Source of the DNA: Halohasta litchfieldiae
Lineage (GTDB): Archaea > Halobacteriota > Halobacteria > Halobacteriales > Haloferacaceae
Reading direction: 5' to 3'
Assembly: GCF_002788215.1 (NCBI RefSeq)
Contig: NZ_CP024845.1
Coordinates: 1,736,001-1,800,000 of the forward strand
Length of the DNA: 64,000 bases
Shown here: positions 1 to 64,000 of the stretch, one piece after another
How positions within the stretch are numbered: the first letter of the stretch is position 1
Layout: each line of letters opens with the position of its first letter
The notes under the pieces: generated by a model
The model's input: only the letters and a program-made list of their open reading frames with translations
Told to the model about the DNA's origin: nothing
The model's database searches: none
Program-made: the position numbers and the translations under genes

Positions 1-980
1 CGTCCATCGCGAGGTCGTCGCCGTCGTCGAGGGAGTCATCCATTCCACCGAGGTCGTCGTCAGGTTCTTCGCCCTCTTCGGCCCACGAGGCATCGCCTGA
101 GTCGTACTCGTCTTTCAGTTCACTAAACGACTTACCGCCGGTTGAATCTTGATCGCTCACCATTTCTTCTGATTCGCTTTCGCCGCCGACTGCGTCGGCG
201 TCATCTTCGTCCAGTTCATCGAACTCGTCGTCCATCCCGCCATCGTCGAACTCGTCGTCGCCGAACTCGTCGTCATCGTCCTCCTCGAAGTCGTCGTCGA
301 AGAAACCATCGGCGTCTTCGCTCATCACCGAGTCGTCGACGTCGTCGTCCTGCTGTGTTTCCTCTTCGCCGTCATCGAACAGTCCGAGTCCGCCACCGCC
401 GCCACCGCCGCCACCGCCGCCGACATCGAACTCGCCGGCGTCCTGTTCGTCTACGAAGGGATTGATGCCGCGCGTCACCATCTCGTAGATATCGAGCAGG
501 TTTCTGACGTCTTCCTCGACGTCTTCGATTCGGTCGCTGATCTCGGTGTTCTCGCTTTTGACGGTGTTGACCGTCGAGGAGAGGCTTGCAACCTCGTTTT
601 CGAGTTCGTCGACTTGGTGTTCGAGTTCGTCCATGTCCGCACCGCCACCGCCGCCACCGCCGCCGCCACCGAAGTCGTCATCCATCCCGCCGAAGTCATC
701 GTCCATCCCGCCGAAGTCGTCGCCGCCACCGCCGCCGCCGAACTCGTCGTCCATCCCGCCGAACTCGCCACCGTCGTCGTCCATCAGTCCGTCGCCACCG
801 CCGCCTCCCCCGCCGGAATCATCATCGTCGTCGGAATCAAGGATTCGGTCGATGATGCTCGCGCCGACCAAGCCTGCTGTGCCGGCGGCCGTGGGACCAA
901 GCACTGAGAGCTCGGTGCCGAACAGCGAGATCCCATCGAGCGCGGGGAGTGTGACGAGGAGCGATATACCGAGACCCATT
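1..980 (-). CDS. arlCE: ArlC/E (FlaCE)-type archaellum accessory protein, 3' end outside the window
   Basis: Partial gene: the first 326 codons are present and the reading frame stays open to the window edge. The ATG at 980 gives MGLGISLLV, a short hydrophobic start, followed by Gly/Asp-rich low-complexity stretches (poly-Gly and DDxFGGM-like repeats at about residues 50-105). A coiled-coil-like segment follows (LEHQVDELENEV, then VEEDVRNLLDIYEMV), leading into NPF and a second Gly/Asp tract. That layout is usual for haloarchaeal FlaC/FlaE fusion proteins, which sit in the cytosolic collar linking the archaellum motor to chemotaxis through CheF. The neighbours (cheD, cheC, cheY, archaellins) fit. 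The family-defining C-terminal domain lies outside the window, so the exact subtype (CE or D) is inferred. Confidence 0.72.
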
Positions 981-1074
981 ACGTGAAATCGTAACAACCA
1001 GTATACTTCAAACCACCCCTCTGAATTTCAGGGATGAGATTTTGAACACACGGCGACTGATGCCGGCCAAGCGG

Positions 1075-1578
1075 TCAGATTTGCTGTATCGAATCGTCGG
1101 CTGTCCGGATCGAGACCGTCTCTTCGGCCGGATCGAACCGAAGCGAGCGGCCGTGGTTGCCACCGATATCCGCGTCGACAAGCCGGATACCAAGCTCCTC
1201 GAGTAGCTGTTCGGCCATCGCTATGTTTCGGCTGCCGATACTTTCGCCGGTAGAATTAAATTGGAGCATTTCACTGCCACCGACGATCCACGCCCGAAGC
1301 CGGTTCGCATCGGCTCCGGCTTCGACCATCTCGTCGATCAGAAGCGGGAGCCCGGTGTCGACGAACTTCGCAGGGGTAGTATCACGCGCGTGGTCGACAG
1401 AAGGTAACATGACGTGGATCAGTCCGGACACCGAGTTCCGCTGGTCGTATAAAATAATCCCGAGACACGACCCCAGCCCACTCGTAACCAGAACTGTCTC
1501 GTCTGTGACGACGGCGTATTCGGCGATCCCGATTTTCCGTCGGGTGATGGTCTCATCGTTCGTTTCGAGGCGTTTCAC
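1075..1578 (-). CDS. cheD: CheD chemoreceptor glutamine deamidase
   Basis: A 167-residue protein of normal CheD length. CheD deamidates specific glutamines in methyl-accepting receptors and also binds CheC, raising its phosphatase activity. The catalytic layout is visible: GLGSCLGIILYD carries the nucleophilic Cys (residue 38), and SGLIHVMLPS carries the His (residue 55) of the Cys-His-Thr site. It lies directly downstream of cheC and cheY on the same strand, about 40 bases after the cheC stop, so co-transcription is likely. The start ATG at 1578 gives MKRLETNDETITRRKIGIAEY, placing the conserved IGIAEYAV at the usual N-terminal position. Confidence 0.93.
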   Translation of the reverse strand: MKRLETNDETITRRKIGIAEYAVVTDETVLVTSGLGSCLGIILYDQRNSVSGLIHVMLPSVDHARDTTPAKFVDTGLPLLIDEMVEAGADANRLRAWIVGGSEMLQFNSTGESIGSRNIAMAEQLLEELGIRLVDADIGGNHGRSLRFDPAEETVSIRTADDSIQQI

Positions 1579-1620
1579 GGCTCCTCCTGACTGTTCCGGT
1601 AATCGGCGTTGGAGAGTGGT

Positions 1621-2796
1621 TTACGTCTGTGCTGGCAGTGCCGACAGTGCGCGAGCGAGTTCACGCTCGTTCGGCAGCGCGTAGATATCACAGCGGCCCT
1701 GATTGCCGTCGATATCGATAGTCGAGTCGATGACAAACGCGTACTCCTGTTGTTGCCCAAGCTTGCCGACAACGGGACTCATGATCGACGACCCCATGTC
1801 GTGGACGAAGTTCGGCGGGGTGTGTTCGATACTGGTTCCAAGCACGTTGGCCCAGCCATCGATGAAGCCGCTTGTCATGATGTTGCCCAGCTCTTTGATC
1901 GCCCCTTCGGTCATCGTCCCAATCCCCTCTTCATCCGATCCGCCGGGCATCATCGCGCTGGCGATTGTCTGGGCCGACCCCTCGTCGAACAGCACGACGA
2001 GATAGCCACTCGGCAGCCCCTTGAGTTCGAAGACGACACCGACGAACCGGTCGTCACCGACCTGTTTCGGCACGTCCTTCAGCGGGACGAACCGCAGTCG
2101 ACTGATGTCGACGTCGGTGTCGAGCCCAGTCATCATCCCGATCTGGCCGGCGGCGTTACCAGCGCCCTCCTTTGCGAGGTCTTCGAAGGCGTTGAGCCGG
2201 TTGACCGGGATCTGGTTACCGTCGTCGGTGCCCGACAACAGATCCACGAACTGCCGGTACTCCGGCAGCATGTAGATCGAGAAATCGAGGTCGACGTCCA
2301 TCGCTTGGAGTTTGCTCTCGAACAGAAAGACGCCGTGTTTCTTGGCGGCCTCGATTGCCTGATCCGGGAGGATTCGCGGGCCGACCGCCTCGGTGTATTT
2401 CGGCGGCGTCATATTGATCGCTTCGCCGAGGTGGTTGGCCCAGCCGTCGATGAAGCCGCCGATCATGATGTTGCCGAGTTCGGTGACGCTGCTCTGTGCA
2501 AGTTCGTCGCTCGTTCCCGTGGCTTCCAAAAGGAGTTCTTGGAGCTTCAGGGCCCGATCGCGTTCGAACGCGAGGACGGTTTCGCCCTCTAGTCCACCTT
2601 CGAGACCGAGTTCGACCCCGACGAACGACTGGCCGGTGAACGTCTCCGCGAGCACGTTTTCGGTAACGAGGCTCACATCGGTGACTTCGACGTCCATCTG
2701 GACGCCCGTCAGCTGTGAGAGCGATCTGGCGGCGCGTTCGGCACCCTGTGAGGCGAGATGGTTGAACTGTCCAAGCTCGCGGATGTCGACTTTCAT
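1621..2796 (-). CDS. cheC: CheC-type CheY-P phosphatase with two CheC domains
   Basis: A 391-residue protein made of two CheC-like units, about twice the single-domain length. The ATG at 2796 (MKVDIRELGQFNHLASQGAE) was chosen because it matches the family N-terminus and lies one base after the cheY stop. The frame runs further upstream only through cheY. Each half has the helix ELGNIM-xx-GFIDGWAN followed by a TPP. CheC dephosphorylates CheY-P through a [D/S]-x3-E-x2-N motif. In the first half S-SVT-E-LG-N fits, while one motif in the second half has Gly at the D/S position (G-AIK-E-LG-N). An N-terminal FNHLASQGAERAA segment is also CheC-like. The order cheY-cheC-cheD suggests an adaptation operon. 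Confidence 0.9.
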   Translation of the reverse strand: MKVDIRELGQFNHLASQGAERAARSLSQLTGVQMDVEVTDVSLVTENVLAETFTGQSFVGVELGLEGGLEGETVLAFERDRALKLQELLLEATGTSDELAQSSVTELGNIMIGGFIDGWANHLGEAINMTPPKYTEAVGPRILPDQAIEAAKKHGVFLFESKLQAMDVDLDFSIYMLPEYRQFVDLLSGTDDGNQIPVNRLNAFEDLAKEGAGNAAGQIGMMTGLDTDVDISRLRFVPLKDVPKQVGDDRFVGVVFELKGLPSGYLVVLFDEGSAQTIASAMMPGGSDEEGIGTMTEGAIKELGNIMTSGFIDGWANVLGTSIEHTPPNFVHDMGSSIMSPVVGKLGQQQEYAFVIDSTIDIDGNQGRCDIYALPNERELARALSALPAQT

Positions 2797-2797
2797 G

Positions 2798-3160
2798 TTA
2801 GGCGGGGATGACGTCGTTGATCGCTTCGAGCACGTTCGGTTTCTGGAACGGTTTGGTAATGTAGCCCGAGGCACCCGCCTTGATCGCCTCCTTCATTTTC
2901 TCTTCCTGCCCGACACTGGTGCACATGATGATCTTCGCATCCGCGTTCTCGTTTGTGATCTCGTCGGTTGCCTCGATCCCACTGCGGATCGGCATGACGA
3001 TATCCATCATCACGATGTCGGGGTCGTGTTCGTTATACAAGTCGACGGCCTCAACGCCGTTTTCGGCCTCTCCGACGATATCGAAATCGCCCTCAAGGAT
3101 TTCACGGAGCAAGTTCCGCATGAACTCCGAGTCGTCGGCGATCAGCACACGCTTAGCCAT
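2798..3160 (-). CDS. cheY: CheY chemotaxis response regulator
   Basis: A 120-residue stand-alone receiver domain. The acidic pocket DD (residues 9-10), phospho-acceptor Asp53 (VMMDIVMP), the Thr/Ser switch (CTSVG) and the conserved Lys in YITKPF are all present. In archaea CheY-P is passed to the archaellum through CheF rather than binding a FliM protein. The gene is first in a minus-strand set with cheC (one-base gap) and cheD. cheA, the kinase that would phosphorylate it, lies about 28 kb away in this window, so the taxis genes are split into two blocks. Confidence 0.96.
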   Translation of the reverse strand: MAKRVLIADDSEFMRNLLREILEGDFDIVGEAENGVEAVDLYNEHDPDIVMMDIVMPIRSGIEATDEITNENADAKIIMCTSVGQEEKMKEAIKAGASGYITKPFQKPNVLEAINDVIPA

Positions 3161-3241
3161 ATATCCTGTTGGCTACTCCCCATTCTCATAAACACTCCCC
3201 TACAGTTATCAGCGCTGAGAACAGAACCGCCGAAAATCGGC

Positions 3242-4303
3242 CTACTCCTCGGACGGAGGAACGGTAAACGAGCCTTCCTTTCGGACGGCAGCCAGCAGGT
3301 CGCTGATCGAATCATCCGGTTTGAGATCATGGCGTTTGACAACTGTGTAGACGCTTTGGACCGGGTACTCGACCGCGAGGTCGCTGCCCGCGAGGATGAT
3401 TCCGAGGACGGATTCGGGTTCGACCTCCTCGGTCGTCTGGCGGGCGTACCACCGCAGCAAGGTTTCGAGCGTCTCGCCGATGTCATCCGAGGTCATCCGG
3501 CCGCGATTGACCTCTCCCTCGACGTTGAGCGTGGCATCGAAGCCGTAGTCGCCATCGCCCTGCGTGAGTTCCTCCGCGAGGAACTTGCTGACGTTGGCGT
3601 TGGTGAGCTCTACTGCTGGCGGGTCGACCGGTGGCTGGTCGTGAGCCGCCAGCTCCGACGATGACGGGGTGGGTGACCCACCACCGGTCGACTGCTGGTT
3701 GTGATTGCCTGACCGCTGGTTGCGACTACTCGACTGAGTGTTGGACGACTGCTGACTTCGACCGCCTGACTGCGTGTTGGGCGACTGCTGGTTGCCTCGG
3801 TCCCCGGACCGATTGCTCGACGACTGTTGCTTGCGACCGCCTGATTGAGTGGGCGATTGCTGGCCTCGATTGGTCGGCTGGTTGGTGGGCGATTGCTGAC
3901 CACGACCACCAGACTGCGTGTTGGGAGATTGCTGATTCTGCCCGCCCGGTTGGGTATTGCCGGGTGGCTGTTGATTCTGCCCGCCCGCCTGTGGTGTCGA
4001 CCGGTTGTCGGGCTGGGGCTGTCGAGGCGTCGACTCCTCGTCCGGTTGGGACGTCGACTGCTCCCCTCGAGGCTCCCGTGGCGGGGAGTCACTCGGCTCG
4101 GGAGCCGTCTCCGTCTCGTCGTCATCACTGAGCCAGTCGGGGTTTTCGAGGAGATCCCGATTAGGTTTCTTCGCTGGCCCGTCCGGAGAGACCACGTACC
4201 GCCCGTCGTCGATCTCCTCGACCTCGGGCTGTGCTGTAATATCGAGATCGTCAGGTGCGAGAATTCGCTCGCGGTCTTCCTCATCCGAGTTATCCGAGCC
4301 CAT
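3242..4303 (-). CDS. Acidic protein with Gln/Ser/Asn repeat linker in the motility locus
   Basis: A 353-residue protein of unknown function. The N-terminal part (1-100) is acidic (MGSDNSDEEDRERILAPDD) and includes GRYVVSPDG. Residues of about 105-210 are an imperfect repeat of [T/N]QSGGRxQQS units, rich in Gln, Ser, Asn and Pro. Residues of about 225-353 look like a compact helical domain, with LTNANVSKFLAEEL, ETLLRWYARQTTEEVEPESVLGIILAGSDLAV and VVKRHDLKP. The low-complexity middle is probably a flexible linker. It sits between the archaellin genes and cheY on the same strand, which suggests a role linked to motility or taxis, but no catalytic motif is visible. Confidence 0.75.
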   Translation of the reverse strand: MGSDNSDEEDRERILAPDDLDITAQPEVEEIDDGRYVVSPDGPAKKPNRDLLENPDWLSDDDETETAPEPSDSPPREPRGEQSTSQPDEESTPRQPQPDNRSTPQAGGQNQQPPGNTQPGGQNQQSPNTQSGGRGQQSPTNQPTNRGQQSPTQSGGRKQQSSSNRSGDRGNQQSPNTQSGGRSQQSSNTQSSSRNQRSGNHNQQSTGGGSPTPSSSELAAHDQPPVDPPAVELTNANVSKFLAEELTQGDGDYGFDATLNVEGEVNRGRMTSDDIGETLETLLRWYARQTTEEVEPESVLGIILAGSDLAVEYPVQSVYTVVKRHDLKPDDSISDLLAAVRKEGSFTVPPSEE

Positions 4304-4445
4304 GACTGTGTTGATCTTTAGCAGTCGACTAAAAGAGTGTTGCCCTCAGCAGCGTCGCTGTAGCGTTGTGCTTCGGTTGAGCACGCAAAAAATGAGTTGC
4401 AACGGGGACAACCCCGTGTTTAGTGATATTGGTTCGAGACGGCGA

Positions 4446-5006
4446 TTACAGTCTCACGGCCGACCGACCGACCAGTGAGTCTGGGACTCGCAGCTCTTCG
4501 ATTGTCGACGCGCCAGAGGCGGTCGTCAACGTTATCGTGAGCTTTTCGCCACCACTGATCTGTTCGCCATCGAGATCATCAGTAGCATTGAGCGTAAGCT
4601 CGTAGCGATCGGCACGATCAGTGATGACCGTATCCGGTGTATTGCGAGTGATGTAACCGATGTTCGAATCGTTCAGTACATCGGTGATCACTTTATCATC
4701 GGTAACGATTTCGTAGGTCACGTTCTCGAGTTGGATATCACCCGCACCTGGTGATTTCGTCACCGTGAGGTTGACGTCTGTCAGATTTTTGTCGCTTATT
4801 TGGCCAGTCGCACTCTGGATCTGAATCCGGTCGGCCACCTGCTGTGCGGACTCTTCACCGGTTGCCTCTGCTTGTGTCTGGAGCATCCCGGCCGTGTTGA
4901 TCAGCACACCTGCGGCAATCGCTGCCACGAGTACCATCGCGATGAACACGATGAGTGTCCCGATTCCAACCTGACCACGGTCCTCCGTGTTGTGTAGGGG
5001 TATCAT
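4446..5006 (-). CDS. arlB: Archaellin (copy 4 of the tandem array)
   Basis: A 186-residue structural subunit of the archaellum filament. It has the class III (type IV pilin-like) signal: a short charged leader [11 protein letters not shown], a cut before QVGIGTL, then the hydrophobic assembly helix [22 protein letters not shown]. The C-terminal half carries several N-x-S/T sites (NLT, NVT, NAT) for N-glycosylation. It is the last and most divergent member of four tandem genes: [21 protein letters not shown] and the ending LVGRSAVRL differ from the others. It is separated from copy 3 by 39 bases, whereas the other copies are two bases apart. Confidence 0.95.
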
Positions 5007-5045
5007 TGTCTTAGGTTATCATTTATTATTGATTGTATTATATTT

Positions 5046-5645
5046 TTATAATTTTACAGCTGATTTGTCGACCAGTGAGTCCGGCACGCGAAGCTCCGTG
5101 ACTGTTGAGGCACCCGGGGCGGTCGTCAGGGTCACGGTTACTTTATCGCCACCGTCAAGATTGCCGTTGAGATCTGTGGAACTGAAGTTGAGCGCGTAGC
5201 GGTCGGCCCGATCAGTGATCACGTTGTCGTCGGTCGCAGCAGTGATGGTGCTGACCTGATCCGAACCCACGACGTTCGTGATAACCTGATCGCTCGTCAC
5301 GAACTCGTAGGTCACGTTTTCAAGTTGGATGTCGTCAGCACCCGGTGATTTTGTCACACTAATATTGACTTCCGTAACTTTGGCTGTGGTATCTCCGCTA
5401 CCATCGATGACCCCAGTTGAATTAACCTGCTCTACTGTACCAGTTGCACTCTGGATCTGAATCCGGTCGGCCACCTGCTGTGAGGACTCCTCACCGGTTG
5501 CCTCGGCTTGCGTCTGGAGCAGTCCAGCCGTATTGATCAGTACACCTGCAGCAATCGCTGCCACAAGCACCATCGCGATGAACACAATGAGCGTTCCGAT
5601 TCCGACCTGACCGCGTTCGTCTGTATCGAATACTGTCTCAAACAT
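5046..5645 (-). CDS. arlB: Archaellin (copy 3 of the tandem array)
   Basis: A 199-residue archaellin with leader [12 protein letters not shown] cut before QVGIGTL, followed by the same N-terminal helix as its neighbours. It is the longest of the four through a short insert near residues 68-85 ([19 protein letters not shown]). The conserved blocks [35 protein letters not shown] and the ending [13 protein letters not shown] place it with copies 1 and 2. N-x-S/T sites include NST, NIS, NVT and NFS. The two-base gap to the gene upstream implies one polycistronic message. Confidence 0.95.
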
Positions 5646-5647
5646 TG

Positions 5648-6214
5648 TTACAGTTTCACCGCACTACGGTCGACCAACGAGTCCGGCACTCGAAGCTCCG
5701 TAACTGTCGACGCACCTGGTGCGGTCGTCAGCGTCACGGAGATTTTCTCGCCACCCTGAAGATCTCCGTCAAGATCCTCGCTCGCATCGAAGTTGAGCTG
5801 GTAGCGGTCACTCCGATCGGTGATGACATTATCGTTAGTCTCTGCTGAGATGTTGGTGATTTGGCTCTCTGACAGCACATTGGTGATGACCTTGTCGCTC
5901 GTCACGAACTCGTAGGTCACGTTCTCAAGCTGAATATCGTCAGCACCCGGAGCCTTCGTTACCGTGATGTTGACCGCCGTTACCACTTCCCGGGTACTGT
6001 TAATTTCTCCAGTTGCACTCTGGATCTGGAGTCGGTCGCTCACCTGCTGTGAGGACTCTTCACCGGTTGCCTCGGCCTGCGTCTGGAGCAGTCCTGCCGT
6101 GTTGATTAGTACACCCGCGGCAATCGCTGCCACAAGTACCATCGCGATGAACACGATGAGTGTCCCGATTCCGACCTGACCGCGCTCGTCTGCATTAAAT
6201 ACTGTCTCAAACAT
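5648..6214 (-). CDS. arlB: Archaellin (copy 2 of the tandem array)
   Basis: A 188-residue archaellin. The leader [12 protein letters not shown] differs by only two residues from that of copy 3, and the signal and assembly helix are identical, which points to recent duplication or gene conversion at the 5' end. The middle region ([23 protein letters not shown]) is variable and carries N-x-S/T sites. The C-terminus [13 protein letters not shown] is identical to copy 1. It has a two-base gap on both sides, so it is translationally close to its neighbours within the archaellin operon. Confidence 0.95.
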
Positions 6215-6216
6215 TG

Positions 6217-6762
6217 TTACAGTTTCACCGCACTACGGTCGACCAACGAGTCGGGTACTCGAAGCTCTGTGACTGTTGAGGCACCCGGTGCGGTCGTCAG
6301 CGTCACGGCAATTTTGTCGCCACCCTGGAAGTTCGTATCGAAGTGCGTTGTGTTAAATTCGAGCTGGTAGCGGTCGCTCCGGTCAGTAATCACGTTATCG
6401 CTCGTCGCAGCCGTGATTTCACTGACCTGGCCAGCCGCAACAACATCCGTGATAACTTGATCGCTCGTGACGAACTCGTAGGTCACGTTCTCAAGTTGGA
6501 TATCGTCGGCACCCGGTGCCTTCGTCACCGTAATATTTACTGAGTCGATTTCCTCGCCTGTGACGTTCCCTGTCGCACTCTGGATCTGGAGCCGGTCGCT
6601 CACCTGCTGTGAGGACTCCTCACCAGTTGCTTCTGCCTGTGTCTGAAGCAGTCCGGCCGTATTGATAAGGACACCCGCCGCAATTGCTGCGACAAGTACC
6701 ATTGCGATGAACACGATGAGTGTTCCAATACCGACCTGACCTCGATCTGTGTCGTTGAACAT
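6217..6762 (-). CDS. arlB: Archaellin (copy 1, promoter-proximal)
   Basis: A 181-residue archaellin. The start is the ATG at 6762 (MFNDTDRG, then QVGIGTL), not the longer upstream frame, because the leader then has the length seen in the other three copies. Sequons include NVT (twice), NIT and NTT. It is the first gene of the array and follows a leader with a TATA-like box and a Shine-Dalgarno-like GAGGAG. Downstream blocks ([24 protein letters not shown]) are shared with copies 2 and 3. As the promoter-proximal copy it is probably the most abundantly expressed, though the sequence alone cannot prove this. Confidence 0.95.
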
Positions 6763-6852
6763 GTGTTTAATTTCGTTCTCCTCGTCGGCTACCCATTGGA
6801 TAGGGGGACCCGACGCTATGTCCAGAAAGCAGAAACTCGGTATTAAAATTAT
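6763..6852 (-). promoter_or_regulatory. Archaellin operon promoter and 5' leader
   Basis: Read on the minus strand, an AT-rich element (ATAATTTTAATA, 6841-6852) lies about 80 bases before the copy 1 ATG, in a region without genes. A purine-rich GACGAGGAGAA at 6776-6786 lies about 14-20 bases before the ATG and could pair with the 16S rRNA end. A leader of roughly 55-60 bases with a Shine-Dalgarno-like motif is unusual in a genome where most genes look leaderless. The transcription start is inferred. Confidence 0.5.
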
Positions 6853-7162
6853 GTCCGTGAATATCGACTGTGATAATCCCCGCCTGTGGTAGCTATACCC
6901 ACAAAGAGGTACAGTATCCAAGCCAATCAGTACCACTGTATGCGGTCGACATAAAGATCCACAGTCGACACGGAAAGTATCAGACCCGATGCGCTACCAA
7001 CCGATGTGAGACAGTCAGTACGCGACAAATTATTTGTTTCGCACACGCCCGTAAGTTACTGAATTTGATACCACGGTCCCACAACTGATACTGAGAAAGT
7101 CATACCGCAGGACAGCAGACCACCGACACCCTTTTTATCTTGACTCTCCCAATTATCAACTA
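6853..7162. other. Intergenic region between archaellin operon and the HTH gene
   Basis: No convincing ORF is seen. The region is less GC-rich than its surroundings. A TATA-like CTTTTTATC at about 7130-7138 lies 25-30 bases before the ATG at 7163 and suggests a leaderless transcript for the plus-strand gene. The rest may hold regulator sites for the archaellin promoter, but no clear palindrome was recognised. Confidence 0.4.
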
Positions 7163-7498
7163 ATGACATCTGAGGATCTTATCGAGGTACTCGGTAACAA
7201 GTACAATACCGAGATCCTATCGGCGACAACCGATCCCAAATCCGCCCAGGACCTCAGTGATGAGCTTGATGTCCCCATCGCTACCTGTTATCGGCGGATC
7301 AACGAACTCACCGAAACCAACCTGTTGGAGCTCCATGATCGGCCGCTGTCGGACGAACACCGCCGGATTAAGGTGTACCGGCGCAACGTCGACGAAATCG
7401 AGATCAGTTTCGACAACGGGATCGCCGTCGAGATCTCCGAGCGGTCGGTCGTCAAAAACAAGCTCGACGACGTCTGGCGGACGATGTCCAACCAGTAG
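7163..7498 (+). CDS. Winged-helix transcriptional regulator beside the archaellin operon
   Basis: A 111-residue protein with an ArsR-like winged helix at residues 1-75: LIEVLGNKYNTEILSAT, SAQDLSDELDVPIATCYRRINEL as the helix-turn-helix, and a wing ending in IKVYRRN. The C-terminal 35 residues (EISFDNGIAVEISERSVVKNKL) may mediate dimerisation. It is transcribed away from the archaellin operon, so both genes share the same upstream region. EarA, which controls archaellum genes in Methanococcus, is also an HTH protein, so a similar task is plausible but is only an inference from position. The gene ends exactly where the convergent KaiC-like gene ends. Confidence 0.82.
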   Translation: MTSEDLIEVLGNKYNTEILSATTDPKSAQDLSDELDVPIATCYRRINELTETNLLELHDRPLSDEHRRIKVYRRNVDEIEISFDNGIAVEISERSVVKNKLDDVWRTMSNQ

Positions 7499-8254
7499 TT
7501 AAAACGAGGGACCGCCGCTGGCCCCGGTGCCGCCGTCGCCACCCATCATCGAGAACCCGCTGGCTTTGTCGTGGACGATGAGTCCACCGTCGCTGATCTC
7601 CATCGGGAAAATATCGGTGTCGATATCCTGTTTTCGCATTTTGGCAACCCAAACGTAGCGGTTGACGCCGGAGTCGGTCGGCGTCTGGATGACGTAGATG
7701 TTGCCGTCGGTGAGGAAGTTCTCCAGACCGATCTCAGTGTCGGGGAACACCGCACCCTGTTCGTTGATCAAAAGCGATGTCAGCCCGTATTGTTTGAGGA
7801 TGTCGGAGAACTTCAGGAGGTAGGTCCGTTTTTCGCGCTCGTCGTCGAAAAACAGCTGGAACATTGTCAACGAGTCGAGCACGAGTCGGTCGTACTCCTC
7901 GGCGGAGAAATCTTCGAGCAGCCGGTCCATCGTCGCGGTAAAATCGCCGTCGCTCAGCATATCCCGCTTGTCGTAGATCTTGATCTCGCCTTCGTCGACC
8001 AACTCGCCGAACCGGTCGAAGCCGATTGATTCGGCGGCGGTCCGAATGTCGTCGGCGTTCTCCTCGAAGGAGATGTAAATGCCGGGCTCGTCGTACTCGG
8101 TGACGCCCGTGTACAAATACTGCATGCCGAGGATGCTTTTGCCGGTCCCCGGATTCCCGCTAACGAGGACGGTTGCGTTGTCGACGATACCGCCGTTGAG
8201 GATCTCATCGAGACCATCGACCCCGGTTGGAACTACATCTGTCATACCTGTCAT
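7499..8254 (-). CDS. KaiC-like RecA-superfamily ATPase (RAD55 family)
   Basis: About 251 residues from the ATG at 8254 (MTGMTDVVPTGVDGLDEILNGG); a second ATG three codons later is equally possible. Walker A is GNPGTGKS, a Walker B-like strand is DRLVLDSLTMF, and YISFEEN follows the pattern of KaiC/RadA-type ATPases. The C-terminus is Gly-rich (MMGGDGGTGASGG). It is not ArlH itself as far as I can tell, but ArlH belongs to the same superfamily, and this gene sits between the archaellin operon and a HalX response regulator. A signalling or motility link is therefore reasonable. The stop codon abuts that of the convergent HTH gene. Confidence 0.82.
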   Translation of the reverse strand: MTGMTDVVPTGVDGLDEILNGGIVDNATVLVSGNPGTGKSILGMQYLYTGVTEYDEPGIYISFEENADDIRTAAESIGFDRFGELVDEGEIKIYDKRDMLSDGDFTATMDRLLEDFSAEEYDRLVLDSLTMFQLFFDDEREKRTYLLKFSDILKQYGLTSLLINEQGAVFPDTEIGLENFLTDGNIYVIQTPTDSGVNRYVWVAKMRKQDIDTDIFPMEISDGGLIVHDKASGFSMMGGDGGTGASGGPSF

Positions 8255-8443
8255 TGCGGGACAATAGAACGCCCTCCTAAATGAGACCACCGGCTCTCTG
8301 TGGTTGTTACCAGATTTATAGAGAACGATTAGTAGATACATTTATACCCTCAGGGTTGTGGATGTCTCAGTACGAATGGGTGTGTGGAGTCGAACCGACA
8401 GACCGACAGATACGGAGCGTTGTCCCCACCGGGTGAGACGGCG

Positions 8444-9034
8444 ATGAGTGCACAGACGATTCTCGTCGTCGAGGATGATTCGTCCGTAACGAAGCTCTAC
8501 GTCCAGTTTTTGAAGCCGGAATATACGGTGTTCACCGCCGAGACTGCCCAAGAGGGGATCGATATCCTGTTAGGCAACTCGGATGCGGACACCGATGCCG
8601 CCGGGATCGACGCCGTCTTGCTGGATCGTCGACTGCCCGACGCGCCGGGCGAGGAAGTGCTTAATCTCATTGAAGACCGAGGGTTTGACTGTCGCGTGGC
8701 GATGGTCACCGGTGTCGAACCCGATTTCGACATCGTCGACATGGGGTTCGACCTCTATATCGTCAAGCCGGTGACGCGATCCGAACTGCTCGAAGCCGTC
8801 GAAACGCTGTTCGTCCGCTCGGAGTACGGCGGTCTCCTCCGGGAAGCCGCGTCGCTGGCTTCGAAGCGCGCGCTGCTTGAATCCGAAAAATCGGATGGTG
8901 AACTCGACGCCAGCGAGGAGTATGGGACGCTGTTGGGTCGGATGAGCGAACTTGACGACGAACTGCTTGATCTGGCGGGCTCGCTGTCTTCGGATGATTA
9001 TCGCGTGATGTTCCGCGACCTCGGTAACGCCTAG
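8444..9034 (+). CDS. HalX-domain response regulator
   Basis: A 196-residue protein with an N-terminal receiver (residues 1-125; acidic pair EDD, phospho-acceptor Asp61 in VLLDRRLP, conserved Lys in YIVKPV). A C-terminal helical HalX domain follows (about 130-196; SLASKRALLESEKS, LDDELLDLAGSLSSDDYRVMF). HalX regulators are common in Halobacteria, and their outputs are mostly unknown. The ATG at 8444 was preferred over an in-frame ATG 20 codons upstream because MSAQTILVVEDDSSV puts the first strand of the receiver right after the start. No cognate kinase gene is adjacent. Confidence 0.88.
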   Translation: MSAQTILVVEDDSSVTKLYVQFLKPEYTVFTAETAQEGIDILLGNSDADTDAAGIDAVLLDRRLPDAPGEEVLNLIEDRGFDCRVAMVTGVEPDFDIVDMGFDLYIVKPVTRSELLEAVETLFVRSEYGGLLREAASLASKRALLESEKSDGELDASEEYGTLLGRMSELDDELLDLAGSLSSDDYRVMFRDLGNA

Positions 9035-9085
9035 GGCTCTCAGCGGTCGACCAGTCGTTCCACACCCACCACCGCTTCTGCAGTC

Positions 9086-10528
9086 TCAGTCCGCTGATCC
9101 ACCGAGCTGTGCACCAACCAGTTCGTTCGCATGGTCGATGAACTCGACCTGTGTTCCGGTCGGGATCGTCGCGCCTGCGGCGACGTCGTGGCCGCCGCCG
9201 TCGCCACCGACCGCGCGGGAGGCCTCGCGCATGACCTCCGAGAGATCCAGCCCGTTGCGGATCAGTTGGTGACTGCCACGGGACGACACCTTGATTTCGG
9301 TGTCGGATTTCTCCGCGAAGGCGATGATCGGCAGATCACGTCGCACGCCGGGCGCGCCGACGGCCATCCCGGCGACGATGCCGACGATGGTTTCACGGAT
9401 TTCGTCCCCAGCGTCGAACCACTGGAGATGGTCCTCGGCAGAGATTCCTTCGGTTTTGACCCATTCCAATCCTTCAGAAAGGTTTCGTCGGTGGTTTCTG
9501 AGCAGGTGGCGAGCGCGATCCAGCGCCTCGTCGCGGTCGCCCAGACAGACCGCGAGGCCGACATCGGCCCGTTCGTAGCGGGCGGTGGCGTTCAACAGCG
9601 TCGAAAACTCGCTGACGTCCCGAAGTTCGGTCCCCGGCTCCTCGCGGCTGAGTTGGTAGCTCGTGCCGATCAAATCGTTGATCCGCCCCGAGGGGACCCC
9701 ACTTGAGACCGCCCGCCGAACCAAGGCGCTGGCGACGGTCTGTCGCTCGTCATCGGAGAGGTCGACCCAACAGCGCCACTCGTCGTCGACTTTCAGGTCG
9801 AGATCAAGTTCGGACAAAAACTCGATTGCGCCCGAGGCATCGTTCGAGATGCCGGGAATCCGTGCATCGCTGGCGTACTCAAGCAGTTTCGGGAGGGGCC
9901 GAGTCTGTTTGCCGTACAGCGTGAGGTCTGTCATTTCCTCGATCACACCGGCCTCGATGCCCTCCTTGACGATGTCCGTATTTGCTCCGCGGAGGCCGTC
10001 GACACCGGCCTGCATATCGCCGACCGCACCGACGACTGCGAGCGCGGCCAAGTCGCGGTTGTCGACTGCGTCGTCGGAATCAGTTGCCTCCAACGCACGC
10101 GCGAGGACATAGCTAGCGCCAGCCCCAGAGAGTTCCGAGGCCCCGTTGATGTCGACCAAGAGGGGATTGAGATGGAACTCGGTGGTCGCGTCGGCGGGCT
10201 GGTGGTGATCGGCAATAACAGGGATAAAATCGCCAGCAGTCTCGTGGGCAGCGATCAGATCGAGTTGGCCGCTGCCGAAGTCAGTAAACAAAACCGTTTC
10301 GTGGTCGGTGGCGGCGATAGATTCGAGTTCCGCCTCGTCGAGTTGTTTCGAGAAAACGGTCTCGAAGGAGATTCCCGCCCGTTCGAGCGCGGTGGCGGCG
10401 ATTGCGGCGCTGGTCAGTCCATCGGCGTCGATATGGGATGCCAGCAGGACGCTGTCGGCCGCCCGGAGTCGTTCGGCGCAGGCACTCGCGGTGTCAGCAA
10501 GCGCCCCTACAGGATGAACCGTAGCCAT
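9086..10528 (-). CDS. RecJ-like DHH-family single-strand nuclease
   Basis: A 480-residue DHH phosphoesterase. The metal-binding motifs are visible: ASHIDADGLTSAA near residue 35, FTDFGSG, and IADHHQP (the DHH box). A C-terminal DHHA1 domain ends with RAVGGDGGGHDVAAGATIP. Archaeal relatives include the GINS-associated nuclease and other RecJ homologues that degrade single-stranded DNA or RNA in replication and repair. The ATG at 10528 (MATVHPVGAL) was chosen since upstream codons are not protein-like. It lies downstream of the hem genes on the same strand but is functionally unrelated to them. Confidence 0.88.
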   Translation of the reverse strand: MATVHPVGALADTASACAERLRAADSVLLASHIDADGLTSAAIAATALERAGISFETVFSKQLDEAELESIAATDHETVLFTDFGSGQLDLIAAHETAGDFIPVIADHHQPADATTEFHLNPLLVDINGASELSGAGASYVLARALEATDSDDAVDNRDLAALAVVGAVGDMQAGVDGLRGANTDIVKEGIEAGVIEEMTDLTLYGKQTRPLPKLLEYASDARIPGISNDASGAIEFLSELDLDLKVDDEWRCWVDLSDDERQTVASALVRRAVSSGVPSGRINDLIGTSYQLSREEPGTELRDVSEFSTLLNATARYERADVGLAVCLGDRDEALDRARHLLRNHRRNLSEGLEWVKTEGISAEDHLQWFDAGDEIRETIVGIVAGMAVGAPGVRRDLPIIAFAEKSDTEIKVSSRGSHQLIRNGLDLSEVMREASRAVGGDGGGHDVAAGATIPTGTQVEFIDHANELVGAQLGGSAD

Positions 10529-10633
10529 TTGTGCCGAGTTGGTCGCCTTCGGATATAAGGCTCCGCTTCGGTAGCTGGAGGATAGTGGTACCAAATGGTA
10601 GCAGATGGTTTGAGTTGGTAGAAAGAGTCGACC

Positions 10634-11380
10634 CTACTCGCTGTAGCTGGGAGCGGCTTCCTCAACGACTACAGTCGCCAGCGCCTCGAAGGTCGCCTCA
10701 TCGGGGACGATGTCGACGTCGATCCCGTGTTCCTCAGCGGTCTCCCGCGTTGGCTCGCCAATCACGCCGACAACTGCCTTGTTGAGGCCCTCGATTGCGG
10801 CCTCGCGACTGCCGCGTTCGGCAGCGGCCGCGAGGAAGTGGTCGACTGTGAGCGACGAGGTGAACGCCACGGCCTCAAGATCGCCTTCGGCGGCCATCTC
10901 CGCGGAGATTCCGGACTCCGGTGGTCGAACTAATTTATAAAGAACGGTTTCGGACCAGTCGGCGTCGGCTTCCTCCAACCCATCGAGCAGCACCTGACTG
11001 CCGTGGTCGCTCCGGGCGACCTCAACGCGTTTGCCAGCGATCTCACCGGACAGCAAGTCGACCAGTCCAGTCGAACTGTAGGTTTCGGGTTCTTTGTCGA
11101 CTTCCCAGCCGACCCCCTCGGCGGCGGCAGTCGTCCCGGAGCCGATACTGACGAGCGTCGTCTCGTCGGGGCTCCAGCCAGCCTCGGCGGCGAGTTCGAT
11201 CCCGGTCTTGCTCGTGAAGATCGTGTAGTCGGCGTCGGGGGCGGGGACCGCGCCGGTCGACTCGATGGCGAGCATCGGATCGGCCACCGGCGTGGCTCCC
11301 AGCGAGTCGAGCAGGTCGACTGCGGTTTCGAGCCGTTCGTCGTCGGGGCGGAACACCGCGACACGGACCTCTTGGGTCAT
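10634..11380 (-). CDS. hemD: Uroporphyrinogen-III synthase
   Basis: A 248-residue HemD-type protein. It cyclises hydroxymethylbilane with inversion of ring D to form uroporphyrinogen III. Family features include VAVFRPDDERLE at the start, TSKTGIELAAEAG, SIGSGTTAAAE, AFTSSLTVDHFL and GEPTRETAEEHGI. HemD sequences are poorly conserved, so the call also rests on context: it overlaps the methyltransferase gene upstream by four bases (ATGA) and follows hemC, making a three-step hemC-cobA-hemD operon. Confidence 0.92.
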   Translation of the reverse strand: MTQEVRVAVFRPDDERLETAVDLLDSLGATPVADPMLAIESTGAVPAPDADYTIFTSKTGIELAAEAGWSPDETTLVSIGSGTTAAAEGVGWEVDKEPETYSSTGLVDLLSGEIAGKRVEVARSDHGSQVLLDGLEEADADWSETVLYKLVRPPESGISAEMAAEGDLEAVAFTSSLTVDHFLAAAAERGSREAAIEGLNKAVVGVIGEPTRETAEEHGIDVDIVPDEATFEALATVVVEEAAPSYSE

Positions 11381-12192
11381 TCAGTGGTGGTCTCCAGCCC
11401 ACTGTCGTGGTCGGCCAGCTCGCCGGTTCGGTTGCCGAGGAAGTCGACGACAGCCTTGCGTGTGGCGGCGACTTCACCGATCACGGTGATTGCAGGCGGT
11501 TCGATGTCGTGTTCGTCCCGGACGTCGACAATCGTCTCCATTGTCCCGCTGGCCACGCGCATATTCGGCCACGTCGCGCGTTCGACCAGCGCGACCGGCG
11601 TCTCGGGGTCCATCCCGGCATCGAGCAGCGCCTGCGTATAGAATGGCAGCTTACCGACACCCATCAGGACGACCAGCGTGCCGCCGGTCGCGGCGAGTGC
11701 CTCCCAGTCGATGGCCGATTCGTCCTTGGTCGGGTCCTCGTGACCCGTGACAAAGGAGACGCTGGAGACGTGGTCGCGGTGAGTGACCGGTATTCCGGCG
11801 ACGCCAGCCCCCGCGATGGCGGAGGTGATTCCGGGGACGACCTCGAAGGGTATCTCGTTGGCCGCGAGATGCTCCATCTCCTCGCCGCCGCGACCGAAGA
11901 CGAATGGGTCGCCGCCCTTCAGTCGGACGACGGTTTTGCCCTCCTCGGCGAGGGCGACCAGCCGCTTGTTGGTGTACTCCTGTGGGGTCCACTCGCCACC
12001 GGCGCGTTTGCCCACGTCCTCGCGTTTGGCCTCGGGAATCTCCCCGAGAATCTTTGGGCCGGGGAGTTTGTCGTGGAGGACGACATCGGCCTCATCAAGG
12101 AGTCGACGGGCTTTGACGGTCATCAATTCCGGATCACCGGGGCCACTGCCGACCAGATAGACGGTGCCGACCGAGTCGTTGGCCTCAGGCAT
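11377..12192 (-). CDS. cobA: Uroporphyrin-III C-methyltransferase
   Basis: About 271 residues from the ATG at 12192 (MPEANDSVGTVYLVGSGPGDP); an ATG two codons upstream is also possible. This SAM-dependent enzyme methylates uroporphyrinogen III at C2 and C7 to give precorrin-2, the branch point to siroheme and cobalamin. Diagnostic motifs are VGSGPGDPELMTVKA, RLKGGDPFVFGRGGEE, VVPGITSA and GIPVTHRD. No CysG-type dehydrogenase domain is fused. It overlaps hemC at its 5' end and hemD at its 3' end, which indicates coupled translation. Confidence 0.95.
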   Translation of the reverse strand: MPEANDSVGTVYLVGSGPGDPELMTVKARRLLDEADVVLHDKLPGPKILGEIPEAKREDVGKRAGGEWTPQEYTNKRLVALAEEGKTVVRLKGGDPFVFGRGGEEMEHLAANEIPFEVVPGITSAIAGAGVAGIPVTHRDHVSSVSFVTGHEDPTKDESAIDWEALAATGGTLVVLMGVGKLPFYTQALLDAGMDPETPVALVERATWPNMRVASGTMETIVDVRDEHDIEPPAITVIGEVAATRKAVVDFLGNRTGELADHDSGLETTTE

Positions 12193-13330
12193 CGTCATCA
12201 CCCATCACGGTTTCGGGGCCGCCAGCGTCGGCAACTGAGTCATCCCCAGCATCCGCTTCGGCTTCGGCGGCCTCGCGGGCCTCGTCGATCAGATCGGCTG
12301 CGCCGCGCTCGCGGAGATCGGCCGCAAAGTCGGCGGCCGCGTCGGCGTGATTACTCACCGGCAGATCTCGCGTTGCCTCGATGACTTCCGTCCCGTCGTG
12401 GCTGAGAATCTGGGCCCGGGTCTGGACGTACTCGCCCTGCAGCATCGCGCTGACGCCGATAGGGGCGATACAGCCCCCACCGACTTCGGCCAGCACGGTA
12501 CGCTCGACGGTGGTCTCGACGCGCGTCACGGGGTGGTCGAGTGCCTCTTGGATCGTCTCGGCGATTTCGGGATCGCTGGCGGTCACCGCAATCGCACCCT
12601 GTCCCGGCGAGGGGACGAAGGAGCTTTTCGGCAGTCGAACGCTCTCGACGGTGTCGTAGAGCCCGCTACGTCGAATGCCTGCTTCTGCAAGGACGATGGC
12701 GTCCATCTCTTGGTCGACCCGGCGTTCCATCGCACTGCGTTCGAGTTGAGAGAGCGACTCGAACCAGTCGTCGGGCGACTGGCCGTACTCGCTTTCGTTG
12801 CCTTTCGACTCGGCTTCGAGTCGTCGGTCGTGTTCGGCCTGCAACGAGGGGGCCAGCAGTTTTTCGAGGCGGGTGTCGACGTTGCCCCGCAGCGGGACGA
12901 CCTCCAAATCTGGCCGCGTTGCGAGCAGTTGGGCGGTTCGGCGGAGCGAACTCGTGCCGACGACGGCCTCCGGAGCGAGGAGATCGAGTTTGGTTCCGTC
13001 CGGTGTGACGAGTACGTCGCCGGAGGGGGCGCGTTCGGGGACACCAGCGACGACGAGATCCTCGGGCATCTCGGTCGGCATATCCTTCATCGAGTGGACG
13101 GCAGCGTCGAGTTCGCCGGAGAGAACTTTTTCGTCGAGCGAGCGAACGAAGGCTCCGGTTTTGCCCAGTTGGTGGATGAGTTCCTCACGGAGTTGGTCGC
13201 CGGTCGTCTCTACCTCCGTGAGCGTCACCTCACGTCGACGGGAGTCGAGGTTCGATTTGATGGTGTTGGCCTGCCGAAGCGCGAGATCAGAGCCGCGTGT
13301 GGCAAGCCGGATATCCGCATCTGAGTTCAT
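12185..13330 (-). CDS. hemC: Hydroxymethylbilane synthase (porphobilinogen deaminase)
   Basis: A 381-residue protein that polymerises four porphobilinogens into hydroxymethylbilane. Conserved elements are RLATRGSDLALRQANTIK at the start, VHSMKDMP, VGTSSLRRTAQL, SPGQGAIAV and the cofactor-binding Cys in VGGGCIAPIGV. An insert of about 40 acidic residues (RLEAESKGNESEYGQSPDD) lies in the middle, consistent with haloadaptation. The C-terminal tail (EAEADAGDDSVADAGG) is acidic and probably disordered. It is the first gene of the hemC-cobA-hemD operon. Confidence 0.96.
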   Translation of the reverse strand: MNSDADIRLATRGSDLALRQANTIKSNLDSRRREVTLTEVETTGDQLREELIHQLGKTGAFVRSLDEKVLSGELDAAVHSMKDMPTEMPEDLVVAGVPERAPSGDVLVTPDGTKLDLLAPEAVVGTSSLRRTAQLLATRPDLEVVPLRGNVDTRLEKLLAPSLQAEHDRRLEAESKGNESEYGQSPDDWFESLSQLERSAMERRVDQEMDAIVLAEAGIRRSGLYDTVESVRLPKSSFVPSPGQGAIAVTASDPEIAETIQEALDHPVTRVETTVERTVLAEVGGGCIAPIGVSAMLQGEYVQTRAQILSHDGTEVIEATRDLPVSNHADAAADFAADLRERGAADLIDEAREAAEAEADAGDDSVADAGGPETVMGDDDA

Positions 13331-13720
13331 ATGCGAGAATCGGGGCGGGGGCCCAAAAGCCCATCAGTTCGGGATTCGGAGGTTGGAGCCTTGGTGTTCC
13401 GTGGGTTGGGTTATAAAGAGCCGTCGACGGGCTGGGGTCACTGATCTGCGCTATACAGAGGCTTAGTCGTTCGATTTTTGTTCACAATCGTATAAAAACA
13501 GGGCAACATTTCGGGGAGTATATGTATGACAAACTCTGTTGATTCCATCTTAGTTAGTATAAATACCCATCTTCGCCACATACTTGAAGAATAATCGCTA
13601 ACTGACTTAGCAGTCCAAATTTGTTAGGTCGGCTGTTCATTAACTTGGATCCCCTACGAAACATCAGAGGATAGAGTTACACTCGTACCTCTCAGTGGTT
13701 TCCGTTCGACCCTGCCCCAG
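13331..13720. other. AT-rich intergenic region upstream of hemC
   Basis: No protein-like ORF. It contains several TATA-like elements on both strands (TTATAAAG near 13410, TATAAAAAC near 13490, TATAAATAC near 13558), clearly richer in A and T than flanking genes. The elements could drive hemC on the minus strand and the hairpin-rich segment that follows on the plus strand. Confidence 0.4.
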
Positions 13721-13880
13721 AGAACCTGTAATTTCCCCCTCACAGGCACTCATACTAAACTCCCCCAAGCGGAATGTACAGGAACCAATTGCCCCCACAA
13801 CGGGTTCCTATATTTGCGGACGCACTTGCCCAGTTTCCCGAGTTGTGCCGCCGTTTCCCCCAAAAGGTAGTACGGCACAC
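13721..13880 (+). ncRNA. Series of C5-loop hairpins, candidate non-coding RNA
   Basis: At least three hairpins carry a CCCCC loop on the plus strand. CCTGT/ACAGG at 13725-13729 and 13742-13746 has loop AATTTCCCCCTC. AGGAACC/GGTTCCT at 13780-13786 and 13803-13809 has an inner TTG/CAA pair closing CCCCCA. GTGCCG/CGGCAC at 13845-13850 and 13873-13878 has an inner TTT-CCCCC-AAA. A further CTCCCCCAA (about 13760) is unpaired as far as I can see. There is no codon pattern. The strand is inferred by analogy with the better-supported elements near 35.5 and 37.2 kb. It lies in the 3' flank of the convergent HTH gene. Confidence 0.4.
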
Positions 13881-13916
13881 AGTCGGATAGGCCCAAGGTT
13901 TCAGATCTGAGGTTGT

Positions 13917-14591
13917 TTATATACTATCCCGAGATCGGCCTTCTCGCCTCTCAAACCGCTTGTTGAGAAGTTGCTTATGACCACGACGAAGTAGGACACT
14001 ACAGGCTGACGAAGAAATATTGAGTTCGGTTGCAACATCACCGAGAGAGGCATCTCGGGGTGTATTGAAATATCTCATTTCTAATGCCGTTTTGAGCGCG
14101 TGTTCTTGCTTGCTCGTGAGTAGCGACTCGTCCTCCATCGATTGAAACTCTACTTCTTCAAAGAGGGATGTGAGTTCGAGCTCAATTAGATCATCAGAAA
14201 TGTCAGTGAAAAACTGAGAGACGTTAGCACGGGTTGGGAACCGAAACTCGAATCTCCACTTCACATTGTCTCCTCGTGCGAACAGAAGGACACCGTCGTT
14301 ACGGACAACACTGGAAATGAGTTTGTGTTCTTGTTTATCCCACTCTAATTTGTACAGTCTCCCATCGTCAAAATTTTCTACAATGGAGAGAGCTGTGACT
14401 TCAGGAAGAGACTTTGCAGTTTCTTCAAATAACTCATAGTTCGTACAGTTCCAAACAAAAATATACGGGAATGTCCCTTGGCGCATCGGCACAACCCGTT
14501 CGATCTCGATTTCGGCATTGGGCTGGTTTTCGATGCATTGACCGAGTGAAAGGCTGTTAGCCGGAGCAGAAAACGCAGCAATGATACTCAT
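13917..14591 (-). CDS. Bat-type HTH-10 transcriptional regulator
   Basis: A 224-residue protein with the two-part layout of bacterio-opsin-activator-like regulators: an N-terminal sensor-like domain (residues 1-150) and a C-terminal HTH-10 domain. In the latter, LLTSKQEHALKTALEMRYFNTPRDASLGDVATELNIS is followed by a recognition helix with SACSVLLRRGHKQLL. The ATG at 14591 (MSIIAAFSAPANSLSLGQ) matches the usual start of this family. Codon use is clearly richer in A/T than in the hem genes around it, so horizontal origin is likely. Target genes are unknown; hemL is the nearest upstream gene. Confidence 0.8.
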   Translation of the reverse strand: MSIIAAFSAPANSLSLGQCIENQPNAEIEIERVVPMRQGTFPYIFVWNCTNYELFEETAKSLPEVTALSIVENFDDGRLYKLEWDKQEHKLISSVVRNDGVLLFARGDNVKWRFEFRFPTRANVSQFFTDISDDLIELELTSLFEEVEFQSMEDESLLTSKQEHALKTALEMRYFNTPRDASLGDVATELNISSSACSVLLRRGHKQLLNKRFERREGRSRDSI

Positions 14592-14786
14592 AGTAAATGG
14601 AGTACACTCTCTGCGAACGAAAGAGATGTTACCAGTTGTTGGCTCCGTTGCATCCGCAGAAGTCGATAGAACGGACATACAAGATGCAAAAGATCTGCAT
14701 AGTAATACGAACCCGTCTATGTTTAGCGTGTGAATTTATCCCAGCCCCACATAATCGAGAAGAAAAATCTATTTTCGAATCTCTGT

Positions 14787-16124
14787 TTATAACGCTTCGG
14801 CGTAGGCTTCCAGCGTCTTCTCGATGTCCTCCTCGGTGTGGGCATACGAGACGAACTGGGATTCGAACTGGTTGGCCGTGAGGAACACGCCGCGGTCTTT
14901 CATCTCCTGCCAGAAGAGTCGCTCCCAGCGGTCGGTTTCGGCGTTGGCCACGTCAGCCCCAGTTTTCGGACAGGACTCGAAGTTCGGACAGTTGGGGTCC
15001 TGTCGACAGCCTGCGCCACACTGCTCGCCGCGCTCGGTCGCTCCATCACGCGTAAAGATCGTCTTGAACATGCTGTCGGTGCCGACGACCGTGTACTCGG
15101 GAGCCCGATCCGCGAGAATGTCGGTCAGCCCACTGCGGAGTTGCTCGGCCAGCGAGTTGATGTGGTCGTACACGTCGTGTTCGGCTGCGTATTCGAGGGT
15201 TGCCAGTCCGGCGGCCATCGTGACCGGGTGGCCCGAGAACGTCCCGGACTGGAATACATCGCCGGAGGGGGTGAAATGCTCGATGATATTCGACTTCCCG
15301 CCGATTGCGCCGACCGGGAACCCGCCGCCGACGATCTTGCCGAACGTCGTCAGATCCGGCGTCACGCCGAACTTACCCTGTGCGCACTGGAGGCCACCGA
15401 CACGGAACCCGGTGATCACTTCGTCGAAGACCAGCAGCGAGCCGTAATCGTTGCAGAGTTCCCGGAGGGTTTCGTGGTAGCCGTCGACCGGCGTCACGAT
15501 CCCCTTGTTACCAAGGATCGGCTCGACAAGCACCGCCGCGATATCGTCACCGTGGTCCTCGAACACGGTCCTGATCGCTTCGCTGTCGTTGAACGGCACG
15601 GGGAGAGTATGTTCAGCAAACGAGTGAGGGATGCCCGCGGTCGACGGTGAGGGATTGTCGGCATCGCCAGCGACGAGCGTCGACTCCTGGGCCCCGTGAT
15701 AGCCGCCCTGCATGACGACGATCTTGTTGCGCTCGGTGTAGCCGCGAGCCAGCCGAACCGCCGACACCGTCGCTTCAGTACCGGAGTTGACGAACCGCAC
15801 CATCTCCACGCTGGGAACGTGGCGGGCGACGAACTCCGCGAGTTCGACTTCGACCTCCGTGGGTGCGCCGTACATTGGCCCTGCCGAGGCATGAGATTGA
15901 ATTGCCGACTGGACTGGCTCCGGGAGGTCGTGGCCATAGAGCAGTGGGCCGTATCCCATCACGTAGTCGACATACCGGTTGCCATCGGCATCGATGACGT
16001 GGGCTCCATCACCGCTGTCGACGAAAAACGGGTATGGCTGAGTGGCACGCACCGAGGAGTTGACGCCGCCGGGCATCACCGAGAGGGCCCGGTCGTACAG
16101 ATCGCGGGAGCGTTCGTGGTTCAT
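14787..16124 (-). CDS. hemL: Glutamate-1-semialdehyde 2,1-aminomutase
   Basis: A 445-residue PLP enzyme that makes 5-aminolevulinate from glutamate-1-semialdehyde in the C5 heme pathway. Motifs include [11 protein letters not shown] at the N-terminus, [30 protein letters not shown]-like text, [11 protein letters not shown] and [18 protein letters not shown] with the PLP lysine. A Cys-rich insert ([24 protein letters not shown]) near residue 360 has four or five Cys and may bind a metal. The ATG at 16124 ([20 protein letters not shown]) fits the family start. It works upstream of hemC in the pathway, although it is transcribed separately. Confidence 0.95.
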
Positions 16125-16191
16125 ACCACGCGTTTCGACTCCCCGAACTTGTGCGTATCGGGATTTCGTGGGGTAAGTTGCGAGTAAGAGA

Positions 16192-17058
16192 CTACTGGTC
16201 GTCGACTGGCTTGCGGGTCTGCTCGGGATGCTTAATAAATACGTTCGTGTGAGCCGGCACGTCATCGGTCACCCACGCGTTGGCTTCGATACTGACGTGG
16301 TCACCGATTGTGATCGGGCCGAGGATCTTACTTCCGGCTCCGATAACGACGTTGTCGCCGATATCCGGATGTCGTTTGTACCCCTTTTTCAGGGTCTGCT
16401 CGTCGTCTTCTTCCTCCTCGAAGTGGAGCGCACCAAGGGTAACTGCCTGGTAGAGCCGCACCCAGTCGCCGATTGTCGCGGTCTCGCCGATGACGACGCC
16501 GCTGCCATGGTCGATAAAAAAGTACTCGCCGATTTCAGCGCCGGGATGGATATCGATCCCGGTGGCGGTATGGGCGGCTTCGGCCAACTCACGGGCGTAT
16601 GCCGGTTGAGATTCATCATAGAGGGCGTGGGCCACCCGGTGAACCATCATCGCGTGGAGGCCGGGATACGACCGGATGATCTCGACGTAGCTCGTGGCCG
16701 CCGGATCGCCCTTATATGCCGCCTCGACGTCCTGTTTCAACTGCTGTCGGATCGCCGGAAGTTCGTCGAGTACCGCCTCGACGGGCGTCGACAGACAGTC
16801 CGGACCGTAGGGTTGAATCCCATTACAGAAGTGGCCACCGAGTTCCTCCAGAGTCTCACGTAGTGCGGCTTCGTCGTCGACAATGTCGGCGGCGTTCCAG
16901 CAGCCCGGAAACAACAGCTTTCGAAGCAGTCGCGTCTCCTCAATAACGGTGTTTCGCTCCGGAAACGACGAGGACTGCCGGGTTCGAAACCGGCTGTCGT
17001 CGTCGGCATACGACGCGCGTAGCTCCATGTGTGCCGAACCAGTGTAGGTGTACTCCAT
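16192..17058 (-). CDS. cysE: Serine O-acetyltransferase
   Basis: A 288-residue acetyltransferase of the CysE/SrpH type, which acetylates serine for cysteine synthesis. It has an N-terminal helical region ([18 protein letters not shown]), the [19 protein letters not shown] block and C-terminal left-handed beta-helix repeats: [43 protein letters not shown] and [29 protein letters not shown]. The catalytic His in [10 protein letters not shown] is present. An acidic loop (EEEEDDEQ) replaces the usual short loop. An alternative ATG lies ten codons downstream, and the longer form was kept by convention. No cysK gene is adjacent. Confidence 0.9.
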
Positions 17059-17154
17059 CGCTCGTAGGTGGTTCTACCCTCTACATCCTCATAAGTCGCC
17101 GTCCAAAACGATGGGTTGCTGTCAAATATGGCGTCGACACTGCCGCGAGAGCAG

Positions 17155-17574
17155 TTAAATCGCCTCGGGACCCTCCTTTCCGGTCCGGACCTGGACTGCG
17201 TTCTCGACGTCTTGAACGAAGATCTTGCCGTCGCCGGGTTCGCCGGTGTAGGCGGCCTCCGCAAGCGCCTCGACTACGTCCTCGGCCGGCACATCCGCCA
17301 CGGCACACTCGATTTTGACCTTTTTGTGGAGATCTATCGAATACTCCTTGCCCCGCCAACTCCCCTTTTTTTCGGGCTGGCTGCCCCGCCCCGAAACGTT
17401 GGAGACTGTCAACGACGCCGCGTTGATCTCGGCGAGGGCCGTCTTCGCGTCGCCCAGTTTTTCCGAGCGAATAATGGCAGTGACCATCTTGATACCACCA
17501 TCGTTCGGCTCGCCGCCATCAGTTCGGAGTTCGGTATCGTCTGCTGTCGTCACGGATTGTGACTGTTCGTTCAC
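17155..17574 (-). CDS. glnK: PII nitrogen regulatory protein (copy 1)
   Basis: A 139-residue PII protein with GTG as start codon. PII trimers sense 2-oxoglutarate and ATP/ADP and gate ammonium transporters or modulate glutamine synthetase. Visible are [13 protein letters not shown], the T-loop [21 protein letters not shown] with its Tyr, and [19 protein letters not shown]. An N-terminal extension of about 28 residues ends in [11 protein letters not shown] and is shared with the other two PII units here. It lies just downstream of PII copy 2, with an 87-base gap. Confidence 0.94.
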
Positions 17575-17661
17575 AACGGGTACAAAGAAATGGATGAATA
17601 TAGTCGTATGGTCTCACGCAATGCTACGATTGCGTACAGCGGGAGGCGGTGGCTGGGACGC

Positions 17662-18087
17662 TTAGATCGCGTCGACGCCGTCCTTCCCAGTACGGACCTG
17701 AATCGCGTTTTCGACGTCCATCACGAAGATCTTGCCATCGCCAGTCTCGCCGGTGTGGGCGGCCTCGGCGAGGGCGTCGACCACGTCCTCGGCGGGGACC
17801 TCGGCGACAGCGCACTCGATTTTGACCTTCTGATGGAGGTCGACCGTATACTCCTCGCCGCGCCAGCTACCTTTCTTGGCGGGCTGACTCCCTCGACCCG
17901 AAACGTTGGTGACGGTGAGGGATGCCGCACCGATTTCGGCGAGAGCCTCCTTTGCGGCCCCCAGTTTTTCGGGGCGAATGATGGCAGTAACCATCTTGAT
18001 ACCGCCGTCGTTCGGCTCCCCACCATCGGTTCGGAGCTGTGCGTCGTCCTGTTCGCTTTTCACAGCATATTCTGTGTGTTCGTCCAC
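17662..18087 (-). CDS. glnK: PII nitrogen regulatory protein (copy 2)
   Basis: A 141-residue PII protein. There is no ATG near the domain. The GTG at 18087 gives [13 protein letters not shown] before [11 protein letters not shown], which aligns with the GTG start of copy 1 ([12 protein letters not shown]), so this start was chosen. A second GTG lies eight codons downstream. The T-loop [21 protein letters not shown] is identical to that of the PII domain fused to the transporter. Spacing of more than 200 bases to the transporter gene leaves room for its own promoter. Confidence 0.9.
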
Positions 18088-18314
18088 ACAGCCACCAATG
18101 AAGTAGTGAACTATAGTAGTTATCGTCTCGATTTCTGTTGATAAAGAGGCCAGCGGCTGGTGAGCAGAATGCAGTCGACGAAACGAATCACAACGGGTGA
18201 AAAGTGAGTATGCCGCCCGTTGTGAGGTGGCTACAAGCAAGTATGTCAGTGGATGGAATCACCCGGTGTGGGTGGCCATTGGTCCATCGTCGGGGGGTGG
18301 TGTCTCCGAACGCG

Positions 18315-20027
18315 TTAGATTGCCTCCGGACCGTCGTTGCCGGTGCGGACCTGCACCGCGTTTTCGACGTCTTGGACGAAGATCTTGCCGTCGCCCGGCT
18401 CGCCGGTGTTGGCGGCGTCGCGGATCGCTGCAACGACGTCTTCTGCGGGCACATCTGCCACAGCACACTCGATTTTGACCTTCTGGTGGAGATCGACCGT
18501 GTACTCTTCGCCGCGCCAGCTGCCTTTCTTGGCGGGCTGGCTGCCACGGCCCGAGACGTTCGTGACCGTCAGCGAGGCGGCATTGATCTCGGCGAGGGCC
18601 TGTTTGACTGCGCCGAGTTTCTCGGGGCGGACGACCGAGGTGACCATCTTGATACCGCCGTCGTTCGGCTCGCCGCCGTCGGTTCGGATTTCGTACTCGT
18701 CTGCACTCATACCGTCGCCACCGTCGGTTGCGATCCGGTCGCCACCGAACTCTGGGTAGGTTTCGACGCCGTGTTCGGAGACGTCGAGGCCGTCCTGTTC
18801 GTGTTCAGGTGTGACGCGTGCCTCACCCATTGCCTTGAGGACGTACCAGACGATTGCGGTCGCGGTGAGCGTCCAGCCACCGATGATGACGACACCGGTT
18901 GCCTGTGCGATGAAGTGTGCGCCGACACTGTTGGTCAGTGCGCCGGGTGCCGCAACGAACGGGAACATCAGCGTTCCCAGCACACCTGCGCTACCGTGAA
19001 CCGGGAAGACAGCACAGACGTCGTCGATTTTTAGCGTATCCGAGACGAACTCGAAGACGATTGGCAGTTGGGCTCCTGCGAGGCCGCCGACAAGGAAGGC
19101 ACCCCACCAGACAGTCGTATCTGGGATGGCGGTGATGCCGACGAGACCTGCCAGCAGGCCGTTTGCGACGTACAGCGTGTCGACTTTGCCGGTTTTGGCC
19201 CACGCGACGAGTCCGGCACCGAGGCCACCGGAGGCCATCGCGATGGTCGTACTCATTGCGACGAGGTTCAGCACCTGCGTGTTGAACACGCCGTCACTGA
19301 CTACAGATGCTGTGCCGACGTTGAAGCCGTACCAGCCGAACGCAAGCACGAGCGTCCCGAGAACGGCAAAGGTCAGCGAGTGGCCGGGGATGACGTTCGT
19401 CGAGCCATCCTCGGCGTAGCGGTCCATTCGTGGACCGAGGACTGCTGCAGCGGTGAGGCCGGCGATACCGCCCATTCCGTGGACGATCATCCCGCCGGCG
19501 AAGTCGTGGAACGCGGTTCCGGTAAGCTGCTGGACGAGACCGGTGTCAGCGGCTGACCACGTAAAGGCGATCACAACGGGGTAGATCACGGCTGCCAGCA
19601 GGAAGGTGTAGGTGACGTACGCGCGGAGTTTCGCGCGGCCGGCAACTGCTCCCGAAACGATGGTTGCGGCAGTCATGGCGAAGACGGCTCCGTACAGCCA
19701 GTTGACGTACGGACCAATCGTGCCTGCCTCGACTGCGAGCGTTCCATCGGCGAACAGTGTGCCAGCAACCGAAGCGAGGCCAGCATCTGAACCACTCAAC
19801 AAACTACTGACTGCAGTACCAATGAGGAAAAACACCGTTACACCGAGACTCCACGTCAGGAGGTTCTTGGTGAGCTGGTTGGCGACGTTCTTCGAGCGCA
19901 CTTGGCCCGCCTCCAACATGGCGAAGCCAGCGTGCATGAAGAAGATGAGGAACGTAACCACGAGAATCCATGTTCCGTTCATCGCGGCTGCGAACTCGGT
20001 CGGGTCGACCTGCAGGAGTGTGCTCAT
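18315..20027 (-). CDS. amt: Ammonium transporter fused to a C-terminal PII domain
   Basis: A 570-residue protein. Residues 1 to about 420 form an Amt channel with about 11 membrane segments and the two conserved His ([14 protein letters not shown] and [11 protein letters not shown]). Residues of about 448-570 are a complete PII domain ([25 protein letters not shown]-loop [40 protein letters not shown]). They are joined by a linker with no stop codon. Normally GlnK is a separate protein encoded beside amt. An internal ATG at 18710 ([13 protein letters not shown]) could yield free PII. A GTG two codons before the chosen ATG at 20027 is less likely. Confidence 0.93.
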
Positions 20028-20396
20028 AGACACACCCCACTCGTTTCCTGCACCGTACGTTTACAATCGAACACCGTGTTGTGCTCCACGGGCATGGTTG
20101 TCATCGGAATCACGATTGAGCCTCATGGAATAGACGGATATAAGGTTAATCGTTGACGAATACGAAATTTTCGCCGTATTAATAGACGACTGTCAGAAAT
20201 CAGAGTCAATAATATGTGTATAAGGTTGTATAGCCACCAGTTGTTCGGCAATATTCGCCGCACAAGTTGACATTCGTTTTGTAACAAAACTGCCACTACT
20301 CTCGACGCCGATAGATCGGTCGACGGTGCGCGTGTCGGCCAAAAAATCTCAAACAATCGAAAACAGTATACAGAACGGCTGTAGACAGTAAATCCG
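20028..20396. other. Intergenic region upstream of amt
   Basis: No ORF with protein-like content. On the minus strand a CTTATATCC element (about 20138-20146) is a candidate TATA box for the amt-PII message, giving a leader of roughly 85-90 bases. A short palindrome CGAAATTTTCG (20162-20172) sits upstream of it and might be a nitrogen-regulator site, but this is speculative. The part towards radA is AT-rich and featureless to the eye. Confidence 0.4.
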
Positions 20397-21428
20397 TTAT
20401 TCGGGTTTCAGACCCGCACCTTTCACGCGCATCACGCCTTCACCGTCGGCGAGGTTGGGTGCGTCGACCAGTCGGACGATGCGTTTGTCGGCCTTGGACT
20501 TCCGGAGATAGATGCGGAACGTCGAGGTATGACCCAGAATGTTGCCACCGATAGGCTGGGTTGGGTCCCCGAAGTAGGAGTCAGGGTTGGCTGCGACCTG
20601 ATTGGTGACCAGAATCGACGTATTGTACAGATCGCCGATTCGCATCAGATCATGCAGGTGTTTGTTCAGTTTCTGCTGGCGTTCGGCCAGCTCTCCACGG
20701 CCGACGTATTCGGCGCGGAAATGCGCGGTCAGGGAGTCGACACAGACCATCCGGACGGGCCACTCGCTGTCCTCGTGTTCGCCGGCGAGCTCCTTGGCCT
20801 TCTCCGCAAGCAGGATCTGGTGGTTGGAGTTGAACGCCTTGGCGACGTGGATGCGGTCGAGGAAGTCGCCGACCAGCGCTTCCATCGTCTCCTCGTCGTC
20901 GATGCTGCCTTCCATCCCGCGGTCTTCGAGGGTGGCCTCTAGGATCTCGTCGTCGAGTCCCCGGACCATATCGTCGATTCGCTCGGGACGGAACGTATCT
21001 TCGGTGTCGATGAAGATACAGGAGCCACGGAGCCCACCCTGTTCGGGCGGTAGCTGGACGTTGACTGCCATCTGGTGGGTGACCTGAGATTTGCCAGCGC
21101 CGAACTCGCCGTAGACTTCCGTTATGGACTGGGTTTCGATCCCGCCGCCGAGCAGCTCGTCGACTTCGTCGATCTGCCACGAGAGCTTGCCGATCGTTTC
21201 ACGCCGTTCGAGAATGGTCTCGCCGGTCTCGAAGCCACCGATGTCGGCGGCATCACGGGCGGCGTTGATGATGTCCGAGGCGGTACTCGACCCGATGTCG
21301 GCGGTGTTCGACAGCTCGCCGGGTGAGGCGACCGCAATCGACTGATAGCTTTCGTAGCCTGCGTCGATCAGCTTGTCCGCCGTAGCCGGTCCAACTCCGG
21401 GAAGGGTTTCGAGTTCGTCGTCTGCCAT
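20397..21428 (-). CDS. radA: RadA recombinase
   Basis: A 343-residue archaeal RecA/Rad51 homologue that forms filaments on single-stranded DNA for homologous recombination. The N-terminal helix-hairpin-helix domain ([24 protein letters not shown]) is followed by the ATPase core with Walker [10 protein letters not shown], the Walker B strand [13 protein letters not shown] and the [13 protein letters not shown] region. The C-terminus [29 protein letters not shown] is typical. No intein is present. It is a stand-alone gene with its own upstream region. Confidence 0.97.
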
Positions 21429-21549
21429 TGTACACCGACTTTACTCGTTACCGCACATAAACCCTCGTTAACTGCAGGGTGAAAGTGAAACTAGAGCCGT
21501 CTCACGGGGCAGTCGGTCGACGGTGTCAGTTAAAAGAGCAGCTCGCAGA

Positions 21550-22224
21550 TCAGTCCCACGGGTAGCCGCCGGGGCGGTCGGGCCACAGCGGATACCAGTA
21601 GCTTTCGTCGTCCTCGATCCCCAACTCGCCGTCGAGTACCGACTGGAGTTTGAACTCCGTCTTGCTATCGCGTTCGTGGTCACCTTTCGGGACGAATGGG
21701 TAGTAGGCCCCGCGGCGGAACGAGTAGATCCAGTAGGCGTGGTCGGTGCTGCTTTTGTCGAAGGCGAACACGGCAGCCAAGAGCCGGGAGCCGTACCCCT
21801 GTTCGATGAACGTATCGGCGGCGAAGTGGATGCTCGTCAGCAGATCCTCCGGATCATCGTCGTCGAGCACCACCCAGTTGTAGCCGTGATCATCGGCGTG
21901 GGAGTCGAAGGTGGTGCCGGTCTCTTCGGCACCGGCTTCCAGAATCGCTTCGACCTCCTCTACCATTGCACCGAAATCGGTACTGTCGACCGAGGAAAAA
22001 CAGAGGGCGGCTTTCCCCGCGTTGTCGTACCCCAAATCGGCCTCCATCGTCACGTAGGCGGTCGACATCCCGAACAGATCCTCGGGGTCGGCATCCCGGG
22101 TGGCGTCGGCCTCGGCGCTGACCCCAAGTATCGACCGCACTACGACGACAAGCTTCAACCTCACGAGAGTTCGTCTCTCGGCGCTGACCCCAAGTATCGA
22201 CCGCACCGTATCCATCAATCCCAT
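21550..22224 (-). CDS. pspAB: PspA-associated protein PspAB with an N-terminal duplication
   Basis: A 224-residue protein. The core (EADATRDADPEDLFGMSTAYVTMEADLGY, VDSTDF, SIHFAADTFIEQGYGSRLLAAVFAF, YWIYSFRRGAYYPFVP) matches the haloarchaeal family annotated as PspAB, thought to act with PspA in membrane stress; the exact function is unknown. The normal start would read MGLMDTVRSILGVSAEADATRD. Here VRSILGVSAE occurs twice, separated by RRTLVRLKLVVV, which adds 22 residues in frame. No pspA gene lies beside it in this window. Confidence 0.8.
   Translation of the reverse strand: MGLMDTVRSILGVSAERRTLVRLKLVVVVRSILGVSAEADATRDADPEDLFGMSTAYVTMEADLGYDNAGKAALCFSSVDSTDFGAMVEEVEAILEAGAEETGTTFDSHADDHGYNWVVLDDDDPEDLLTSIHFAADTFIEQGYGSRLLAAVFAFDKSSTDHAYWIYSFRRGAYYPFVPKGDHERDSKTEFKLQSVLDGELGIEDDESYWYPLWPDRPGGYPWD
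22111..22206. repeat. 30-base direct repeat inside pspAB
   Basis: Two identical 30-base copies lie at 22111-22140 and 22177-22206, 36 bases apart. The period is 66 bases, or 22 codons, so the frame is kept. The spacer is unrelated to the flanking repeat. Confidence 0.95.
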
Positions 22225-22413
22225 ACACAGTGGTTGGGTGCCGAGAATAAAATCCCCACCGTTGCAGTGGGCCGAAAACAGGTTTCAGATTCCCCGATTG
22301 TCGACTGAACCAGTCTGTTTTGGCTTCCAAAGCTCACATTACCACACTAATCCAGTAATCAAATCGGAGTATGGTGTCCATACCCTTGTACGCCGAGCCG
22401 GAACTACCGAGCA

Positions 22414-23448
22414 ATGCCAGCCCCAGTAACACGCAGACAGGTAGTGGCCGGGCTGTCGACGGGTGGCGTGCTGTCGACGCTGGGCTGTCTCGGGGGCGAC
22501 AGCCAGCGTCTCAGCCTCGGGGTCGGCCCGGTCGATAGTCGGAGCCACACGGCCGGCAAGGCGCTATCGGTTGCGGTCGACCAGCACGCCGAAGGAGTTT
22601 CCCTCAGCATCGAGTCGGTCAAGGGGGCGAGCCAACGCCTGTATGCGCTCAGCGAGGGCCAGTTCGACGCTGCAGCCGTCGACAACACGACGCTCTACCG
22701 CGCAATCGAGGGAACGGGCGTCTTCGATCTCGACGCAGTCGAAACGGTCCCCGCCCAGGGGTTCAGCTACGGCTGGCTCGATCACTACTGGCTGACCGCG
22801 AGCGACGCGGCGGCCGATCTCGAGTCGACTGCCGAGTTCAGCGAGGAGTTGACGGTGTATCCTGTCCAGCCGGGAATGTCGAGTCGACTGGTGACCGAAC
22901 AGCTCCTCCGGGCGGCCGACCGCTGGGAAGGGATCGGGATCGACAACCGCCCCCGAACAGCGGTTCCGGCGGCCGTCGACGGCGGTGAAATCGATGTCGT
23001 CGCTGCAGTCGAACCCAGCGGTCAGAGGCTTGCAGCGTGGTGCCAACAGCTCGACGATCAGGTGGGCGACCGGCTTGGGGCACTCCCAGTCGGCGATGCC
23101 TTCGAGAGTGCCATCGAGAGCGCGCCGAACGCGGTCGGTGGCCAAATCGAGCCGACCGGCTGGGAGACTGCTCGGCTTCCGAGTGCAGTCGACGGCTGGC
23201 GACTCCCAATGCAGTGGCTCGTCTCGCCGGACGCAGACAGCGAGGCGGTGGCCGAACTCACGCGTCTCGCTGCCGACCACGCCGAGACGATCCGGTCGGT
23301 CGACGAACTGGCGGTCGCCCACTCGGAGCCGGACGCACTGGCCGCCGCCGTGATCGAGGATCAGCCGGTTCACGAGGGTGTCGCCACGGCGTTCAAAGCG
23401 CTTGATATCTGGGATGATGACTGGACGGAGACCGATGCAGTCGACTAA
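22414..23448 (+). CDS. TAXI-family TRAP transporter substrate-binding lipoprotein
   Basis: A 344-residue secreted binding protein. The start MPAPVTRRQVVAGLSTGG with a lipobox LGC at residues 23-25 indicates Tat export and lipid anchoring. The mature part has features of the TAXI family: SHTAGKALSVAVDQ, ASQRLYALSEGQFDAAAVDN and YPVQPGMSSRLVTEQLL. The ligand cannot be predicted. The following gene overlaps it by 14 bases and encodes the likely membrane partner. Confidence 0.83.
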   Translation: MPAPVTRRQVVAGLSTGGVLSTLGCLGGDSQRLSLGVGPVDSRSHTAGKALSVAVDQHAEGVSLSIESVKGASQRLYALSEGQFDAAAVDNTTLYRAIEGTGVFDLDAVETVPAQGFSYGWLDHYWLTASDAAADLESTAEFSEELTVYPVQPGMSSRLVTEQLLRAADRWEGIGIDNRPRTAVPAAVDGGEIDVVAAVEPSGQRLAAWCQQLDDQVGDRLGALPVGDAFESAIESAPNAVGGQIEPTGWETARLPSAVDGWRLPMQWLVSPDADSEAVAELTRLAADHAETIRSVDELAVAHSEPDALAAAVIEDQPVHEGVATAFKALDIWDDDWTETDAVD

Positions 23449-24913
23449 GCCCCACCGACGGAACGGCGAGGCGGTCGATGGGACAGTCGGTCGACTCGTC
23501 GTCGCCTGCGGTCGCTGGATCCGACTCCCCGTACTGCTTGTGTGGGTCGGCGTCTTGAGCTACAACAGATACCACTCGGTGACGGTGATTCCCTACACCG
23601 TCGGACTGGTCGGGGCTGCGGTCGGACTGACATTGGTGGCGGCACTGCTCGAAACTGATAGCGATGGCTCGGGGAGCCGGCTTATTCCAGCGACAGGGCA
23701 ACGGTCGACGGCTGATCGACTCCTGCTTGTGGGCTGTCTGTTTGGACTCACGGCCGGAACCGCCGGGGTGGTCAGTGCCGCCGGTGGAATTCCGGCGAGC
23801 CAACCACAGTTTGCCGACTCCGCACTGCTCGCCGGCGCACTGGTAGTCGGCTCGCTGTTCGTCCTCGTCGGGCGGTGGTTCGGGCCAGTGGTGGCCGGCT
23901 TCGCGGTTGTCGGCATCGGTGTCGGCTGGCTCACGGCTCCCGCGGGGCTGCCGCTCATCGAGACGATGGTCTACGACAGTCGTGGGATCTACGGCTCGCT
24001 GACACAGGCCGCCGCCAGTTGGATCGCCCCCGCTTGTCTACTGACGGGGCTCTGGCGAACCAGTGGGACCGTCGACCGGCTTCGGACGTTGGTACCGACG
24101 ATTGCCGTCGACGCGCCGTCGACTGAGTGGCCCGAACGGCTCAGTCGCGGGCTCTGGCAGCTAACCCCACCTGTGGGAGTTGCAACCCTGCTCATCGCAT
24201 GGCTGGCCCCTGCGGTGAGCTATCTGCAAGTAGTTGCTGTGGCGGCGGTTCCGGCCGCCGTCTGCTGGCTCGGAGTGATCGTGGCCGGTCGACTCGCAGG
24301 GACGCCAATCGAGTTCACGCGGGGAGACTCGGTCGACTGGCGAGCATGGAGTGGGCCACTGCTCCTCGCTGGCGGGCCACTCGTGGTGATGGCCGCCCTG
24401 CTCGTGGTGGCTCGACTGCCGCTGGGGACGGTGCTGCTGGCGGGGAACCTGCTGGCTATCGGACTCTGTGTGCTGGGGCCACTCGGTGGATTCGGCACGG
24501 GCGACGGTGCCAGTGGGCGGCTCCGAACCGGCATCGGGACGGTTCTAGATGGCTCGGCTGTTGGACTGGGATTGTTCGCGCGCGTGGCAGTCCTGCTCGC
24601 AGTGGTCGGTGGGATCACCGTGGTGATACAGACCGCGCTGTCGACGTGGCTGGTGTCGTCGTTGTTGTGGCTCTCGGGTCGAACCCTGCTGGCCGTCGTC
24701 GTCCTCGGTGGCTGTTGTGTGGGACTCGGGGTGACGCTCCCGGTAGTCGCGGGGTACGCCACTGGCGCGGTGGTAGTCGTGCCGCTGTTCGTGACGCTGA
24801 CAACAGTGTCGGAACTCACAGCCCACCTGGTGGTCTGGTATGCAGTGGTCGGCGGTTGGCTGGTGGCTCCGGCAGTCGACCAGCAGCTCCGGCGGCTTGG
24901 TGATCAGTGGTAA
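23435..24913 (+). CDS. TRAP-like membrane permease partnered with the TAXI protein
   Basis: About 492 residues with roughly 12-14 hydrophobic segments. The ATG at 23435 (MQSTKPHRRNGEAVDG) overlaps the end of the binding-protein gene; ATGs at 23414 and 23417 are also possible. Segments such as LGGCCVGLGVTLPVVAGYATGAVVVVPLF resemble the GxGLP motif of TRAP large permeases, but the match is weak. The length is below that of usual fused TAXI permeases (often over 600 residues), so this is a short or divergent form. The function is inferred mainly from the pairing with a TAXI gene. Confidence 0.65.
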   Translation: MQSTKPHRRNGEAVDGTVGRLVVACGRWIRLPVLLVWVGVLSYNRYHSVTVIPYTVGLVGAAVGLTLVAALLETDSDGSGSRLIPATGQRSTADRLLLVGCLFGLTAGTAGVVSAAGGIPASQPQFADSALLAGALVVGSLFVLVGRWFGPVVAGFAVVGIGVGWLTAPAGLPLIETMVYDSRGIYGSLTQAAASWIAPACLLTGLWRTSGTVDRLRTLVPTIAVDAPSTEWPERLSRGLWQLTPPVGVATLLIAWLAPAVSYLQVVAVAAVPAAVCWLGVIVAGRLAGTPIEFTRGDSVDWRAWSGPLLLAGGPLVVMAALLVVARLPLGTVLLAGNLLAIGLCVLGPLGGFGTGDGASGRLRTGIGTVLDGSAVGLGLFARVAVLLAVVGGITVVIQTALSTWLVSSLLWLSGRTLLAVVVLGGCCVGLGVTLPVVAGYATGAVVVVPLFVTLTTVSELTAHLVVWYAVVGGWLVAPAVDQQLRRLGDQW

Positions 24914-25038
24914 TAGTCGACGGATCGTCGGTCGACGCCTCGCAGTCGTTATGCGGGGGCCAGCCGTGGTTCCGGCTGTGAGTAGTGCTACCGTCCAGTA
25001 GACAAAGGTTACAATCCGAGAGACCGAGACCCCAGACA

Positions 25039-25578
25039 ATGTGGCCGCTTGGACACGCCGCCGTCGCCTATCTCTGTTATACTGGTCTCTGTCGGGCCGA
25101 GAATCGACTCCCGGAATCACTCGCCGTCGTCGCCCTGCTGATCGGGAGTCAGACGCCCGATCTGGTCGACAAGCCGCTGTCGTGGTATCTGGGCGTCCTC
25201 CCGACCGGCCGGAGCCTCGCCCACTCTCTGCTGGTGCTCGGTCCGCTCATTGGAGTCGTCTATCTCCTTGCAGCACGCTCGGGGCGGGCGGAGTACGGTA
25301 TCGCCTTCAGTATCGGGGCGCTGTCGCATTTGCTGGCCGACAGCCTGCCGGCGTTGTGGGGTGGCACCGACGGCTCGTATCTATTGTGGCCTCTCCTTGC
25401 GGTCGAGCCGTACGAAAGCGGCCCGCCCTCGATCCTCGCTTTGTTCACCGAATCGCTCGGCCAGCCGTACTTCCTCGCGGAGTTCGTTCTCGCAGGGCTC
25501 GCAGTCGCCGTCTGGCAGCGTGATGGTTATCCGGTACTAAGCGCGATCCGTCGTCGACTCGCTCGCGGAGTTCAGTAG
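25039..25578 (+). CDS. Membrane-bound metal-dependent hydrolase (YdjM-like)
   Basis: A 179-residue protein with about four membrane segments. It has conserved His/Asp positions typical of the family: MWPLGHAAVAYL (His6), IGSQTPDLVDKPLSW, SLAHSLLVLGPL and GALSHLLADSLPALWGG. The members are predicted metal-dependent hydrolases, and their substrate is unknown. The ATG at 25039 was chosen over an upstream in-frame start because GHAAVAYL is the usual N-terminus. It is a single gene with a 125-base upstream gap and no obvious functional partner. Confidence 0.75.
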   Translation: MWPLGHAAVAYLCYTGLCRAENRLPESLAVVALLIGSQTPDLVDKPLSWYLGVLPTGRSLAHSLLVLGPLIGVVYLLAARSGRAEYGIAFSIGALSHLLADSLPALWGGTDGSYLLWPLLAVEPYESGPPSILALFTESLGQPYFLAEFVLAGLAVAVWQRDGYPVLSAIRRRLARGVQ

Positions 25579-25687
25579 CGGTCGACAGTACCCGTTTGAG
25601 CCACCATACCGTCCGTGTCGTGGTGTGGTAAGACCCACTCGGTGACCGACATTCTTATACTACTGATCTACTGTTCTTCGTCACTAA

Positions 25688-26590
25688 ATGGGGCTTACTC
25701 GGCGACAGTTGCTTGCGTCGACTGGTGGCGGGGCGATCCTCGGAGCCGCCTCCTACGACGCCGTGGTCGGTGATCAGGCCGGCCCGTCCACTGCGAGCAC
25801 GGCCGTCGACGCCACCGCTGGAGAGACCACAACAGCGGCCATCGCAGCGGCGGATGTAGATGTCTTTCTGATCGGTGGGCAGTCGAACGCGACCGGACAT
25901 GGAAACAGCGAGGAGTCGCCGCAACCGCCGCCGGGAACCGCCTTCGAGTACGTCCCACACGGTGGGCTCGAACCGCTTGCCGATCCGGTTGGCGAAGCGA
26001 GATCCGGGAGTGCATGGCCGGCGTTTGCCGAGCGATACTGGACGACGAGCGGTCGACACGCAGTGTACGTCCCGGCGTCAATCGGGGGGACGTCCGTCCA
26101 TCCGGCTGCAAACGACAACTGGTGGTCACAGTCCGGACTACTGTTGTATCGCGCTATCGGTCGACTCCGGAGTGCGATTGTGAACCTGAAACTGGCCGAG
26201 ATAACGCCGAATTTCGGTGGCATGCTGTGGCATCAGGGCGAAACCGATGCCGGGGCCATCGACAATGAGATCATCGATCCAGTCGACTTCCGGCAGGCAT
26301 TCGAGACCATGATCGCGCGGTATCGGCAGGAGGTCGACGACCCCCAAGCCCCGTTTTATCTCTTTCAGCTCGGTCGACGGAGCGATGGCGATACCGCCGG
26401 TTTTCAGCACGTGCGACGGATTCAACGGGAGGTTGCTGCGTCCGATCCCAATGCGTGGCTCGTCTTCGATGACGCCGTGTCGTTCCCCGAATCCGGGAAG
26501 ATGGGAGACAGGCTCCACTACAATCAGGATGGGCTCAACGAAATGGGGACCGGCGGCGGGCAACGGGTTGCCGAGATACAGGGCGAGTAA
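25688..26590 (+). CDS. Tat-exported sialate O-acetylesterase-like SGNH esterase
   Basis: A 300-residue protein. A twin-arginine signal (MGLTRRQLLASTGGGAILGAAS) is followed by a low-complexity linker rich in Ala and Thr to about residue 56. The esterase domain begins VDVFLIGGQSNATGHG with the nucleophilic Ser in GQSN. MLWHQGETDA and the DRLHYNQDG block complete the SGNH-type catalytic set. Relatives (SASA family, carbohydrate esterase family 6) remove acetyl groups from sugars. It is probably active outside the cell on polysaccharides. It is convergent with cheF, with a nine-base gap. Confidence 0.82.
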   Translation: MGLTRRQLLASTGGGAILGAASYDAVVGDQAGPSTASTAVDATAGETTTAAIAAADVDVFLIGGQSNATGHGNSEESPQPPPGTAFEYVPHGGLEPLADPVGEARSGSAWPAFAERYWTTSGRHAVYVPASIGGTSVHPAANDNWWSQSGLLLYRAIGRLRSAIVNLKLAEITPNFGGMLWHQGETDAGAIDNEIIDPVDFRQAFETMIARYRQEVDDPQAPFYLFQLGRRSDGDTAGFQHVRRIQREVAASDPNAWLVFDDAVSFPESGKMGDRLHYNQDGLNEMGTGGGQRVAEIQGE

Positions 26591-26599
26591 CCGGGCGAG

Positions 26600-27463
26600 T
26601 TACTGATCGTTCATCGCTTCGCTGGCGATGTTGCGACCGCGGGAGTTGAGCGTCACCTCTCTGCGGACCCGAACCTCGTCGACGATGTCGAGTTCGACGA
26701 GGCGCTCGAAGATCTCTTCGACGGTGTCGACATCCTTGCCGATGAAGGCCGGAATCTCGAACGGCGAGACGCCGGAGTAGAGCGCCATCAGCACTTCCTT
26801 ATCGGCTTCCGAGAGGTCGGCGTTGGTCTGACTCCGCCGTTCGCCCTCCGCGAGGAAGGATTTGAGGAACATACAGATCCGTTTGGGGCCGGTGAGGTGG
26901 GTCTGAACGCTGGTGTCGCCCTCGACGTGGGAGACCTGAATAACGACTTTCTTCTCGCCGTTGACGGTTCGCTGGTCGGTTTCGACGCCGCTGATGTCGT
27001 CGAGATCCAGCCGAACGAACTCGCCGCTTTTGAGGGCCGCCGCAATGGCGTCGTCCTCGACTTTGAGCCGGGCTTTCTGCCATTCGGTATCTTGGACGAC
27101 ACCGCCGGCGACCGCAGGGTGTTTGGCCTGAGCGATCTTCTGGTCGAGAACGGCCTCATAGACGGCTGTTTGAAACTCCTCGTGGTCCGACGCCGAGACC
27201 AGCATCACGTCGTTGTCGACTTTGAGACTGAGATAGCTCGACACGGCCGCAATGTTCTGATTTGGATCGTGTCGACCACCCAACCCTTCGATCTTCGACA
27301 AGGGGATGGTCCGCTTGCCCTCATTGCTTGCGACGATGATGCGACGGTTCGACAGGAGGATACGGCCCTGTGACCACGAGACGTCGTTGATGGACCGGCC
27401 ATCTTTGACCGCCTGTGCGAACCGCCCCTTCGTATCAAGTATCTTGTACTCGCCTTCACTCAT
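26600..27463 (-). CDS. cheF: CheF archaeal taxis protein (archaellum adaptor)
   Basis: A 287-residue protein of the archaea-specific CheF family. CheF links CheY and the receptor-signalling proteins to the archaellum motor in Halobacterium. Family features include GRILLSNRRIIVASNEGKRTIPLSKIEGLGGRHDPNQ and a C-terminal winged-helix-like segment (LSEADKEVLMALYSGVSPFEIPAFIGKDVDTVEEIFERLVELDIVDEVRVRREVTLNSRGR). It is the last gene of the minus-strand cheB-cheA-cheR-HEAT-cheF block. Only one cheF copy lies in the window. Confidence 0.9.
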   Translation of the reverse strand: MSEGEYKILDTKGRFAQAVKDGRSINDVSWSQGRILLSNRRIIVASNEGKRTIPLSKIEGLGGRHDPNQNIAAVSSYLSLKVDNDVMLVSASDHEEFQTAVYEAVLDQKIAQAKHPAVAGGVVQDTEWQKARLKVEDDAIAAALKSGEFVRLDLDDISGVETDQRTVNGEKKVVIQVSHVEGDTSVQTHLTGPKRICMFLKSFLAEGERRSQTNADLSEADKEVLMALYSGVSPFEIPAFIGKDVDTVEEIFERLVELDIVDEVRVRREVTLNSRGRNIASEAMNDQ

Positions 27464-27525
27464 GATTGTTCAGCCCCCCGGACAGTTATTCGTGACAGAC
27501 CATTGGGGTGGGGGTGTCTTAGTGT

Positions 27526-28737
27526 TCACTGTCGACCTCGGAACTTTGACACCGCAGCGAACGCGCGCTTGCGGACCTGCTTGCTGTCGTCTTCGGTCAG
27601 TTTCTTTATTTTGTCGCCCGACCGCTCGCCGCCGACCTGACCGAGGACGTAAACGGCCTGTGCGCGGGCATCGTCGTCTTTGCTGTCGTCGACGAACTCC
27701 AGCAGTTCGTCTTCGACGTCCTCGCCGCCCATCTCGGCGAGACTGGTCGCCGCGAACTGGGAGGTCTGGTTGTCCTCGCTTTCGAGCGCATCGGTGAGGA
27801 CGCCGATTGTCTCCGACTCGGGATCGCTGACGACTCGCCCGAGGAACCACGCGGCGTTCCGCTGTTGTCGACGCTGGGTACTCTCGTCGAGAATGTCGAC
27901 CAGCGGCTTGATGGTGGCGGCGTCGGCGTCTTTCAGCTCCGAAACCACCGTTTCACGGATCTGGTGGCTTTGTTGGGTCGGCGCGTTCGACAGCAGTTCG
28001 ATGATCGAAAACACGGCGGCGCTCCGAACCGCCGAACTCTCGTCGCCCAGCGCATCGGCCAGCGGCTGGACGGCCTCGACGCTGCCGGCCTCGCCCAGCG
28101 AGGAGGCCGCCACCCGGCGGATCGACGTGTTGGTGTCGTCGAGCATATCCAGCAGTGCGGCCAGTGCCTGATCAGTGCCGATAGAGGCGAGTGCGACTGC
28201 GGCCTCGCGGCGAACCTCGCCGTGGGGGTCCGACAGCCGCTCGATCAGCGCCGGCACCGCCTTCGGGTGATCCAATCGGGCCAGCGCCGCACAACACCGA
28301 ACCCGGACTTTCGGATTCTCATCGGAAAGCTGGTTGACGAGGGAGGGTACAGCCGATGTCTCGCCGAGCGTGCCGAGGGCGCTGGCGGCGGCCATTCGGA
28401 GCTCGGGGACATCCGACGAGAGAGCGTTGGCGAACTTCTTTGCGGTCGCCCACGCCGCACCGTCCTGGATCTTCGAGCCGGTGATTTTGACCAACAGCTG
28501 TTCGACGGCCTCGGAGCCGATATCGTCGAGTCCCTCGACCGCCGCCGCCCGTACCTCCTCGTTGTCGTCAGTCACTGATACCGAGACCAACGTCTCGACG
28601 GCGTCGGTGTCGCCGCTGTTGGCGACCTCGCCGAGCAGTTTGGCCGACCGGACCCGAACCGCCGTGCTGTCGCTTTCCAGCAGGAGGTCGCGGATCCCCT
28701 CGACATCGCCGTCACGAGCGAGATGATACAGGGACAT
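27526..28737 (-). CDS. HEAT-repeat protein of the che operon
   Basis: A 403-residue protein made almost wholly of HEAT (PBS-lyase-type) helical repeats of about 30 residues, such as VPSLVNQLSDENPKVRVRCCAALARL, VPALIERLSDPHGEVRREAAVALASI and LLDMLDDTNTSIRRVAASSLGEAG. Halobacterium has a HEAT protein (OE2401F) in its che region that interacts with CheF and is needed for taxis signalling. Position and domain make this the likely counterpart. No catalytic residues are expected. It lies between cheR and cheF on the same strand. Confidence 0.87.
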   Translation of the reverse strand: MSLYHLARDGDVEGIRDLLLESDSTAVRVRSAKLLGEVANSGDTDAVETLVSVSVTDDNEEVRAAAVEGLDDIGSEAVEQLLVKITGSKIQDGAAWATAKKFANALSSDVPELRMAAASALGTLGETSAVPSLVNQLSDENPKVRVRCCAALARLDHPKAVPALIERLSDPHGEVRREAAVALASIGTDQALAALLDMLDDTNTSIRRVAASSLGEAGSVEAVQPLADALGDESSAVRSAAVFSIIELLSNAPTQQSHQIRETVVSELKDADAATIKPLVDILDESTQRRQQRNAAWFLGRVVSDPESETIGVLTDALESEDNQTSQFAATSLAEMGGEDVEDELLEFVDDSKDDDARAQAVYVLGQVGGERSGDKIKKLTEDDSKQVRKRAFAAVSKFRGRQ

Positions 28738-28740
28738 AGA

Positions 28741-29565
28741 CTACGTATGCTCCGGGGTATATTTGTATATTCGACATCGTTTACTGACCGGCTCGAAGTC
28801 GCCGCGGATCTCCTGTGGTACCGTCTCGGTCATGCCGACGACGAGATAGCCACCCTCGTTCAACGAATCGGTCAGCGTGTCGAACACCGGCAGTTTGTAC
28901 TCGCTGTCGATGTAGATCAACAGGTTCCGACAGAAGATCAGGTCGTAGTTCCGTTTCGGCCCGTCTTGGACGAGGTCGTGGCGCTCGAAGTCGATCTGTC
29001 GACGGATCTCGGGTTTGACCGTGAACTCGTTGTCCTCGACGTCGACGTACCGTTCGGGATGGTCGAGCAGACTCAACTCCTCGCCGATATCGGTCGTTCG
29101 CGTCGTGTTGTACATCCCCTTGCGAGCACTTTCAAGCGCCTCGTCGCTGATATCGGTCCCGAGTACCGAGAGACGGGATTCGTCGATCTTTCGGTCGTCT
29201 ATCGCCAGCATGTACATCGAGTACGGCTCCCGGCCGTCCGCACAGGGGGCGCTCCAAGCTTTGACCGAGCGGTTGTTCTCGGTCAACTCCTGAAGGACCG
29301 GTCTGAGCTCCTCCCACATCTTCCCGTTGCGGAAGAAGTTGGTGACGTTGATCGTCAACGAATCCATCAGCGACTCCTTTTCGCTGGGATCGTTTTGCAG
29401 CACCGAGAGGTAGTCGTCGTACTCCTCGACGTCTTGGCGGCGCATCCGGGCGCTGATCCGGCGGTTGAGATACGCCTCGTTGTAGTACTCCGGCTCGAAG
29501 TCGACTTCGTCTTGGATATGCCGGACCACCCGCATGAAGCCCGCGTTGTCTGTTGTATTACTCAT
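28741..29565 (-). CDS. cheR: CheR chemoreceptor methyltransferase
   Basis: A 274-residue SAM-dependent methyltransferase that methylates receptor glutamates in adaptation. The N-terminal helical CheR domain (RRISARMRRQDVEEYDDYLSVLQND) and the catalytic domain are complete: NVTNFFRNGKMWEEL, SAPCADGREPYSMYMLAID, VLGTDISDEALESARKG and DLIFCRNLLIYID. Cys in SAPCADGREPYS replaces the more common SAGCSTGEEPYS pattern but keeps its shape. It overlaps the cheA stop by four bases (ATGA), consistent with translational coupling, and is followed four bases on by the HEAT gene. Confidence 0.95.
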   Translation of the reverse strand: MSNTTDNAGFMRVVRHIQDEVDFEPEYYNEAYLNRRISARMRRQDVEEYDDYLSVLQNDPSEKESLMDSLTINVTNFFRNGKMWEELRPVLQELTENNRSVKAWSAPCADGREPYSMYMLAIDDRKIDESRLSVLGTDISDEALESARKGMYNTTRTTDIGEELSLLDHPERYVDVEDNEFTVKPEIRRQIDFERHDLVQDGPKRNYDLIFCRNLLIYIDSEYKLPVFDTLTDSLNEGGYLVVGMTETVPQEIRGDFEPVSKRCRIYKYTPEHT

Positions 29566-31769
29566 AAGGTCACCACATCTAGCACCGCCACCACATCACC
29601 ATCGCCGAGGACGGCCGTGCCACTCAGCCCCGGAATGCCACTCAGGACGCCCTCAAGCGGTTTGACGACGACCTCTTCTTGGTCAATGACCTGATCGCAG
29701 TGGAGTGCGACTTTGCGTTTTTCGTCTCTGATCCGCAACAACATCCCGTCGCCGTTGACCGAACTTGGCTCGTCCAACACGTCGCTGAGACGGAGCACCG
29801 GGTAGATATCGTCGTCGTGTTTGATGATCTCCTTGCCCGTCGTCATGCTGATATTCTTCGCACGAGTCACCTCGGCGATATTCTTGACGGGAATCCCGTA
29901 CTCGGTGCCACCGACCTCGACGAACATCACTTTGACAATCGCGACTGTCACCGGTAGGCGGAGCCTAACCACGGTTCCTTCGCCGAGTTCGCTGTCGACG
30001 CTGACCGTGCCGTCGAGCTGTTTGACCGTGTTGTGGACGACGTCCATCCCGACACCGCGGCCACTGACGTCGGTGACCTCCTCGGTCGTCGAGAAGCCGG
30101 GATGGAAGATGAGTTCGTAGATCTCCTGTTCGTCCATCAGCTCCAGTTCGTTTTCGGTTTTGACCCCCTTTTCGAGGGCTTTGTCCTTGAGCATCTCCGG
30201 ATCAAGGCCGCCACCGTCGTCGGCTACCTCGATGGTGACGTGGTCACGCTCGCGTGTCGCGGTCAGCGACACCGAGCCGGTCGGGGATTTGCCGAGCTCC
30301 TCTCGTTTCTCAGGCGGCTCGATCCCGTGGTCGACCGAGTTCCGCAGAATGTGAATCAGGGGGTCCCGAATCTCGGTGAGGATGGTTCGGTCGAGTTCGA
30401 TATCCTCGCCGGAGACACTGAAGTTGACCTGTTTGCCGGTCTCACGGGCCACATCCCGGACGAGCCGTGGGAAGGTGTCGACGATCTTCGAGAGGGGAAT
30501 TAGCCGCATATCCATCGCCGTGTTCTGGAGATTAGCGGTGATCTTGTCGAGTTCGTCGAGATTGTCCGAATCCATCCCCGCGGCCTCCATCTCCCGGCGG
30601 AGTTTGATCCGGCTCGTAACGAGCTGTTCGACGAGACTGTACAGTTCGTCGAGCTGGTCGACGTCGACCCGAACGGAGGCGATGTTGGTGCCGTCCTTTT
30701 TCGAGCGGTTGGGTGTCGACCGGCCACCCGAGTCGTCAGACTCATTGTCGCCGTCCTCGGACTCGTCTGACTCATCGGTCGACTGACTCTCCGTCTCGCT
30801 GTCGTCAGCCTCGGTCTCGTCGGTGGCGTCATCGTCGTCAGCTGACTGGGTGACGCCGATTTCGGCAGCCGCCGAGGCGGTCATCGGTTCGTCGACGAGC
30901 GCCGTGATCTGTGTGACAGTAACCGACTCGACCTTGCTGAGTGAACTCAGTCCGCTTTGGATCGCTTCCTGTGAGGAGTCGATCAGATACAGGTCGAACG
31001 TCTCCTCGAACTCGCCGTCCTCGACGGTTTCGCGGTCTGGATCGGTGATAAACGAGTCGTAGGCATCGTCGAGTGCTTGCAGCACGAAGATGGCGTCGAC
31101 GCCCTGCATCGCCGAATCGCCAAGCCCGACGGTGGCACGGAACACCGCATGTCCGGTGTCGAGTTCTACCTCGGCCAGTGCTTCGGGGAGTTCGATATCC
31201 TCAGCCGGCTCCTCGTCGGCTTCGCCATCGTCGACGCTGGACTCGTCAGGATCGTCGGAGTCGTCAGCGTCGCCAGCGTCGTTAGCATCGTCAGCGGTAT
31301 CGCTGGCGGCGTCAGCGGTTGTTTCAGCAGTATCGTCGGTCGACGTCGTCGACCCACTGTCGCTAGCGTCGCCGCCCGCGCCGGGGATCTCACCAGTTTC
31401 AATCAGCTCTCGCAGATCGGCTTCGATCCCCGAGGCGTCGAGATCAGTGTCGCCCTCGTCGGCGATATCGTCGACCATCGCCCCGAGGTAGTCGACGCCG
31501 TCGAACAGCAGATCCATCAGATCCGGCGTGATCTCGATGTCGCCATCACGGATCTCGTCGAGGAGATCCTCCATCTCGTGGGCGAGGTTGCTGACCGAAT
31601 CGTACCCCATCGCCGCGCCGTTGCCTTTTAAGGTGTGAGCCGTGCGGAAGATCGAGTCCATCGCCTCGGCGTCGTTGGGGTCGGATTCGAGCGCCAACAG
31701 CGCGTTGTTGAGCTCGGTGATCCCCTCCTCGCTTTCGGCGACGAACGCCTTCCTGTGTTCGTCACTCAT
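29562..31769 (-). CDS. cheA: CheA chemotaxis histidine kinase
   Basis: A 735-residue kinase with the usual domain order. The Hpt domain carries phospho-His45 (RTAHTLKGNGAAMG). An acidic Asp/Ser-rich linker (about 125-195) is followed by a P2-like region and a second acidic linker (about 315-360). The dimerisation domain then leads to the ATP-binding domain with HILRNSVDHGIE, EVADDGGGLD and GRGVGMDVV, and the C-terminal CheW-like domain starts near residue 605. It phosphorylates CheY and CheB. The gene is in one operon with cheB (no gap) and cheR (four-base overlap). Confidence 0.97.
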   Translation of the reverse strand: MSDEHRKAFVAESEEGITELNNALLALESDPNDAEAMDSIFRTAHTLKGNGAAMGYDSVSNLAHEMEDLLDEIRDGDIEITPDLMDLLFDGVDYLGAMVDDIADEGDTDLDASGIEADLRELIETGEIPGAGGDASDSGSTTSTDDTAETTADAASDTADDANDAGDADDSDDPDESSVDDGEADEEPAEDIELPEALAEVELDTGHAVFRATVGLGDSAMQGVDAIFVLQALDDAYDSFITDPDRETVEDGEFEETFDLYLIDSSQEAIQSGLSSLSKVESVTVTQITALVDEPMTASAAAEIGVTQSADDDDATDETEADDSETESQSTDESDESEDGDNESDDSGGRSTPNRSKKDGTNIASVRVDVDQLDELYSLVEQLVTSRIKLRREMEAAGMDSDNLDELDKITANLQNTAMDMRLIPLSKIVDTFPRLVRDVARETGKQVNFSVSGEDIELDRTILTEIRDPLIHILRNSVDHGIEPPEKREELGKSPTGSVSLTATRERDHVTIEVADDGGGLDPEMLKDKALEKGVKTENELELMDEQEIYELIFHPGFSTTEEVTDVSGRGVGMDVVHNTVKQLDGTVSVDSELGEGTVVRLRLPVTVAIVKVMFVEVGGTEYGIPVKNIAEVTRAKNISMTTGKEIIKHDDDIYPVLRLSDVLDEPSSVNGDGMLLRIRDEKRKVALHCDQVIDQEEVVVKPLEGVLSGIPGLSGTAVLGDGDVVAVLDVVTL

Positions 31770-32846
31770 TTAGACCAACTCCCGGATTGTTGCTGCGACG
31801 TCATCGAGATGAACGACGGAGTCGATACATCCGGCTTCGACTGCTCGTTTCGGCATTCCATAAATAACACAGCTCTCCTCGTTTTGGGCAATCGTTGGAC
31901 CACCGGTCTCTTGGATCGCACAGATCCCCTCCGCACCATCGGCCCCCATCCCAGTGAGGATGACCCCCGTAAGCGGGTCAGTGATCGTTTCGGCTGCCGA
32001 TTCCATCGTGACGTTGACTGCGGGCATCACCGAGTGGCCCAGATCGTCGTCAATCAGGCCGACCCTGACTCGACCGTTTCGGTAGCCCGTGATCTCCAGG
32101 TGTTTCCCACCACGGGCAACCAGCACTTCGCCAGCCCCGATTCGGGCCCCATCGCCGGCTTCGCGGACATCGTACTCGCTTGTTGCCGCATCGAGGCGGT
32201 CGGCGAACCGCGAGGTGAACGCTTCGGGCATATGCTGGACGATAATCACCCGACAGTCGCCACCCGGTAGCTCGCTCATTACCTGCTCGACCGCGTTCGG
32301 CCCACCCGTCGACGATCCAATAACGACCGTCCGAGTGTCGTCGAAGGCGTTACTGTCGGTCGACGAGGTGCCACCCGGTCCATCCGGCGTCGACGTCTGG
32401 GTTGCGGCCGCAGTCGCCGACTGTTCGGCACGGTTGGCCTGCTTGAGATCGGCGTCGGCGACCGTCCGAATGGTTTCGAGCAGCTGATCGCCGAGCCGCG
32501 AGACCTCCATCGACACCTCGCCGCCGGGTTTGGCGAAGAAGTCGACCGCCCCCTTTTCGAGCGCCTCGAAGGTGACTTCCGCATCGTCGTCGGTGTAGGC
32601 GCTCAACATGAGCACGGGTGTCGGCTGGTCGGCCATGATTCGCTCGACAGCTTCGATCCCGTTCATCCGCGGCATTTCGAGGTCCATCGTCACCACGTCC
32701 GGCTGTTTGTCGGCGATGACCTCCAGGGCCTCCACGCCGTCTTTGGCCTCGCCAACGACCGGAATCCCACCCTCATCGAGGAGATCGGTAATCAACCCAC
32801 GCATAAACCGTGAGTCGTCGACCACAACCGTCCGTGGCTTACGCAT
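31770..32846 (-). CDS. cheB: CheB protein-glutamate methylesterase
   Basis: A 358-residue response regulator with an enzymatic output that removes receptor methyl groups. The receiver (phospho-acceptor Asp55 in VVTMDLEMPRMNG) is joined by a linker rich in Ala, Thr and Ser to the esterase domain. The triad is visible: Ser in IGSSTGGPNAV, His in IVQHMPEAFTSRFADRLD and Asp in TGMGADGAEG. The ATG at 32846 (MRKPRTVVVDDS) was chosen over a GTG three codons upstream. It is the first gene of the minus-strand che operon, divergent from cheW. Confidence 0.96.
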   Translation of the reverse strand: MRKPRTVVVDDSRFMRGLITDLLDEGGIPVVGEAKDGVEALEVIADKQPDVVTMDLEMPRMNGIEAVERIMADQPTPVLMLSAYTDDDAEVTFEALEKGAVDFFAKPGGEVSMEVSRLGDQLLETIRTVADADLKQANRAEQSATAAATQTSTPDGPGGTSSTDSNAFDDTRTVVIGSSTGGPNAVEQVMSELPGGDCRVIIVQHMPEAFTSRFADRLDAATSEYDVREAGDGARIGAGEVLVARGGKHLEITGYRNGRVRVGLIDDDLGHSVMPAVNVTMESAAETITDPLTGVILTGMGADGAEGICAIQETGGPTIAQNEESCVIYGMPKRAVEAGCIDSVVHLDDVAATIRELV

Positions 32847-33024
32847 CACCACCACCTACGGGGTCGGACAGAGAGCCGATGCTCCCCGGCCGACGCTCAG
32901 TTCGCGTTGGCTTACACCACATTGCAGATGAATACTAAAACGCCGAGAATAAACCCACCGACCCGAAAATCATGGCTGATAATTTATTGAACAGAGTTAA
33001 CTATCGAACTCCCAGACAGCGTGT

Positions 33025-33486
33025 ATGGCACAGAGTGAGAGCTCCACCGACGACGAGGGAGCTGGCTCCGGCAGTGGGCCGACACAGGTTCTCGAGTTCG
33101 GGCTGGGAGACGAGACGTACTGTCTGGATATCGACGTTATCGATGAAATCGTCGACGCCGGACAGCTCACCCGGATTCCGAACTCCCCGGCGCACGTCGA
33201 AGGCGTGATAGATCTCCGCGGACGGACCACCTCGATCATCAATCCGAAAACGGTGTTCAACATCGACCAAGACGGCGAGCGCAACCGTATCATCGTCTTC
33301 GATCCCGACTCCATCGGCGATCAGGGCACCATCGGCTGGATCGTCGACGAAGTCTATCAAGTCACCAACATTACCCCCGACGACGTAGACGAGACGACCA
33401 CCGCAAATGACGAAAACGTCCACGGCATCGTCAAAGGCGACGACAAGTTCGTCGTCTGGGTCGACCCCGATATCGTCGGCGAATAG
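33025..33486 (+). CDS. cheW: CheW chemotaxis coupling protein
   Basis: A 153-residue adaptor joining CheA to receptors. After an acidic Ser/Gly-rich lead of about 22 residues, the CheW fold is clear: VLEFGLGDETYCLDIDVIDEIVD, RIPNSPAHVEGVIDLRGRTTSIINP, and VDEVYQVTNITPDDVDE. It is divergent from cheB across a region of about 180 bases; an AT-rich stretch (GATAATTTATTG, about 32980-32991) may hold its promoter. Confidence 0.94.
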   Translation: MAQSESSTDDEGAGSGSGPTQVLEFGLGDETYCLDIDVIDEIVDAGQLTRIPNSPAHVEGVIDLRGRTTSIINPKTVFNIDQDGERNRIIVFDPDSIGDQGTIGWIVDEVYQVTNITPDDVDETTTANDENVHGIVKGDDKFVVWVDPDIVGE

Positions 33487-33573
33487 GAGATTCTTCGGGT
33501 CAGTTTGGACCCGTTTCTCAGTCGTGAGAACTGGGTACGAATGCTTATTTGCAAATACGACGGGACACCTCTT

Positions 33574-34266
33574 ATGCGCGTCTCAAGCGGCGTCGACGGC
33601 TTCGATCAGCTGGTCGACGGCGGGTTCCCATCAGATCGACTCTATGTACTCAGTGGGCCACCAGGGAGCGGGAAAACGACGTTTTCCGCCCAGTTCATGG
33701 CTGCCGGTGCAGCCGAGGACGAAACCAGCCTCTATGTGAGTATGCACGAGACGAAAGATGGGATCATGGCCGACATGGCCGACTACAGCTTCGGGTTCGG
33801 AGAGGCCCTCAAATCGGATTCGATCACCTTCCTTGACGCGCTCTCGTCGGAGGGTCGACGGTTCTTCGGCGGGCCGGGCGAGAAGATGGACCGGACCAAC
33901 GTCACAAACCGGTTGGCAGGGTTCATCAACTCCTGAGATATCGACCGTGTCGTGATCGATTCGACGATGCTGCTTCGGTATCTGTTTGACGACAGCGATA
34001 CCACGCTCATGCGGTTTCTGACAGCGATCAAACGCACCTCGGCGACGACGCTGTTGATCTCAGAGATGACCGATCCTTCGGCGTACGCCGACGAGCACTT
34101 TTTGGCTCACGGCGTCGTCTTCTTCCACAACTATCTCGAAGACGATGGGATGCGTCGCGGGATTCAGGTCATCAAAATGCGTGGCACAGACGTCAACACT
34201 GAGATCCACACGCTCTCGTTCGAATCAAAAGGGTTGGTAGTGACCGAAGGGACCCCGGTGAGCTAA
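33574..34266 (+). pseudogene. KaiC-like ATPase interrupted by an in-frame TGA
   Basis: The frame encodes a RAD55/KaiC-like ATPase of about 230 residues: MRVSSGVDGFDQLVDGGFPSDRLYVLSGPPGSGKTTF (Walker A GPPGSGKT), YVSMHETKD, then LAGFINS followed by TGA (33934-33936). The same frame goes on at once with DIDRVVIDSTMLLRYLF (Walker B strand) to a stop at 34264-34266. The second part alone lacks the P-loop. One base change (GGA to TGA) would restore an S-G-D-I-D-R junction. The ATG at 33574 fits a leaderless start, as a GCTTATTT element lies about 25-30 bases upstream. It may be a true nonsense mutation or a sequencing error. Confidence 0.8.
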
Positions 34267-34267
34267 C

Positions 34268-34669
34268 GTGTATGAGTCGACGTTCCCCGAGGAGTGGACC
34301 CAACTCGGACGGGATGAGGCAGTCGAGCGCGCCTACGCCCTCGGTGTGGCCGCAGCCTGTGGCAACGACAACCGCGAGGAGTACGAAGCGATTAAAGCCG
34401 CGGCGGACTCCACATACGATAGAAGCCTCATCGAGCTTTCCTTCGAGCAGGGCCGGAGTCAAGCCCTCCAGTTGGAGTCCTCCGGTACGGCCCCGAAAGC
34501 AATCTGGGATCAGCTCGTCGACTCGGCCGAGACACCCACCAGGAAAAACGGCCTGCCCGATGCGCTCGGCCCGGCCGAACTCCTCGACCGCTTCGACCAG
34601 CTCGAAGGGCCACCCGAAACGCTCGACAAACCGTCGTTTTTATCAAGAGGCGACAAGGATAATGCATAA
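34268..34669 (+). CDS. Small acidic protein downstream of the KaiC-like gene, unknown function
   Basis: A 133-residue protein starting with GTG one base after the stop of the ATPase frame (TAA-C-GTG). Codons have the high third-position GC of real genes here. It is mostly helical and acidic (PEEWTQLGRDEAVERAYALGVAAACG, SLIELSFEQGRSQALQLE, LGPAELLDRFDQLEG), with no known motif. Tight spacing suggests it is translated with the ATPase and may work with it. If the ATPase is inactivated by the TGA, expression of this gene could be lowered by polarity. Confidence 0.65.
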   Translation: MYESTFPEEWTQLGRDEAVERAYALGVAAACGNDNREEYEAIKAAADSTYDRSLIELSFEQGRSQALQLESSGTAPKAIWDQLVDSAETPTRKNGLPDALGPAELLDRFDQLEGPPETLDKPSFLSRGDKDNA

Positions 34670-34767
34670 CAGTACCATCCACCCACGCCCGCAGTCAATC
34701 CCACAAGTGACAGCTTCGTCAGTACCCCTAGCCGCCCCCAAAATCACGTGAACAATCCAGATCATCC

Positions 34768-35391
34768 ATGTCCGTAGAGGAACTCCCGCTTGCGTCGACG
34801 CTCACCGAAGCCGAGAGCGTCGTCATTGCAGGGCCCCCGATGAGTGGGAAGTACAATCTCATGCACCGCATCCTCGGTGAAGCAGGCGACCGCTCGATCA
34901 TTCTCTCGACGGGCCACGACGCCGAGCGCGTCCGGGCCGACTACGCCGAGACCACCGGCCACGACCCCAAGACCTCCCCCATCGTCGACTGTGTCACCCG
35001 CGAGCAGGGTGCCGAGGTCGAAGACACCGACCTCACTAAGTACGCCTCCTCGCCGAAAAATCTCACCGAACTCGGCGTGAAATTCACCGAACTCGCCGAG
35101 AACTGGGAGTCCCATACCGACACGTCGGTGGGTGTCCACTCGCTGTCCCAGTTGCTGATGTACTGGGATGCCGACCGCATCTACCAGTTCGTCCGCGTGC
35201 TCCTCGGCCGCACCCGTAACCAAGGCTGGCTCACCGTCGCGGTGATCAACTCCACGATGCACGACGAACGCACCCTGCATACGCTGCTGGACCCGTTCGA
35301 TACCGTCGTCGACACCCGAACGACCGACGAGGGCTGGGAGATGCGACTCCGCGACCGGAATTCGTCGCCGACAGCGTGGCAAGAGTTCTGA
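34768..35391 (+). CDS. Degenerate RAD55/KaiC-like P-loop protein
   Basis: A 207-residue protein with GPPMSGKYNL as a P-loop-like motif; the usual [S/T] after GK is Tyr, so nucleotide binding may be altered. SIILSTGHDAERVRADY and GWLTVAVINSTMHDERTLHTLLDPFDTVVDTR resemble the strands of RecA-fold proteins of haloarchaea. No Walker B Asp is certain. It ends the plus-strand set cheW, ATPase, small protein and this gene, which suggests a role in signal transduction. The ATG at 34768 has a gap of about 100 bases upstream. Confidence 0.7.
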   Translation: MSVEELPLASTLTEAESVVIAGPPMSGKYNLMHRILGEAGDRSIILSTGHDAERVRADYAETTGHDPKTSPIVDCVTREQGAEVEDTDLTKYASSPKNLTELGVKFTELAENWESHTDTSVGVHSLSQLLMYWDADRIYQFVRVLLGRTRNQGWLTVAVINSTMHDERTLHTLLDPFDTVVDTRTTDEGWEMRLRDRNSSPTAWQEF

Positions 35392-35508
35392 ACGGAGTAG
35401 CCATCAGTTCCGAGCAGCGTCGCGTCGAACCCGTTAGTTTGTATCGGCTTTCGTGAGTACCAAACCGGTTAGGTTGTATCCTTTTGTCCGAGAGGGGCCT
35501 ACAGTATG
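35392..35508. other. Spacer before RNA-like element A
   Basis: No ORF. It holds the CTTTTG box (35481-35486), 28 bases before the conserved GTGAGG (35509), which is the candidate promoter of element A. Direct repeats of the GTTAGTTTGTATC / GGTTAGGTTGTATCC type occur just upstream. Confidence 0.4.
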
Positions 35509-35630
35509 GTGAGGTACCGGAGATAGTAGCAGTCGGCCGTCATCCCCCACGGCTGCTGATACTGGTTCCCCCAACCCGGTACTGCTCTCGGTTCAGTCTG
35601 CCCACGCAGTGTCCCCCACTGCTGTTTTCC
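35509..35630 (+). ncRNA. Candidate structured RNA A with C5 loops
   Basis: About 120 bases, beginning GTGAGGTACCGG. Hairpin 1 (35530-35558) has stem GCCGT/ACGGC, extended outwards with one bulge, and loop CATCCCCC. A second C5 loop is at 35569-35572, between TACTGG and CCGGTA. The long-range stem GTACCGG (35514-35520) with CCGGTAC (35576-35582) is an alternative pairing. The last hairpin is GCAGTG/CACTGC (35606-35611 and 35617-35622) with loop TCCCC, followed by TGTTTT. There is no protein-like frame. Element B near 37.2 kb is homologous, with compensatory base changes. Confidence 0.6.
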
Positions 35631-35762
35631 AGCGATCCACACGAAGTGTCAGTCACCACTGTCTTTTTCCACCGAGTCTGACAGCAGGCGTCGACCGCCT
35701 GTTCTGTATTTGACTGCCTGTTCTGTATGGTAGTACGCGTCGAGCCAGTCACCACCATCTCG
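35631..35762. other. Spacer downstream of RNA-like element A
   Basis: No ORF. A 13-base direct repeat GCCTGTTCTGTAT is present at 35697-35709 and 35716-35728. A T-run (GTCTTTTTCC, about 35661-35670) could serve as a second terminator. Confidence 0.4.
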
Positions 35763-36938
35763 TCAGCCCTGCTCGGCGTCGACGACCTGCTGTCGGAGTC
35801 GGTTGATCCGTTTTTCGGTCGACGGATGGGTTCGAAACGACCCGGTCGCCTGCTCCCGATCACCCGGCGGCAGGATGTCGAGTGCGCCGACCGACTGTTC
35901 CCACTCGCGGAGGTCGGTCGACGGTGTCTGTCGCTGTTGACTGAGCGTGCTGAGCGCTGCGGCGAGTGCGGCTGGCGATCCAGTGAGCGCGACCGCCCCG
36001 GCGTCCGCAGACCACTCGCGGCCACGGGAAAGGATCGCGACCCCGAACTGGCCGTACAGTTTGAGTGTCCAGATTGCAGCATTGATCAGATAATCGCCGA
36101 CATCATCCGGGTTGTCGTCGAGCAACTCCTCGGCCATCAACACCGGCACCAATACCGTACCCATGATCCGACTGTCCGCGTTGGCGAGATGGCTGACTTC
36201 GTGGGCTAACACGGCCCCCACTTCCGCTTCGGAGAGGCTCTCAAACAGCCCAGTCGACACCACGATCACGGCCGCAGTACCGTAGCCGAGCGTGAACGAT
36301 TCCGGCCGGTCGGAGTCGGTAATGCGGAGCGTCGGTGCCGGGACGCCAACCTGTTGGGCGAGTCGACTGGTCGTTTCGGCGAGTGTGGGGTGTGTCTCGA
36401 CGGCTGGCTCACTCCCCTCGAGAAGCTGATCGCGGAGCCCAGCGAGTTCGCGCCGGGCAGTCGAAACCGTCGACCAGATCGCAAGCAGCCCGCCGAGAGA
36501 CAGAGCGATCACGAACCCACCGAGTAGCAGTTCGAACGACGAAAACAAGCCTTCGATGACCGCACCAGTCTCAACCATCGCTAGGTACAGACACCCAAGC
36601 CAGACGAGAACGACGACGACCGGAGCCCGTGGAAATCGCTGGGTGAGCCGGTTGCCCGACGGAGAAAGGCCGAACCAACCGACGATGACAGTCGCAACGA
36701 CTGCTCCGACTGCAACCACAGCCGGTGACAGTGGAGTGATTGCTGACAGCCGCGGCGCAACGACGATGAATTCGGCGAGCCGACCGAAGAAACCGAACAG
36801 CATGACTCCGAGGACGGCCCCAAAGACAGTCACGACGACAGTCATTCCGAGTGTGAACGTCCCGAGAATCCCGAGGGCGACGACCATTCGACAGAACAGC
36901 GAGAACCGAAGCCAAAGCCGAGATGTCGACACAGCCAT
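35763..36938 (-). CDS. M48-family membrane zinc metalloprotease (HtpX-like)
   Basis: A 391-residue protein from the ATG at 36938 (MAVSTSRLWLRF). It has N-terminal membrane segments (FCRMVVALGILGTFTLGMTVVV, a second hairpin near 75-95, and a pair near 115-165). A cytosolic peptidase domain contains the zinc motif HEVSH (VLAHEVSHLANADSR) and the third ligand region SRGREWSADAGAVAL. HtpX proteases degrade misfolded membrane proteins. C-terminal PSTEKRINRLRQ is typical of M48B. It is a single gene between two similar plus-strand elements (35.51-35.63 and 37.13-37.26 kb), an arrangement that suggests insertion or duplication. Confidence 0.85.
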   Translation of the reverse strand: MAVSTSRLWLRFSLFCRMVVALGILGTFTLGMTVVVTVFGAVLGVMLFGFFGRLAEFIVVAPRLSAITPLSPAVVAVGAVVATVIVGWFGLSPSGNRLTQRFPRAPVVVVLVWLGCLYLAMVETGAVIEGLFSSFELLLGGFVIALSLGGLLAIWSTVSTARRELAGLRDQLLEGSEPAVETHPTLAETTSRLAQQVGVPAPTLRITDSDRPESFTLGYGTAAVIVVSTGLFESLSEAEVGAVLAHEVSHLANADSRIMGTVLVPVLMAEELLDDNPDDVGDYLINAAIWTLKLYGQFGVAILSRGREWSADAGAVALTGSPAALAAALSTLSQQRQTPSTDLREWEQSVGALDILPPGDREQATGSFRTHPSTEKRINRLRQQVVDAEQG

Positions 36939-37132
36939 ATCTGATAGCTGTAAAAACAGCCACTTAAAATTCAGGTATGCCAACAGGATCCGTGTCTCGG
37001 CCGAGAGCGGGGTCGACGCGCTCTGTGAGGGGGATGGACAGTCCGTCGACGAAACAGCACCCGGCAGTCAGGGTTCCCAACACCCAAACAGAGTAGGCTC
37101 TGTGCTTTTGATCTCTGCTGACCGACTACGTA
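36939..37132. other. Divergent upstream region of the M48 gene
   Basis: No ORF. A hairpin (ATAGCTGTAAAAACAGCC, about 36953-36960) and an AT-rich stretch (CACTTAAAATTCAGG) lie near the M48 start. The CTTTTG box at 37105-37110 lies 28 bases before the conserved GTGAGG of element B. Confidence 0.4.
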
Positions 37133-37261
37133 GTGAGGCACCGGAGACACAAGCAGTCAGCCGACCCCCACGGCTGATGCTGCTGTCGACTCCCCCATCC
37201 GGTGCTGTCTGTCTCGTCCCACTCTGCCGGGCAGTGTCCCCCCCCCCCACTGTTGTTTTTT
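37133..37261 (+). ncRNA. Candidate structured RNA B with C5 loops
   Basis: About 129 bases, beginning GTGAGGCACCGG. Hairpin 1 is CAGCCG/CGGCTG (37158-37163 and 37171-37176) with loop ACCCCCA. The second C5 loop (ACTCCCCCATC) lies before CCGGTGC. The long-range stem GCACCGG (37138-37144) with CCGGTGC (37199-37205) corresponds to GTACCGG/CCGGTAC in element A. The last hairpin is CAGTG/CACTG (37232-37236 and 37248-37252) with a C-run loop, followed by TTGTTTTTT. Relative to A, the T-A pair is replaced by C-G and a G-U pair by A-U, so pairing is preserved. Confidence 0.6.
37232..37261 (+). terminator. Hairpin plus T-run at the end of element B
   Basis: A five-base stem around a C-run loop is followed at once by TTGTTTTTT (37253-37261), the layout of an intrinsic terminator for a plus-strand transcript. 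T-runs are also natural archaeal terminators. Confidence 0.5.
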
Positions 37262-37346
37262 AACTAATCATCTGAGAGCGATGCGGCGGTCTCGTCTCTC
37301 CCCTTCGGATCGGCCCGTTTTTCAGGATGCTACCGAACTGGTAGGT

Positions 37347-37670
37347 ATGGTCGAGTTCGATCCCGAGCAGTTCGAAGACAAGTACGCGAACTACTTTCCG
37401 CAGCTCCAGCGGGCCTACAAGAACGCGTTCAACACGATGAACGACACCTACGATTCGACGCTGATCCACGCTATCGATCAGCAGGTGCTCAACGAGAGCG
37501 AGCCGTTCTACAACGCCGAGCGAGAGGGGTTCGACATCGAACTGCCCGATGAGCCCTACGAGCGACTGGAAGGTGTGGTGGTCGACCGCGAGCGGTTCGA
37601 GGAGGTCCTCGCGGAGTACACCGACGAAATCGAGCTGGAACTTCGGCAGACGTTCCGCATGACGGAGTAG
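37347..37670 (+). CDS. DUF5783-family haloarchaeal protein
   Basis: A 107-residue protein of unknown function. The ATG at 37347 (MVEFDPEQFEDKYANYFPQLQRAYKNAF) matches the family start as I know it; an in-frame start 22 codons upstream lies in non-coding sequence. The protein is acidic and mostly helical, with a well-kept central block (YDSTLIHAIDQQVLNESEPFY) and C-terminal EVLAEYTDEIELELRQTF. No catalytic motif is seen. It lies upstream of the Nfu gene on the same strand with a gap of 56 bases. Confidence 0.82.
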   Translation: MVEFDPEQFEDKYANYFPQLQRAYKNAFNTMNDTYDSTLIHAIDQQVLNESEPFYNAEREGFDIELPDEPYERLEGVVVDRERFEEVLAEYTDEIELELRQTFRMTE

Positions 37671-37726
37671 TCCGAAAATCCAGTCCGAACCAAAGGTCTA
37701 AGCCTGTTGCTTCCCAACAAAAAGGC

Positions 37727-38095
37727 ATGAGTACGGATTCAGCAGCGTCGGACAGCGACCTCAAAGACCGCGTGGTGAACTTCCTGCGCCGCAACTTCCC
37801 CCAGATTCAGATGCACGGCGGCAACGCCGCCATCGAGTACCTCGACGAGGAAAGCGGTGAGGTCCACATCCAGCTCGGCGGTGCCTGTTCGGGCTGTGGC
37901 ATCTCCCCGATGACGATCCAAGCGATCAAAACCCGGATGGTCAAGGAGATCCCCGAGATCAACGAGGTCCAAGCCAACACCGGCATGGGCGGCGAGCCGG
38001 AGATGGGCGAAACCGAAGGCATGAGCCCCTCGTTCCCCGGTGAGACCAGCAGCGACGACGACGGTGGCAACGAAGGCCCACAGGCCCCGTTCTAA
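37727..38095 (+). CDS. NifU-family iron-sulfur scaffold protein (Nfu)
   Basis: A 122-residue protein with the NifU C-terminal domain: VVNFLRRNFPQIQMHGGNAAIEYLDEESGEVHIQLGGACSGCGISPMTIQAIKTRMVKEIPEI. The CSGC pair binds an Fe-S cluster for transfer to target proteins. A tail of about 45 residues, acidic and rich in Gly and Met, follows the domain and is probably disordered. No suf or isc genes are adjacent. Confidence 0.92.
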   Translation: MSTDSAASDSDLKDRVVNFLRRNFPQIQMHGGNAAIEYLDEESGEVHIQLGGACSGCGISPMTIQAIKTRMVKEIPEINEVQANTGMGGEPEMGETEGMSPSFPGETSSDDDGGNEGPQAPF

Positions 38096-38364
38096 CGCGT
38101 TTTTCATTTTCGGCAGTCCGGGGCTTTGCGGAAGCATTTCTCGTGGTTTGCACAGAACCGCAGGTTTTCGCAGTCGACAGTCGATAAACCAGATACAACG
38201 ATAGGAAACAGCGTTGGACAGTGTCGACTGCTCTAAACGGTTCAGAACACGCTCCGTTGATACCAGCGGATCACGACCGAAACAGACGGTTACACAGTCG
38301 CATCCCAGCTCGCAGAACAGAACTGCCATACCGTACTTACGGCCCCGTCCCGTTTGCGTGTTCC
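38096..38364. other. Intergenic region before the lipid kinase gene
   Basis: No supported gene. An open frame runs through much of it in line with the kinase frame, but codons look unlike a real gene and no homology is recognised. A T-rich CGTTTTTCATTTTCGG right after the Nfu stop may be a terminator. Confidence 0.35.
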
Positions 38365-39282
38365 ATGGGCGAGCCACGGTCGGGTCGACCAGCCGACCGT
38401 CGACTCATCGTCAATCCCGTGAGCGGTGAGGCCGACCACGTTGAGACGGTCCACCGGCTGGCGGCACTTCACCAGTTTCCGGTCGTCGAAACCGAACGAA
38501 GCGGTCACGCAGTCGACCTCGCAAAACAGGCGGCCGCCGAGGGTGTCGACATGCTTGCGGTCTGCGGCGGCGATGGAACGGTCCACGAAGTGATTCAGGG
38601 GCTGTTCGCAGTCGACGCCCTCGATACAGTGACGCTCTGTGTGGTTCCCGCCGGGACCGAGAACATCATCGCCGAGGACCTCGGAATCGACGGCCTCGGC
38701 GAGGGGTTCGAGGTGGCCACCGGCGGCGAGCGGAGACGGCTTGATCTGGGAGTGGCGAACGACGAACCGTTCGTCATGTCGGCCGTTGCGGGGCTGCCAG
38801 CCGAGGTAAGCGATGCGACGACGGGAGGACTGAAACAGCGGTTCGGATCGGCCGCGTTCCTGATCGGCGGGCTGAAAGCGGGACAGACGTTCGACGGCCT
38901 CGATGTGACAGTCGACGCACGCGGGGGTGGCGACGAGGTGGTATGGACGGACGAAGCACTCGCGGTGGTTGTCGGGAACTTGCGTCGGTTCGGGACCGCA
39001 GGCGGGCACGCCAACGCCGAAGATGGACTGCTCGATGTCGAGATCATCGAACAGATGCCCGGCACGGCCCTGCGGGACGCCATCGAAGGTCGACTCCTCG
39101 GGCGAGAGTGCTCACATATCCGGACCTTCGAGACGACCCGGCTCGGTATCGACTCGCTCGTCTCGGAGCCGATCCGGTTCAGTCTCGATGGAGAGATACG
39201 AACGTTCGAGACGGTGCAGTTCGGAATCGTCCCACAGGCGCTCACGGTTCGAGTGGGGTCTGCATACACACCAGTCCCCTGA
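38365..39282 (+). CDS. Diacylglycerol kinase-family lipid kinase
   Basis: A 305-residue member of the YegS/LCB5 group. Motifs are RRLIVNPVSGEADH at the N-terminus, VCGGDGTVHEVIQGL (nucleotide-binding GGDGT) and VPAGTENIIAEDLGI. The C-terminal beta-sandwich domain has NLRRFGTAGGHANAEDGLLDVEIIE. GTENIIA replaces the more usual GTxNDFA, typical of archaeal forms. The substrate (diacylglycerol-like or archaeal lipid) cannot be told. The ATG at 38365 was chosen because MGEPRSGRPADRRLIVNP leads directly into the fold. Confidence 0.85.
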   Translation: MGEPRSGRPADRRLIVNPVSGEADHVETVHRLAALHQFPVVETERSGHAVDLAKQAAAEGVDMLAVCGGDGTVHEVIQGLFAVDALDTVTLCVVPAGTENIIAEDLGIDGLGEGFEVATGGERRRLDLGVANDEPFVMSAVAGLPAEVSDATTGGLKQRFGSAAFLIGGLKAGQTFDGLDVTVDARGGGDEVVWTDEALAVVVGNLRRFGTAGGHANAEDGLLDVEIIEQMPGTALRDAIEGRLLGRECSHIRTFETTRLGIDSLVSEPIRFSLDGEIRTFETVQFGIVPQALTVRVGSAYTPVP

Positions 39283-39382
39283 GAGCCGTCGTTCAATTTG
39301 AGGGACAGTAGAGTGATACTGTCTGTGCGTGTTCGACAGCGACGGCCACCGCACTTTAGCGTCGACCACTGGTAGGTTGGGT

Positions 39383-39994
39383 ATGGACAGATCCGCCGAA
39401 CAGCAGCGACCAGCAGCGAAGCGTGGGTCATTCTCACGGCGCGGATTCATTGCTGGCAGTGCGGGCATAGCAGCGACAGCGGTCGTCCCGAGTATCGCTT
39501 CCGCACAGAACGACAGCGACGGCGATGATATCGAGCCAGTGTTCACCGACGTCGCCATCTCCACGACGGTCCCGACGCTCTCCGGTGACGATTACACCGG
39601 CCTGTTCATGCAGGTCGTCAACGTGGAGGCCACCGAGGGGATCGATGTCGGCGTCGAGTCGTGTGACATCTTAGCGTCCGACGCGGAGATCATGGCCTAC
39701 GAAACGCGCCTTATCGACCGGATCGAAGAAGACAGGCAGTCGACGTCGGCAATCATCTACGCCGAGGAGGGCAACGAGGAGATCCACGAGGGGAAACTGT
39801 TCGTGGTCGATTCACAACGGCCCTGTCCGGAGAGCTTCATGGCGCTCCGATTAGAACGGGTTGGGGCCGTACAGATCGGCCCGGAGGATGGGGAAACGGG
39901 GTCGACAACCCCCGGGTTCGGCGTGGGAGCCGCTGTCGTCGGCCTCGGCTCGGCCTCAGTTCTCGCACTGCGTCGACGGCTCCAAGCCGAATAG
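39383..39994 (+). CDS. Tat-exported PGF-CTERM surface protein
   Basis: A 203-residue protein from the ATG at 39383. A twin-arginine signal (FSRRGFIAGSAGIAATAVVPSIASAQ) gives export, and a C-terminal tripartite sorting signal TTPGFGVGAAVVGLGSASVLALRRR marks it for archaeosortase A and lipid anchoring. The mature domain (about residues 45-165) has two Cys (ESCDIL and QRPCPES) that could pair, and no known enzymatic motif. It is presumably an extracellular protein of unknown role. The downstream AI-2E gene begins 58 bases later. Confidence 0.8.
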   Translation: MDRSAEQQRPAAKRGSFSRRGFIAGSAGIAATAVVPSIASAQNDSDGDDIEPVFTDVAISTTVPTLSGDDYTGLFMQVVNVEATEGIDVGVESCDILASDAEIMAYETRLIDRIEEDRQSTSAIIYAEEGNEEIHEGKLFVVDSQRPCPESFMALRLERVGAVQIGPEDGETGSTTPGFGVGAAVVGLGSASVLALRRRLQAE

Positions 39995-40052
39995 CTGTAT
40001 CCGACAACTAACGGGCCACGACGCTTTTTCAGCTACTACCTCCCCATTCCGT

Positions 40053-41141
40053 ATGAGCACGTCCAGTGACCGTACCGTCGGGTGGGCGATCTGGCTCCTG
40101 CTTGGGCTCGTTATTGGGGGACTGATAACATTTGCACTGTACAAACAGATCGGCGTCTTTCTGTTTGCGCTCTTTTTGTATTATGCCACACGCCCACTGT
40201 ATCGTCGACTGGATGAGCATATCGATTCTCAAGGTCTCGCCGCGACACTAACGATCCTCGCCATCGTTGTGCCCCTGCTTGTCGTCATCGGTTATGGACT
40301 GTTTCAGGCACTCGCGGAGTTGGACCAGTTTCTCGCACGCCATTCGCTCACGCAGTACCGGGCGTATTTCGAGCCCTACATCTCGCTTGCACGCGAGGGC
40401 CGGCTCCAGCGGCTCGGAGAGCTACTGCTCAGCAATCCGAATCAGCCACTGCCGGGGGATATTCGGCAACTGGCCGGACGCGCCTTTGGCGGTGTCACCG
40501 GTGTCCTTGGGCTGGTGTTTACGCTCGTCGGCTACCTCGTGTTGATGTTCATCTTCCTCTATTATTTCCTGCGAGACGATCAAAAGCTCGCTGGCTGGTT
40601 TTTCAGCAACGTCGACGATCAACGAGTCAAGAAATTCCTGAACGATGTCGACAACGATCTCCAGACGGTGTTTTTCGGGAACCTCGCGATTATCGCGGTC
40701 ACCGCAATCATTGCAGCGGTCACCTATGTCGCGCTCAATTTCATTGCGCCGGGTGGCAATATCGTTCTCATTCCGGTACTGCTCAGTCTGCTGATCGGGA
40801 TCGCCACTCTGATTCCGGTTGTCGGAATGAAAATCGTCTACCTTCCCTATGCGCTGTATCTCGGTGGTCTCGCTCTCCTCGGCCAAGCACCGCTGTGGCA
40901 TCCGGTCGTCTACCTGCTCGTCACAATGGTTGTTGTCGACTTCATTCCCGATTTCTTCATTCGGTCGTATCTGTCCTCGCTCAGTGGCATCCATGTCGGG
41001 CTGATCCTCCTCTCGTACCTCCTTGGCACACTGGTCTTCGGCTGGTACGGGCTGTTGCTCGGCCCGGTCATCCTCGTGTTTGCGGTCCACTATGCCCACC
41101 AGATCTTCCCCCACTTTGCCGACCGAGTCACGTTCAACTGA
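40053..41141 (+). CDS. AI-2E family transporter (PerM-like membrane protein)
   Basis: A 362-residue membrane protein with about eight membrane segments. N-terminal WAIWLLLGLVIGGLITFALYKQIGVFLFALFLYYATRPLYRRLDE is followed by a large cytosolic middle. The C-terminal half has LIPVLLSLLIGIATLIPVVGMKIVYLPYA and the family motif in FIPDFFIRSYLSS. Members are reported as AI-2 exporters or Na+/H+ exchangers; the substrate here is unknown. The ATG at 40053 (MSTSSDRTVGW) gives a short N-terminal tail before the first segment. Confidence 0.88.
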   Translation: MSTSSDRTVGWAIWLLLGLVIGGLITFALYKQIGVFLFALFLYYATRPLYRRLDEHIDSQGLAATLTILAIVVPLLVVIGYGLFQALAELDQFLARHSLTQYRAYFEPYISLAREGRLQRLGELLLSNPNQPLPGDIRQLAGRAFGGVTGVLGLVFTLVGYLVLMFIFLYYFLRDDQKLAGWFFSNVDDQRVKKFLNDVDNDLQTVFFGNLAIIAVTAIIAAVTYVALNFIAPGGNIVLIPVLLSLLIGIATLIPVVGMKIVYLPYALYLGGLALLGQAPLWHPVVYLLVTMVVVDFIPDFFIRSYLSSLSGIHVGLILLSYLLGTLVFGWYGLLLGPVILVFAVHYAHQIFPHFADRVTFN

Positions 41142-41251
41142 GCCAGTTCCACATTGAGATCACCCACCCCTGAGAGATCGAGTGCCCGATGGCTGTGGCT
41201 TACTCCGGTATTCGGGATCTACTATTTGCGTGTCAGTCAAACCACAACTCT

Positions 41252-42034
41252 ATGCCTGTTGGGCCAACACCGCCCGAAATATTTCAGCGTGCAGTCGAAG
41301 AGGGCCAGCGACGGCTCGACCAGTCGACGCTCGAACTCGTCTCGACGAGTTTTATCGCGGGGTTTACCATCGTCTTCGGGATGGCAGCCCTCGGGGCGGT
41401 CGAGGCGCTCGTCGAACCGCAGTTCGGCGACGCGGCGACGGTCGCTGGCGCGCTCACCTTCGGCATCGGCGTCGTCTTCCTCGTCGTCGGCCGCGCCGAA
41501 CTGTTCAACGAGAACTTCTTCGACCCGGTTGCGACGGCGGTCGATCACGACGATGCATGGCTCGTTGGGTCGCTCGTCCGGCTCTGGACGCTGACACTCG
41601 TGTTCAACTTCGTCGGCGGCGGGCTGTTCTCGTTCGTCGTCGCCGTCGACGGAGCCCTCCCGGCAGGGTCGGGACACGCGTTGCGAACAGTCGCCGCGCG
41701 GATCGCCGGCCGGACACCGCTGACCGTCTTCGCCAGCGCCATCATCGGCGGCGCGCTCGTCAGCCTGCTGTCGTTCATGTTGGAGGCCGTCGACAGCGTC
41801 GGCAGCCAGATCACGCTGGCCTACAGCGTCGGCTTCCTACTGGCTCTCGGGCCGTTTGATCACGTCGTCGTCACGGGTCTCCACGTCTTTCTGGGGCTGC
41901 TGTTCGGAGCACAGATCGAGTTGGGACAGCTGGCTGTCGTGCTCGGTGTCGGCACGGCTGGGAACGTCGTCGGCGGGGTCGGCCTAGTGACGCTCAGCCA
42001 CGTCGCCCAAGTGTGGGGCTCCGAAGTCGACTGA
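41252..42034 (+). CDS. Formate/nitrite transporter (FNT) family protein
   Basis: A 260-residue protein with about six membrane segments. The ATG at 41252 (MPVGPTPPEIFQRAVEEG) matches the family start; an in-frame start 21 codons upstream is less likely. Motifs include SFIAGFTIVFGMAALG, GRAELFNENFFDP and GPFDHVVVTGLHVFLGL. FNT proteins are pentameric channels for formate, nitrite or hydrosulfide. The central His expected in the pore is probably that of GLHVF or FDHVV. The 3' end overlaps a weak minus-strand ORF. Confidence 0.85.
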   Translation: MPVGPTPPEIFQRAVEEGQRRLDQSTLELVSTSFIAGFTIVFGMAALGAVEALVEPQFGDAATVAGALTFGIGVVFLVVGRAELFNENFFDPVATAVDHDDAWLVGSLVRLWTLTLVFNFVGGGLFSFVVAVDGALPAGSGHALRTVAARIAGRTPLTVFASAIIGGALVSLLSFMLEAVDSVGSQITLAYSVGFLLALGPFDHVVVTGLHVFLGLLFGAQIELGQLAVVLGVGTAGNVVGGVGLVTLSHVAQVWGSEVD

Positions 42035-42265
42035 GCAGCGTCGGGCGTCCAACTCACCGAGACTGCCGCCCTCGGACTCCGCTTCCAGATTCGGGAGGAC
42101 TGCGACCGGAAGGATCCCGGGAGACGAAAGCCCGACGACCGCGATGACGATGGCTCCGGGGACGCTCTCGATGGCCGCGTTGGCGACCGTCGACCCCGCC
42201 TCGCCGTACACCGAGATATGGACCAGCCAGCTGACCAGCAGCCCGAGCAACAGTAGGAAAATCAA
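41984..42265 (-). pseudogene. Probable remnant of a small membrane-protein gene
   Basis: A frame of 93 codons with high third-position GC and a hydrophobic start (IFLLLLGLLVSWLVHISVYG, then VPGAIVIAVVGLSSPGILPVAVLPNLEAE). There is no ATG; the only start-like codon near the 5' end is TTG at 42265, and in-frame TAG codons lie just upstream. It runs 51 bases into the FNT gene on the opposite strand, and its last 20 residues do not look native. It could be a decayed gene whose true end was lost, or a TTG-started small protein. Confidence 0.3.
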
Positions 42266-42299
42266 AAGATTCTCAATGAGCTACTGCTAGCGGTACACC

Positions 42300-42536
42300 A
42301 TGGATTCAACACTACTCGATATACTGCCGGAGTTTCTCGAACTGGCATTTTTTGCGGTCGGAAGCCTGTCTCTGTCGATTGGTGGTGCCTTACTTGAACG
42401 GTCTGCACTCCTCACGGTACAGGGGGGAGAGTCCGCCCTTGGTGGCTGGGTTGCACTGATCGGGTTGTTGGCGTTCTACTTTGCCTATCTGATGGCCACC
42501 GAGAAGTTCATCCCAAAACTCACAGCACTCAGATAA
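42300..42536 (+). CDS. Small conserved membrane protein
   Basis: A 78-residue protein with two membrane helices (LELAFFAVGSLSLSIGGALLERSALL and WVALIGLLAFYFAYLMATEKFI) and a basic end (KFIPKLTALR). The pattern, including a Glu-Arg between the helices, is one I know from small conserved haloarchaeal proteins of unknown function. Codon use is that of a real gene. The upstream region has no strong Shine-Dalgarno motif, so a leaderless start is likely. Confidence 0.7.
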   Translation: MDSTLLDILPEFLELAFFAVGSLSLSIGGALLERSALLTVQGGESALGGWVALIGLLAFYFAYLMATEKFIPKLTALR

Positions 42537-42622
42537 CTTCGCGACGTTCGTTTGCAGTACAGGCTGCACTCTTCGGATCCGTTACAATTTGCCAGTGACA
42601 CTGTGTCGACGCGCCACAGGTT

Positions 42623-42694
42623 CAGTTCTGGAGTGATTCCGGGGCACAGTTCTGGAGTAATTCAGGGCCTCAGTCCTGAATCGATTCCGTATCG
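42623..42694. repeat. Three tandem 24-base repeats at the 3' end of the CNNM/CBS gene
   Basis: Units begin at 42623, 42647 and 42671, each starting CAGTTCTGGAGT or the related CAGTCCTGAATC and ending ATTC plus six to eight bases. Units 1 and 2 differ at few positions and unit 3 is more diverged. The gene's stop codon (42670-42672) lies at the junction of units 2 and 3. Confidence 0.85.
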
Positions 42695-43740
42695 ATTGGA
42701 TCCTCGATACTCCCCATCACCGACTCCAAGAGATCAGTAACCGTAACCAGTCCGCAGACCTCGCCGTCCTCAATCACAAGCGCGAGTTCCTGCTGTTCGG
42801 TTTGGAACTGATCGATGGCGTCGCTCACGTCGACATCCGGCGAGAGCGTCATCGGCGGCGCGGCGATCTCGGTGAAGTCGATGGTCCCGTCGGCGAACGC
42901 TTCACGATGTCTGGTTACGATTGGCACATAGACGACGCCGTGGAACTCCGAGAGCGTCTCGCCGATCAAGGGATATCTGGTGTGTGGATGGGCTTCCATT
43001 CGGTCAATGTTCTCAGCGGGGTCGACAGCCGTCGAGAGCGCCACGATCTCCTCGGCGGGAATCATCACCTCGCGGACCGGCTGCTCGCCGATCCGCAGTG
43101 CGTTCATCACCTCCTCGTGTCGCTCCTCGGAAAGCCCACCCTCGTCGAGCAGCGAGTCGAGACGGTTTCGGAGGTCGGCCCGCGATTCGATAACATCCGT
43201 TTCGGTTTCAAGCCACGCGCCAGTCATTTCGACGCCGAACAACTTCAGCGTCCATTTGGCAATGCCGTCGCCGAGTGTGATGATCGGCGAGATCAGGCGA
43301 TGAAACCAGTATAACGGCGTCGCACCGTAGCGACACACCGTCCGGGAGCGCTCAACGCCGAGGTAGGTCGGCGTCTGCTCGCCGTGGGTGAGGTGGACGA
43401 GGTTGATCAGCAGGAAGGCGAGCACGGCCCCACCACCGACCGAAGCAAGCCGCGTGTCGGCAAACAGCGGTTCAAACAGCGCCGCCAGTGCGGGTTCGGC
43501 GACGATACCGACGGCGATGCTTGAGGCCGTGATCCCGACCTGACAGGTTGTGAGATACAGTTCGAGGTTCTGTGTCATCTCCCACGCCCGCTGGAGTGCA
43601 GTGTGTCCCCCAGCGACGAACTCCTGTTCGGTGAACTGTCGGGCTCGTGTCAGAGCGAACTCGATGGCGACGAAAAAGCCGTTGGCGAGGATGAGACCGA
43701 CACCGGCGACGAGACGAAGCGATATCTCCGTGGTGATCAT
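42670..43740 (-). CDS. CNNM/CBS-domain membrane protein (CorC/HlyC-type)
   Basis: A 356-residue protein with an N-terminal CNNM membrane domain (LRLVAGVGLILANGFFVAIEFALTRAR, LTTCQVGITASSIAVGIVAEP) and a paired CBS module. The CBS module shows IGEQPVREVMIPAEEIVALS, HTRYPLIGETLSEFHGVVY and ELALVIEDGEVCGLVTVTDLLESVMG. Relatives are linked to Mg2+ or Co2+ efflux; no CorC_HlyC C-terminal domain is present, so this is the shorter form. The last residues (DPIDTESIQD) are encoded in a tandem-repeat zone. Confidence 0.87.
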   Translation of the reverse strand: MITTEISLRLVAGVGLILANGFFVAIEFALTRARQFTEQEFVAGGHTALQRAWEMTQNLELYLTTCQVGITASSIAVGIVAEPALAALFEPLFADTRLASVGGGAVLAFLLINLVHLTHGEQTPTYLGVERSRTVCRYGATPLYWFHRLISPIITLGDGIAKWTLKLFGVEMTGAWLETETDVIESRADLRNRLDSLLDEGGLSEERHEEVMNALRIGEQPVREVMIPAEEIVALSTAVDPAENIDRMEAHPHTRYPLIGETLSEFHGVVYVPIVTRHREAFADGTIDFTEIAAPPMTLSPDVDVSDAIDQFQTEQQELALVIEDGEVCGLVTVTDLLESVMGSIEDPIDTESIQD

Positions 43741-43876
43741 CGGATGGGACTTGTGCTACGAGAGACATTAATAAGAGTGACGTGGCGGAGAGGACCGTCG
43801 ACCGACTTTCCGACCGAGCGACGCCAACGCGAGAGCGCTCACACGGGTTTGATGCTCGGACCGTCCGAACGACTCG

Positions 43877-44197
43877 TTAGGGTGCCCCAGCGAGGACGAA
43901 CAGGCTCTCGTCGTCACCGTTGTGGACCTGTCGCGTGCTTTCGGGTGCGATTCGGAGCGCGTCGCCTGCCTCCATCGACACGTCCTCGTCGTCGACCGTC
44001 ACCGTCGCCGAACCCTCGACGAGGACGTACACTTCCTCCTGGTCGTCAGCGGCGTGGTCGTGGGGTTTGCCTTCCCAGCCGGGGTCGCAGGTAAGGACCG
44101 AGACGCCGAGTTGGTCGCAGTTCAGCGGCTCACGCAGAAAGTGGAGTCCGCCACCAACTGGCTCTACATCCTCATGGTCGACTTTCGTGTAGGACAT
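43877..44197 (-). CDS. Cupin-domain protein
   Basis: A 106-residue single cupin. The first metal motif is GKPHDHAADDQEEVYVLVEGSATV (two His and a Glu), and the second is the GDALRIAPESTRQVHN region with its His. The substrate is unknown; small cupins can be isomerases, dioxygenases or binding proteins. The gene lies alone between the CNNM/CBS gene and a divergent oxidoreductase gene, so context gives little help. Confidence 0.85.
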   Translation of the reverse strand: MSYTKVDHEDVEPVGGGLHFLREPLNCDQLGVSVLTCDPGWEGKPHDHAADDQEEVYVLVEGSATVTVDDEDVSMEAGDALRIAPESTRQVHNGDDESLFVLAGAP

Positions 44198-44294
44198 CAG
44201 CCGACAGTTCTGGCCCGAGCCGAAAGTATGCTGTGGCTCCGGTCGGCTCGGTCAGTGTCCCAAGGGTCTTGGGTCGACCGCACGTGGGTAGCTT

Positions 44295-45314
44295 GTGGAC
44301 AATACAACACGTGAGTGGCATCTCGCCAGGCGACCTGCGGGCGAACCGGATCTGGACTGTTTCGAACTCCGAGAAACCGAGGTTCCGGAGCCAGCGCCGG
44401 GCGAACTGCTCGTCCGGATCGACTATCTCTCGGTCGACCCCTATATGCGGGGCCGAATGTCGGCGGGCGAATCGTACGCCGAACCGTGGGCGGTCGGCGA
44501 CGCCCTGAAAGGCGGTGTCGTCGGCGAAGTCGTCGAAAGTAACAGCGAGCAGTACAGCGAGGGCGATCTGGTCACCGGCGAGGGGAACTGGGCCGACTAC
44601 AGCGTCCTCGATGCCGACGAGGTCGCCCCCGTCGACCCATCGGTCGCCGACCCACCGGCGTATTTGGGCACGCTCGGCATGCCCGGCCGAACAGCCTACT
44701 TCGGCCTGCTCGAAGTCGGCGAGCCAAAGCCCGGCGAGACGGTGGTCGTATCCGGGGCCGCCGGTGCGGTCGGCTCGGTCGTCGGCCAGATCGCGAAGCT
44801 CAACGGCTGTCATGTCGTCGGCTTCGCCGGCTCCGACGAGAAGACCGCGTGGCTGACTGAGGATCTGGGCTACGACGCGGCGATCAACTACAAAACCACT
44901 GACGACTACAGCGAGGCACTCGCTGAGGCCGCACCCGATGGTGTCGACGTCTACTTCGACAACGTCGGTGGCCCGATCACCGATGCGGTGTTCCCGCAGC
45001 TGAATATCGATGCCCGCGTTGCTGTCTGCGGCCAGATCGCCCACTACAACGCCGAAAGCGTTCCAACGGGACCACGCAAACTCCCCCAGATCATCGCGCC
45101 GCGGGCTACAGTGCAGGGACTACTGGTCAACGACTTCGCCACCCGCTTTGGACAGGCCAGCGAGCAGCTCGGTGCGTGGGTTGCAGCCGGCGAGCTCACT
45201 CACCGCGAAACGATTGTCGACGGACTCGAACAGGCCCCCGATGCCTTCCTTGGCCTCTTTTCGGGGGACAACATCGGCAAACAGGTCGTGCAGGTAGCTG
45301 ACCGCTCGGCGTAG
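44295..45314 (+). CDS. NADP-dependent MDR oxidoreductase (alkenal/one reductase type)
   Basis: A 339-residue medium-chain reductase without the structural or catalytic zinc ligands of alcohol dehydrogenases. The start is GTG (44295). It resembles leukotriene B4 dehydrogenase/curcumin reductase: VDPYMRGRMSAGESYAEPW, LGTLGMPGRTAYFGLLEVGEPKPGETVVVSGAAGAVGSVVGQIAKL for NADP(H) binding, and VYFDNVGGPITDAVFPQL. Such enzymes reduce alpha,beta-unsaturated carbonyls. The 3' end abuts the convergent kinase gene (one-base gap). Confidence 0.9.
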   Translation: MDNTTREWHLARRPAGEPDLDCFELRETEVPEPAPGELLVRIDYLSVDPYMRGRMSAGESYAEPWAVGDALKGGVVGEVVESNSEQYSEGDLVTGEGNWADYSVLDADEVAPVDPSVADPPAYLGTLGMPGRTAYFGLLEVGEPKPGETVVVSGAAGAVGSVVGQIAKLNGCHVVGFAGSDEKTAWLTEDLGYDAAINYKTTDDYSEALAEAAPDGVDVYFDNVGGPITDAVFPQLNIDARVAVCGQIAHYNAESVPTGPRKLPQIIAPRATVQGLLVNDFATRFGQASEQLGAWVAAGELTHRETIVDGLEQAPDAFLGLFSGDNIGKQVVQVADRSA

Positions 45315-45315
45315 G

Positions 45316-46389
45316 CTACGTTTCGCTTCCGTCGGCTCGTGGCAGGTCGACGACGAACGCCGCCCCACCCAACTCGCTGTCTGCAACCTGAATCTCGCCG
45401 TCGTAGGCCTCGACCAGCGTTGAGACCAGCGAGAGCCCGCTAGCGGCCCGTTGCTCGGTCTCGAAAAGTGCCCGTCGCTGGGCGTCGGGAATGCCGGAGC
45501 CGTTGTCGCTGACCCGGAGCCGGACGGTTTCGGGCTCGGTGTCGACTGCGACCTCGATTCGGGGGTCGCTGGCATCGTTGTGTTCGGCGGCGTTTTCGAG
45601 GAGATTGTCGACGACCGGCCGAACACCGTCGTTGGCGGCGACGACCGCCTCCGTTGGAAGGTCAGTCGTCACCGAAACAGCAAACGAATCCCCGATCCGG
45701 TCGGCGAACTCGGTGACGATAGGGACGAGGTCGACGGCTTCGAGCTCCGGATCGTCAAGCAGCGTCTCGGTGATCGCGCGACTGGTCTCGATGCGGATGA
45801 GTGCCTCGTCGGCGTTCCGAGCGATGATCGTGGCTGGATCGCGGCCCGACTCGGTGTCAGTGGTCGACCCGTCGAGGGAGTCGGCGTACCCCTGAATCGC
45901 GGCCAGATCGTTCCGCAGATCGTGACGAGTCAGTCGGTTGACGAACCCCAGCGCATCGCTGACCACCTCCGCCCGCTGGGCATCTGCCCGTGCCCAAGCG
46001 TTGTTGTAGCCGGCGACCAGCCCCGCAATAAGACCGATGTCGACGGCGATCAGCAGCGAGAACACCGGCTCGGAGGTGGGACGACCCTCGACAGCCCGAA
46101 CGATATGGGTCGCCGCCATTACCCCGAAAACCAGCAGGTCGCCGCCGACTCCCCAACGCAACACCGTGTACTGGCTGTGGGTCGACAGCTCGGATTCTGA
46201 GAGCCGGTAGCCGAAGTAGACGACAGCAAGCGCCGGACCCCCATCCAACAGCAACGCGAGCAGTGGCCCAGCCGAGCCATCGAGAGCGAGATATTCGACA
46301 GCATGATAGCTCACCGAGATGCAAAACAGCACCGCTCCGAGGGCGACGACAAACAGCGGCGCGTTCGCTCGGAGCGTACTGGAAACCAC
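45316..46389 (-). CDS. Membrane-bound sensor histidine kinase
   Basis: A 357-residue kinase starting with GTG (46389). The N-terminal part has four hydrophobic helices (LFVVALGAVLFCISVSYHAVEYLAL, LLALLLDGGPALAVVYFGY, WGVGGDLLVFGVMAATHIV, PVFSLLIAVDIGLIAGLVAGY). The phospho-acceptor box is FVNRLTRHDLRNDLAAIQGYADSL (His in RHDLRNDL), and the ATPase domain has VVDNLLENAAEHND, VSDNGSGIP and GLSLVSTLVEAYDG. No extracellular sensor domain is seen, so the signal may be perceived in the membrane. No response regulator gene is adjacent. Confidence 0.9.
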   Translation of the reverse strand: MVSSTLRANAPLFVVALGAVLFCISVSYHAVEYLALDGSAGPLLALLLDGGPALAVVYFGYRLSESELSTHSQYTVLRWGVGGDLLVFGVMAATHIVRAVEGRPTSEPVFSLLIAVDIGLIAGLVAGYNNAWARADAQRAEVVSDALGFVNRLTRHDLRNDLAAIQGYADSLDGSTTDTESGRDPATIIARNADEALIRIETSRAITETLLDDPELEAVDLVPIVTEFADRIGDSFAVSVTTDLPTEAVVAANDGVRPVVDNLLENAAEHNDASDPRIEVAVDTEPETVRLRVSDNGSGIPDAQRRALFETEQRAASGLSLVSTLVEAYDGEIQVADSELGGAAFVVDLPRADGSET

Positions 46390-46557
46390 GGCCTAGCAAC
46401 CGGAAAACAGCCGTTTTAGCCTTCCGGATACGGACAATATCTGGTATATTGACACAGCCAGTCGACACCGTACCCTGTGTAGCAGTACGAACACGCGGAT
46501 ACACCACCTCCGAGCAAGTCGGTGGTGTCGCCTGTCGACCAACGAACGCAGTCTCTT

Positions 46558-46860
46558 CTATGCGACGTGCGGCGCGGTTTCGTCAGTGCGGCCCGGAATT
46601 TCGAGTTCGATTTCGAGTTCGGGGTCGTCCATCCCCTCGAAGTCGACTTCGAGTTCTATCGGCTCACCGAACTGGAAGGGGAGTTCCCACTCGTCGTCGG
46701 AGAGCGTCAGCTCATCGCCGTCGCGAAGCTGTTCGCCGAGGGCGATCAGGAACTCGCCGGCCTCGCTGGCGTCGAGCCGGTAGTTCTGTTCGAAGTTACG
46801 GCCCGCCCGGATGGTCGTTCGCTCGTCGTCGGTCTCGGCTGCTGATTCGTGATCGGACAT
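46558..46860 (-). CDS. Amphi-Trp domain protein
   Basis: A 100-residue acidic protein of the amphi-Trp domain group: RNFEQNYRLDASEAGEFLIALGEQLRDGDELTLSDDEWELPFQFGEPIELEVDFEG, then ELEIELEIPG. The function is unknown; members often occur in halophiles. The ATG at 46860 was chosen over one nine codons upstream, which overlaps the preceding gene. Its 5' part overlaps the tail of a weak minus-strand frame that starts at 47075. Confidence 0.75.
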   Translation of the reverse strand: MSDHESAAETDDERTTIRAGRNFEQNYRLDASEAGEFLIALGEQLRDGDELTLSDDEWELPFQFGEPIELEVDFEGMDDPELEIELEIPGRTDETAPHVA

Positions 46861-47075
46861 AGTCCGTTGTACGGCTTCGAGAGGCAAATGTACCGTGATG
46901 TATCACTCGGAGCGGTGAGCACTACTCGACTGTCGGTCGACACCCCGACATCGAACACGGTCGCAGCCAGCCGCTCGGTCACCAGCGGGCTGACCGTCCC
47001 CACGAGTGCCATCGCTTCGGCGTGAGAATCGGCCAGCGAGCCACTCCGGTCGACGGGAGCCGGCTGACCGCTCAT
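46746..47075 (-). CDS. Small frame coupled to the siderophore-locus gene, possible truncated gene
   Basis: A frame of 109 codons whose ATG (47073-47075) overlaps the TGA of the upstream gene (ATGA). The first 60 or so codons (MSGQPAPVDRSGSLADSHAE, LVTERLAATVFDVGVSTDSR) have the normal GC-rich third position. Beyond about 46900 the sequence looks non-coding and the frame runs 115 bases into the amphi-Trp gene. It may be a real gene with a lost 3' end. No family is recognised. Confidence 0.35.
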   Translation of the reverse strand: MSGQPAPVDRSGSLADSHAEAMALVGTVSPLVTERLAATVFDVGVSTDSRVVLTAPSDTSRYICLSKPYNGLCPITNQQPRPTTSERPSGRAVTSNRTTGSTPARPASS

Positions 47076-47992
47076 GAGCGGCCTGCGGTGACGATACTCA
47101 GTGGCCCCTTCGAGGCAGTCGGGGTCGCGGTGAGTGTGAACTGCCACATGAGCGGTGAGCCGCCGCGACGCTCGACCGCAGAGATCCGAAGGCCGACCGT
47201 CGACAGTCGCCGAAACAGTTCGACGACCAGCGGCAGTGTCACCACACGGGTTGCCTCGCTCACGAGCAGGTAGTCGTCGACGGTCACCGCCCAGGTGGTT
47301 GCCGTACAGGAGGCCTCCCGGGTGTCGACCGTGTACTCGTCGAGCAGGGCAACCGACTGGAGGGCCGACAGCGCCGCGTCGAGCGGGTCGACGCCGGAGT
47401 CGGGGGGCGACGGTTGGGGAAGCTCGGTGGCGGCCGCCCGGAGGAGGTCGGCCTGCTGATCGGGGGTGAGTCGACTGTCGAGTTCGCATGCGACGGCTTC
47501 GAGCAGTCGGAGACAGCATTCGTCGGGGTGGTCGACCGTTTCGGCCAGCGACAGATAGCGATCCATGATGGCGTTTTCGACACCCGTATGCGGGGAGTCG
47601 GCGATGGTTTCGAAGACGACGCCGGCGACGGTGTGACAGAAGTCGATCAGCGACCGATCCCCGTCGCAGGCGGGTGTTGGATCGGCCACGGTGTCGGCGT
47701 CGACGGAGCCGGGAAGCCGATACTGTGGGTCGTCGGGCGACCGAATCGCCTCGGCCCGTTCGGAGACGATGACGTCGTGAGCGGGGAGCTGTAGATCGTA
47801 CCGGCGGAGCGCCGTCCGGTAGCGTTCGGTCGCGGTCGCCGCCGCACGGGCAGTTGGTCGACTGTCGAAGTAGAGCCCGTCGGCGGGGACTGGCCGGTCG
47901 CCGGTACGGCTACAGACGAGGTAGTAGCGCCCCGTCGGGCTGGCGAGCGATTCGATGTGGGCGCGAATGTCGCTGAGTGTCGTTCCGATCAT
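47072..47992 (-). CDS. Uncharacterised haloarchaeal protein linked to the siderophore ABC operon
   Basis: A 306-residue protein starting at the ATG at 47992 (MIGTTLSDIRAHIESLASPTGRYYLVCSRTGDRPVPADG). The first 85 residues resemble a small domain that recurs in haloarchaea (YYLVCSRTGxRPxP, then ATATERYRTALRRYDLQLPAHDVIVSE). The middle (LIDFCHTVAGVVFETIADSPH) is helical, and the C-terminal 100 residues contain VALLDEYTVDTREASCTATTWAVTVDDY. No catalytic motif is seen. It is downstream of the ABC ATPase, and similar genes often sit by iron-uptake operons, so a role there is likely but unproven. Confidence 0.72.
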   Translation of the reverse strand: MIGTTLSDIRAHIESLASPTGRYYLVCSRTGDRPVPADGLYFDSRPTARAAATATERYRTALRRYDLQLPAHDVIVSERAEAIRSPDDPQYRLPGSVDADTVADPTPACDGDRSLIDFCHTVAGVVFETIADSPHTGVENAIMDRYLSLAETVDHPDECCLRLLEAVACELDSRLTPDQQADLLRAAATELPQPSPPDSGVDPLDAALSALQSVALLDEYTVDTREASCTATTWAVTVDDYLLVSEATRVVTLPLVVELFRRLSTVGLRISAVERRGGSPLMWQFTLTATPTASKGPLSIVTAGRS

Positions 47993-48089
47993 GGGTTGGT
48001 GGTGAGTGAAGTTGGTGGAGGGTGGATTGATATGTCGCATCTGTGGGGTCAAAGTGGCTACAGCTCGCCGTTGATGAAGTCGTCCGGTG

Positions 48090-49010
48090 CTACTGACTCG
48101 CCGGATCGACCTCCGAGTCGGACGCCTCGGCTTCGGGCTGGTCGTGGCGGGCACGGATCGGAGTGACCCGGGGATCACGGTCTGTGGTGTCGACCTCGGC
48201 GTCGATCCGGAACACATCCGCCAGCAACTCTTCGGTAACGACATCCTCGGGCGGGCCGCGGGCCTTGATTTCGCCGTCCCGCAGGGCGACGATGGTGTCA
48301 GCGTGGCGGGCGGCCTGCTCGATGTCGTGGAGGACGACAACGACCGTGATCTCCCTCTCGTCCCGGAGCGTCTCGATGATATCCATGACCTCCAACTGAT
48401 GGTGGAGATCGAGGAACGTCGTCGGCTCGTCGAGCAGCAGGACGTCGGTGTCTTGGGCCAACACCATCGCGATCCACGCGAGCTGTTTTTGGCCGCCACT
48501 GAGACTGCCGACTTCCCGGTCACGCAGGTGGCCACAGCCCGCGAGGTCGATGGCGTTGTCGACCGCACACTCGTCTTCCTCGGTCACGTGTTCGAAAAAC
48601 CCGCGGTGAGGGTACCGACCGTGATACACCAGATCCTCGACGGTGATACTATCCGGCGAGGTACTCTCTTGGGAGAGCAGGCCGAGCTTTCGGGCCAGCG
48701 CCTTTGTGTCGAGGGTGTGGATGTCTTGCCCGTCGATCAGTACTGAGCCGTCGTCGGGAGCCAACTGGTTGGCGAGTCCTTTTAAAAGGGTACTCTTGCC
48801 GGAGCCGTTGGGGCCGACGAGGGCGGTGACCGCGCCCTGCTCGGCGGTGATCGTTTCGCCGTCGATGACGGGCCGGTCGACGCCGGGGTAGCCGATGACG
48901 AGTTCTTCGCCGGTGAGTGTCGACGCCGAGCGCGTTGGGTCTGCATTCGTCTTTTCGCGTGATTCGTCTTCGTCCCGCTGTCCCTGTGTGATCGAAGCAA
49001 TATTGAACAT
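48090..49010 (-). CDS. Iron/siderophore ABC transporter ATP-binding protein
   Basis: A 306-residue ATPase of the FepC/BtuD type. Walker A is VGPNGSGKST, the Q-loop region is LLSQEST, the signature is LSGGQKQLAWIAMVLAQ, and Walker B is DVLLLDEPTTFLD followed by the H-loop in VVVLHDIEQA. N-terminal residues 1-40 are an acidic extension. The start ATG overlaps the stop codon of the permease gene by one base. It powers uptake of Fe(III)-chelates with the permease and binding protein upstream. Confidence 0.95.
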   Translation of the reverse strand: MFNIASITQGQRDEDESREKTNADPTRSASTLTGEELVIGYPGVDRPVIDGETITAEQGAVTALVGPNGSGKSTLLKGLANQLAPDDGSVLIDGQDIHTLDTKALARKLGLLSQESTSPDSITVEDLVYHGRYPHRGFFEHVTEEDECAVDNAIDLAGCGHLRDREVGSLSGGQKQLAWIAMVLAQDTDVLLLDEPTTFLDLHHQLEVMDIIETLRDEREITVVVVLHDIEQAARHADTIVALRDGEIKARGPPEDVVTEELLADVFRIDAEVDTTDRDPRVTPIRARHDQPEAEASDSEVDPASQ

Positions 49011-50200
49011 TACATCTCACCCATGGAGTCCTGTTTCCGCATCAGATACAGGAAGTACGGCCCGCCGACCAGTCCGGTGACGATGCCGACCGGGATCTGG
49101 ACCGGATTGAGCGCGAGTCGTGCGCCGACATCCGCGCCGACCATCAGCGCCGGGCCGACGAACAGCGAGCCGACGATCAGCTTCCGGTAGTCGCTGCCAA
49201 CTAGGTTCCGGACCATGTGGGGGACGATCAGGCCGACGAAACCGACGATGCCGGCAACCGCGATGCTGGCTGAGGCGGCCAAGACGGCCACCCCCGACAG
49301 CCCAAAGCGGACTTTTTCAATCGACATCCCCAGCGATTTGGCGGTCTGTTCGCCCAAGAGCAAGACGTTACACTGCCGGGAGCCAGCGACACCGAGCAGG
49401 ACGGCCACGACCGTCCACGGCAGGGCGAGTCGGACCTGCTGCCAGTCGGTCCCGGTCAGCGAGCCAGTGGTCCACGCAATCGCCGACTGGACGACGCCGA
49501 TATCGTCGGCGAAAAAGAACAGCGCGGTCTGGAGGCTGCCGAAGACGGTGCCGACGATGACACCCGCCAACACCAGCCGCATAGGCGAGGTGCCGTTCTT
49601 CCAAGCGATGGCGTAGACGATCAGAAAGGCGAGCGCGCCGCCAACCGAAGCGATGATGGGCAGAAACGACGCGAGGCTGCCAAAGACGACGAGCGTCAGC
49701 AGGATCATCAGCCCCGCACCGGAGGAAACGCCGAGGATAAACGGGCTGGCGAGTTCGTTCCGTGTGACGGCCTGAAAGATGGCCCCCGAAAGTGCGAGGT
49801 TCATCCCGACGAGAATCGCGACGAACACGCGCGGGATGCGAATGTTCCAGACGATGAGGCTCTCGGTGCTCATCTCCGGAAGCCCGGCGGTGACGATGAG
49901 CGACTCCCACGCGAAGGGGTTCAGAAGGACGTCGATGTTAATTTGCCCGCCGAGTAGGAACGCCTGCCACGCTCGTGGGTTGAACAGAACATCCGGATTG
50001 AACACGGCCTGCCATGCTTGGATGAGCGTCATTGAGTACGACCCAAGGCTAACCTGAATCAGCCCGCCGATCAGGACGACCGCGAGGCTGCCGAGGACGA
50101 CCGCCAGCAGTTTCGGATCGAACAGCCACGCAAATCGGTGCTGACTGGGCGTCGACCGCCTCGATTGGTCGGTCCCGACGGTCGGCTCTCGGTTGCTCAT
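49010..50200 (-). CDS. Iron/siderophore ABC transporter permease (FecCD family)
   Basis: A 396-residue membrane protein with about ten membrane segments, of the BtuC/FecCD type. Key regions are SLIVWNIRIPRVFVAILVGMNLALSGAIFQAVTRNELASPFILGVSSGAGL, the G-rich AGIVGFVGLIVPHMVRNLVGSDYR cytoplasmic loop and ALNPVQIPVGIVTGLVGGPYFLYLMRKQ. An insertion in the N-terminal region (WQAVFNPDVLFNPRAWQAFLLGGQINIDVLLNPFAWES) repeats the FNP/LNP-AW-x pattern and is longer than in many relatives. The start overlaps the preceding small ORF by four bases (ATGA). Confidence 0.93.
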   Translation of the reverse strand: MSNREPTVGTDQSRRSTPSQHRFAWLFDPKLLAVVLGSLAVVLIGGLIQVSLGSYSMTLIQAWQAVFNPDVLFNPRAWQAFLLGGQINIDVLLNPFAWESLIVTAGLPEMSTESLIVWNIRIPRVFVAILVGMNLALSGAIFQAVTRNELASPFILGVSSGAGLMILLTLVVFGSLASFLPIIASVGGALAFLIVYAIAWKNGTSPMRLVLAGVIVGTVFGSLQTALFFFADDIGVVQSAIAWTTGSLTGTDWQQVRLALPWTVVAVLLGVAGSRQCNVLLLGEQTAKSLGMSIEKVRFGLSGVAVLAASASIAVAGIVGFVGLIVPHMVRNLVGSDYRKLIVGSLFVGPALMVGADVGARLALNPVQIPVGIVTGLVGGPYFLYLMRKQDSMGEM

Positions 50201-50370
50201 CGGGCCTCCAACTCGGGGGCCGGTCCATCGAGAGCGGCCAAACTGGCAGCGTCCCCACCCGATTCGAGGCGTGTCTCAGTGTCGACCGAATCGACGATGG
50301 CTTCGGGACCACCGCCGACGGGAACGACCTCGGGGTCGTACTCGGTCGATTGGGTGGTCGACGGACCCAT
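50197..50370 (-). CDS. 57-residue ORF between the binding-protein and permease genes
   Basis: An ATG at 50370 immediately follows the TAA of the binding-protein gene (50371-50373), in the same frame, and the TGA (50197-50199) overlaps the permease ATG. The product begins MGPSTTQSTEYDPEVVPVGG and ends GPAPELEAR. It is acidic, without hydrophobic segments or known motifs, and codon use is normal. The exact fit between two stop/start junctions argues that it is translated and may couple synthesis of its neighbours. It could also be a residue of a gene fusion. Confidence 0.5.
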   Translation of the reverse strand: MGPSTTQSTEYDPEVVPVGGGPEAIVDSVDTETRLESGGDAASLAALDGPAPELEAR

Positions 50371-51594
50371 TTATAGCTCTCCGTTAATGATCGCGGCGAC
50401 CGTCTCGCGGTCGAACAGCTGTTCGTCTGCGGGGATTTCGGGGTATGGGCCCTCCACGTACTGTGGCCACGCGCCGAACGCATCGGGGTACAGCTGTTTG
50501 GCGGTCATCTCCAGCTGGAACAGGTTGAGAATCGGTCCCTGGTATCTGGCCCCCTGTGGATACATCCGGTCGTCCTGGACGGCCGTGATCTCGGACGCCA
50601 CCGGATCGGATGCAAATGCCTCGCGTCGCTCGGGGAGGCTCGTCCCCGGCTCGAAGCCACCGAGCAGCAGAATAACGTCGGGATCGGCCGCAACCAGCGT
50701 CTCGAAGTCGACCACCGAGTTCGATTCGACCGCGCCCTCGAAGGCGTCCCGTGCGCCGAGCGGTTGGGTGTGGGCAGTCAGGAAGCCGGGAGTATCCAGC
50801 GTGTAGGCGTAGATCTCTTCGATATCAGCCGATGCGAGCATCACCGCGGAGGGACGCTCGGATTCGGCCGGGAGGGTCGATTCGATGGTCGACAACAGGT
50901 CGTCGTGGACCGCGGCGAGCGCCTCGTACCGCTCCTGTTCTTGGAACGCCTCGGCGACGCGTTCGAACTGCTCCCAGAGCGTGTAGTACTCGTAGTCATC
51001 GGCGTAGGCGGCCGCGGGTTCTGCGTGGCGATCAGAAAGCGAGTTACCGAACCACGGCGAGATGGCCGTCCCGATCTTCTCGATGTCTGCTTCGTCCCAA
51101 CTGTCCTGTTTGGTGATCCACGCCGGATCAGCAAGGTGGATATCGCTATCCAACGCGTAGAGTTGCTCCTTGCTCGGCTCCCACGAGGAGTAGAGTCCGG
51201 TCCAGTCCAGCGAGACACCCGGGAGGCGCTCGACGAACTGGTTCCACAGCCCGTCGTAGTAGTCGGGCGCATGCATCGCCGTGATCGAGTCCCCGCGGCC
51301 GAGAGCGAATGCCATCCCGGCGTGGTGGGTGAGTCGCGTGAAGACCGTCTCGGGCGGCGACTCGAAGCTGACCTCGCCCATCGGCGAGATCGTCGCCGTG
51401 TACGCGTCGTCAGCACTCTCCGACCCGTTGTCGACTGGTTCTGACCCGTTGTCGACTGGTTCGGAGTCGGTGGCTGAGGCTTGGTTCGCGTCGCCGGTAC
51501 AGCCAGCAAGCAGCCCACCGCCGACGATGGCACTACTCCCAGCAAGATAGCCGCGTCGCGTGAAGGTCTCGTGATCCGTGGGACCGTGATCCAT
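50371..51594 (-). CDS. Iron/siderophore ABC transporter substrate-binding lipoprotein
   Basis: A 407-residue secreted binding protein. The start MDHGPTDHETFTRRGYLAGSSAIVGGGLLAGCTG has a twin-arginine motif and lipobox LLAGC, followed by a repetitive linker (EPVDNGSEPVDNGSES). The fold is of the BtuF/FepB helical-backbone type, with PPETVFTRLTHHAGMAFALGRGDSITAMH, VDFETLVAADPDVILLLGGFEPG and ITAVQDDRMYPQG. It is the first gene of the operon, read from a promoter with two DtxR-type palindromes. Confidence 0.9.
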   Translation of the reverse strand: MDHGPTDHETFTRRGYLAGSSAIVGGGLLAGCTGDANQASATDSEPVDNGSEPVDNGSESADDAYTATISPMGEVSFESPPETVFTRLTHHAGMAFALGRGDSITAMHAPDYYDGLWNQFVERLPGVSLDWTGLYSSWEPSKEQLYALDSDIHLADPAWITKQDSWDEADIEKIGTAISPWFGNSLSDRHAEPAAAYADDYEYYTLWEQFERVAEAFQEQERYEALAAVHDDLLSTIESTLPAESERPSAVMLASADIEEIYAYTLDTPGFLTAHTQPLGARDAFEGAVESNSVVDFETLVAADPDVILLLGGFEPGTSLPERREAFASDPVASEITAVQDDRMYPQGARYQGPILNLFQLEMTAKQLYPDAFGAWPQYVEGPYPEIPADEQLFDRETVAAIINGEL

Positions 51595-51597
51595 GTG

Positions 51598-51613
51598 TTT
51601 AGGCCCGCCTAAA
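51598..51613. promoter_or_regulatory. DtxR-type iron operator, proximal
   Basis: A perfect palindrome TTTAGGC-CC-GCCTAAA just upstream of the binding-protein ATG (51594), between it and the AT-rich TATA-like TTTAAT (51617-51622). The shape TTAGG-N-CCTAA is the known DtxR/SirR-type site in prokaryotes, including haloarchaeal iron regulators. It would block the transcription start when iron is sufficient. Confidence 0.65.
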
Positions 51614-51633
51614 GAATTAAATGCGTTTCGATG

Positions 51634-51649
51634 TTTTGGCCAGCCTAAA
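51634..51649. promoter_or_regulatory. DtxR-type iron operator, distal
   Basis: TTTTGGC-CA-GCCTAAA, one mismatch from a perfect palindrome of the same type as the proximal site. The centres are 36 bases apart, and the TATA-like TTTAAT lies between the two sites, so paired binding could wrap the promoter. Confidence 0.55.
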
Positions 51650-51725
51650 CCTGTGGTCGCCGTGTTCGCAGTACCGTATCAGTAACTCAGTACGGACGCT
51701 CACACCGGGGACAGGTCGGTGACCC

Positions 51726-51917
51726 GTGTCCGGCAGCAAGAGCCCGGAGCGAGCCAACGCCGCCGGGCAGAAACGACACCACACCAGCGTCGACCTAACA
51801 ACCCATCCCGACGAAGGACGTCTGGTCGACCACCAGATCGTCGGCTCGCGGTACGCCGACGATGTAGTTCTCGCAGCGAGTGCGGCGCTCGACGCCGAGC
51901 GGGGGCGGCGGAACTGA
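51726..51917 (+). CDS. Small basic/acidic 63-residue ORF, unknown function
   Basis: A GTG start at 51726 gives a 63-residue protein ending AALDAERGRRN. Third codon positions are strongly GC, as in genuine genes of this genome. The N-terminus is basic (SGSKSPERANAAGQKRHH) and the rest reads like a small conserved domain (VDLTTHPDEGRLVDHQIVGS, YADDVVLAASAALDAE). It lies between the divergent siderophore promoter and the PPC gene. No motif identifies its role. Confidence 0.45.
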   Translation: MSGSKSPERANAAGQKRHHTSVDLTTHPDEGRLVDHQIVGSRYADDVVLAASAALDAERGRRN

Positions 51918-51950
51918 AGCTTTTTGCCTTGGTGTGACAATGAGGATTCT

Positions 51951-52370
51951 ATGAACTACCGTGAGGTCACTGTCACCGGCGAGTACGCCGCGCGACTCGA
52001 AACCGGAGCGGACTGGCGCGAGGAGATCGAAACGCTCGCCGCCGACGTTGAGGCCGAAACTGGCTGGTTTTCCGCCATTGGCTCGGTCGAAGACGCCGAA
52101 ATCTGGTTTTACGATCAAGACGACAAAGCATACCAGTCGGTGACGTTCGATGAGCCGCTGGAGGTCGCTGCCTGCGTCGGCAACGTCGGCCTGCTGGACG
52201 GTGAGCTGTTCGCCCACACTCACGCCGTCCTTTCGCGGGCGAGCGGCCAGACGCTATCGGGCCATCTCAATGCCGGAACAGTGTTTGCGGGCGAGCTCTT
52301 TTTCCGCGCGTTTGAACAGCCGCTGGTCCGCGAGCGAGACGAGTCGACCGAGCTGGATCTCTGGTTGTGA
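51951..52370 (+). CDS. PPC-domain (DUF296) protein
   Basis: A 139-residue protein with the plant-and-prokaryote-conserved (PPC) fold: EYAARLETGADWREEIETLAADVEAETGWFSAIGSVEDAEIWFYD and ELFAHTHAVLSRASGQTLSGHLNAGTVFAGELFFRAF. The His-x-His cluster (HTH within FAHTHAVL) may bind a metal. PPC proteins are often called DNA-binding in annotation; the prokaryotic role is unknown. The start MNYREVTVTG at 51951 was preferred to one nine codons upstream. The stop overlaps the GTG of polC, so they are probably co-transcribed. Confidence 0.85.
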   Translation: MNYREVTVTGEYAARLETGADWREEIETLAADVEAETGWFSAIGSVEDAEIWFYDQDDKAYQSVTFDEPLEVAACVGNVGLLDGELFAHTHAVLSRASGQTLSGHLNAGTVFAGELFFRAFEQPLVRERDESTELDLWL

Positions 52371-55300
52371 GCGAGACGAGCGACGGCCCGGCAGGCGATG
52401 ACGACACGGCGGACGAAACGAACCGGACCCCTATGCGACCGGCCGACGAGGAGTATTTCGACCGGATCGAAGGTCGACTTGACGAGGCGATGGCGGTCGC
52501 CGAACGAGCCAAAGGCCAGGGCAAGGACCCCGAGCCGGAGGTCGAAATTCCGATTGCGAAGGATATGGCCGACCGCGTCGAGAACATTCTGGGAATTCCG
52601 GATGTCGCCGAGCGCGTCCGTGAACTCGAAGGCCAGATGTCCCGCGAGGAGGCCGCCCTCGAACTGGCGAAGGATTTCGCCGAGGGTGAGGTCGGCGACT
52701 ACGACAGCAAAGCCGGGAAAATCGAGGGGGCAGTCCGAACAGCCGTTGCCCTGCTCACTGAGGGTGTGGTTGCCGCACCAATCGAAGGGATCGACCGGGT
52801 CGAACTGCTCGACAACGACGACGGCACCCAGTTCGTCAACGTCTACTACGCCGGCCCGATTCGGTCTGCGGGTGGGACCGCCCAAGCGCTGTCGGTGTTA
52901 GTGGCCGACTACACCCGGAGTATCCTCGGCCTAGCGGAGTACAAGGGCCGGGACGACGAGATCGAACGCTACGTCGAGGAAATCAATCTCTACGACAAGG
53001 ATACCGGGCTCCAGTACTCGCCGAAGGACAAGGAGAGTCGGTTTATTGCGACCAATATGCCGATTATGCTCGACGGCGAGGCGACCGGCGATCTGGAGGT
53101 TTCGGGCTACCGGGATCTCGACCGCGTCGACACCAACTCCTCTCGTGGTGGCATGTGTCTGGTGATGGCCGAAGGGATCGCGCTCAAAGCACCCAAGATT
53201 CAGCGCTACACCCGCCAGTTGGACGAGGTCGACTGGCCGTGGCTCCAAGACCTGATTGACGGAACCATCGAAGGCGAAAAAGAAGGTAGCGACGGTGACG
53301 AGGAGACCACTGAAGACGACGAATCGGAAGCCGAGGATGACGGACAGGACGACGAGAAACCGGATGACAGCAAAACGGTCGAGGGACCAAATCGCGTCAA
53401 ATCCAAATCGAAGTATCTACTCGACCTGATTGCGGGTCGACCCGTCTTCGGTCACCCCTCCGAATCCGGAGGTTTCAGGCTCCGGTACGGCCGTGCCCGA
53501 AATCTGGGCTTTGCGACCGCAGGCGTCCATCCGGCGACGATGCACATCATCGGCGACTTTCTCGCTACTGGAACCCAGATTAAAACCGAACGACCCGGCA
53601 AGGCCGCCGGGATTATTCCGGTCGACTCAATCGAGGGACCGACCGTCCGGCTGGCGACTGGCGAAGTCCGGCGGATCGACGATCCCGAAGAGGCACTCGA
53701 ACTCAGAAACGGTGTTGTGGAAATTCTCGATCTCGGCGAGTACCTCGTCAACTACGGCGAGTTCGTCGAGAACAACCATCCACTTGCGCCCGCCTCGTAT
53801 GCCTACGAATGGTGGGTCCAAGAGTTCGAAGCCGCTGGGGGAGATGTGCAGGCCGCGCTGGACGACCCTCATGTCGACCTCGAAGACCCCGACGCCCAAG
53901 AAGCCCTGCGCTGGGCAACCGAGTACGACTGCCCGCTCCACCCGAACTACACCTACGTCTGGCACGATATTCCGGTTTCGGCCTTCGAGGAACTCGCTGA
54001 GGCTGTTGTCGACGGCGAGATCCACACGGATGTCGACCGCGGCGAGTTACTCGTGGTCGACCGCACTGAAACCGTTCAGACGAGTCTCGAAACCCTGCTT
54101 GTCGAACACCAGCAGACCGACGAGACAATCGAGATCCACGACTGGCTCCCGCTGGTCCGCTCGCTCGGCGTTAGCGAGGAGTTAACGAAAACGTGGGAGT
54201 CCCTTTCGGCTGAATCAAAAACGTGGGACGGTGGCGAGAACGCGGTCGAAGCGGTCAACGAAGTCGCGCCCTTCGAGGTCCGCGAGCGGGCCCCAACCCG
54301 GATCGGCGCACGGATGGGTCGACCCGAGAAATCCGAATCGCGGGACCTCTCACCGGCAGTGCATACACTGTTCCCGATCACCGAAGCCGGTGGCAACCAG
54401 CGGGACGTGGCGAAAGCCGCCCGGACGATGGACGACCAGGGCAAACGGGGCATCCACAGTATGCGAATCAACCAGCGGCTGTGTCCGGACTGCGAGACAC
54501 GCACGTTCAGATCGCAGTGTCCCGACTGCGGAAGTCACACTGAACCCCACTACGAATGTGAGGAGTGTGAGATCGTCTGCGAGCCCGACGAGGCCGGCCG
54601 CGTCGAGTGTCCGAGTTGTGAGCGGGATGTCACCGCCGCCGGGTGGGAGGACGTCGACCTCCGAAGCGAGTATCGCGGGGCCCTCGAAGCGATCAACGAA
54701 CGCGAAGGCAACTTCAAGATTTTAAAAGGGGTCAAGGGACTCACCTCGGCGAACAAAACACCCGAAGCCATTGAAAAGGGCATTCTGCGGGCAAAGCACG
54801 GCGTCTCATCATTTAAAGACGGCACTGTCCGGTACGATATGACCGATCTGCCGGTGACTGCCGTCAAGCCCGAGGAGCTTGACGTCACCGCCGACCATTT
54901 CCGTGGCCTCGGCTACGAGACCGATATCGCAGGCGATCCGCTCAGACACGACGATCAGGTGGTCGAACTCAACGTTCAGGATATCGTGCTCTCGGATGGC
55001 GCGGCCCAGCATATGATCAAGACAGCGGACTTCGTCGACGACCTCTTGGAGCGGTTCTATGGCCAGCCCGCTTTCTACGATATCGATGAGCGCGACGACC
55101 TGATCGGTGAACTCGTCTTCGGGATGGCCCCTCACACGAGCGCGGCAGTCGTCGGTCGCGTGGTCGGCTTTACCAGCGCGGCGGTTGGCTATGCGCATCC
55201 ATATTTCCATGCCGCAAAACGGCGGAACTGCTTCCATCCGGAAACGAAACTCTGGTTCGAAGATGAAACCGGCGCGTGGCACCACGAGACGATTGAGACG

Positions 55301-57499
55301 CTGGTCGAAGACCGGCTTGAAGACCCCGCTACTGATGATTACGGGACGCTCGTGGAGAAAATCGATGGCACAGTCTCCGTCCCAAGTATTGACGAAACTG
55401 GATCAGTCGTGACGAAGCCAGTCGAGGCGCTGTCGAAACACCCCGCACCGGATCACATGGTGAACATCGAAACACGAAGTGGCCGTGAGATCACCGTAAC
55501 GCCGGACCACAAGATGCAGGTGTTCGAAAACGGCGAACGCCAGACTAAGCAGGCCGCAGAGCTGACTGAGCAAGACTCGCTCATCAAACCGGAACAGCTC
55601 GATACTGTTCTGCCAGCTGATGAAAATCCGAGCTTCGATCTGCTGGCGGAGTTCATTCGGAGTGATGGTATCGAAAACAGTCGACTGATGATCAAAGGCA
55701 TCGAAAAAGATGTCCTCTACGAACTGTTTGAAGCGAAACTTGCCGACGATTGGGAGGGCCAGTTCTACCCACTGAAAAGCACGGCTGAACACTTCGAGAT
55801 GTCGCACAAAACGCTGAGTAATTATCTCTACCGCGGAAGTGTTCCTGCTGACATCCTGATTGAATTGTGTGACTCCGTCGACGATGTACTCGCATTCGTT
55901 CCTGACGACGTGACGTTAGGTGTGAAACGCGATTCAACCGAAATGGATCGTACTGTAGAGATCACCGAAGACGTGGCAACACTCCTCGGCTACTATGCTG
56001 CAGAGGGATTCGCACGCGAACAGGAGACTCCAAAGGGAACAATTCATCAGACGACGATCTGTGGCACCGAGACGGAAGCCCGCGACTTTTTCATCGAGAC
56101 ATTCGAAACCAGTTTCGGCGTATCGCCATACCGTGAAAACGACGCAAAAGTAACCGTCTCAGGTCGACTGGTTCGGACGTTCTTCGATACGGTGTTGGAT
56201 GCAGGTATCTATGCGAAGACAAAATGTGTCCCGCAGTGTATCTTCAATGCACCAGATGAGATTGTGGCGGGCTATCTTCGCGGCTACTTCAGTGGTGATG
56301 GACATGCACATGTGAGAACGCTCCAAGTGTCTGCTAGTACGATAAGTTCCGAGTTGAAACAGGACCTGCTTGCACTACTGACACGACTCGATATCGCTGG
56401 AGATATTTCGGAAACGGAACCGGTCGAACTCTCTGAAAGGTTCCCAGACCACTATGATAAGGATGACTCCGTGCTATCAGAGCGCGGGTACATTCTAACG
56501 ATCTCATCAAACGATGCAGCAGCCTTCGCTGAGAAGGTTGGCTTCCATCTAAGTCGAAAAGAGAATCGACTCCAGAAACAAGCCGATGGTGTCGATGTTA
56601 TCGAAAGTCAACTCTCCGATGGAGGCGGTGGTGACTATCTCATAGAGGCTCTATCGTCTGTTGAGTACGTTACCTCGGATACCGAACACACCTACTGCTT
56701 GACTGTCAAAGATACACACAGACTGATTGCCAACGATCTATCGGTCGCTCAGTGTGATGGTGACGAAGACTGCGTAATGCTGCTTATGGACGGCCTACTG
56801 AACTTTAGTCGGGAGTTTCTGCCGAACAAACGAGGCGGTCGGATGGATGCACCCCTCGTGATGTCCTCGCGCATCGACCCCGCAGAGATCGACGATGAGG
56901 CCCACAACATGGACATCGTCGACACCTACCCCCAATCGTTCTACGAGGCCACCCTCAAGATGGCCGACCCCGAGTCGGTCGACATTCAGACCGGCGAGGA
57001 CACCCTCAATACTGACGATCAGTATCACGGGTTTAACCACACCCACTCGACGACCGATATCCACATGGGACCGAGTCTCTCGGCCTACAAAACGCTGGAT
57101 TCGATGATGGACAAGATGGACGCCCAACTGGAGTTGGCCCGGAAACTCCGGGCGGTCGACGAGACTGACGTGGCCGAACGCGTCATCGAGTACCACTTCC
57201 TCCCCGATTTGATCGGCAACCTCCGGGCGTTTTCGTCCCAGAAAACGCGGTGTCTCGACTGCGACGAAAAGTACCGTCGGATGCCGCTGTCGGGTGAATG
57301 CCGAGAGTGTGGCGGCCGCGTGAACCTCACGGTCCATCAGGGGTCGGTCAACAAGTATATGGATACCGCAATCGAGGTCGCCGAGCGGTTTGGCTGCCGG
57401 GAGTACACCAAACAGCGACTCCACATCCTCGAACGCTCCCTCGAATCCGTCTTCGAGAACGACAAAAACAAACAGAGCGGTATCGCGGACTTCATGTAA
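52367..57499 (+). CDS. polC: DNA polymerase D large subunit DP2, with an intein
   Basis: A 1710-residue precursor starting with GTG (52367); after splicing, about 1202 residues. DP2 is the catalytic subunit of the euryarchaeal replicative polymerase. N-terminal EEYFDRIEGRLDEAMAVAERAK, then FVNVYYAGPIRSAGGTAQALSVLVADYTR, a long acidic insert (residues 300-340), zinc-ribbon Cys pairs (CPDCETRTF, CPDCGSH, CEECEIV, CPSCERD) and the catalytic region HAAKRRN joined to CDGDEDCVMLLMDGLLNFSREFLPNKRGGRMDAPLV. The intein interrupts the Asp-rich active site. C-terminal CLDCDEKYRRMPLSGECRECGG is a further zinc site. The small subunit DP1 is not in the window. Confidence 0.97.
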   Translation: MSETSDGPAGDDDTADETNRTPMRPADEEYFDRIEGRLDEAMAVAERAKGQGKDPEPEVEIPIAKDMADRVENILGIPDVAERVRELEGQMSREEAALELAKDFAEGEVGDYDSKAGKIEGAVRTAVALLTEGVVAAPIEGIDRVELLDNDDGTQFVNVYYAGPIRSAGGTAQALSVLVADYTRSILGLAEYKGRDDEIERYVEEINLYDKDTGLQYSPKDKESRFIATNMPIMLDGEATGDLEVSGYRDLDRVDTNSSRGGMCLVMAEGIALKAPKIQRYTRQLDEVDWPWLQDLIDGTIEGEKEGSDGDEETTEDDESEAEDDGQDDEKPDDSKTVEGPNRVKSKSKYLLDLIAGRPVFGHPSESGGFRLRYGRARNLGFATAGVHPATMHIIGDFLATGTQIKTERPGKAAGIIPVDSIEGPTVRLATGEVRRIDDPEEALELRNGVVEILDLGEYLVNYGEFVENNHPLAPASYAYEWWVQEFEAAGGDVQAALDDPHVDLEDPDAQEALRWATEYDCPLHPNYTYVWHDIPVSAFEELAEAVVDGEIHTDVDRGELLVVDRTETVQTSLETLLVEHQQTDETIEIHDWLPLVRSLGVSEELTKTWESLSAESKTWDGGENAVEAVNEVAPFEVRERAPTRIGARMGRPEKSESRDLSPAVHTLFPITEAGGNQRDVAKAARTMDDQGKRGIHSMRINQRLCPDCETRTFRSQCPDCGSHTEPHYECEECEIVCEPDEAGRVECPSCERDVTAAGWEDVDLRSEYRGALEAINEREGNFKILKGVKGLTSANKTPEAIEKGILRAKHGVSSFKDGTVRYDMTDLPVTAVKPEELDVTADHFRGLGYETDIAGDPLRHDDQVVELNVQDIVLSDGAAQHMIKTADFVDDLLERFYGQPAFYDIDERDDLIGELVFGMAPHTSAAVVGRVVGFTSAAVGYAHPYFHAAKRRNCFHPETKLWFEDETGAWHHETIETLVEDRLEDPATDDYGTLVEKIDGTVSVPSIDETGSVVTKPVEALSKHPAPDHMVNIETRSGREITVTPDHKMQVFENGERQTKQAAELTEQDSLIKPEQLDTVLPADENPSFDLLAEFIRSDGIENSRLMIKGIEKDVLYELFEAKLADDWEGQFYPLKSTAEHFEMSHKTLSNYLYRGSVPADILIELCDSVDDVLAFVPDDVTLGVKRDSTEMDRTVEITEDVATLLGYYAAEGFAREQETPKGTIHQTTICGTETEARDFFIETFETSFGVSPYRENDAKVTVSGRLVRTFFDTVLDAGIYAKTKCVPQCIFNAPDEIVAGYLRGYFSGDGHAHVRTLQVSASTISSELKQDLLALLTRLDIAGDISETEPVELSERFPDHYDKDDSVLSERGYILTISSNDAAAFAEKVGFHLSRKENRLQKQADGVDVIESQLSDGGGGDYLIEALSSVEYVTSDTEHTYCLTVKDTHRLIANDLSVAQCDGDEDCVMLLMDGLLNFSREFLPNKRGGRMDAPLVMSSRIDPAEIDDEAHNMDIVDTYPQSFYEATLKMADPESVDIQTGEDTLNTDDQYHGFNHTHSTTDIHMGPSLSAYKTLDSMMDKMDAQLELARKLRAVDETDVAERVIEYHFLPDLIGNLRAFSSQKTRCLDCDEKYRRMPLSGECRECGGRVNLTVHQGSVNKYMDTAIEVAERFGCREYTKQRLHILERSLESVFENDKNKQSGIADFM
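55229..56752 (+). mobile_element. Intein with LAGLIDADG homing endonuclease in polC
   Basis: 508 codons (precursor residues 955-1462). The N-terminal residue is Cys in CFHPETKLWF. Block B-like VNIETRSGREITVTPDHKMQVFENGE is visible with its His. Endonuclease motifs are LLGYYAAEGFAREQ and VAGYLRGYFSGDGHAHV, and C-terminal TYCLTVKDTHRLIANDLSVAQ ends in Gln before the +1 Cys. The usual C-terminal Asn is replaced by Gln, known in some inteins. GC content is clearly lower than in the exteins. It sits between AKRRN and CDGDED, the conserved catalytic site. Confidence 0.93.
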
Positions 57500-57650
57500 T
57501 TCTTTACGGACGCTTTTCGAACCCCTCCGTTTCGAGTGGAGATATTCCGTCGACTGGTTCTGTCGACGGGAGTGAGACAATTTTCGGGCAGAAAGTCACC
57601 GAATGCGACTGTTTGACACACTTATGCAACAGCTAGCCGTAGCTCTCCGT

Positions 57651-57950
57651 ATGAGTGAGATGGATCCAACCGAGAGCGTCGACGCACCAGTGAGTGTCGG
57701 TGACACCGTATTCAACGAAAACGGTGAGGAGCTTGGGGTCGTCGGCGAACTGATCAACGGTGGGCTTGTCGTCTCAGTCGACGTCGGTGCGGGCGAGCAT
57801 CAGCGAACGACAAGCGGCGAGTTCGGCGAAGCCTATCTGATGTGGCGGTGTCTGGAGTGCGGCGAGATGGGCGAGATCGAGGATATTCCCGACCACTGTC
57901 CGAACTGTGAGGCAAGCAAAGAGTCGCTGTACTACTGGACCGAAGACTGA
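57651..57950 (+). CDS. Rubredoxin-like zinc-ribbon protein
   Basis: A 99-residue protein. The N-terminal half (VSVGDTVFNENGEELGVVGELINGGLVVSVDVG) is a small beta domain, and the C-terminal half has a CxxC pair twice (WRCLECGEMG and PDHCPNCEASK), a rubredoxin-like zinc or iron knuckle followed by LYYWTED. The role is unknown; such proteins occur widely in haloarchaea. The ATG at 57651 (MSEMDPTESV) was preferred to one 16 codons upstream. It follows polC on the same strand. Confidence 0.8.
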   Translation: MSEMDPTESVDAPVSVGDTVFNENGEELGVVGELINGGLVVSVDVGAGEHQRTTSGEFGEAYLMWRCLECGEMGEIEDIPDHCPNCEASKESLYYWTED

Positions 57951-57965
57951 GGAGTTACAAACAGG

Positions 57966-58133
57966 TCAACACCACTCGGCGAGGACCGGTGCGTCGGCCT
58001 CGCGTACCGAGAGCCACGCGTCATCGCGGCTGATGTCCGCGATGATATAGGAGGGACTACTGGCAGAAGCGTCGATTGAGGCCATCACCTCGGCGTCGGA
58101 GCCATCGGCAACAGGTGTGTGTTCCTGTGGCAT
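57966..58133 (-). CDS. 55-residue conserved haloarchaeal protein
   Basis: A minus-strand frame with ATG at 58133. The product is MPQEHTPVADGSDAEVMASI, then DASASSPSYIIADISRD, and it ends DDAWLSVREADAPVLAEWC. The pattern SYIIADISRDDAWLSV-x-ADAPVL-x-EWC is one I know from small conserved proteins of this class (DUF7556-like). Codon use is normal. It is convergent with the zinc-ribbon gene and divergent from the CBS gene. The function is unknown. Confidence 0.7.
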   Translation of the reverse strand: MPQEHTPVADGSDAEVMASIDASASSPSYIIADISRDDAWLSVREADAPVLAEWC

Positions 58134-58248
58134 GGTTCACTGTCACACTTTGGTGCATATAAACGTATCGAATGTACATGTATATACGCGTAGTGAGCAG
58201 CAGCAGGCGTTCGGATGATACAAGAGGCTGGCCAACGGTACGCGAACT

Positions 58249-59106
58249 ATGCATGTAGTCGACGTGATGACGCCGCGGTCGGAGCTGGTGACCGTCGAAC
58301 TCCCCGGCACCCGTGACGACGTTCTGGAGTACCTACAGGAACACGGCTTTTCGTCGGTCCCGGTCGTCAAGGAAAGCGACGGACGCGAGGTCTACCGCGG
58401 ACTCGTCTCCCGAGACGATCTGATCGACCGCCCCGACGAAGACCAGTTGGCGCTCCTCATGCGTGAGGTGCCGACGATCACGACCGCCGCCGATATCCAC
58501 GAGGCCGCCGACCTCATGCAGCGCGAGACTGCCCGTCGACTCCCCGTCGTCTCTGAAGACGACGAGACGGAGCTCGCTGGCATCATCACGCTCACCGATG
58601 TCGTCCGAGCAATCGCCCGCGCAGAGATCGACGGCGACCGGGAGGTCGGTGAGCTCGCAACGCGAGATGTCAACACCACCTACGTCGAGACCCCGCTGGC
58701 GGTGGCCGAACGCGAGATCTACTACGCCAACGTCCCCTACACCGTGGTTCTCGGTGACGAGGGTGAGATGGCCGGGATGCTCACCGAGGTCGACATCGTC
58801 GAGGTCGCTCGCGTGGTCGAAGGCGAGGACGACACCGGCGAATCGATTGCTGAACAGGACTCCGAGTGGGCTTGGGAAGGAATCAAGGCAGTTGGAAACA
58901 GCTATTTCCCGACTCGAAACGTCGAGATTCCGGCCGAACCGGTTTCGGAGATCATGACCAGCGATGTGGTAACGATCTCCCAAACCAAGACCGCAAAGGA
59001 GGCCGCACAGGCGATGATTACGAACGATATCGAGCAGATCCCGCTGGTTGCTGGCGGCGATCTCGTCGGCATCGTTCGGGATATGGATCTGCTCGGGGGG
59101 TTGTAG
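58249..59106 (+). CDS. Protein of four CBS domains
   Basis: A 285-residue protein made of two Bateman modules. CBS units begin at MHVVDVMTPRSELVTVELPG, VPTITTAADIHEAADLMQRETARRLPVV, ATRDVNTTYVETPLAVAEREIYYANVPYTVVL and EIMTSDVVTISQTKTAKEAAQAMITNDIEQIPLV. CBS pairs usually bind adenine nucleotides or SAM and control partner proteins. It abuts the glyS gene (no gap), so a regulatory link or simple co-transcription is possible. An AT-rich upstream region (TATATACGCG, about 58182-58190) may be the promoter. Confidence 0.92.
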   Translation: MHVVDVMTPRSELVTVELPGTRDDVLEYLQEHGFSSVPVVKESDGREVYRGLVSRDDLIDRPDEDQLALLMREVPTITTAADIHEAADLMQRETARRLPVVSEDDETELAGIITLTDVVRAIARAEIDGDREVGELATRDVNTTYVETPLAVAEREIYYANVPYTVVLGDEGEMAGMLTEVDIVEVARVVEGEDDTGESIAEQDSEWAWEGIKAVGNSYFPTRNVEIPAEPVSEIMTSDVVTISQTKTAKEAAQAMITNDIEQIPLVAGGDLVGIVRDMDLLGGL

Positions 59107-60900
59107 ATGGCCGAGCAAAACGAGCTCATGGAGCTGGCCAAACGCCGCGGCTTCTTCTTCGGCTCGAACGGAGCCTACGGCGGGACCGCCGGTTTCTACA
59201 CCTTCGGCCCGGAGGGTGCGTCGCTCAAGCACAACGTCGAATCGGCGTGGCGCGACCAGTTCACCGTCCGACTCGGCAACGACGAGATCGAGGCCCCGAC
59301 AATCATGCCGGAAGCCGTCTTCGAGGCCTCCGGTCACTTGGATGGGTTCGACGACATGCTCGTCGAGTGTGCCGAATGTGGCGAAAGCCACCGAGCCGAC
59401 CATCTGATCGAAGACGCAGTCGCGGATATCGAGGATGCCGAAGCCCTCGGCGTCGACAAAGTCGAAGACCTCATCCGGGAACACGACCTCGCTTGTCCAA
59501 CATGCGGGGCCGATCTCGCGGACGAGCCGGTCGAGGATTTCAACCTCATGTTCGAGACCTCGATTGGCCCCGGCTCGGGCCAACCCGGCTACATGCGACC
59601 CGAGACCGCCCAAGGCATCTTCGTGGAGTTCCCGCGGCTCAAGGAGTACGCCCGTGGACAGCTTCCCTTTGGTGTGACCCAGATCGGTCCCGCCTACCGC
59701 AACGAGATCAGCCCCCGGCGCGGCATCATTCGCGTGCGTGAGTTTACACAGGCAGAACTTGAGCAGTTCATCGATCCCGACGAAGACGAGCCACCGCTCG
59801 GTGAGGTACGGGACGTTGAGGTCACGCTCTACCCCGCAACTGAGCAGAACGCCGAGGACGGCGGCTACGTCGACACGACCATCGGTGAGGCAGTCGACGA
59901 GGAGATCATCGGCTCGCCGTGGGTCGCCTACTATCTCGGCATTGCCCAAGAGTGGTACGAACGCGTCGGCGTCGACATGGATCGGTTCCGGTTCCGCCAG
60001 CATCTCACCGGCGAACGGGCCCACTACGCCGCCGACTGTTGGGATGCCGAAAGCGAGATCTCGGGCAACTGGATCGAGATCGCGGGCTTCGCCTACCGCG
60101 GCGACTACGACCTGACCAAACACGGCGAGTACTCCGAAGACCGGTTTACGATCTTCAAGCGCTATGACGAGCCGGTGACCGTCGAAAAAGCAGTCGTCGA
60201 CCCCGATATGTCGGCACTCGGTCCCGAGTTCGGCGGTGCGGCCGCCGACGTGGCCGAGGGGCTTCAGGCGCTCGCTGAAGACGACCCCGACGCCTTCGAG
60301 GGCGACGAGGTGACAGTCGAAACTGGGGGCGAGAGCTACACGGTCGACACCGAGGTAGCGAACTTCTCGGTCGAAGAACAGACCGAGTCGGGCGAACACA
60401 TCACGCCCCACGTCGTCGAGCCATCGTTCGGTGTTGGCCGAACGGTCTATACGCTCCTTGAGCATGGCTACAGCACCGACGAGGTCGACGGCGAGACGCG
60501 AAGCTATCTCTCGCTGAAACCCGAGGTCGCCCCGACCAACGTCGCGGTGTTCCCGCTGGTCAGCAACGACGACCAACTGATCGACGTAGCGGAGAACGTC
60601 TCGCGGTCGCTTCGGCAGGCTGGGATTTCGGTCACCTACGATGATTCGGGCTCGATTGGCCGCCGCTACCGCCGACAGGACGAAGTCGGCACGCCGTTCT
60701 GTGTGACCGTCGACCAAGACGGGCTCGAAAGCGACGGCGAGCCGACAGTCACGCTCCGCGAGCGGGATTCGGCGACCCAGATCCGGCTCCCGGTTGAGGC
60801 GGTGGCCGAAGAGCTGGAGGCACTGCTGGCGGGCAACCGGGGCTTTAGCGACCTCAGAGATCGTTACGGCAATGTCGAAACCGACGTGACGACAACGTGA
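59107..60900 (+). CDS. glyS: Glycyl-tRNA synthetase
   Basis: A 597-residue class II synthetase of the archaeal/eukaryal alpha2 type. Features include MELAKRRGFFFGSNGAYGGTAGFYTFGPEG, a zinc-ribbon-like insert (VECAECGESH and ACPTCGAD), LMFETSIGPGSGQPGYMRPETAQGIFVEFPRL (motif 2 region) and AYRNEISPRRGIIRVREFTQAELEQF. Motif 3 is PSFGVGRTVYTLL, and the C-terminal anticodon-binding domain begins at APTNVAVFPLVSND. It follows the CBS gene without a gap and precedes a lipid-kinase-like gene. Confidence 0.97.
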   Translation: MAEQNELMELAKRRGFFFGSNGAYGGTAGFYTFGPEGASLKHNVESAWRDQFTVRLGNDEIEAPTIMPEAVFEASGHLDGFDDMLVECAECGESHRADHLIEDAVADIEDAEALGVDKVEDLIREHDLACPTCGADLADEPVEDFNLMFETSIGPGSGQPGYMRPETAQGIFVEFPRLKEYARGQLPFGVTQIGPAYRNEISPRRGIIRVREFTQAELEQFIDPDEDEPPLGEVRDVEVTLYPATEQNAEDGGYVDTTIGEAVDEEIIGSPWVAYYLGIAQEWYERVGVDMDRFRFRQHLTGERAHYAADCWDAESEISGNWIEIAGFAYRGDYDLTKHGEYSEDRFTIFKRYDEPVTVEKAVVDPDMSALGPEFGGAAADVAEGLQALAEDDPDAFEGDEVTVETGGESYTVDTEVANFSVEEQTESGEHITPHVVEPSFGVGRTVYTLLEHGYSTDEVDGETRSYLSLKPEVAPTNVAVFPLVSNDDQLIDVAENVSRSLRQAGISVTYDDSGSIGRRYRRQDEVGTPFCVTVDQDGLESDGEPTVTLRERDSATQIRLPVEAVAEELEALLAGNRGFSDLRDRYGNVETDVTTT

Positions 60901-60913
60901 GCAGGACTGCGCG

Positions 60914-61531
60914 ATGAGCGAATACAGTCGACGGGCAGTCCACATCAGCGGTGTCGGCATGCCACTGCTGTACTTGCTTGGGTTAGCAACGTGGACACAA
61001 CTACGGTATTTCATGATCGGTGCGACCCTGGTCACGTTCGCCTTAGAGTTCCTGCGCCTCGGTGTCGGACTGAACCACTGGCTCTACGATGAACTGACAC
61101 GAGAGTACGAACAGGACAACGTTGCGGGCTACCTGTTTTATATGTCGAGTATGACTCTCGTCGCGCTGCTGTTCGGTCCGGCAGTCACGATTCCGGCCAT
61201 CCTGATGTTGACAATCGCCGATCCGATCAGTGGCGCGCTGGGCGCAAACGGTCCCCACGAACACAAGCGACCGGCGGTCATTGGCGCGACGTTCGGCGTC
61301 TGTTTCCTGCTTTCGGCGCCGTTTACGGTGGCATGGAGCACACCAGCCGTGGGCGCAGCCGCCGCGGCTGGCGGCGCACTGCTGGGAGCCATCGCAGACG
61401 GCGTCAAACCGATTATTCGCGGGGTGGCTGTCGACGACAATCTCACGCTCCCGCTGGCGGCTGCAGTCGGTATCGCCGGCACGTTCTGGCTGCTCGGCGT
61501 CGACACCGGCTTCGATCCGGTCTGGATGTAA
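60914..61531 (+). CDS. Dolichol kinase-like CTP-dependent lipid kinase
   Basis: A 205-residue membrane protein with about six helices of the SEC59/VTE5 (phosphatidate cytidylyltransferase-like) group. Conserved pieces are RRAVHISGVGMPLLYLLG near the start, LTIADPISGALGANGPHEHKRPAVIGATFGVCFL (the likely CTP site) and GVAVDDNLTLPLAAAVGI. Haloarchaea N-glycosylate archaellins and S-layer on dolichol carriers, so a role in making dolichyl phosphate is plausible. It follows glyS with a gap of 13 bases. Confidence 0.82.
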   Translation: MSEYSRRAVHISGVGMPLLYLLGLATWTQLRYFMIGATLVTFALEFLRLGVGLNHWLYDELTREYEQDNVAGYLFYMSSMTLVALLFGPAVTIPAILMLTIADPISGALGANGPHEHKRPAVIGATFGVCFLLSAPFTVAWSTPAVGAAAAAGGALLGAIADGVKPIIRGVAVDDNLTLPLAAAVGIAGTFWLLGVDTGFDPVWM

Positions 61532-61586
61532 CTGTATGCCACGTTTTCTGGACGAAAAATGAGCGCAGGCCGCCGTACCAAAGCAT

Positions 61587-61608
61587 ACTTACTAATTAGT
61601 CAGTAAGT
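61587..61608. promoter_or_regulatory. Palindromic operator before the TetR gene
   Basis: ACTTACT at 61587-61593 and AGTAAGT at 61602-61608 are perfect inverted repeats eight bases apart, with ACTAATTAGT nested in the left part. It lies just before the TetR ATG at 61620, the usual position for autoregulation. Confidence 0.65.
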
Positions 61609-61619
61609 GGGAGGCAACG

Positions 61620-62204
61620 ATGGATACGGAGACCACCGACACGATCATCCGGGCAACCGGTCGGAGCCTCTGTGAGTATGGGTATGCAGATCTCACGATG
61701 CAGCGGATCGCCGCGGAGTCCTCAGTGACGACAGCGGCGATCCACTACCACTTTGATACGAAAGAAGAGCTACTGAACGCGTTTCTCGATGACTTGGTCG
61801 ACCGGTTCGAACAACAGGTGAGTTGTGAGTCATCTGACCCACGCCAACAGCTCACAACGCTTCTCGATGCAGTGTTTAGCCCACCGAAATCCAGCAGCGA
61901 TGAGTTTCCGGTCGCACTCATGGAGCTGAAATCCCAAGCACCCTACCACGACACCTATCGGGACCGGTTCCACGAGTTGGACGACACAGTCCGGACAGTC
62001 GTCACAACGGCCGTCGAGGAGGGGATCGAGTCAGGCTACTTCGCGGACGTCGACGCCGAAGAGATCGCGCGGTTCGTCAGCACGGCAATCAACGGCGGCC
62101 ACGTTCGAATGGTCGCACTCGGCGAAGAGCCTGCGAAAACCCGCAACGTGGTCGAAGACTATCTCGAAGGGCAGTTGGACTGGAGACCGGAGGAACGCGC
62201 GTGA
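61620..62204 (+). CDS. TetR/AcrR-family repressor of the MATE gene
   Basis: A 194-residue regulator. The N-terminal HTH (residues 5-50) is IIRATGRSLCEYGYADLTMQRIAAESSVTTAAIHYHFDTKEELL, with the recognition helix in TTAAIHYHF. The C-terminal domain (residues 55-194) is helical and senses an unknown ligand. Its stop overlaps the GTG of the MATE gene (GTGA), so both are translated together. The palindrome just upstream is the likely binding site. Confidence 0.92.
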   Translation: MDTETTDTIIRATGRSLCEYGYADLTMQRIAAESSVTTAAIHYHFDTKEELLNAFLDDLVDRFEQQVSCESSDPRQQLTTLLDAVFSPPKSSSDEFPVALMELKSQAPYHDTYRDRFHELDDTVRTVVTTAVEEGIESGYFADVDAEEIARFVSTAINGGHVRMVALGEEPAKTRNVVEDYLEGQLDWRPEERA

Positions 62205-63709
62205 GCTTTTTTAAAGGACAGGAGGAACTCGAACTGACAGAGGGCGGTATCCTCAAGCCGTTAGTCTACCTTTCACTGCCGATTGTGATCACGAACCTGC
62301 TGCAGACCGCGTACAATCTGGCCGATACGTTCTGGCTCGGCCGCTACTCGACGGAGGCGCTGGCAGCCATCTCGTTTGGCTTCCCGATGGTGTTTCTGCT
62401 CATCTCGCTTGGGATGGGGCTGTCGGTCGCAGGGAGTGTGCTGGTCGCCCAGCATACGGGGGCCGGAGAGATCGAACAGGCCGAGTACGCCGCCTCCCAG
62501 ACGGTCACCTTCGCGCTTATTGGCTCGGTCATCTTGGGGGTCGGCGCCTACCCATTCATTGAGGGGTTTCTCGCGTTCCTCGGGGCCTCACCCGAGGTGT
62601 TGCCGGGAGCGACCGCCTACATGGAGGTCATTGCGCTCGGCCTGCCGTTTATGTTCGGCTTTTTCGTGTTCATTGCGCTCATGCGCGGGGCCGGTGATAC
62701 GATCACCCCGATGGTCGTCATGTTCGGAACCGTCGTGATCAACGTGATTCTCGATCCCTTCCTCATCTTTGGCTTCGAGGCCAACCCGCTGTTCGGGATG
62801 GTCGGGCTGGCCGGGCTCCAAGCGGACCTGTTCGCCGCGACGGGGTTCACCGGTATGGGGATCGAGGGGGCAGCTATCGCGACCATCTTCTCGCGGAGTC
62901 TCGCGATGGTCGTCGGTCTCGGCATCATGCTGTCGGGGAGCCGTGGGATTCAGATACATCTCGTCGACATGAAACCCGACTTCGAGTACCTCCGCAAAAT
63001 CCTCAAGATCGGGGTCCCGGCCAGCATCGAGGGGACCGGTCGTGCGCTCTCGATCAACGCACTGTTGATCGTCGTCGGGCTGTTTTCGACCTCGGTCGTC
63101 GCAGCATTCGGGATCGGAACCCGAGTGCTGTCGGTCATCTTCCTGCCAGCAATCGCCGTTGCCCGCGGTGTGGAGACGATGTCGGGCCAAAACATCGGGG
63201 CGGGTAACTACGACCGCGCCGAGACGGCAAACTACCTCGCAGCCAAAGGGCTGTTCGTCATTCTCGGGGTCGTCGGTGTACTCATCTTCCTCGTTCCGAC
63301 ACCCATCGTCGGTGTGTTTACCAACGATCCTGCTGTTATTGAGGAAGGGACCACCCTCCTCCGGTACGTCTCGCTGTCGTTCGGGTTTACTGGTATTATG
63401 CGGGCGTTCGTCGGTGGGTTCCGCGGGGCGGGCAAGACGCTCGTCGCTGCGGCGATCTCGATTCTGACACTCGCCGGGATCCGACTGCCGGTGGCCTACA
63501 TCGCCTCGCAGTTCCGGCTGCCGATTCCCTACGCCGATCTGGTCTTCGGCGTACGTGGGATCTGGACCGCGTTTTTCGTCTCGAACGTTGCCGGAGCGGT
63601 GATCGCGTGGCTCTGGTTCCGGCGCGGAACGTGGCGCGAAAGCGACGTTCGGGGCACGGGTGGACCAACAGTGGAACCCGATGTCGACGCCTCGGCTGGC
63701 GACGACTAA
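62201..63709 (+). CDS. MATE-family multidrug/Na+ efflux protein
   Basis: A 502-residue protein with 12 membrane segments starting at GTG (62201). Two MatE repeats are visible: ILKPLVYLSLPIVITNLLQTAYNLADTFWLGRYS for the first, and FEYLRKILKIGVPASIEGTGRALSINALLIVVGLF for the second. The end is acidic (PDVDASAGDD). It is coupled to the TetR gene, so the repressor probably controls its efflux in response to a substrate, which cannot be predicted. Confidence 0.94.
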   Translation: MSFFKGQEELELTEGGILKPLVYLSLPIVITNLLQTAYNLADTFWLGRYSTEALAAISFGFPMVFLLISLGMGLSVAGSVLVAQHTGAGEIEQAEYAASQTVTFALIGSVILGVGAYPFIEGFLAFLGASPEVLPGATAYMEVIALGLPFMFGFFVFIALMRGAGDTITPMVVMFGTVVINVILDPFLIFGFEANPLFGMVGLAGLQADLFAATGFTGMGIEGAAIATIFSRSLAMVVGLGIMLSGSRGIQIHLVDMKPDFEYLRKILKIGVPASIEGTGRALSINALLIVVGLFSTSVVAAFGIGTRVLSVIFLPAIAVARGVETMSGQNIGAGNYDRAETANYLAAKGLFVILGVVGVLIFLVPTPIVGVFTNDPAVIEEGTTLLRYVSLSFGFTGIMRAFVGGFRGAGKTLVAAAISILTLAGIRLPVAYIASQFRLPIPYADLVFGVRGIWTAFFVSNVAGAVIAWLWFRRGTWRESDVRGTGGPTVEPDVDASAGDD

Positions 63710-63835
63710 TCGAGCGTATCGAGACCAACCATGGCATGTGGGAGCCACACATGCAAAGCGGGATCACGCAACCGTTTTGTAGGAGACCCCAAATAGAGGA
63801 ACTAATGGCAGTTAGTCGTCGACCGAGTTCGCTTC

Positions 63836-64000
63836 TTACCCAAGAGCGGCGGCGACGGTGCCAGCGGGCACCCCGGCGACTACCGCGAGCGGGGCGGCCA
63901 TACGTGGCCGACCTCGCCTCGTTTTGACGACCGGGCCGACGATTTCGGTCCGATCGTTGTCTGTTTTCTTCCCTGACTCCCTGTTTTCAGGCGCGTAGCC
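63836..64000 (-). CDS. Possible C-terminal end of a minus-strand gene entering from outside
   Basis: A minus-strand frame is open from the window edge to TAA (63836-63838): 54 codons ending RMAAPLAVVAGVPAGTVAAALG. The tail is hydrophobic and may be a membrane helix, preceded by a basic part (KTRRGRPR). Support is only from an open frame and composition. The rest of the gene is not visible. Confidence 0.3.
   Translation of the reverse strand, partial: GYAPENRESGKKTDNDRTEIVGPVVKTRRGRPRMAAPLAVVAGVPAGTVAAALG

Follow-up and report, generated by a model that had tools for sequence, protein, structure and literature searches.

C-loop elements of Halohasta litchfieldiae: an apparently new, multi-locus family of predicted structured non-coding RNAs with a common promoter

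Two similar intergenic elements of Halohasta litchfieldiae, A and B, lie on either side of an M48 peptidase gene. They raise the question of whether such a pair encodes an RNA and, if so, what kind of regulator that RNA would be. Both are located in a 64-kb stretch of the chromosome that was analysed as a whole (the window; Table 1). A and B are homologous, share a covarying structure with invariant unpaired C-tracts, are preceded by a common promoter, and belong to a set found at several loci. We hold with high confidence that they form a family of structured non-coding RNAs, and they apparently represent a new RNA family in Halohasta, composed of a co-regulated multi-locus set.

Table 1. Coordinates of the C-loop elements, their promoter motifs and neighbouring genes in the window
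Feature	Position	Strand	Remarks
Upstream dyad of E, TCCAAAT-TT-GTTAGGT	13614..13629	+	TTCATTAA 6 nt later; genome-wide dyad scan, 1 mismatch
Element E, diverged third predicted C-loop RNA	13664..13880 (about; ends inferred)	+	C5-triple scan, folds
DUF7504 (KaiC-like) gene, end of che cluster	34768..35391	+	synteny anchor upstream of A, C and D
Upstream dyad of A, ACCAAAC-CG-GTTAGGT	35459..35474	+	near-perfect inverted repeat, 6 nt 5' of CTTTTG box
CTTTTG box (TATA-like) of A	35481..35486	+	28 nt 5' of presumed transcription start
Element A, predicted C-loop RNA	35509..35630	+	model match, covariation, fold
Long-range stem of A	35514-35520/35576-35582	+	
C5 tracts of A	35544-35548 (inner hairpin loop); 35568-35572 (single-stranded)	+	
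3' end of A			last hairpin GCAGTG/CACTGC with C-loop, then T-run
M48 peptidase gene between A and B	35763..36938	-	PF01435; incidental
Degenerate upstream dyad of B, CCCAAACAGAGTAGGC	37083..37098	+	aligned with A, C and D; 21/24 promoter matches
CTTTTG box of B	37105..37110	+	28 nt 5' of GTGAGG
Element B, predicted C-loop RNA	37133..37261	+	anatomy as in element A
3' end of B			C11 run in loop of last hairpin; terminal T6 run
DUF5783 gene	37347..37670	+	synteny anchor downstream of B and D

The positions and single orientation originally given for the pair were checked in the sequence and are correct. A blastn search of the whole genome aligns A with B at 73% identity over 109 nt (E=3e-9). The MAFFT alignment, in which the two are in direct orientation, has a mean column identity of ~78% with the flanks included, in keeping with an earlier estimate by eye of about 80%. 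Two further copies are known from relatives. Element C is the orthologue at the same locus in H. litorea, 3' of DUF7504 (blastn, one copy), and element D is the orthologue in the Halohasta MAG B1-Br10_E2g22, between DUF7504 and DUF5783.

The promoter region is shared by all four copies. CTTTTG precedes GTGAGG by exactly 28 nt, start to start (22 nt between), in A and B, as had been predicted, and C and D keep the same spacing. In archaea, a TATA box is usually found where CTTTTG lies here. The pattern CTTTTG-N22-GTGAGGYACCGG has two matches in the window, A and B, and none elsewhere there even with three mismatches; 0.06 were expected. The near-palindrome ACCAAAC-N2-RTTAGGT is located 6 nt 5' of CTTTTG in A-D. 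In dyad scans, the dyad of A is a perfect match to ACCWAACNNRTTWGGT and the sole perfect site in this genome, and the orthologue of A in H. litorea likewise has the sole perfect site of that genome. No tRNA was found in the 64-kb window.

A-D have one predicted anatomy. The RNA would begin with 5'-GUGAG, followed by stem P1 (7 pairs), which encloses an inner hairpin, P2/P3, whose loop is CCCCC. A single-stranded UCCCCCA, the closing arm of P1, a variable linker, and a last hairpin, P4, with a C-rich loop complete the element. A T-run follows the last hairpin in A, B, and D, and none is obvious in C. Three unpaired CCCCC tracts (hairpin loop, single strand, last hairpin loop) are thus retained in A-D; they are mostly unpaired in the predicted ensemble, and those of the inner loop and of the single-stranded J2 do not vary. 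Several details of this anatomy had been read from A and B alone. The C5 loop of hairpin 1 and the last CAGTG/CACTG hairpin are present in both, and the long-range stem is GTACCGG/CCGGTAC in A and GCACCGG/CCGGTGC in B, with both arms changed. A G-U pair of hairpin 1 in A is A-U in B, also as described. The second C5, originally taken to be a loop, is not apical; it is an unpaired joint that connects the inner hairpin to the arm closing the long-range stem.

The original prediction called for the copies to be aligned and folded and for haloarchaeal genomes to be searched with a covariance model. With C and D added, covariation is far stronger than in A and B alone: compensatory changes on both sides are observed at 11 of the 31 pairs of the four-sequence alignment. 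The covariation score is 0.435 versus 0.196 for shuffled alignments, and 0/500 shuffles reach it. This alignment was registered by hand with the structure in mind and holds only four sequences; left out of it are N padding, six bases from the internal loop, and a few that precede the last stem of D. In it, 90% of cells pair, and structures slid by 1-3 columns have at most 66% paired and at most 4 double-sided pairs. RNAalifold returns the same structure from the hand-registered alignment. Given an unguided MAFFT alignment, it still finds P1-P3, supported by 8 covarying pairs, but not P4. P3 of D (ACCACAG/CTGTGGT) shares little with that of B (TCAGCCG/CGGCTGA) and is still fully paired. Minimum folding energies are well below those of shuffled sequences for the first 82 nt of B (z=-3.7) and for C (z=-4.5), and modestly so for full A, B, and D (z ~-1.8 to -1.9). 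The plus strand is favoured, with 7 G-U cells versus 2 A-C, both of the latter in the internal loop of D.

Three readings other than a free-standing RNA were weighed against these data. The first in frame is a small protein-coding gene, since a single frame is stop-free in A-D. In the gap-free first 30 nt, however, there is at most one synonymous codon difference per comparison and the second codon position takes most of the changes, and the copies differ by indels of 1-2 nt that throw the frame out of register; this reading can be nearly dismissed. A DNA-level element (a transposon or integron end, a recombination site, or an operator cluster) would account for the patchy presence and for paired copies that flank a gene in one species only. 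It is very improbable, as the copies are in direct orientation without terminal repeats or a recombinase nearby, A has no plasmid match and B no phage match in the collections searched, G-U pairs outnumber A-C cells in favour of one strand, and promoter and RNA are conserved as a unit at different loci. Coding copies or a known transposon end would have refuted the original prediction, and the substitution pattern, the indels, and the absence of terminal repeats speak against both. A cis-acting leader is improbable as well, if less so. DUF5783 follows B and D on the same strand at a distance of about 85-110 nt, and the elements F and F2 described below precede a BAT/HTH_10 gene. But A is tail-to-tail with the M48 gene, C with its remnant, and E with an opposite-strand BAT/HTH_10 gene, so these three have no gene downstream in sense. 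The last hairpin is terminator-like, with a T-run in A, B, and D, and in other genera DUF5783 is preceded by a short region of its own that lacks the element. What was proposed at the outset, a functional RNA of unknown family whose C loops could bind a protein or pair with G-rich RNA, is supported by the compensatory changes, promoter geometry, G-U bias, non-coding pattern, absence of an Rfam match, and additional members; its transcription has not been shown.

The neighbouring protease gene is not part of the system. A PF01435 gene does lie between A and B, as first noted, and B is itself upstream of DUF5783 and a NifU-like gene. The M48 gene is absent beside D, and only a remnant accompanies C, so the flanking arrangement is incidental. 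The remnant in H. litorea (L004:2727-2900, + strand) has 50% identity over residues 321-379 and one stop. Its sequence indicates that the gene which separates A from B here has decayed there.

The A-D type appears to be restricted to Halohasta. A covariance model, R1, built only from B (with the last loop shortened by 3 C) and C, finds A with 68 bits (E=4.5e-10 per genome) and D with 49 bits (E=2e-6). Outside Halohasta, R1 and R2 found no convincing member in ~560 Halobacteria genomes (167-170 of the family and 391 of the class). The weak matches that were read there are mostly coding-like or lack the anatomy; one in another genus, L054, has one C7-loop hairpin and none of the remaining anatomy. 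Pattern scans of genome and viral collections returned only Halohasta and unrelated matches, and 41 viral loci preselected for TCCCCCA-CCGGTRCTG reached at best 19.5 bits in R2, which is not convincing. Within the genus, no second (B) copy is present in the 566 on-contig bases upstream of DUF5783 in H. litorea. In the fourth Halohasta genome (G001), DUF7504 and DUF5783 are ~70 bases apart with no RNA in the gap, and the element is absent from that locus in other genera with the same gene order. A DUF7504 tree weakly suggests that the RNA was lost in G001, not gained.

Element E is a diverged member in the same window. In 1.26 Mb of the genome, a scan for C5 triples spanning no more than 85 nt picked out A, B, and position 13734 (E) and nothing else, with 0.7 expected, and the dyad of E was listed by the genome-wide dyad scan independently of the C5 scan. 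Other dyad sites with one mismatch are not followed by a C-loop element. The 5' part of E is predicted to form a 5' hairpin and then a stem, UUCCGUU/AGCGGAA, around the hairpin CCUGU[C5]ACAGG and the single-stranded CUCCCCCA. The 3' part has the hairpins AGGAACC[C5]GGUUCCU and GUGCCG[C5]CGGCAC. This repeats the topology of A-D: the long-range stem encloses a C5 hairpin together with an unpaired C tract, and C5-loop hairpins follow. The fold of 13700-13812 has z=-2.6. E is tail-to-tail with a BAT/HTH_10 regulator gene (13917-14678, - strand). No homologue of E was found by blastn in 34 relatives; at its site, H. litorea has katG and G001 has almost no spacer.

Elements F and F2 are an orthologous pair at another locus. 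F is a C5 cluster of H. litorea (L217:12694, - strand) with ACCAACGTACGTAGGTTCAGAGCTTTTC upstream. F2, in the present genome (L229:2178-2420, + strand; G000:C1:1982178), has the common promoter and lies upstream of a gene for a 917-aa PAS/GAF/BAT-HTH_10 regulator. The two elements precede the same BAT/HTH_10 gene, and CTCCCACT and ATGCGGGCA are common to both. ATGCGGGCA follows the box by 22 nt, the same spacing as CTTTTG to GTGAGG in A-D. Fold support for F and F2 is weaker.

Promoter scans tie these elements together. They covered 2.06/3.33 Mb (62%) of this genome but little of its relatives. When 5.18 Mb of strand are scored with the consensus promoter of A-D, these four come first and F and F2 next (18/24); the following matches (17/24) have no C5 run, save one with a single run. 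A position weight matrix trained on A-F places A-F and F2 as its top seven over the same length, each with at least three C5 runs downstream, and matches ranked 8 and below have 0-1. F2 was outside the training set, and E, ranked seventh, was inside it. At least three C5 runs in the next 210 nt are found after the F and F2 promoters and at 0.06% of background positions. In total, at least four elements at three loci of one genome have the common promoter. E, F, and F2 have almost nothing in common with A-D but the promoter and the C-tracts, and they were found only by promoter and C-tract scans; sequence search alone misses such families.

A looser scan for C5 clusters (100 nt, 62% of the genome) lists other clusters without the promoter, some of them CRISPR-like or tandem-repeat. 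C-runs alone are therefore not diagnostic, and the combination of promoter and C-runs is. A tandem array of ~29-31-nt units (L248:14626-14860, + strand; G000:C1:194626-194860) has hairpins like GCAGTCCCCCACTGC or GCAGTTGCCCCCGCTGC, lies in an AT-rich neighbourhood without the common promoter, and is possibly another C-loop RNA. In a C-rich stretch at L246:17488 (+ strand; G000:C1 about 3057488), a weak AACTAGGTAG motif is followed by several C5 runs. Repeats of ACACACCCCCAATTGTAAGTGT at L226:12975 (- strand; G000:C1 about 1932975) are possibly a repeated binding site or hairpin.

These observations suggest a model for how the RNAs may work. A and B would be independently transcribed non-coding regulatory RNAs of roughly 120-200 nt. 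Each would present several CCCCC tracts, in hairpin loops and in one single-stranded stretch, on freely drifting stems. Since the dyad and the CTTTTG box 28 nt before the start are common to the members, one transcription factor probably controls all the C-loop RNA genes and would turn them on or off jointly through the dyad. Promoter, start, and C-tracts are kept while the stems drift, which is the signature of RNAs that use several equivalent C-loops. The loops would most likely be redundant antisense seeds that pair with G-rich stretches of mRNA, in translation-initiation regions or elsewhere. Pairing would repress or protect the targets, as in the bacterial RNAs LhrC, alpha-r14/NfeR1, and sX13, and it is these analogues that favour antisense action on G-rich mRNA. 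Granted a structured non-coding RNA family, we put the chance of an antisense mode slightly above even, with both transcription and antisense action inferred.

The main rival is a decoy, or sponge, in which the C5 loops would bind and titrate a C-tract-binding protein in the manner of CsrB/Rsm RNAs. The motif is short, is repeated 3 to 5 or more times, and differs in count by locus; its flanks are not conserved beyond a U or A, the stems diverge completely, and members share a palindromic upstream element, as Rsm RNAs do. The rarity of G5 targets near starts also fits a decoy. No protein partner has been identified, however, and the better-matched architectures, LhrC and alpha-r14, act by base pairing, so we consider the decoy unlikely, if still to be reckoned with. 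We know of no titrated C-tract-binding regulator in archaea and of no RsmA/CsrA-type protein in haloarchaea. The antisense reading itself finds few candidates at start sites. G5 occurs at -20..0 in 5/361 genes versus roughly 2 per 20-nt bin farther upstream, and the positive control, GGAGG, in 20 versus about 7 for the same genes. UGGGGGA was not seen near the starts of these 361 genes. As G5 is rare there, start-site targets would be few.

In the gene MSEGEYKILDTKGRF... at window position 27463 (- strand), probably cheF, a G6 tract stands 10 nt ahead of the start codon, and the upstream region also has a conserved ACCCCCACCCC. This tract is the best-placed candidate nearby, and it was rejected as a target because the tract and ACCCCCACCCC are also present in G001, where the RNA was not found.

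The best overall explanation, held with slightly better than even confidence, is a multi-locus, co-regulated family of C-loop RNAs with antisense seeds, in which transcription, co-regulation, and antisense action are all inferred. A wider reading makes it a dedicated archaeal regulon of at least four co-expressed C-loop RNAs under one dyad-binding factor, with redundant seeds or decoys. Such a regulon would be an archaeal counterpart of LhrC or Gac/Rsm, with selection on the promoter and the C5 loops only. This joint claim is tentative, and somewhat more likely to fail than to hold. The dyad-binding factor is possibly one of the BAT/HTH_10 regulators beside E and F2. Because covariation is clear, the promoter diagnostic, and the functional unit as simple as a C5 loop, the regulator, targets, or protein partner of the family can be tested directly in a culturable haloarchaeon.

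Few archaeal small RNAs have known targets or mechanisms, and, to our knowledge, the multi-copy C-loop design of regulatory RNA is so far known mainly from bacteria. No Rfam 15 family reaches its gathering score in the 64-kb window, and the best permissive matches are sub-gathering. Among archaeal intergenic regulators with known targets, loop 2 of sRNA154 and sRNA41 mask ribosome binding sites (PMC5867862). These RNAs and sRNA162, all of Methanosarcina, and sRNA132 of Haloferax are not described there as multi-locus C5-loop families, and no C-rich motif is mentioned. 6C RNA of Actinobacteria (RF01066) also has C-rich loops but consists of two hairpins, and its match to B is at chance level (15.6 bits, E=7.7).

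The decoys RsmX/Y/Z and CsrB are sequence-unrelated paralogues that have in common just the loop motif and an upstream palindrome. In Rsm RNAs, GGA occurs several times in unpaired positions, and the upstream activating sequence is a palindrome (PMC2375449). Their GGA binds RsmA/CsrA, whereas the Halohasta loop motif is CCCCC. sX13 of Xanthomonas is a small RNA with C-rich loops on three stems, and its 4C/4C/5C loops act on G-rich mRNA motifs (PMC3771888). It has three consecutive stem-loops, no long-range closing stem, and no sequence homology to the elements; A-D have two C-rich apical loops and one single-stranded C5 in place of its three apical loops.

Alpha-r14/NfeR1 and alpha-r7 of alphaproteobacteria (RF02344, RF02342) share with the Halohasta RNAs three unpaired C-rich motifs on stems that differ in sequence. 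In alpha-r14, each of three hairpins presents the same C-rich anti-SD motif on a stem that has diverged from the others (PMC10746234). With the alpha-r14 and alpha-r7 models, D reaches 20.6 and 19.5 bits, far below the gathering scores of 58.8 and 60 (E=0.045 for alpha-r14), and A and B have no match to RF02344 up to E=10. The alpha-r14 motif is the anti-SD CCUCCUCCC, whereas that of Halohasta is C5-C6 (UCCCCC) without a conserved CUCC, so the motifs do not correspond; the order of elements and the domain of life also differ. LhrC1-5 of Listeria monocytogenes is likewise multi-copy, and all of its own copies are under one regulator (PMC4132741); for the Halohasta elements a single regulator is inferred only from the common promoter. 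The redundant C-rich sites of LhrC in a loop, a single strand, and a terminator loop are matched in A-D by analogy, without sequence homology. LhrC differs in being bacterial and low-GC, in having mutually homologous copies, and in its CUCCC motif, which is antisense to the SD. On the best reading, which rests on analogy, the Halohasta RNAs would work like bacterial C-loop sRNAs while being members of no family tested, and they would represent convergent evolution of the bacterial C-loop design.
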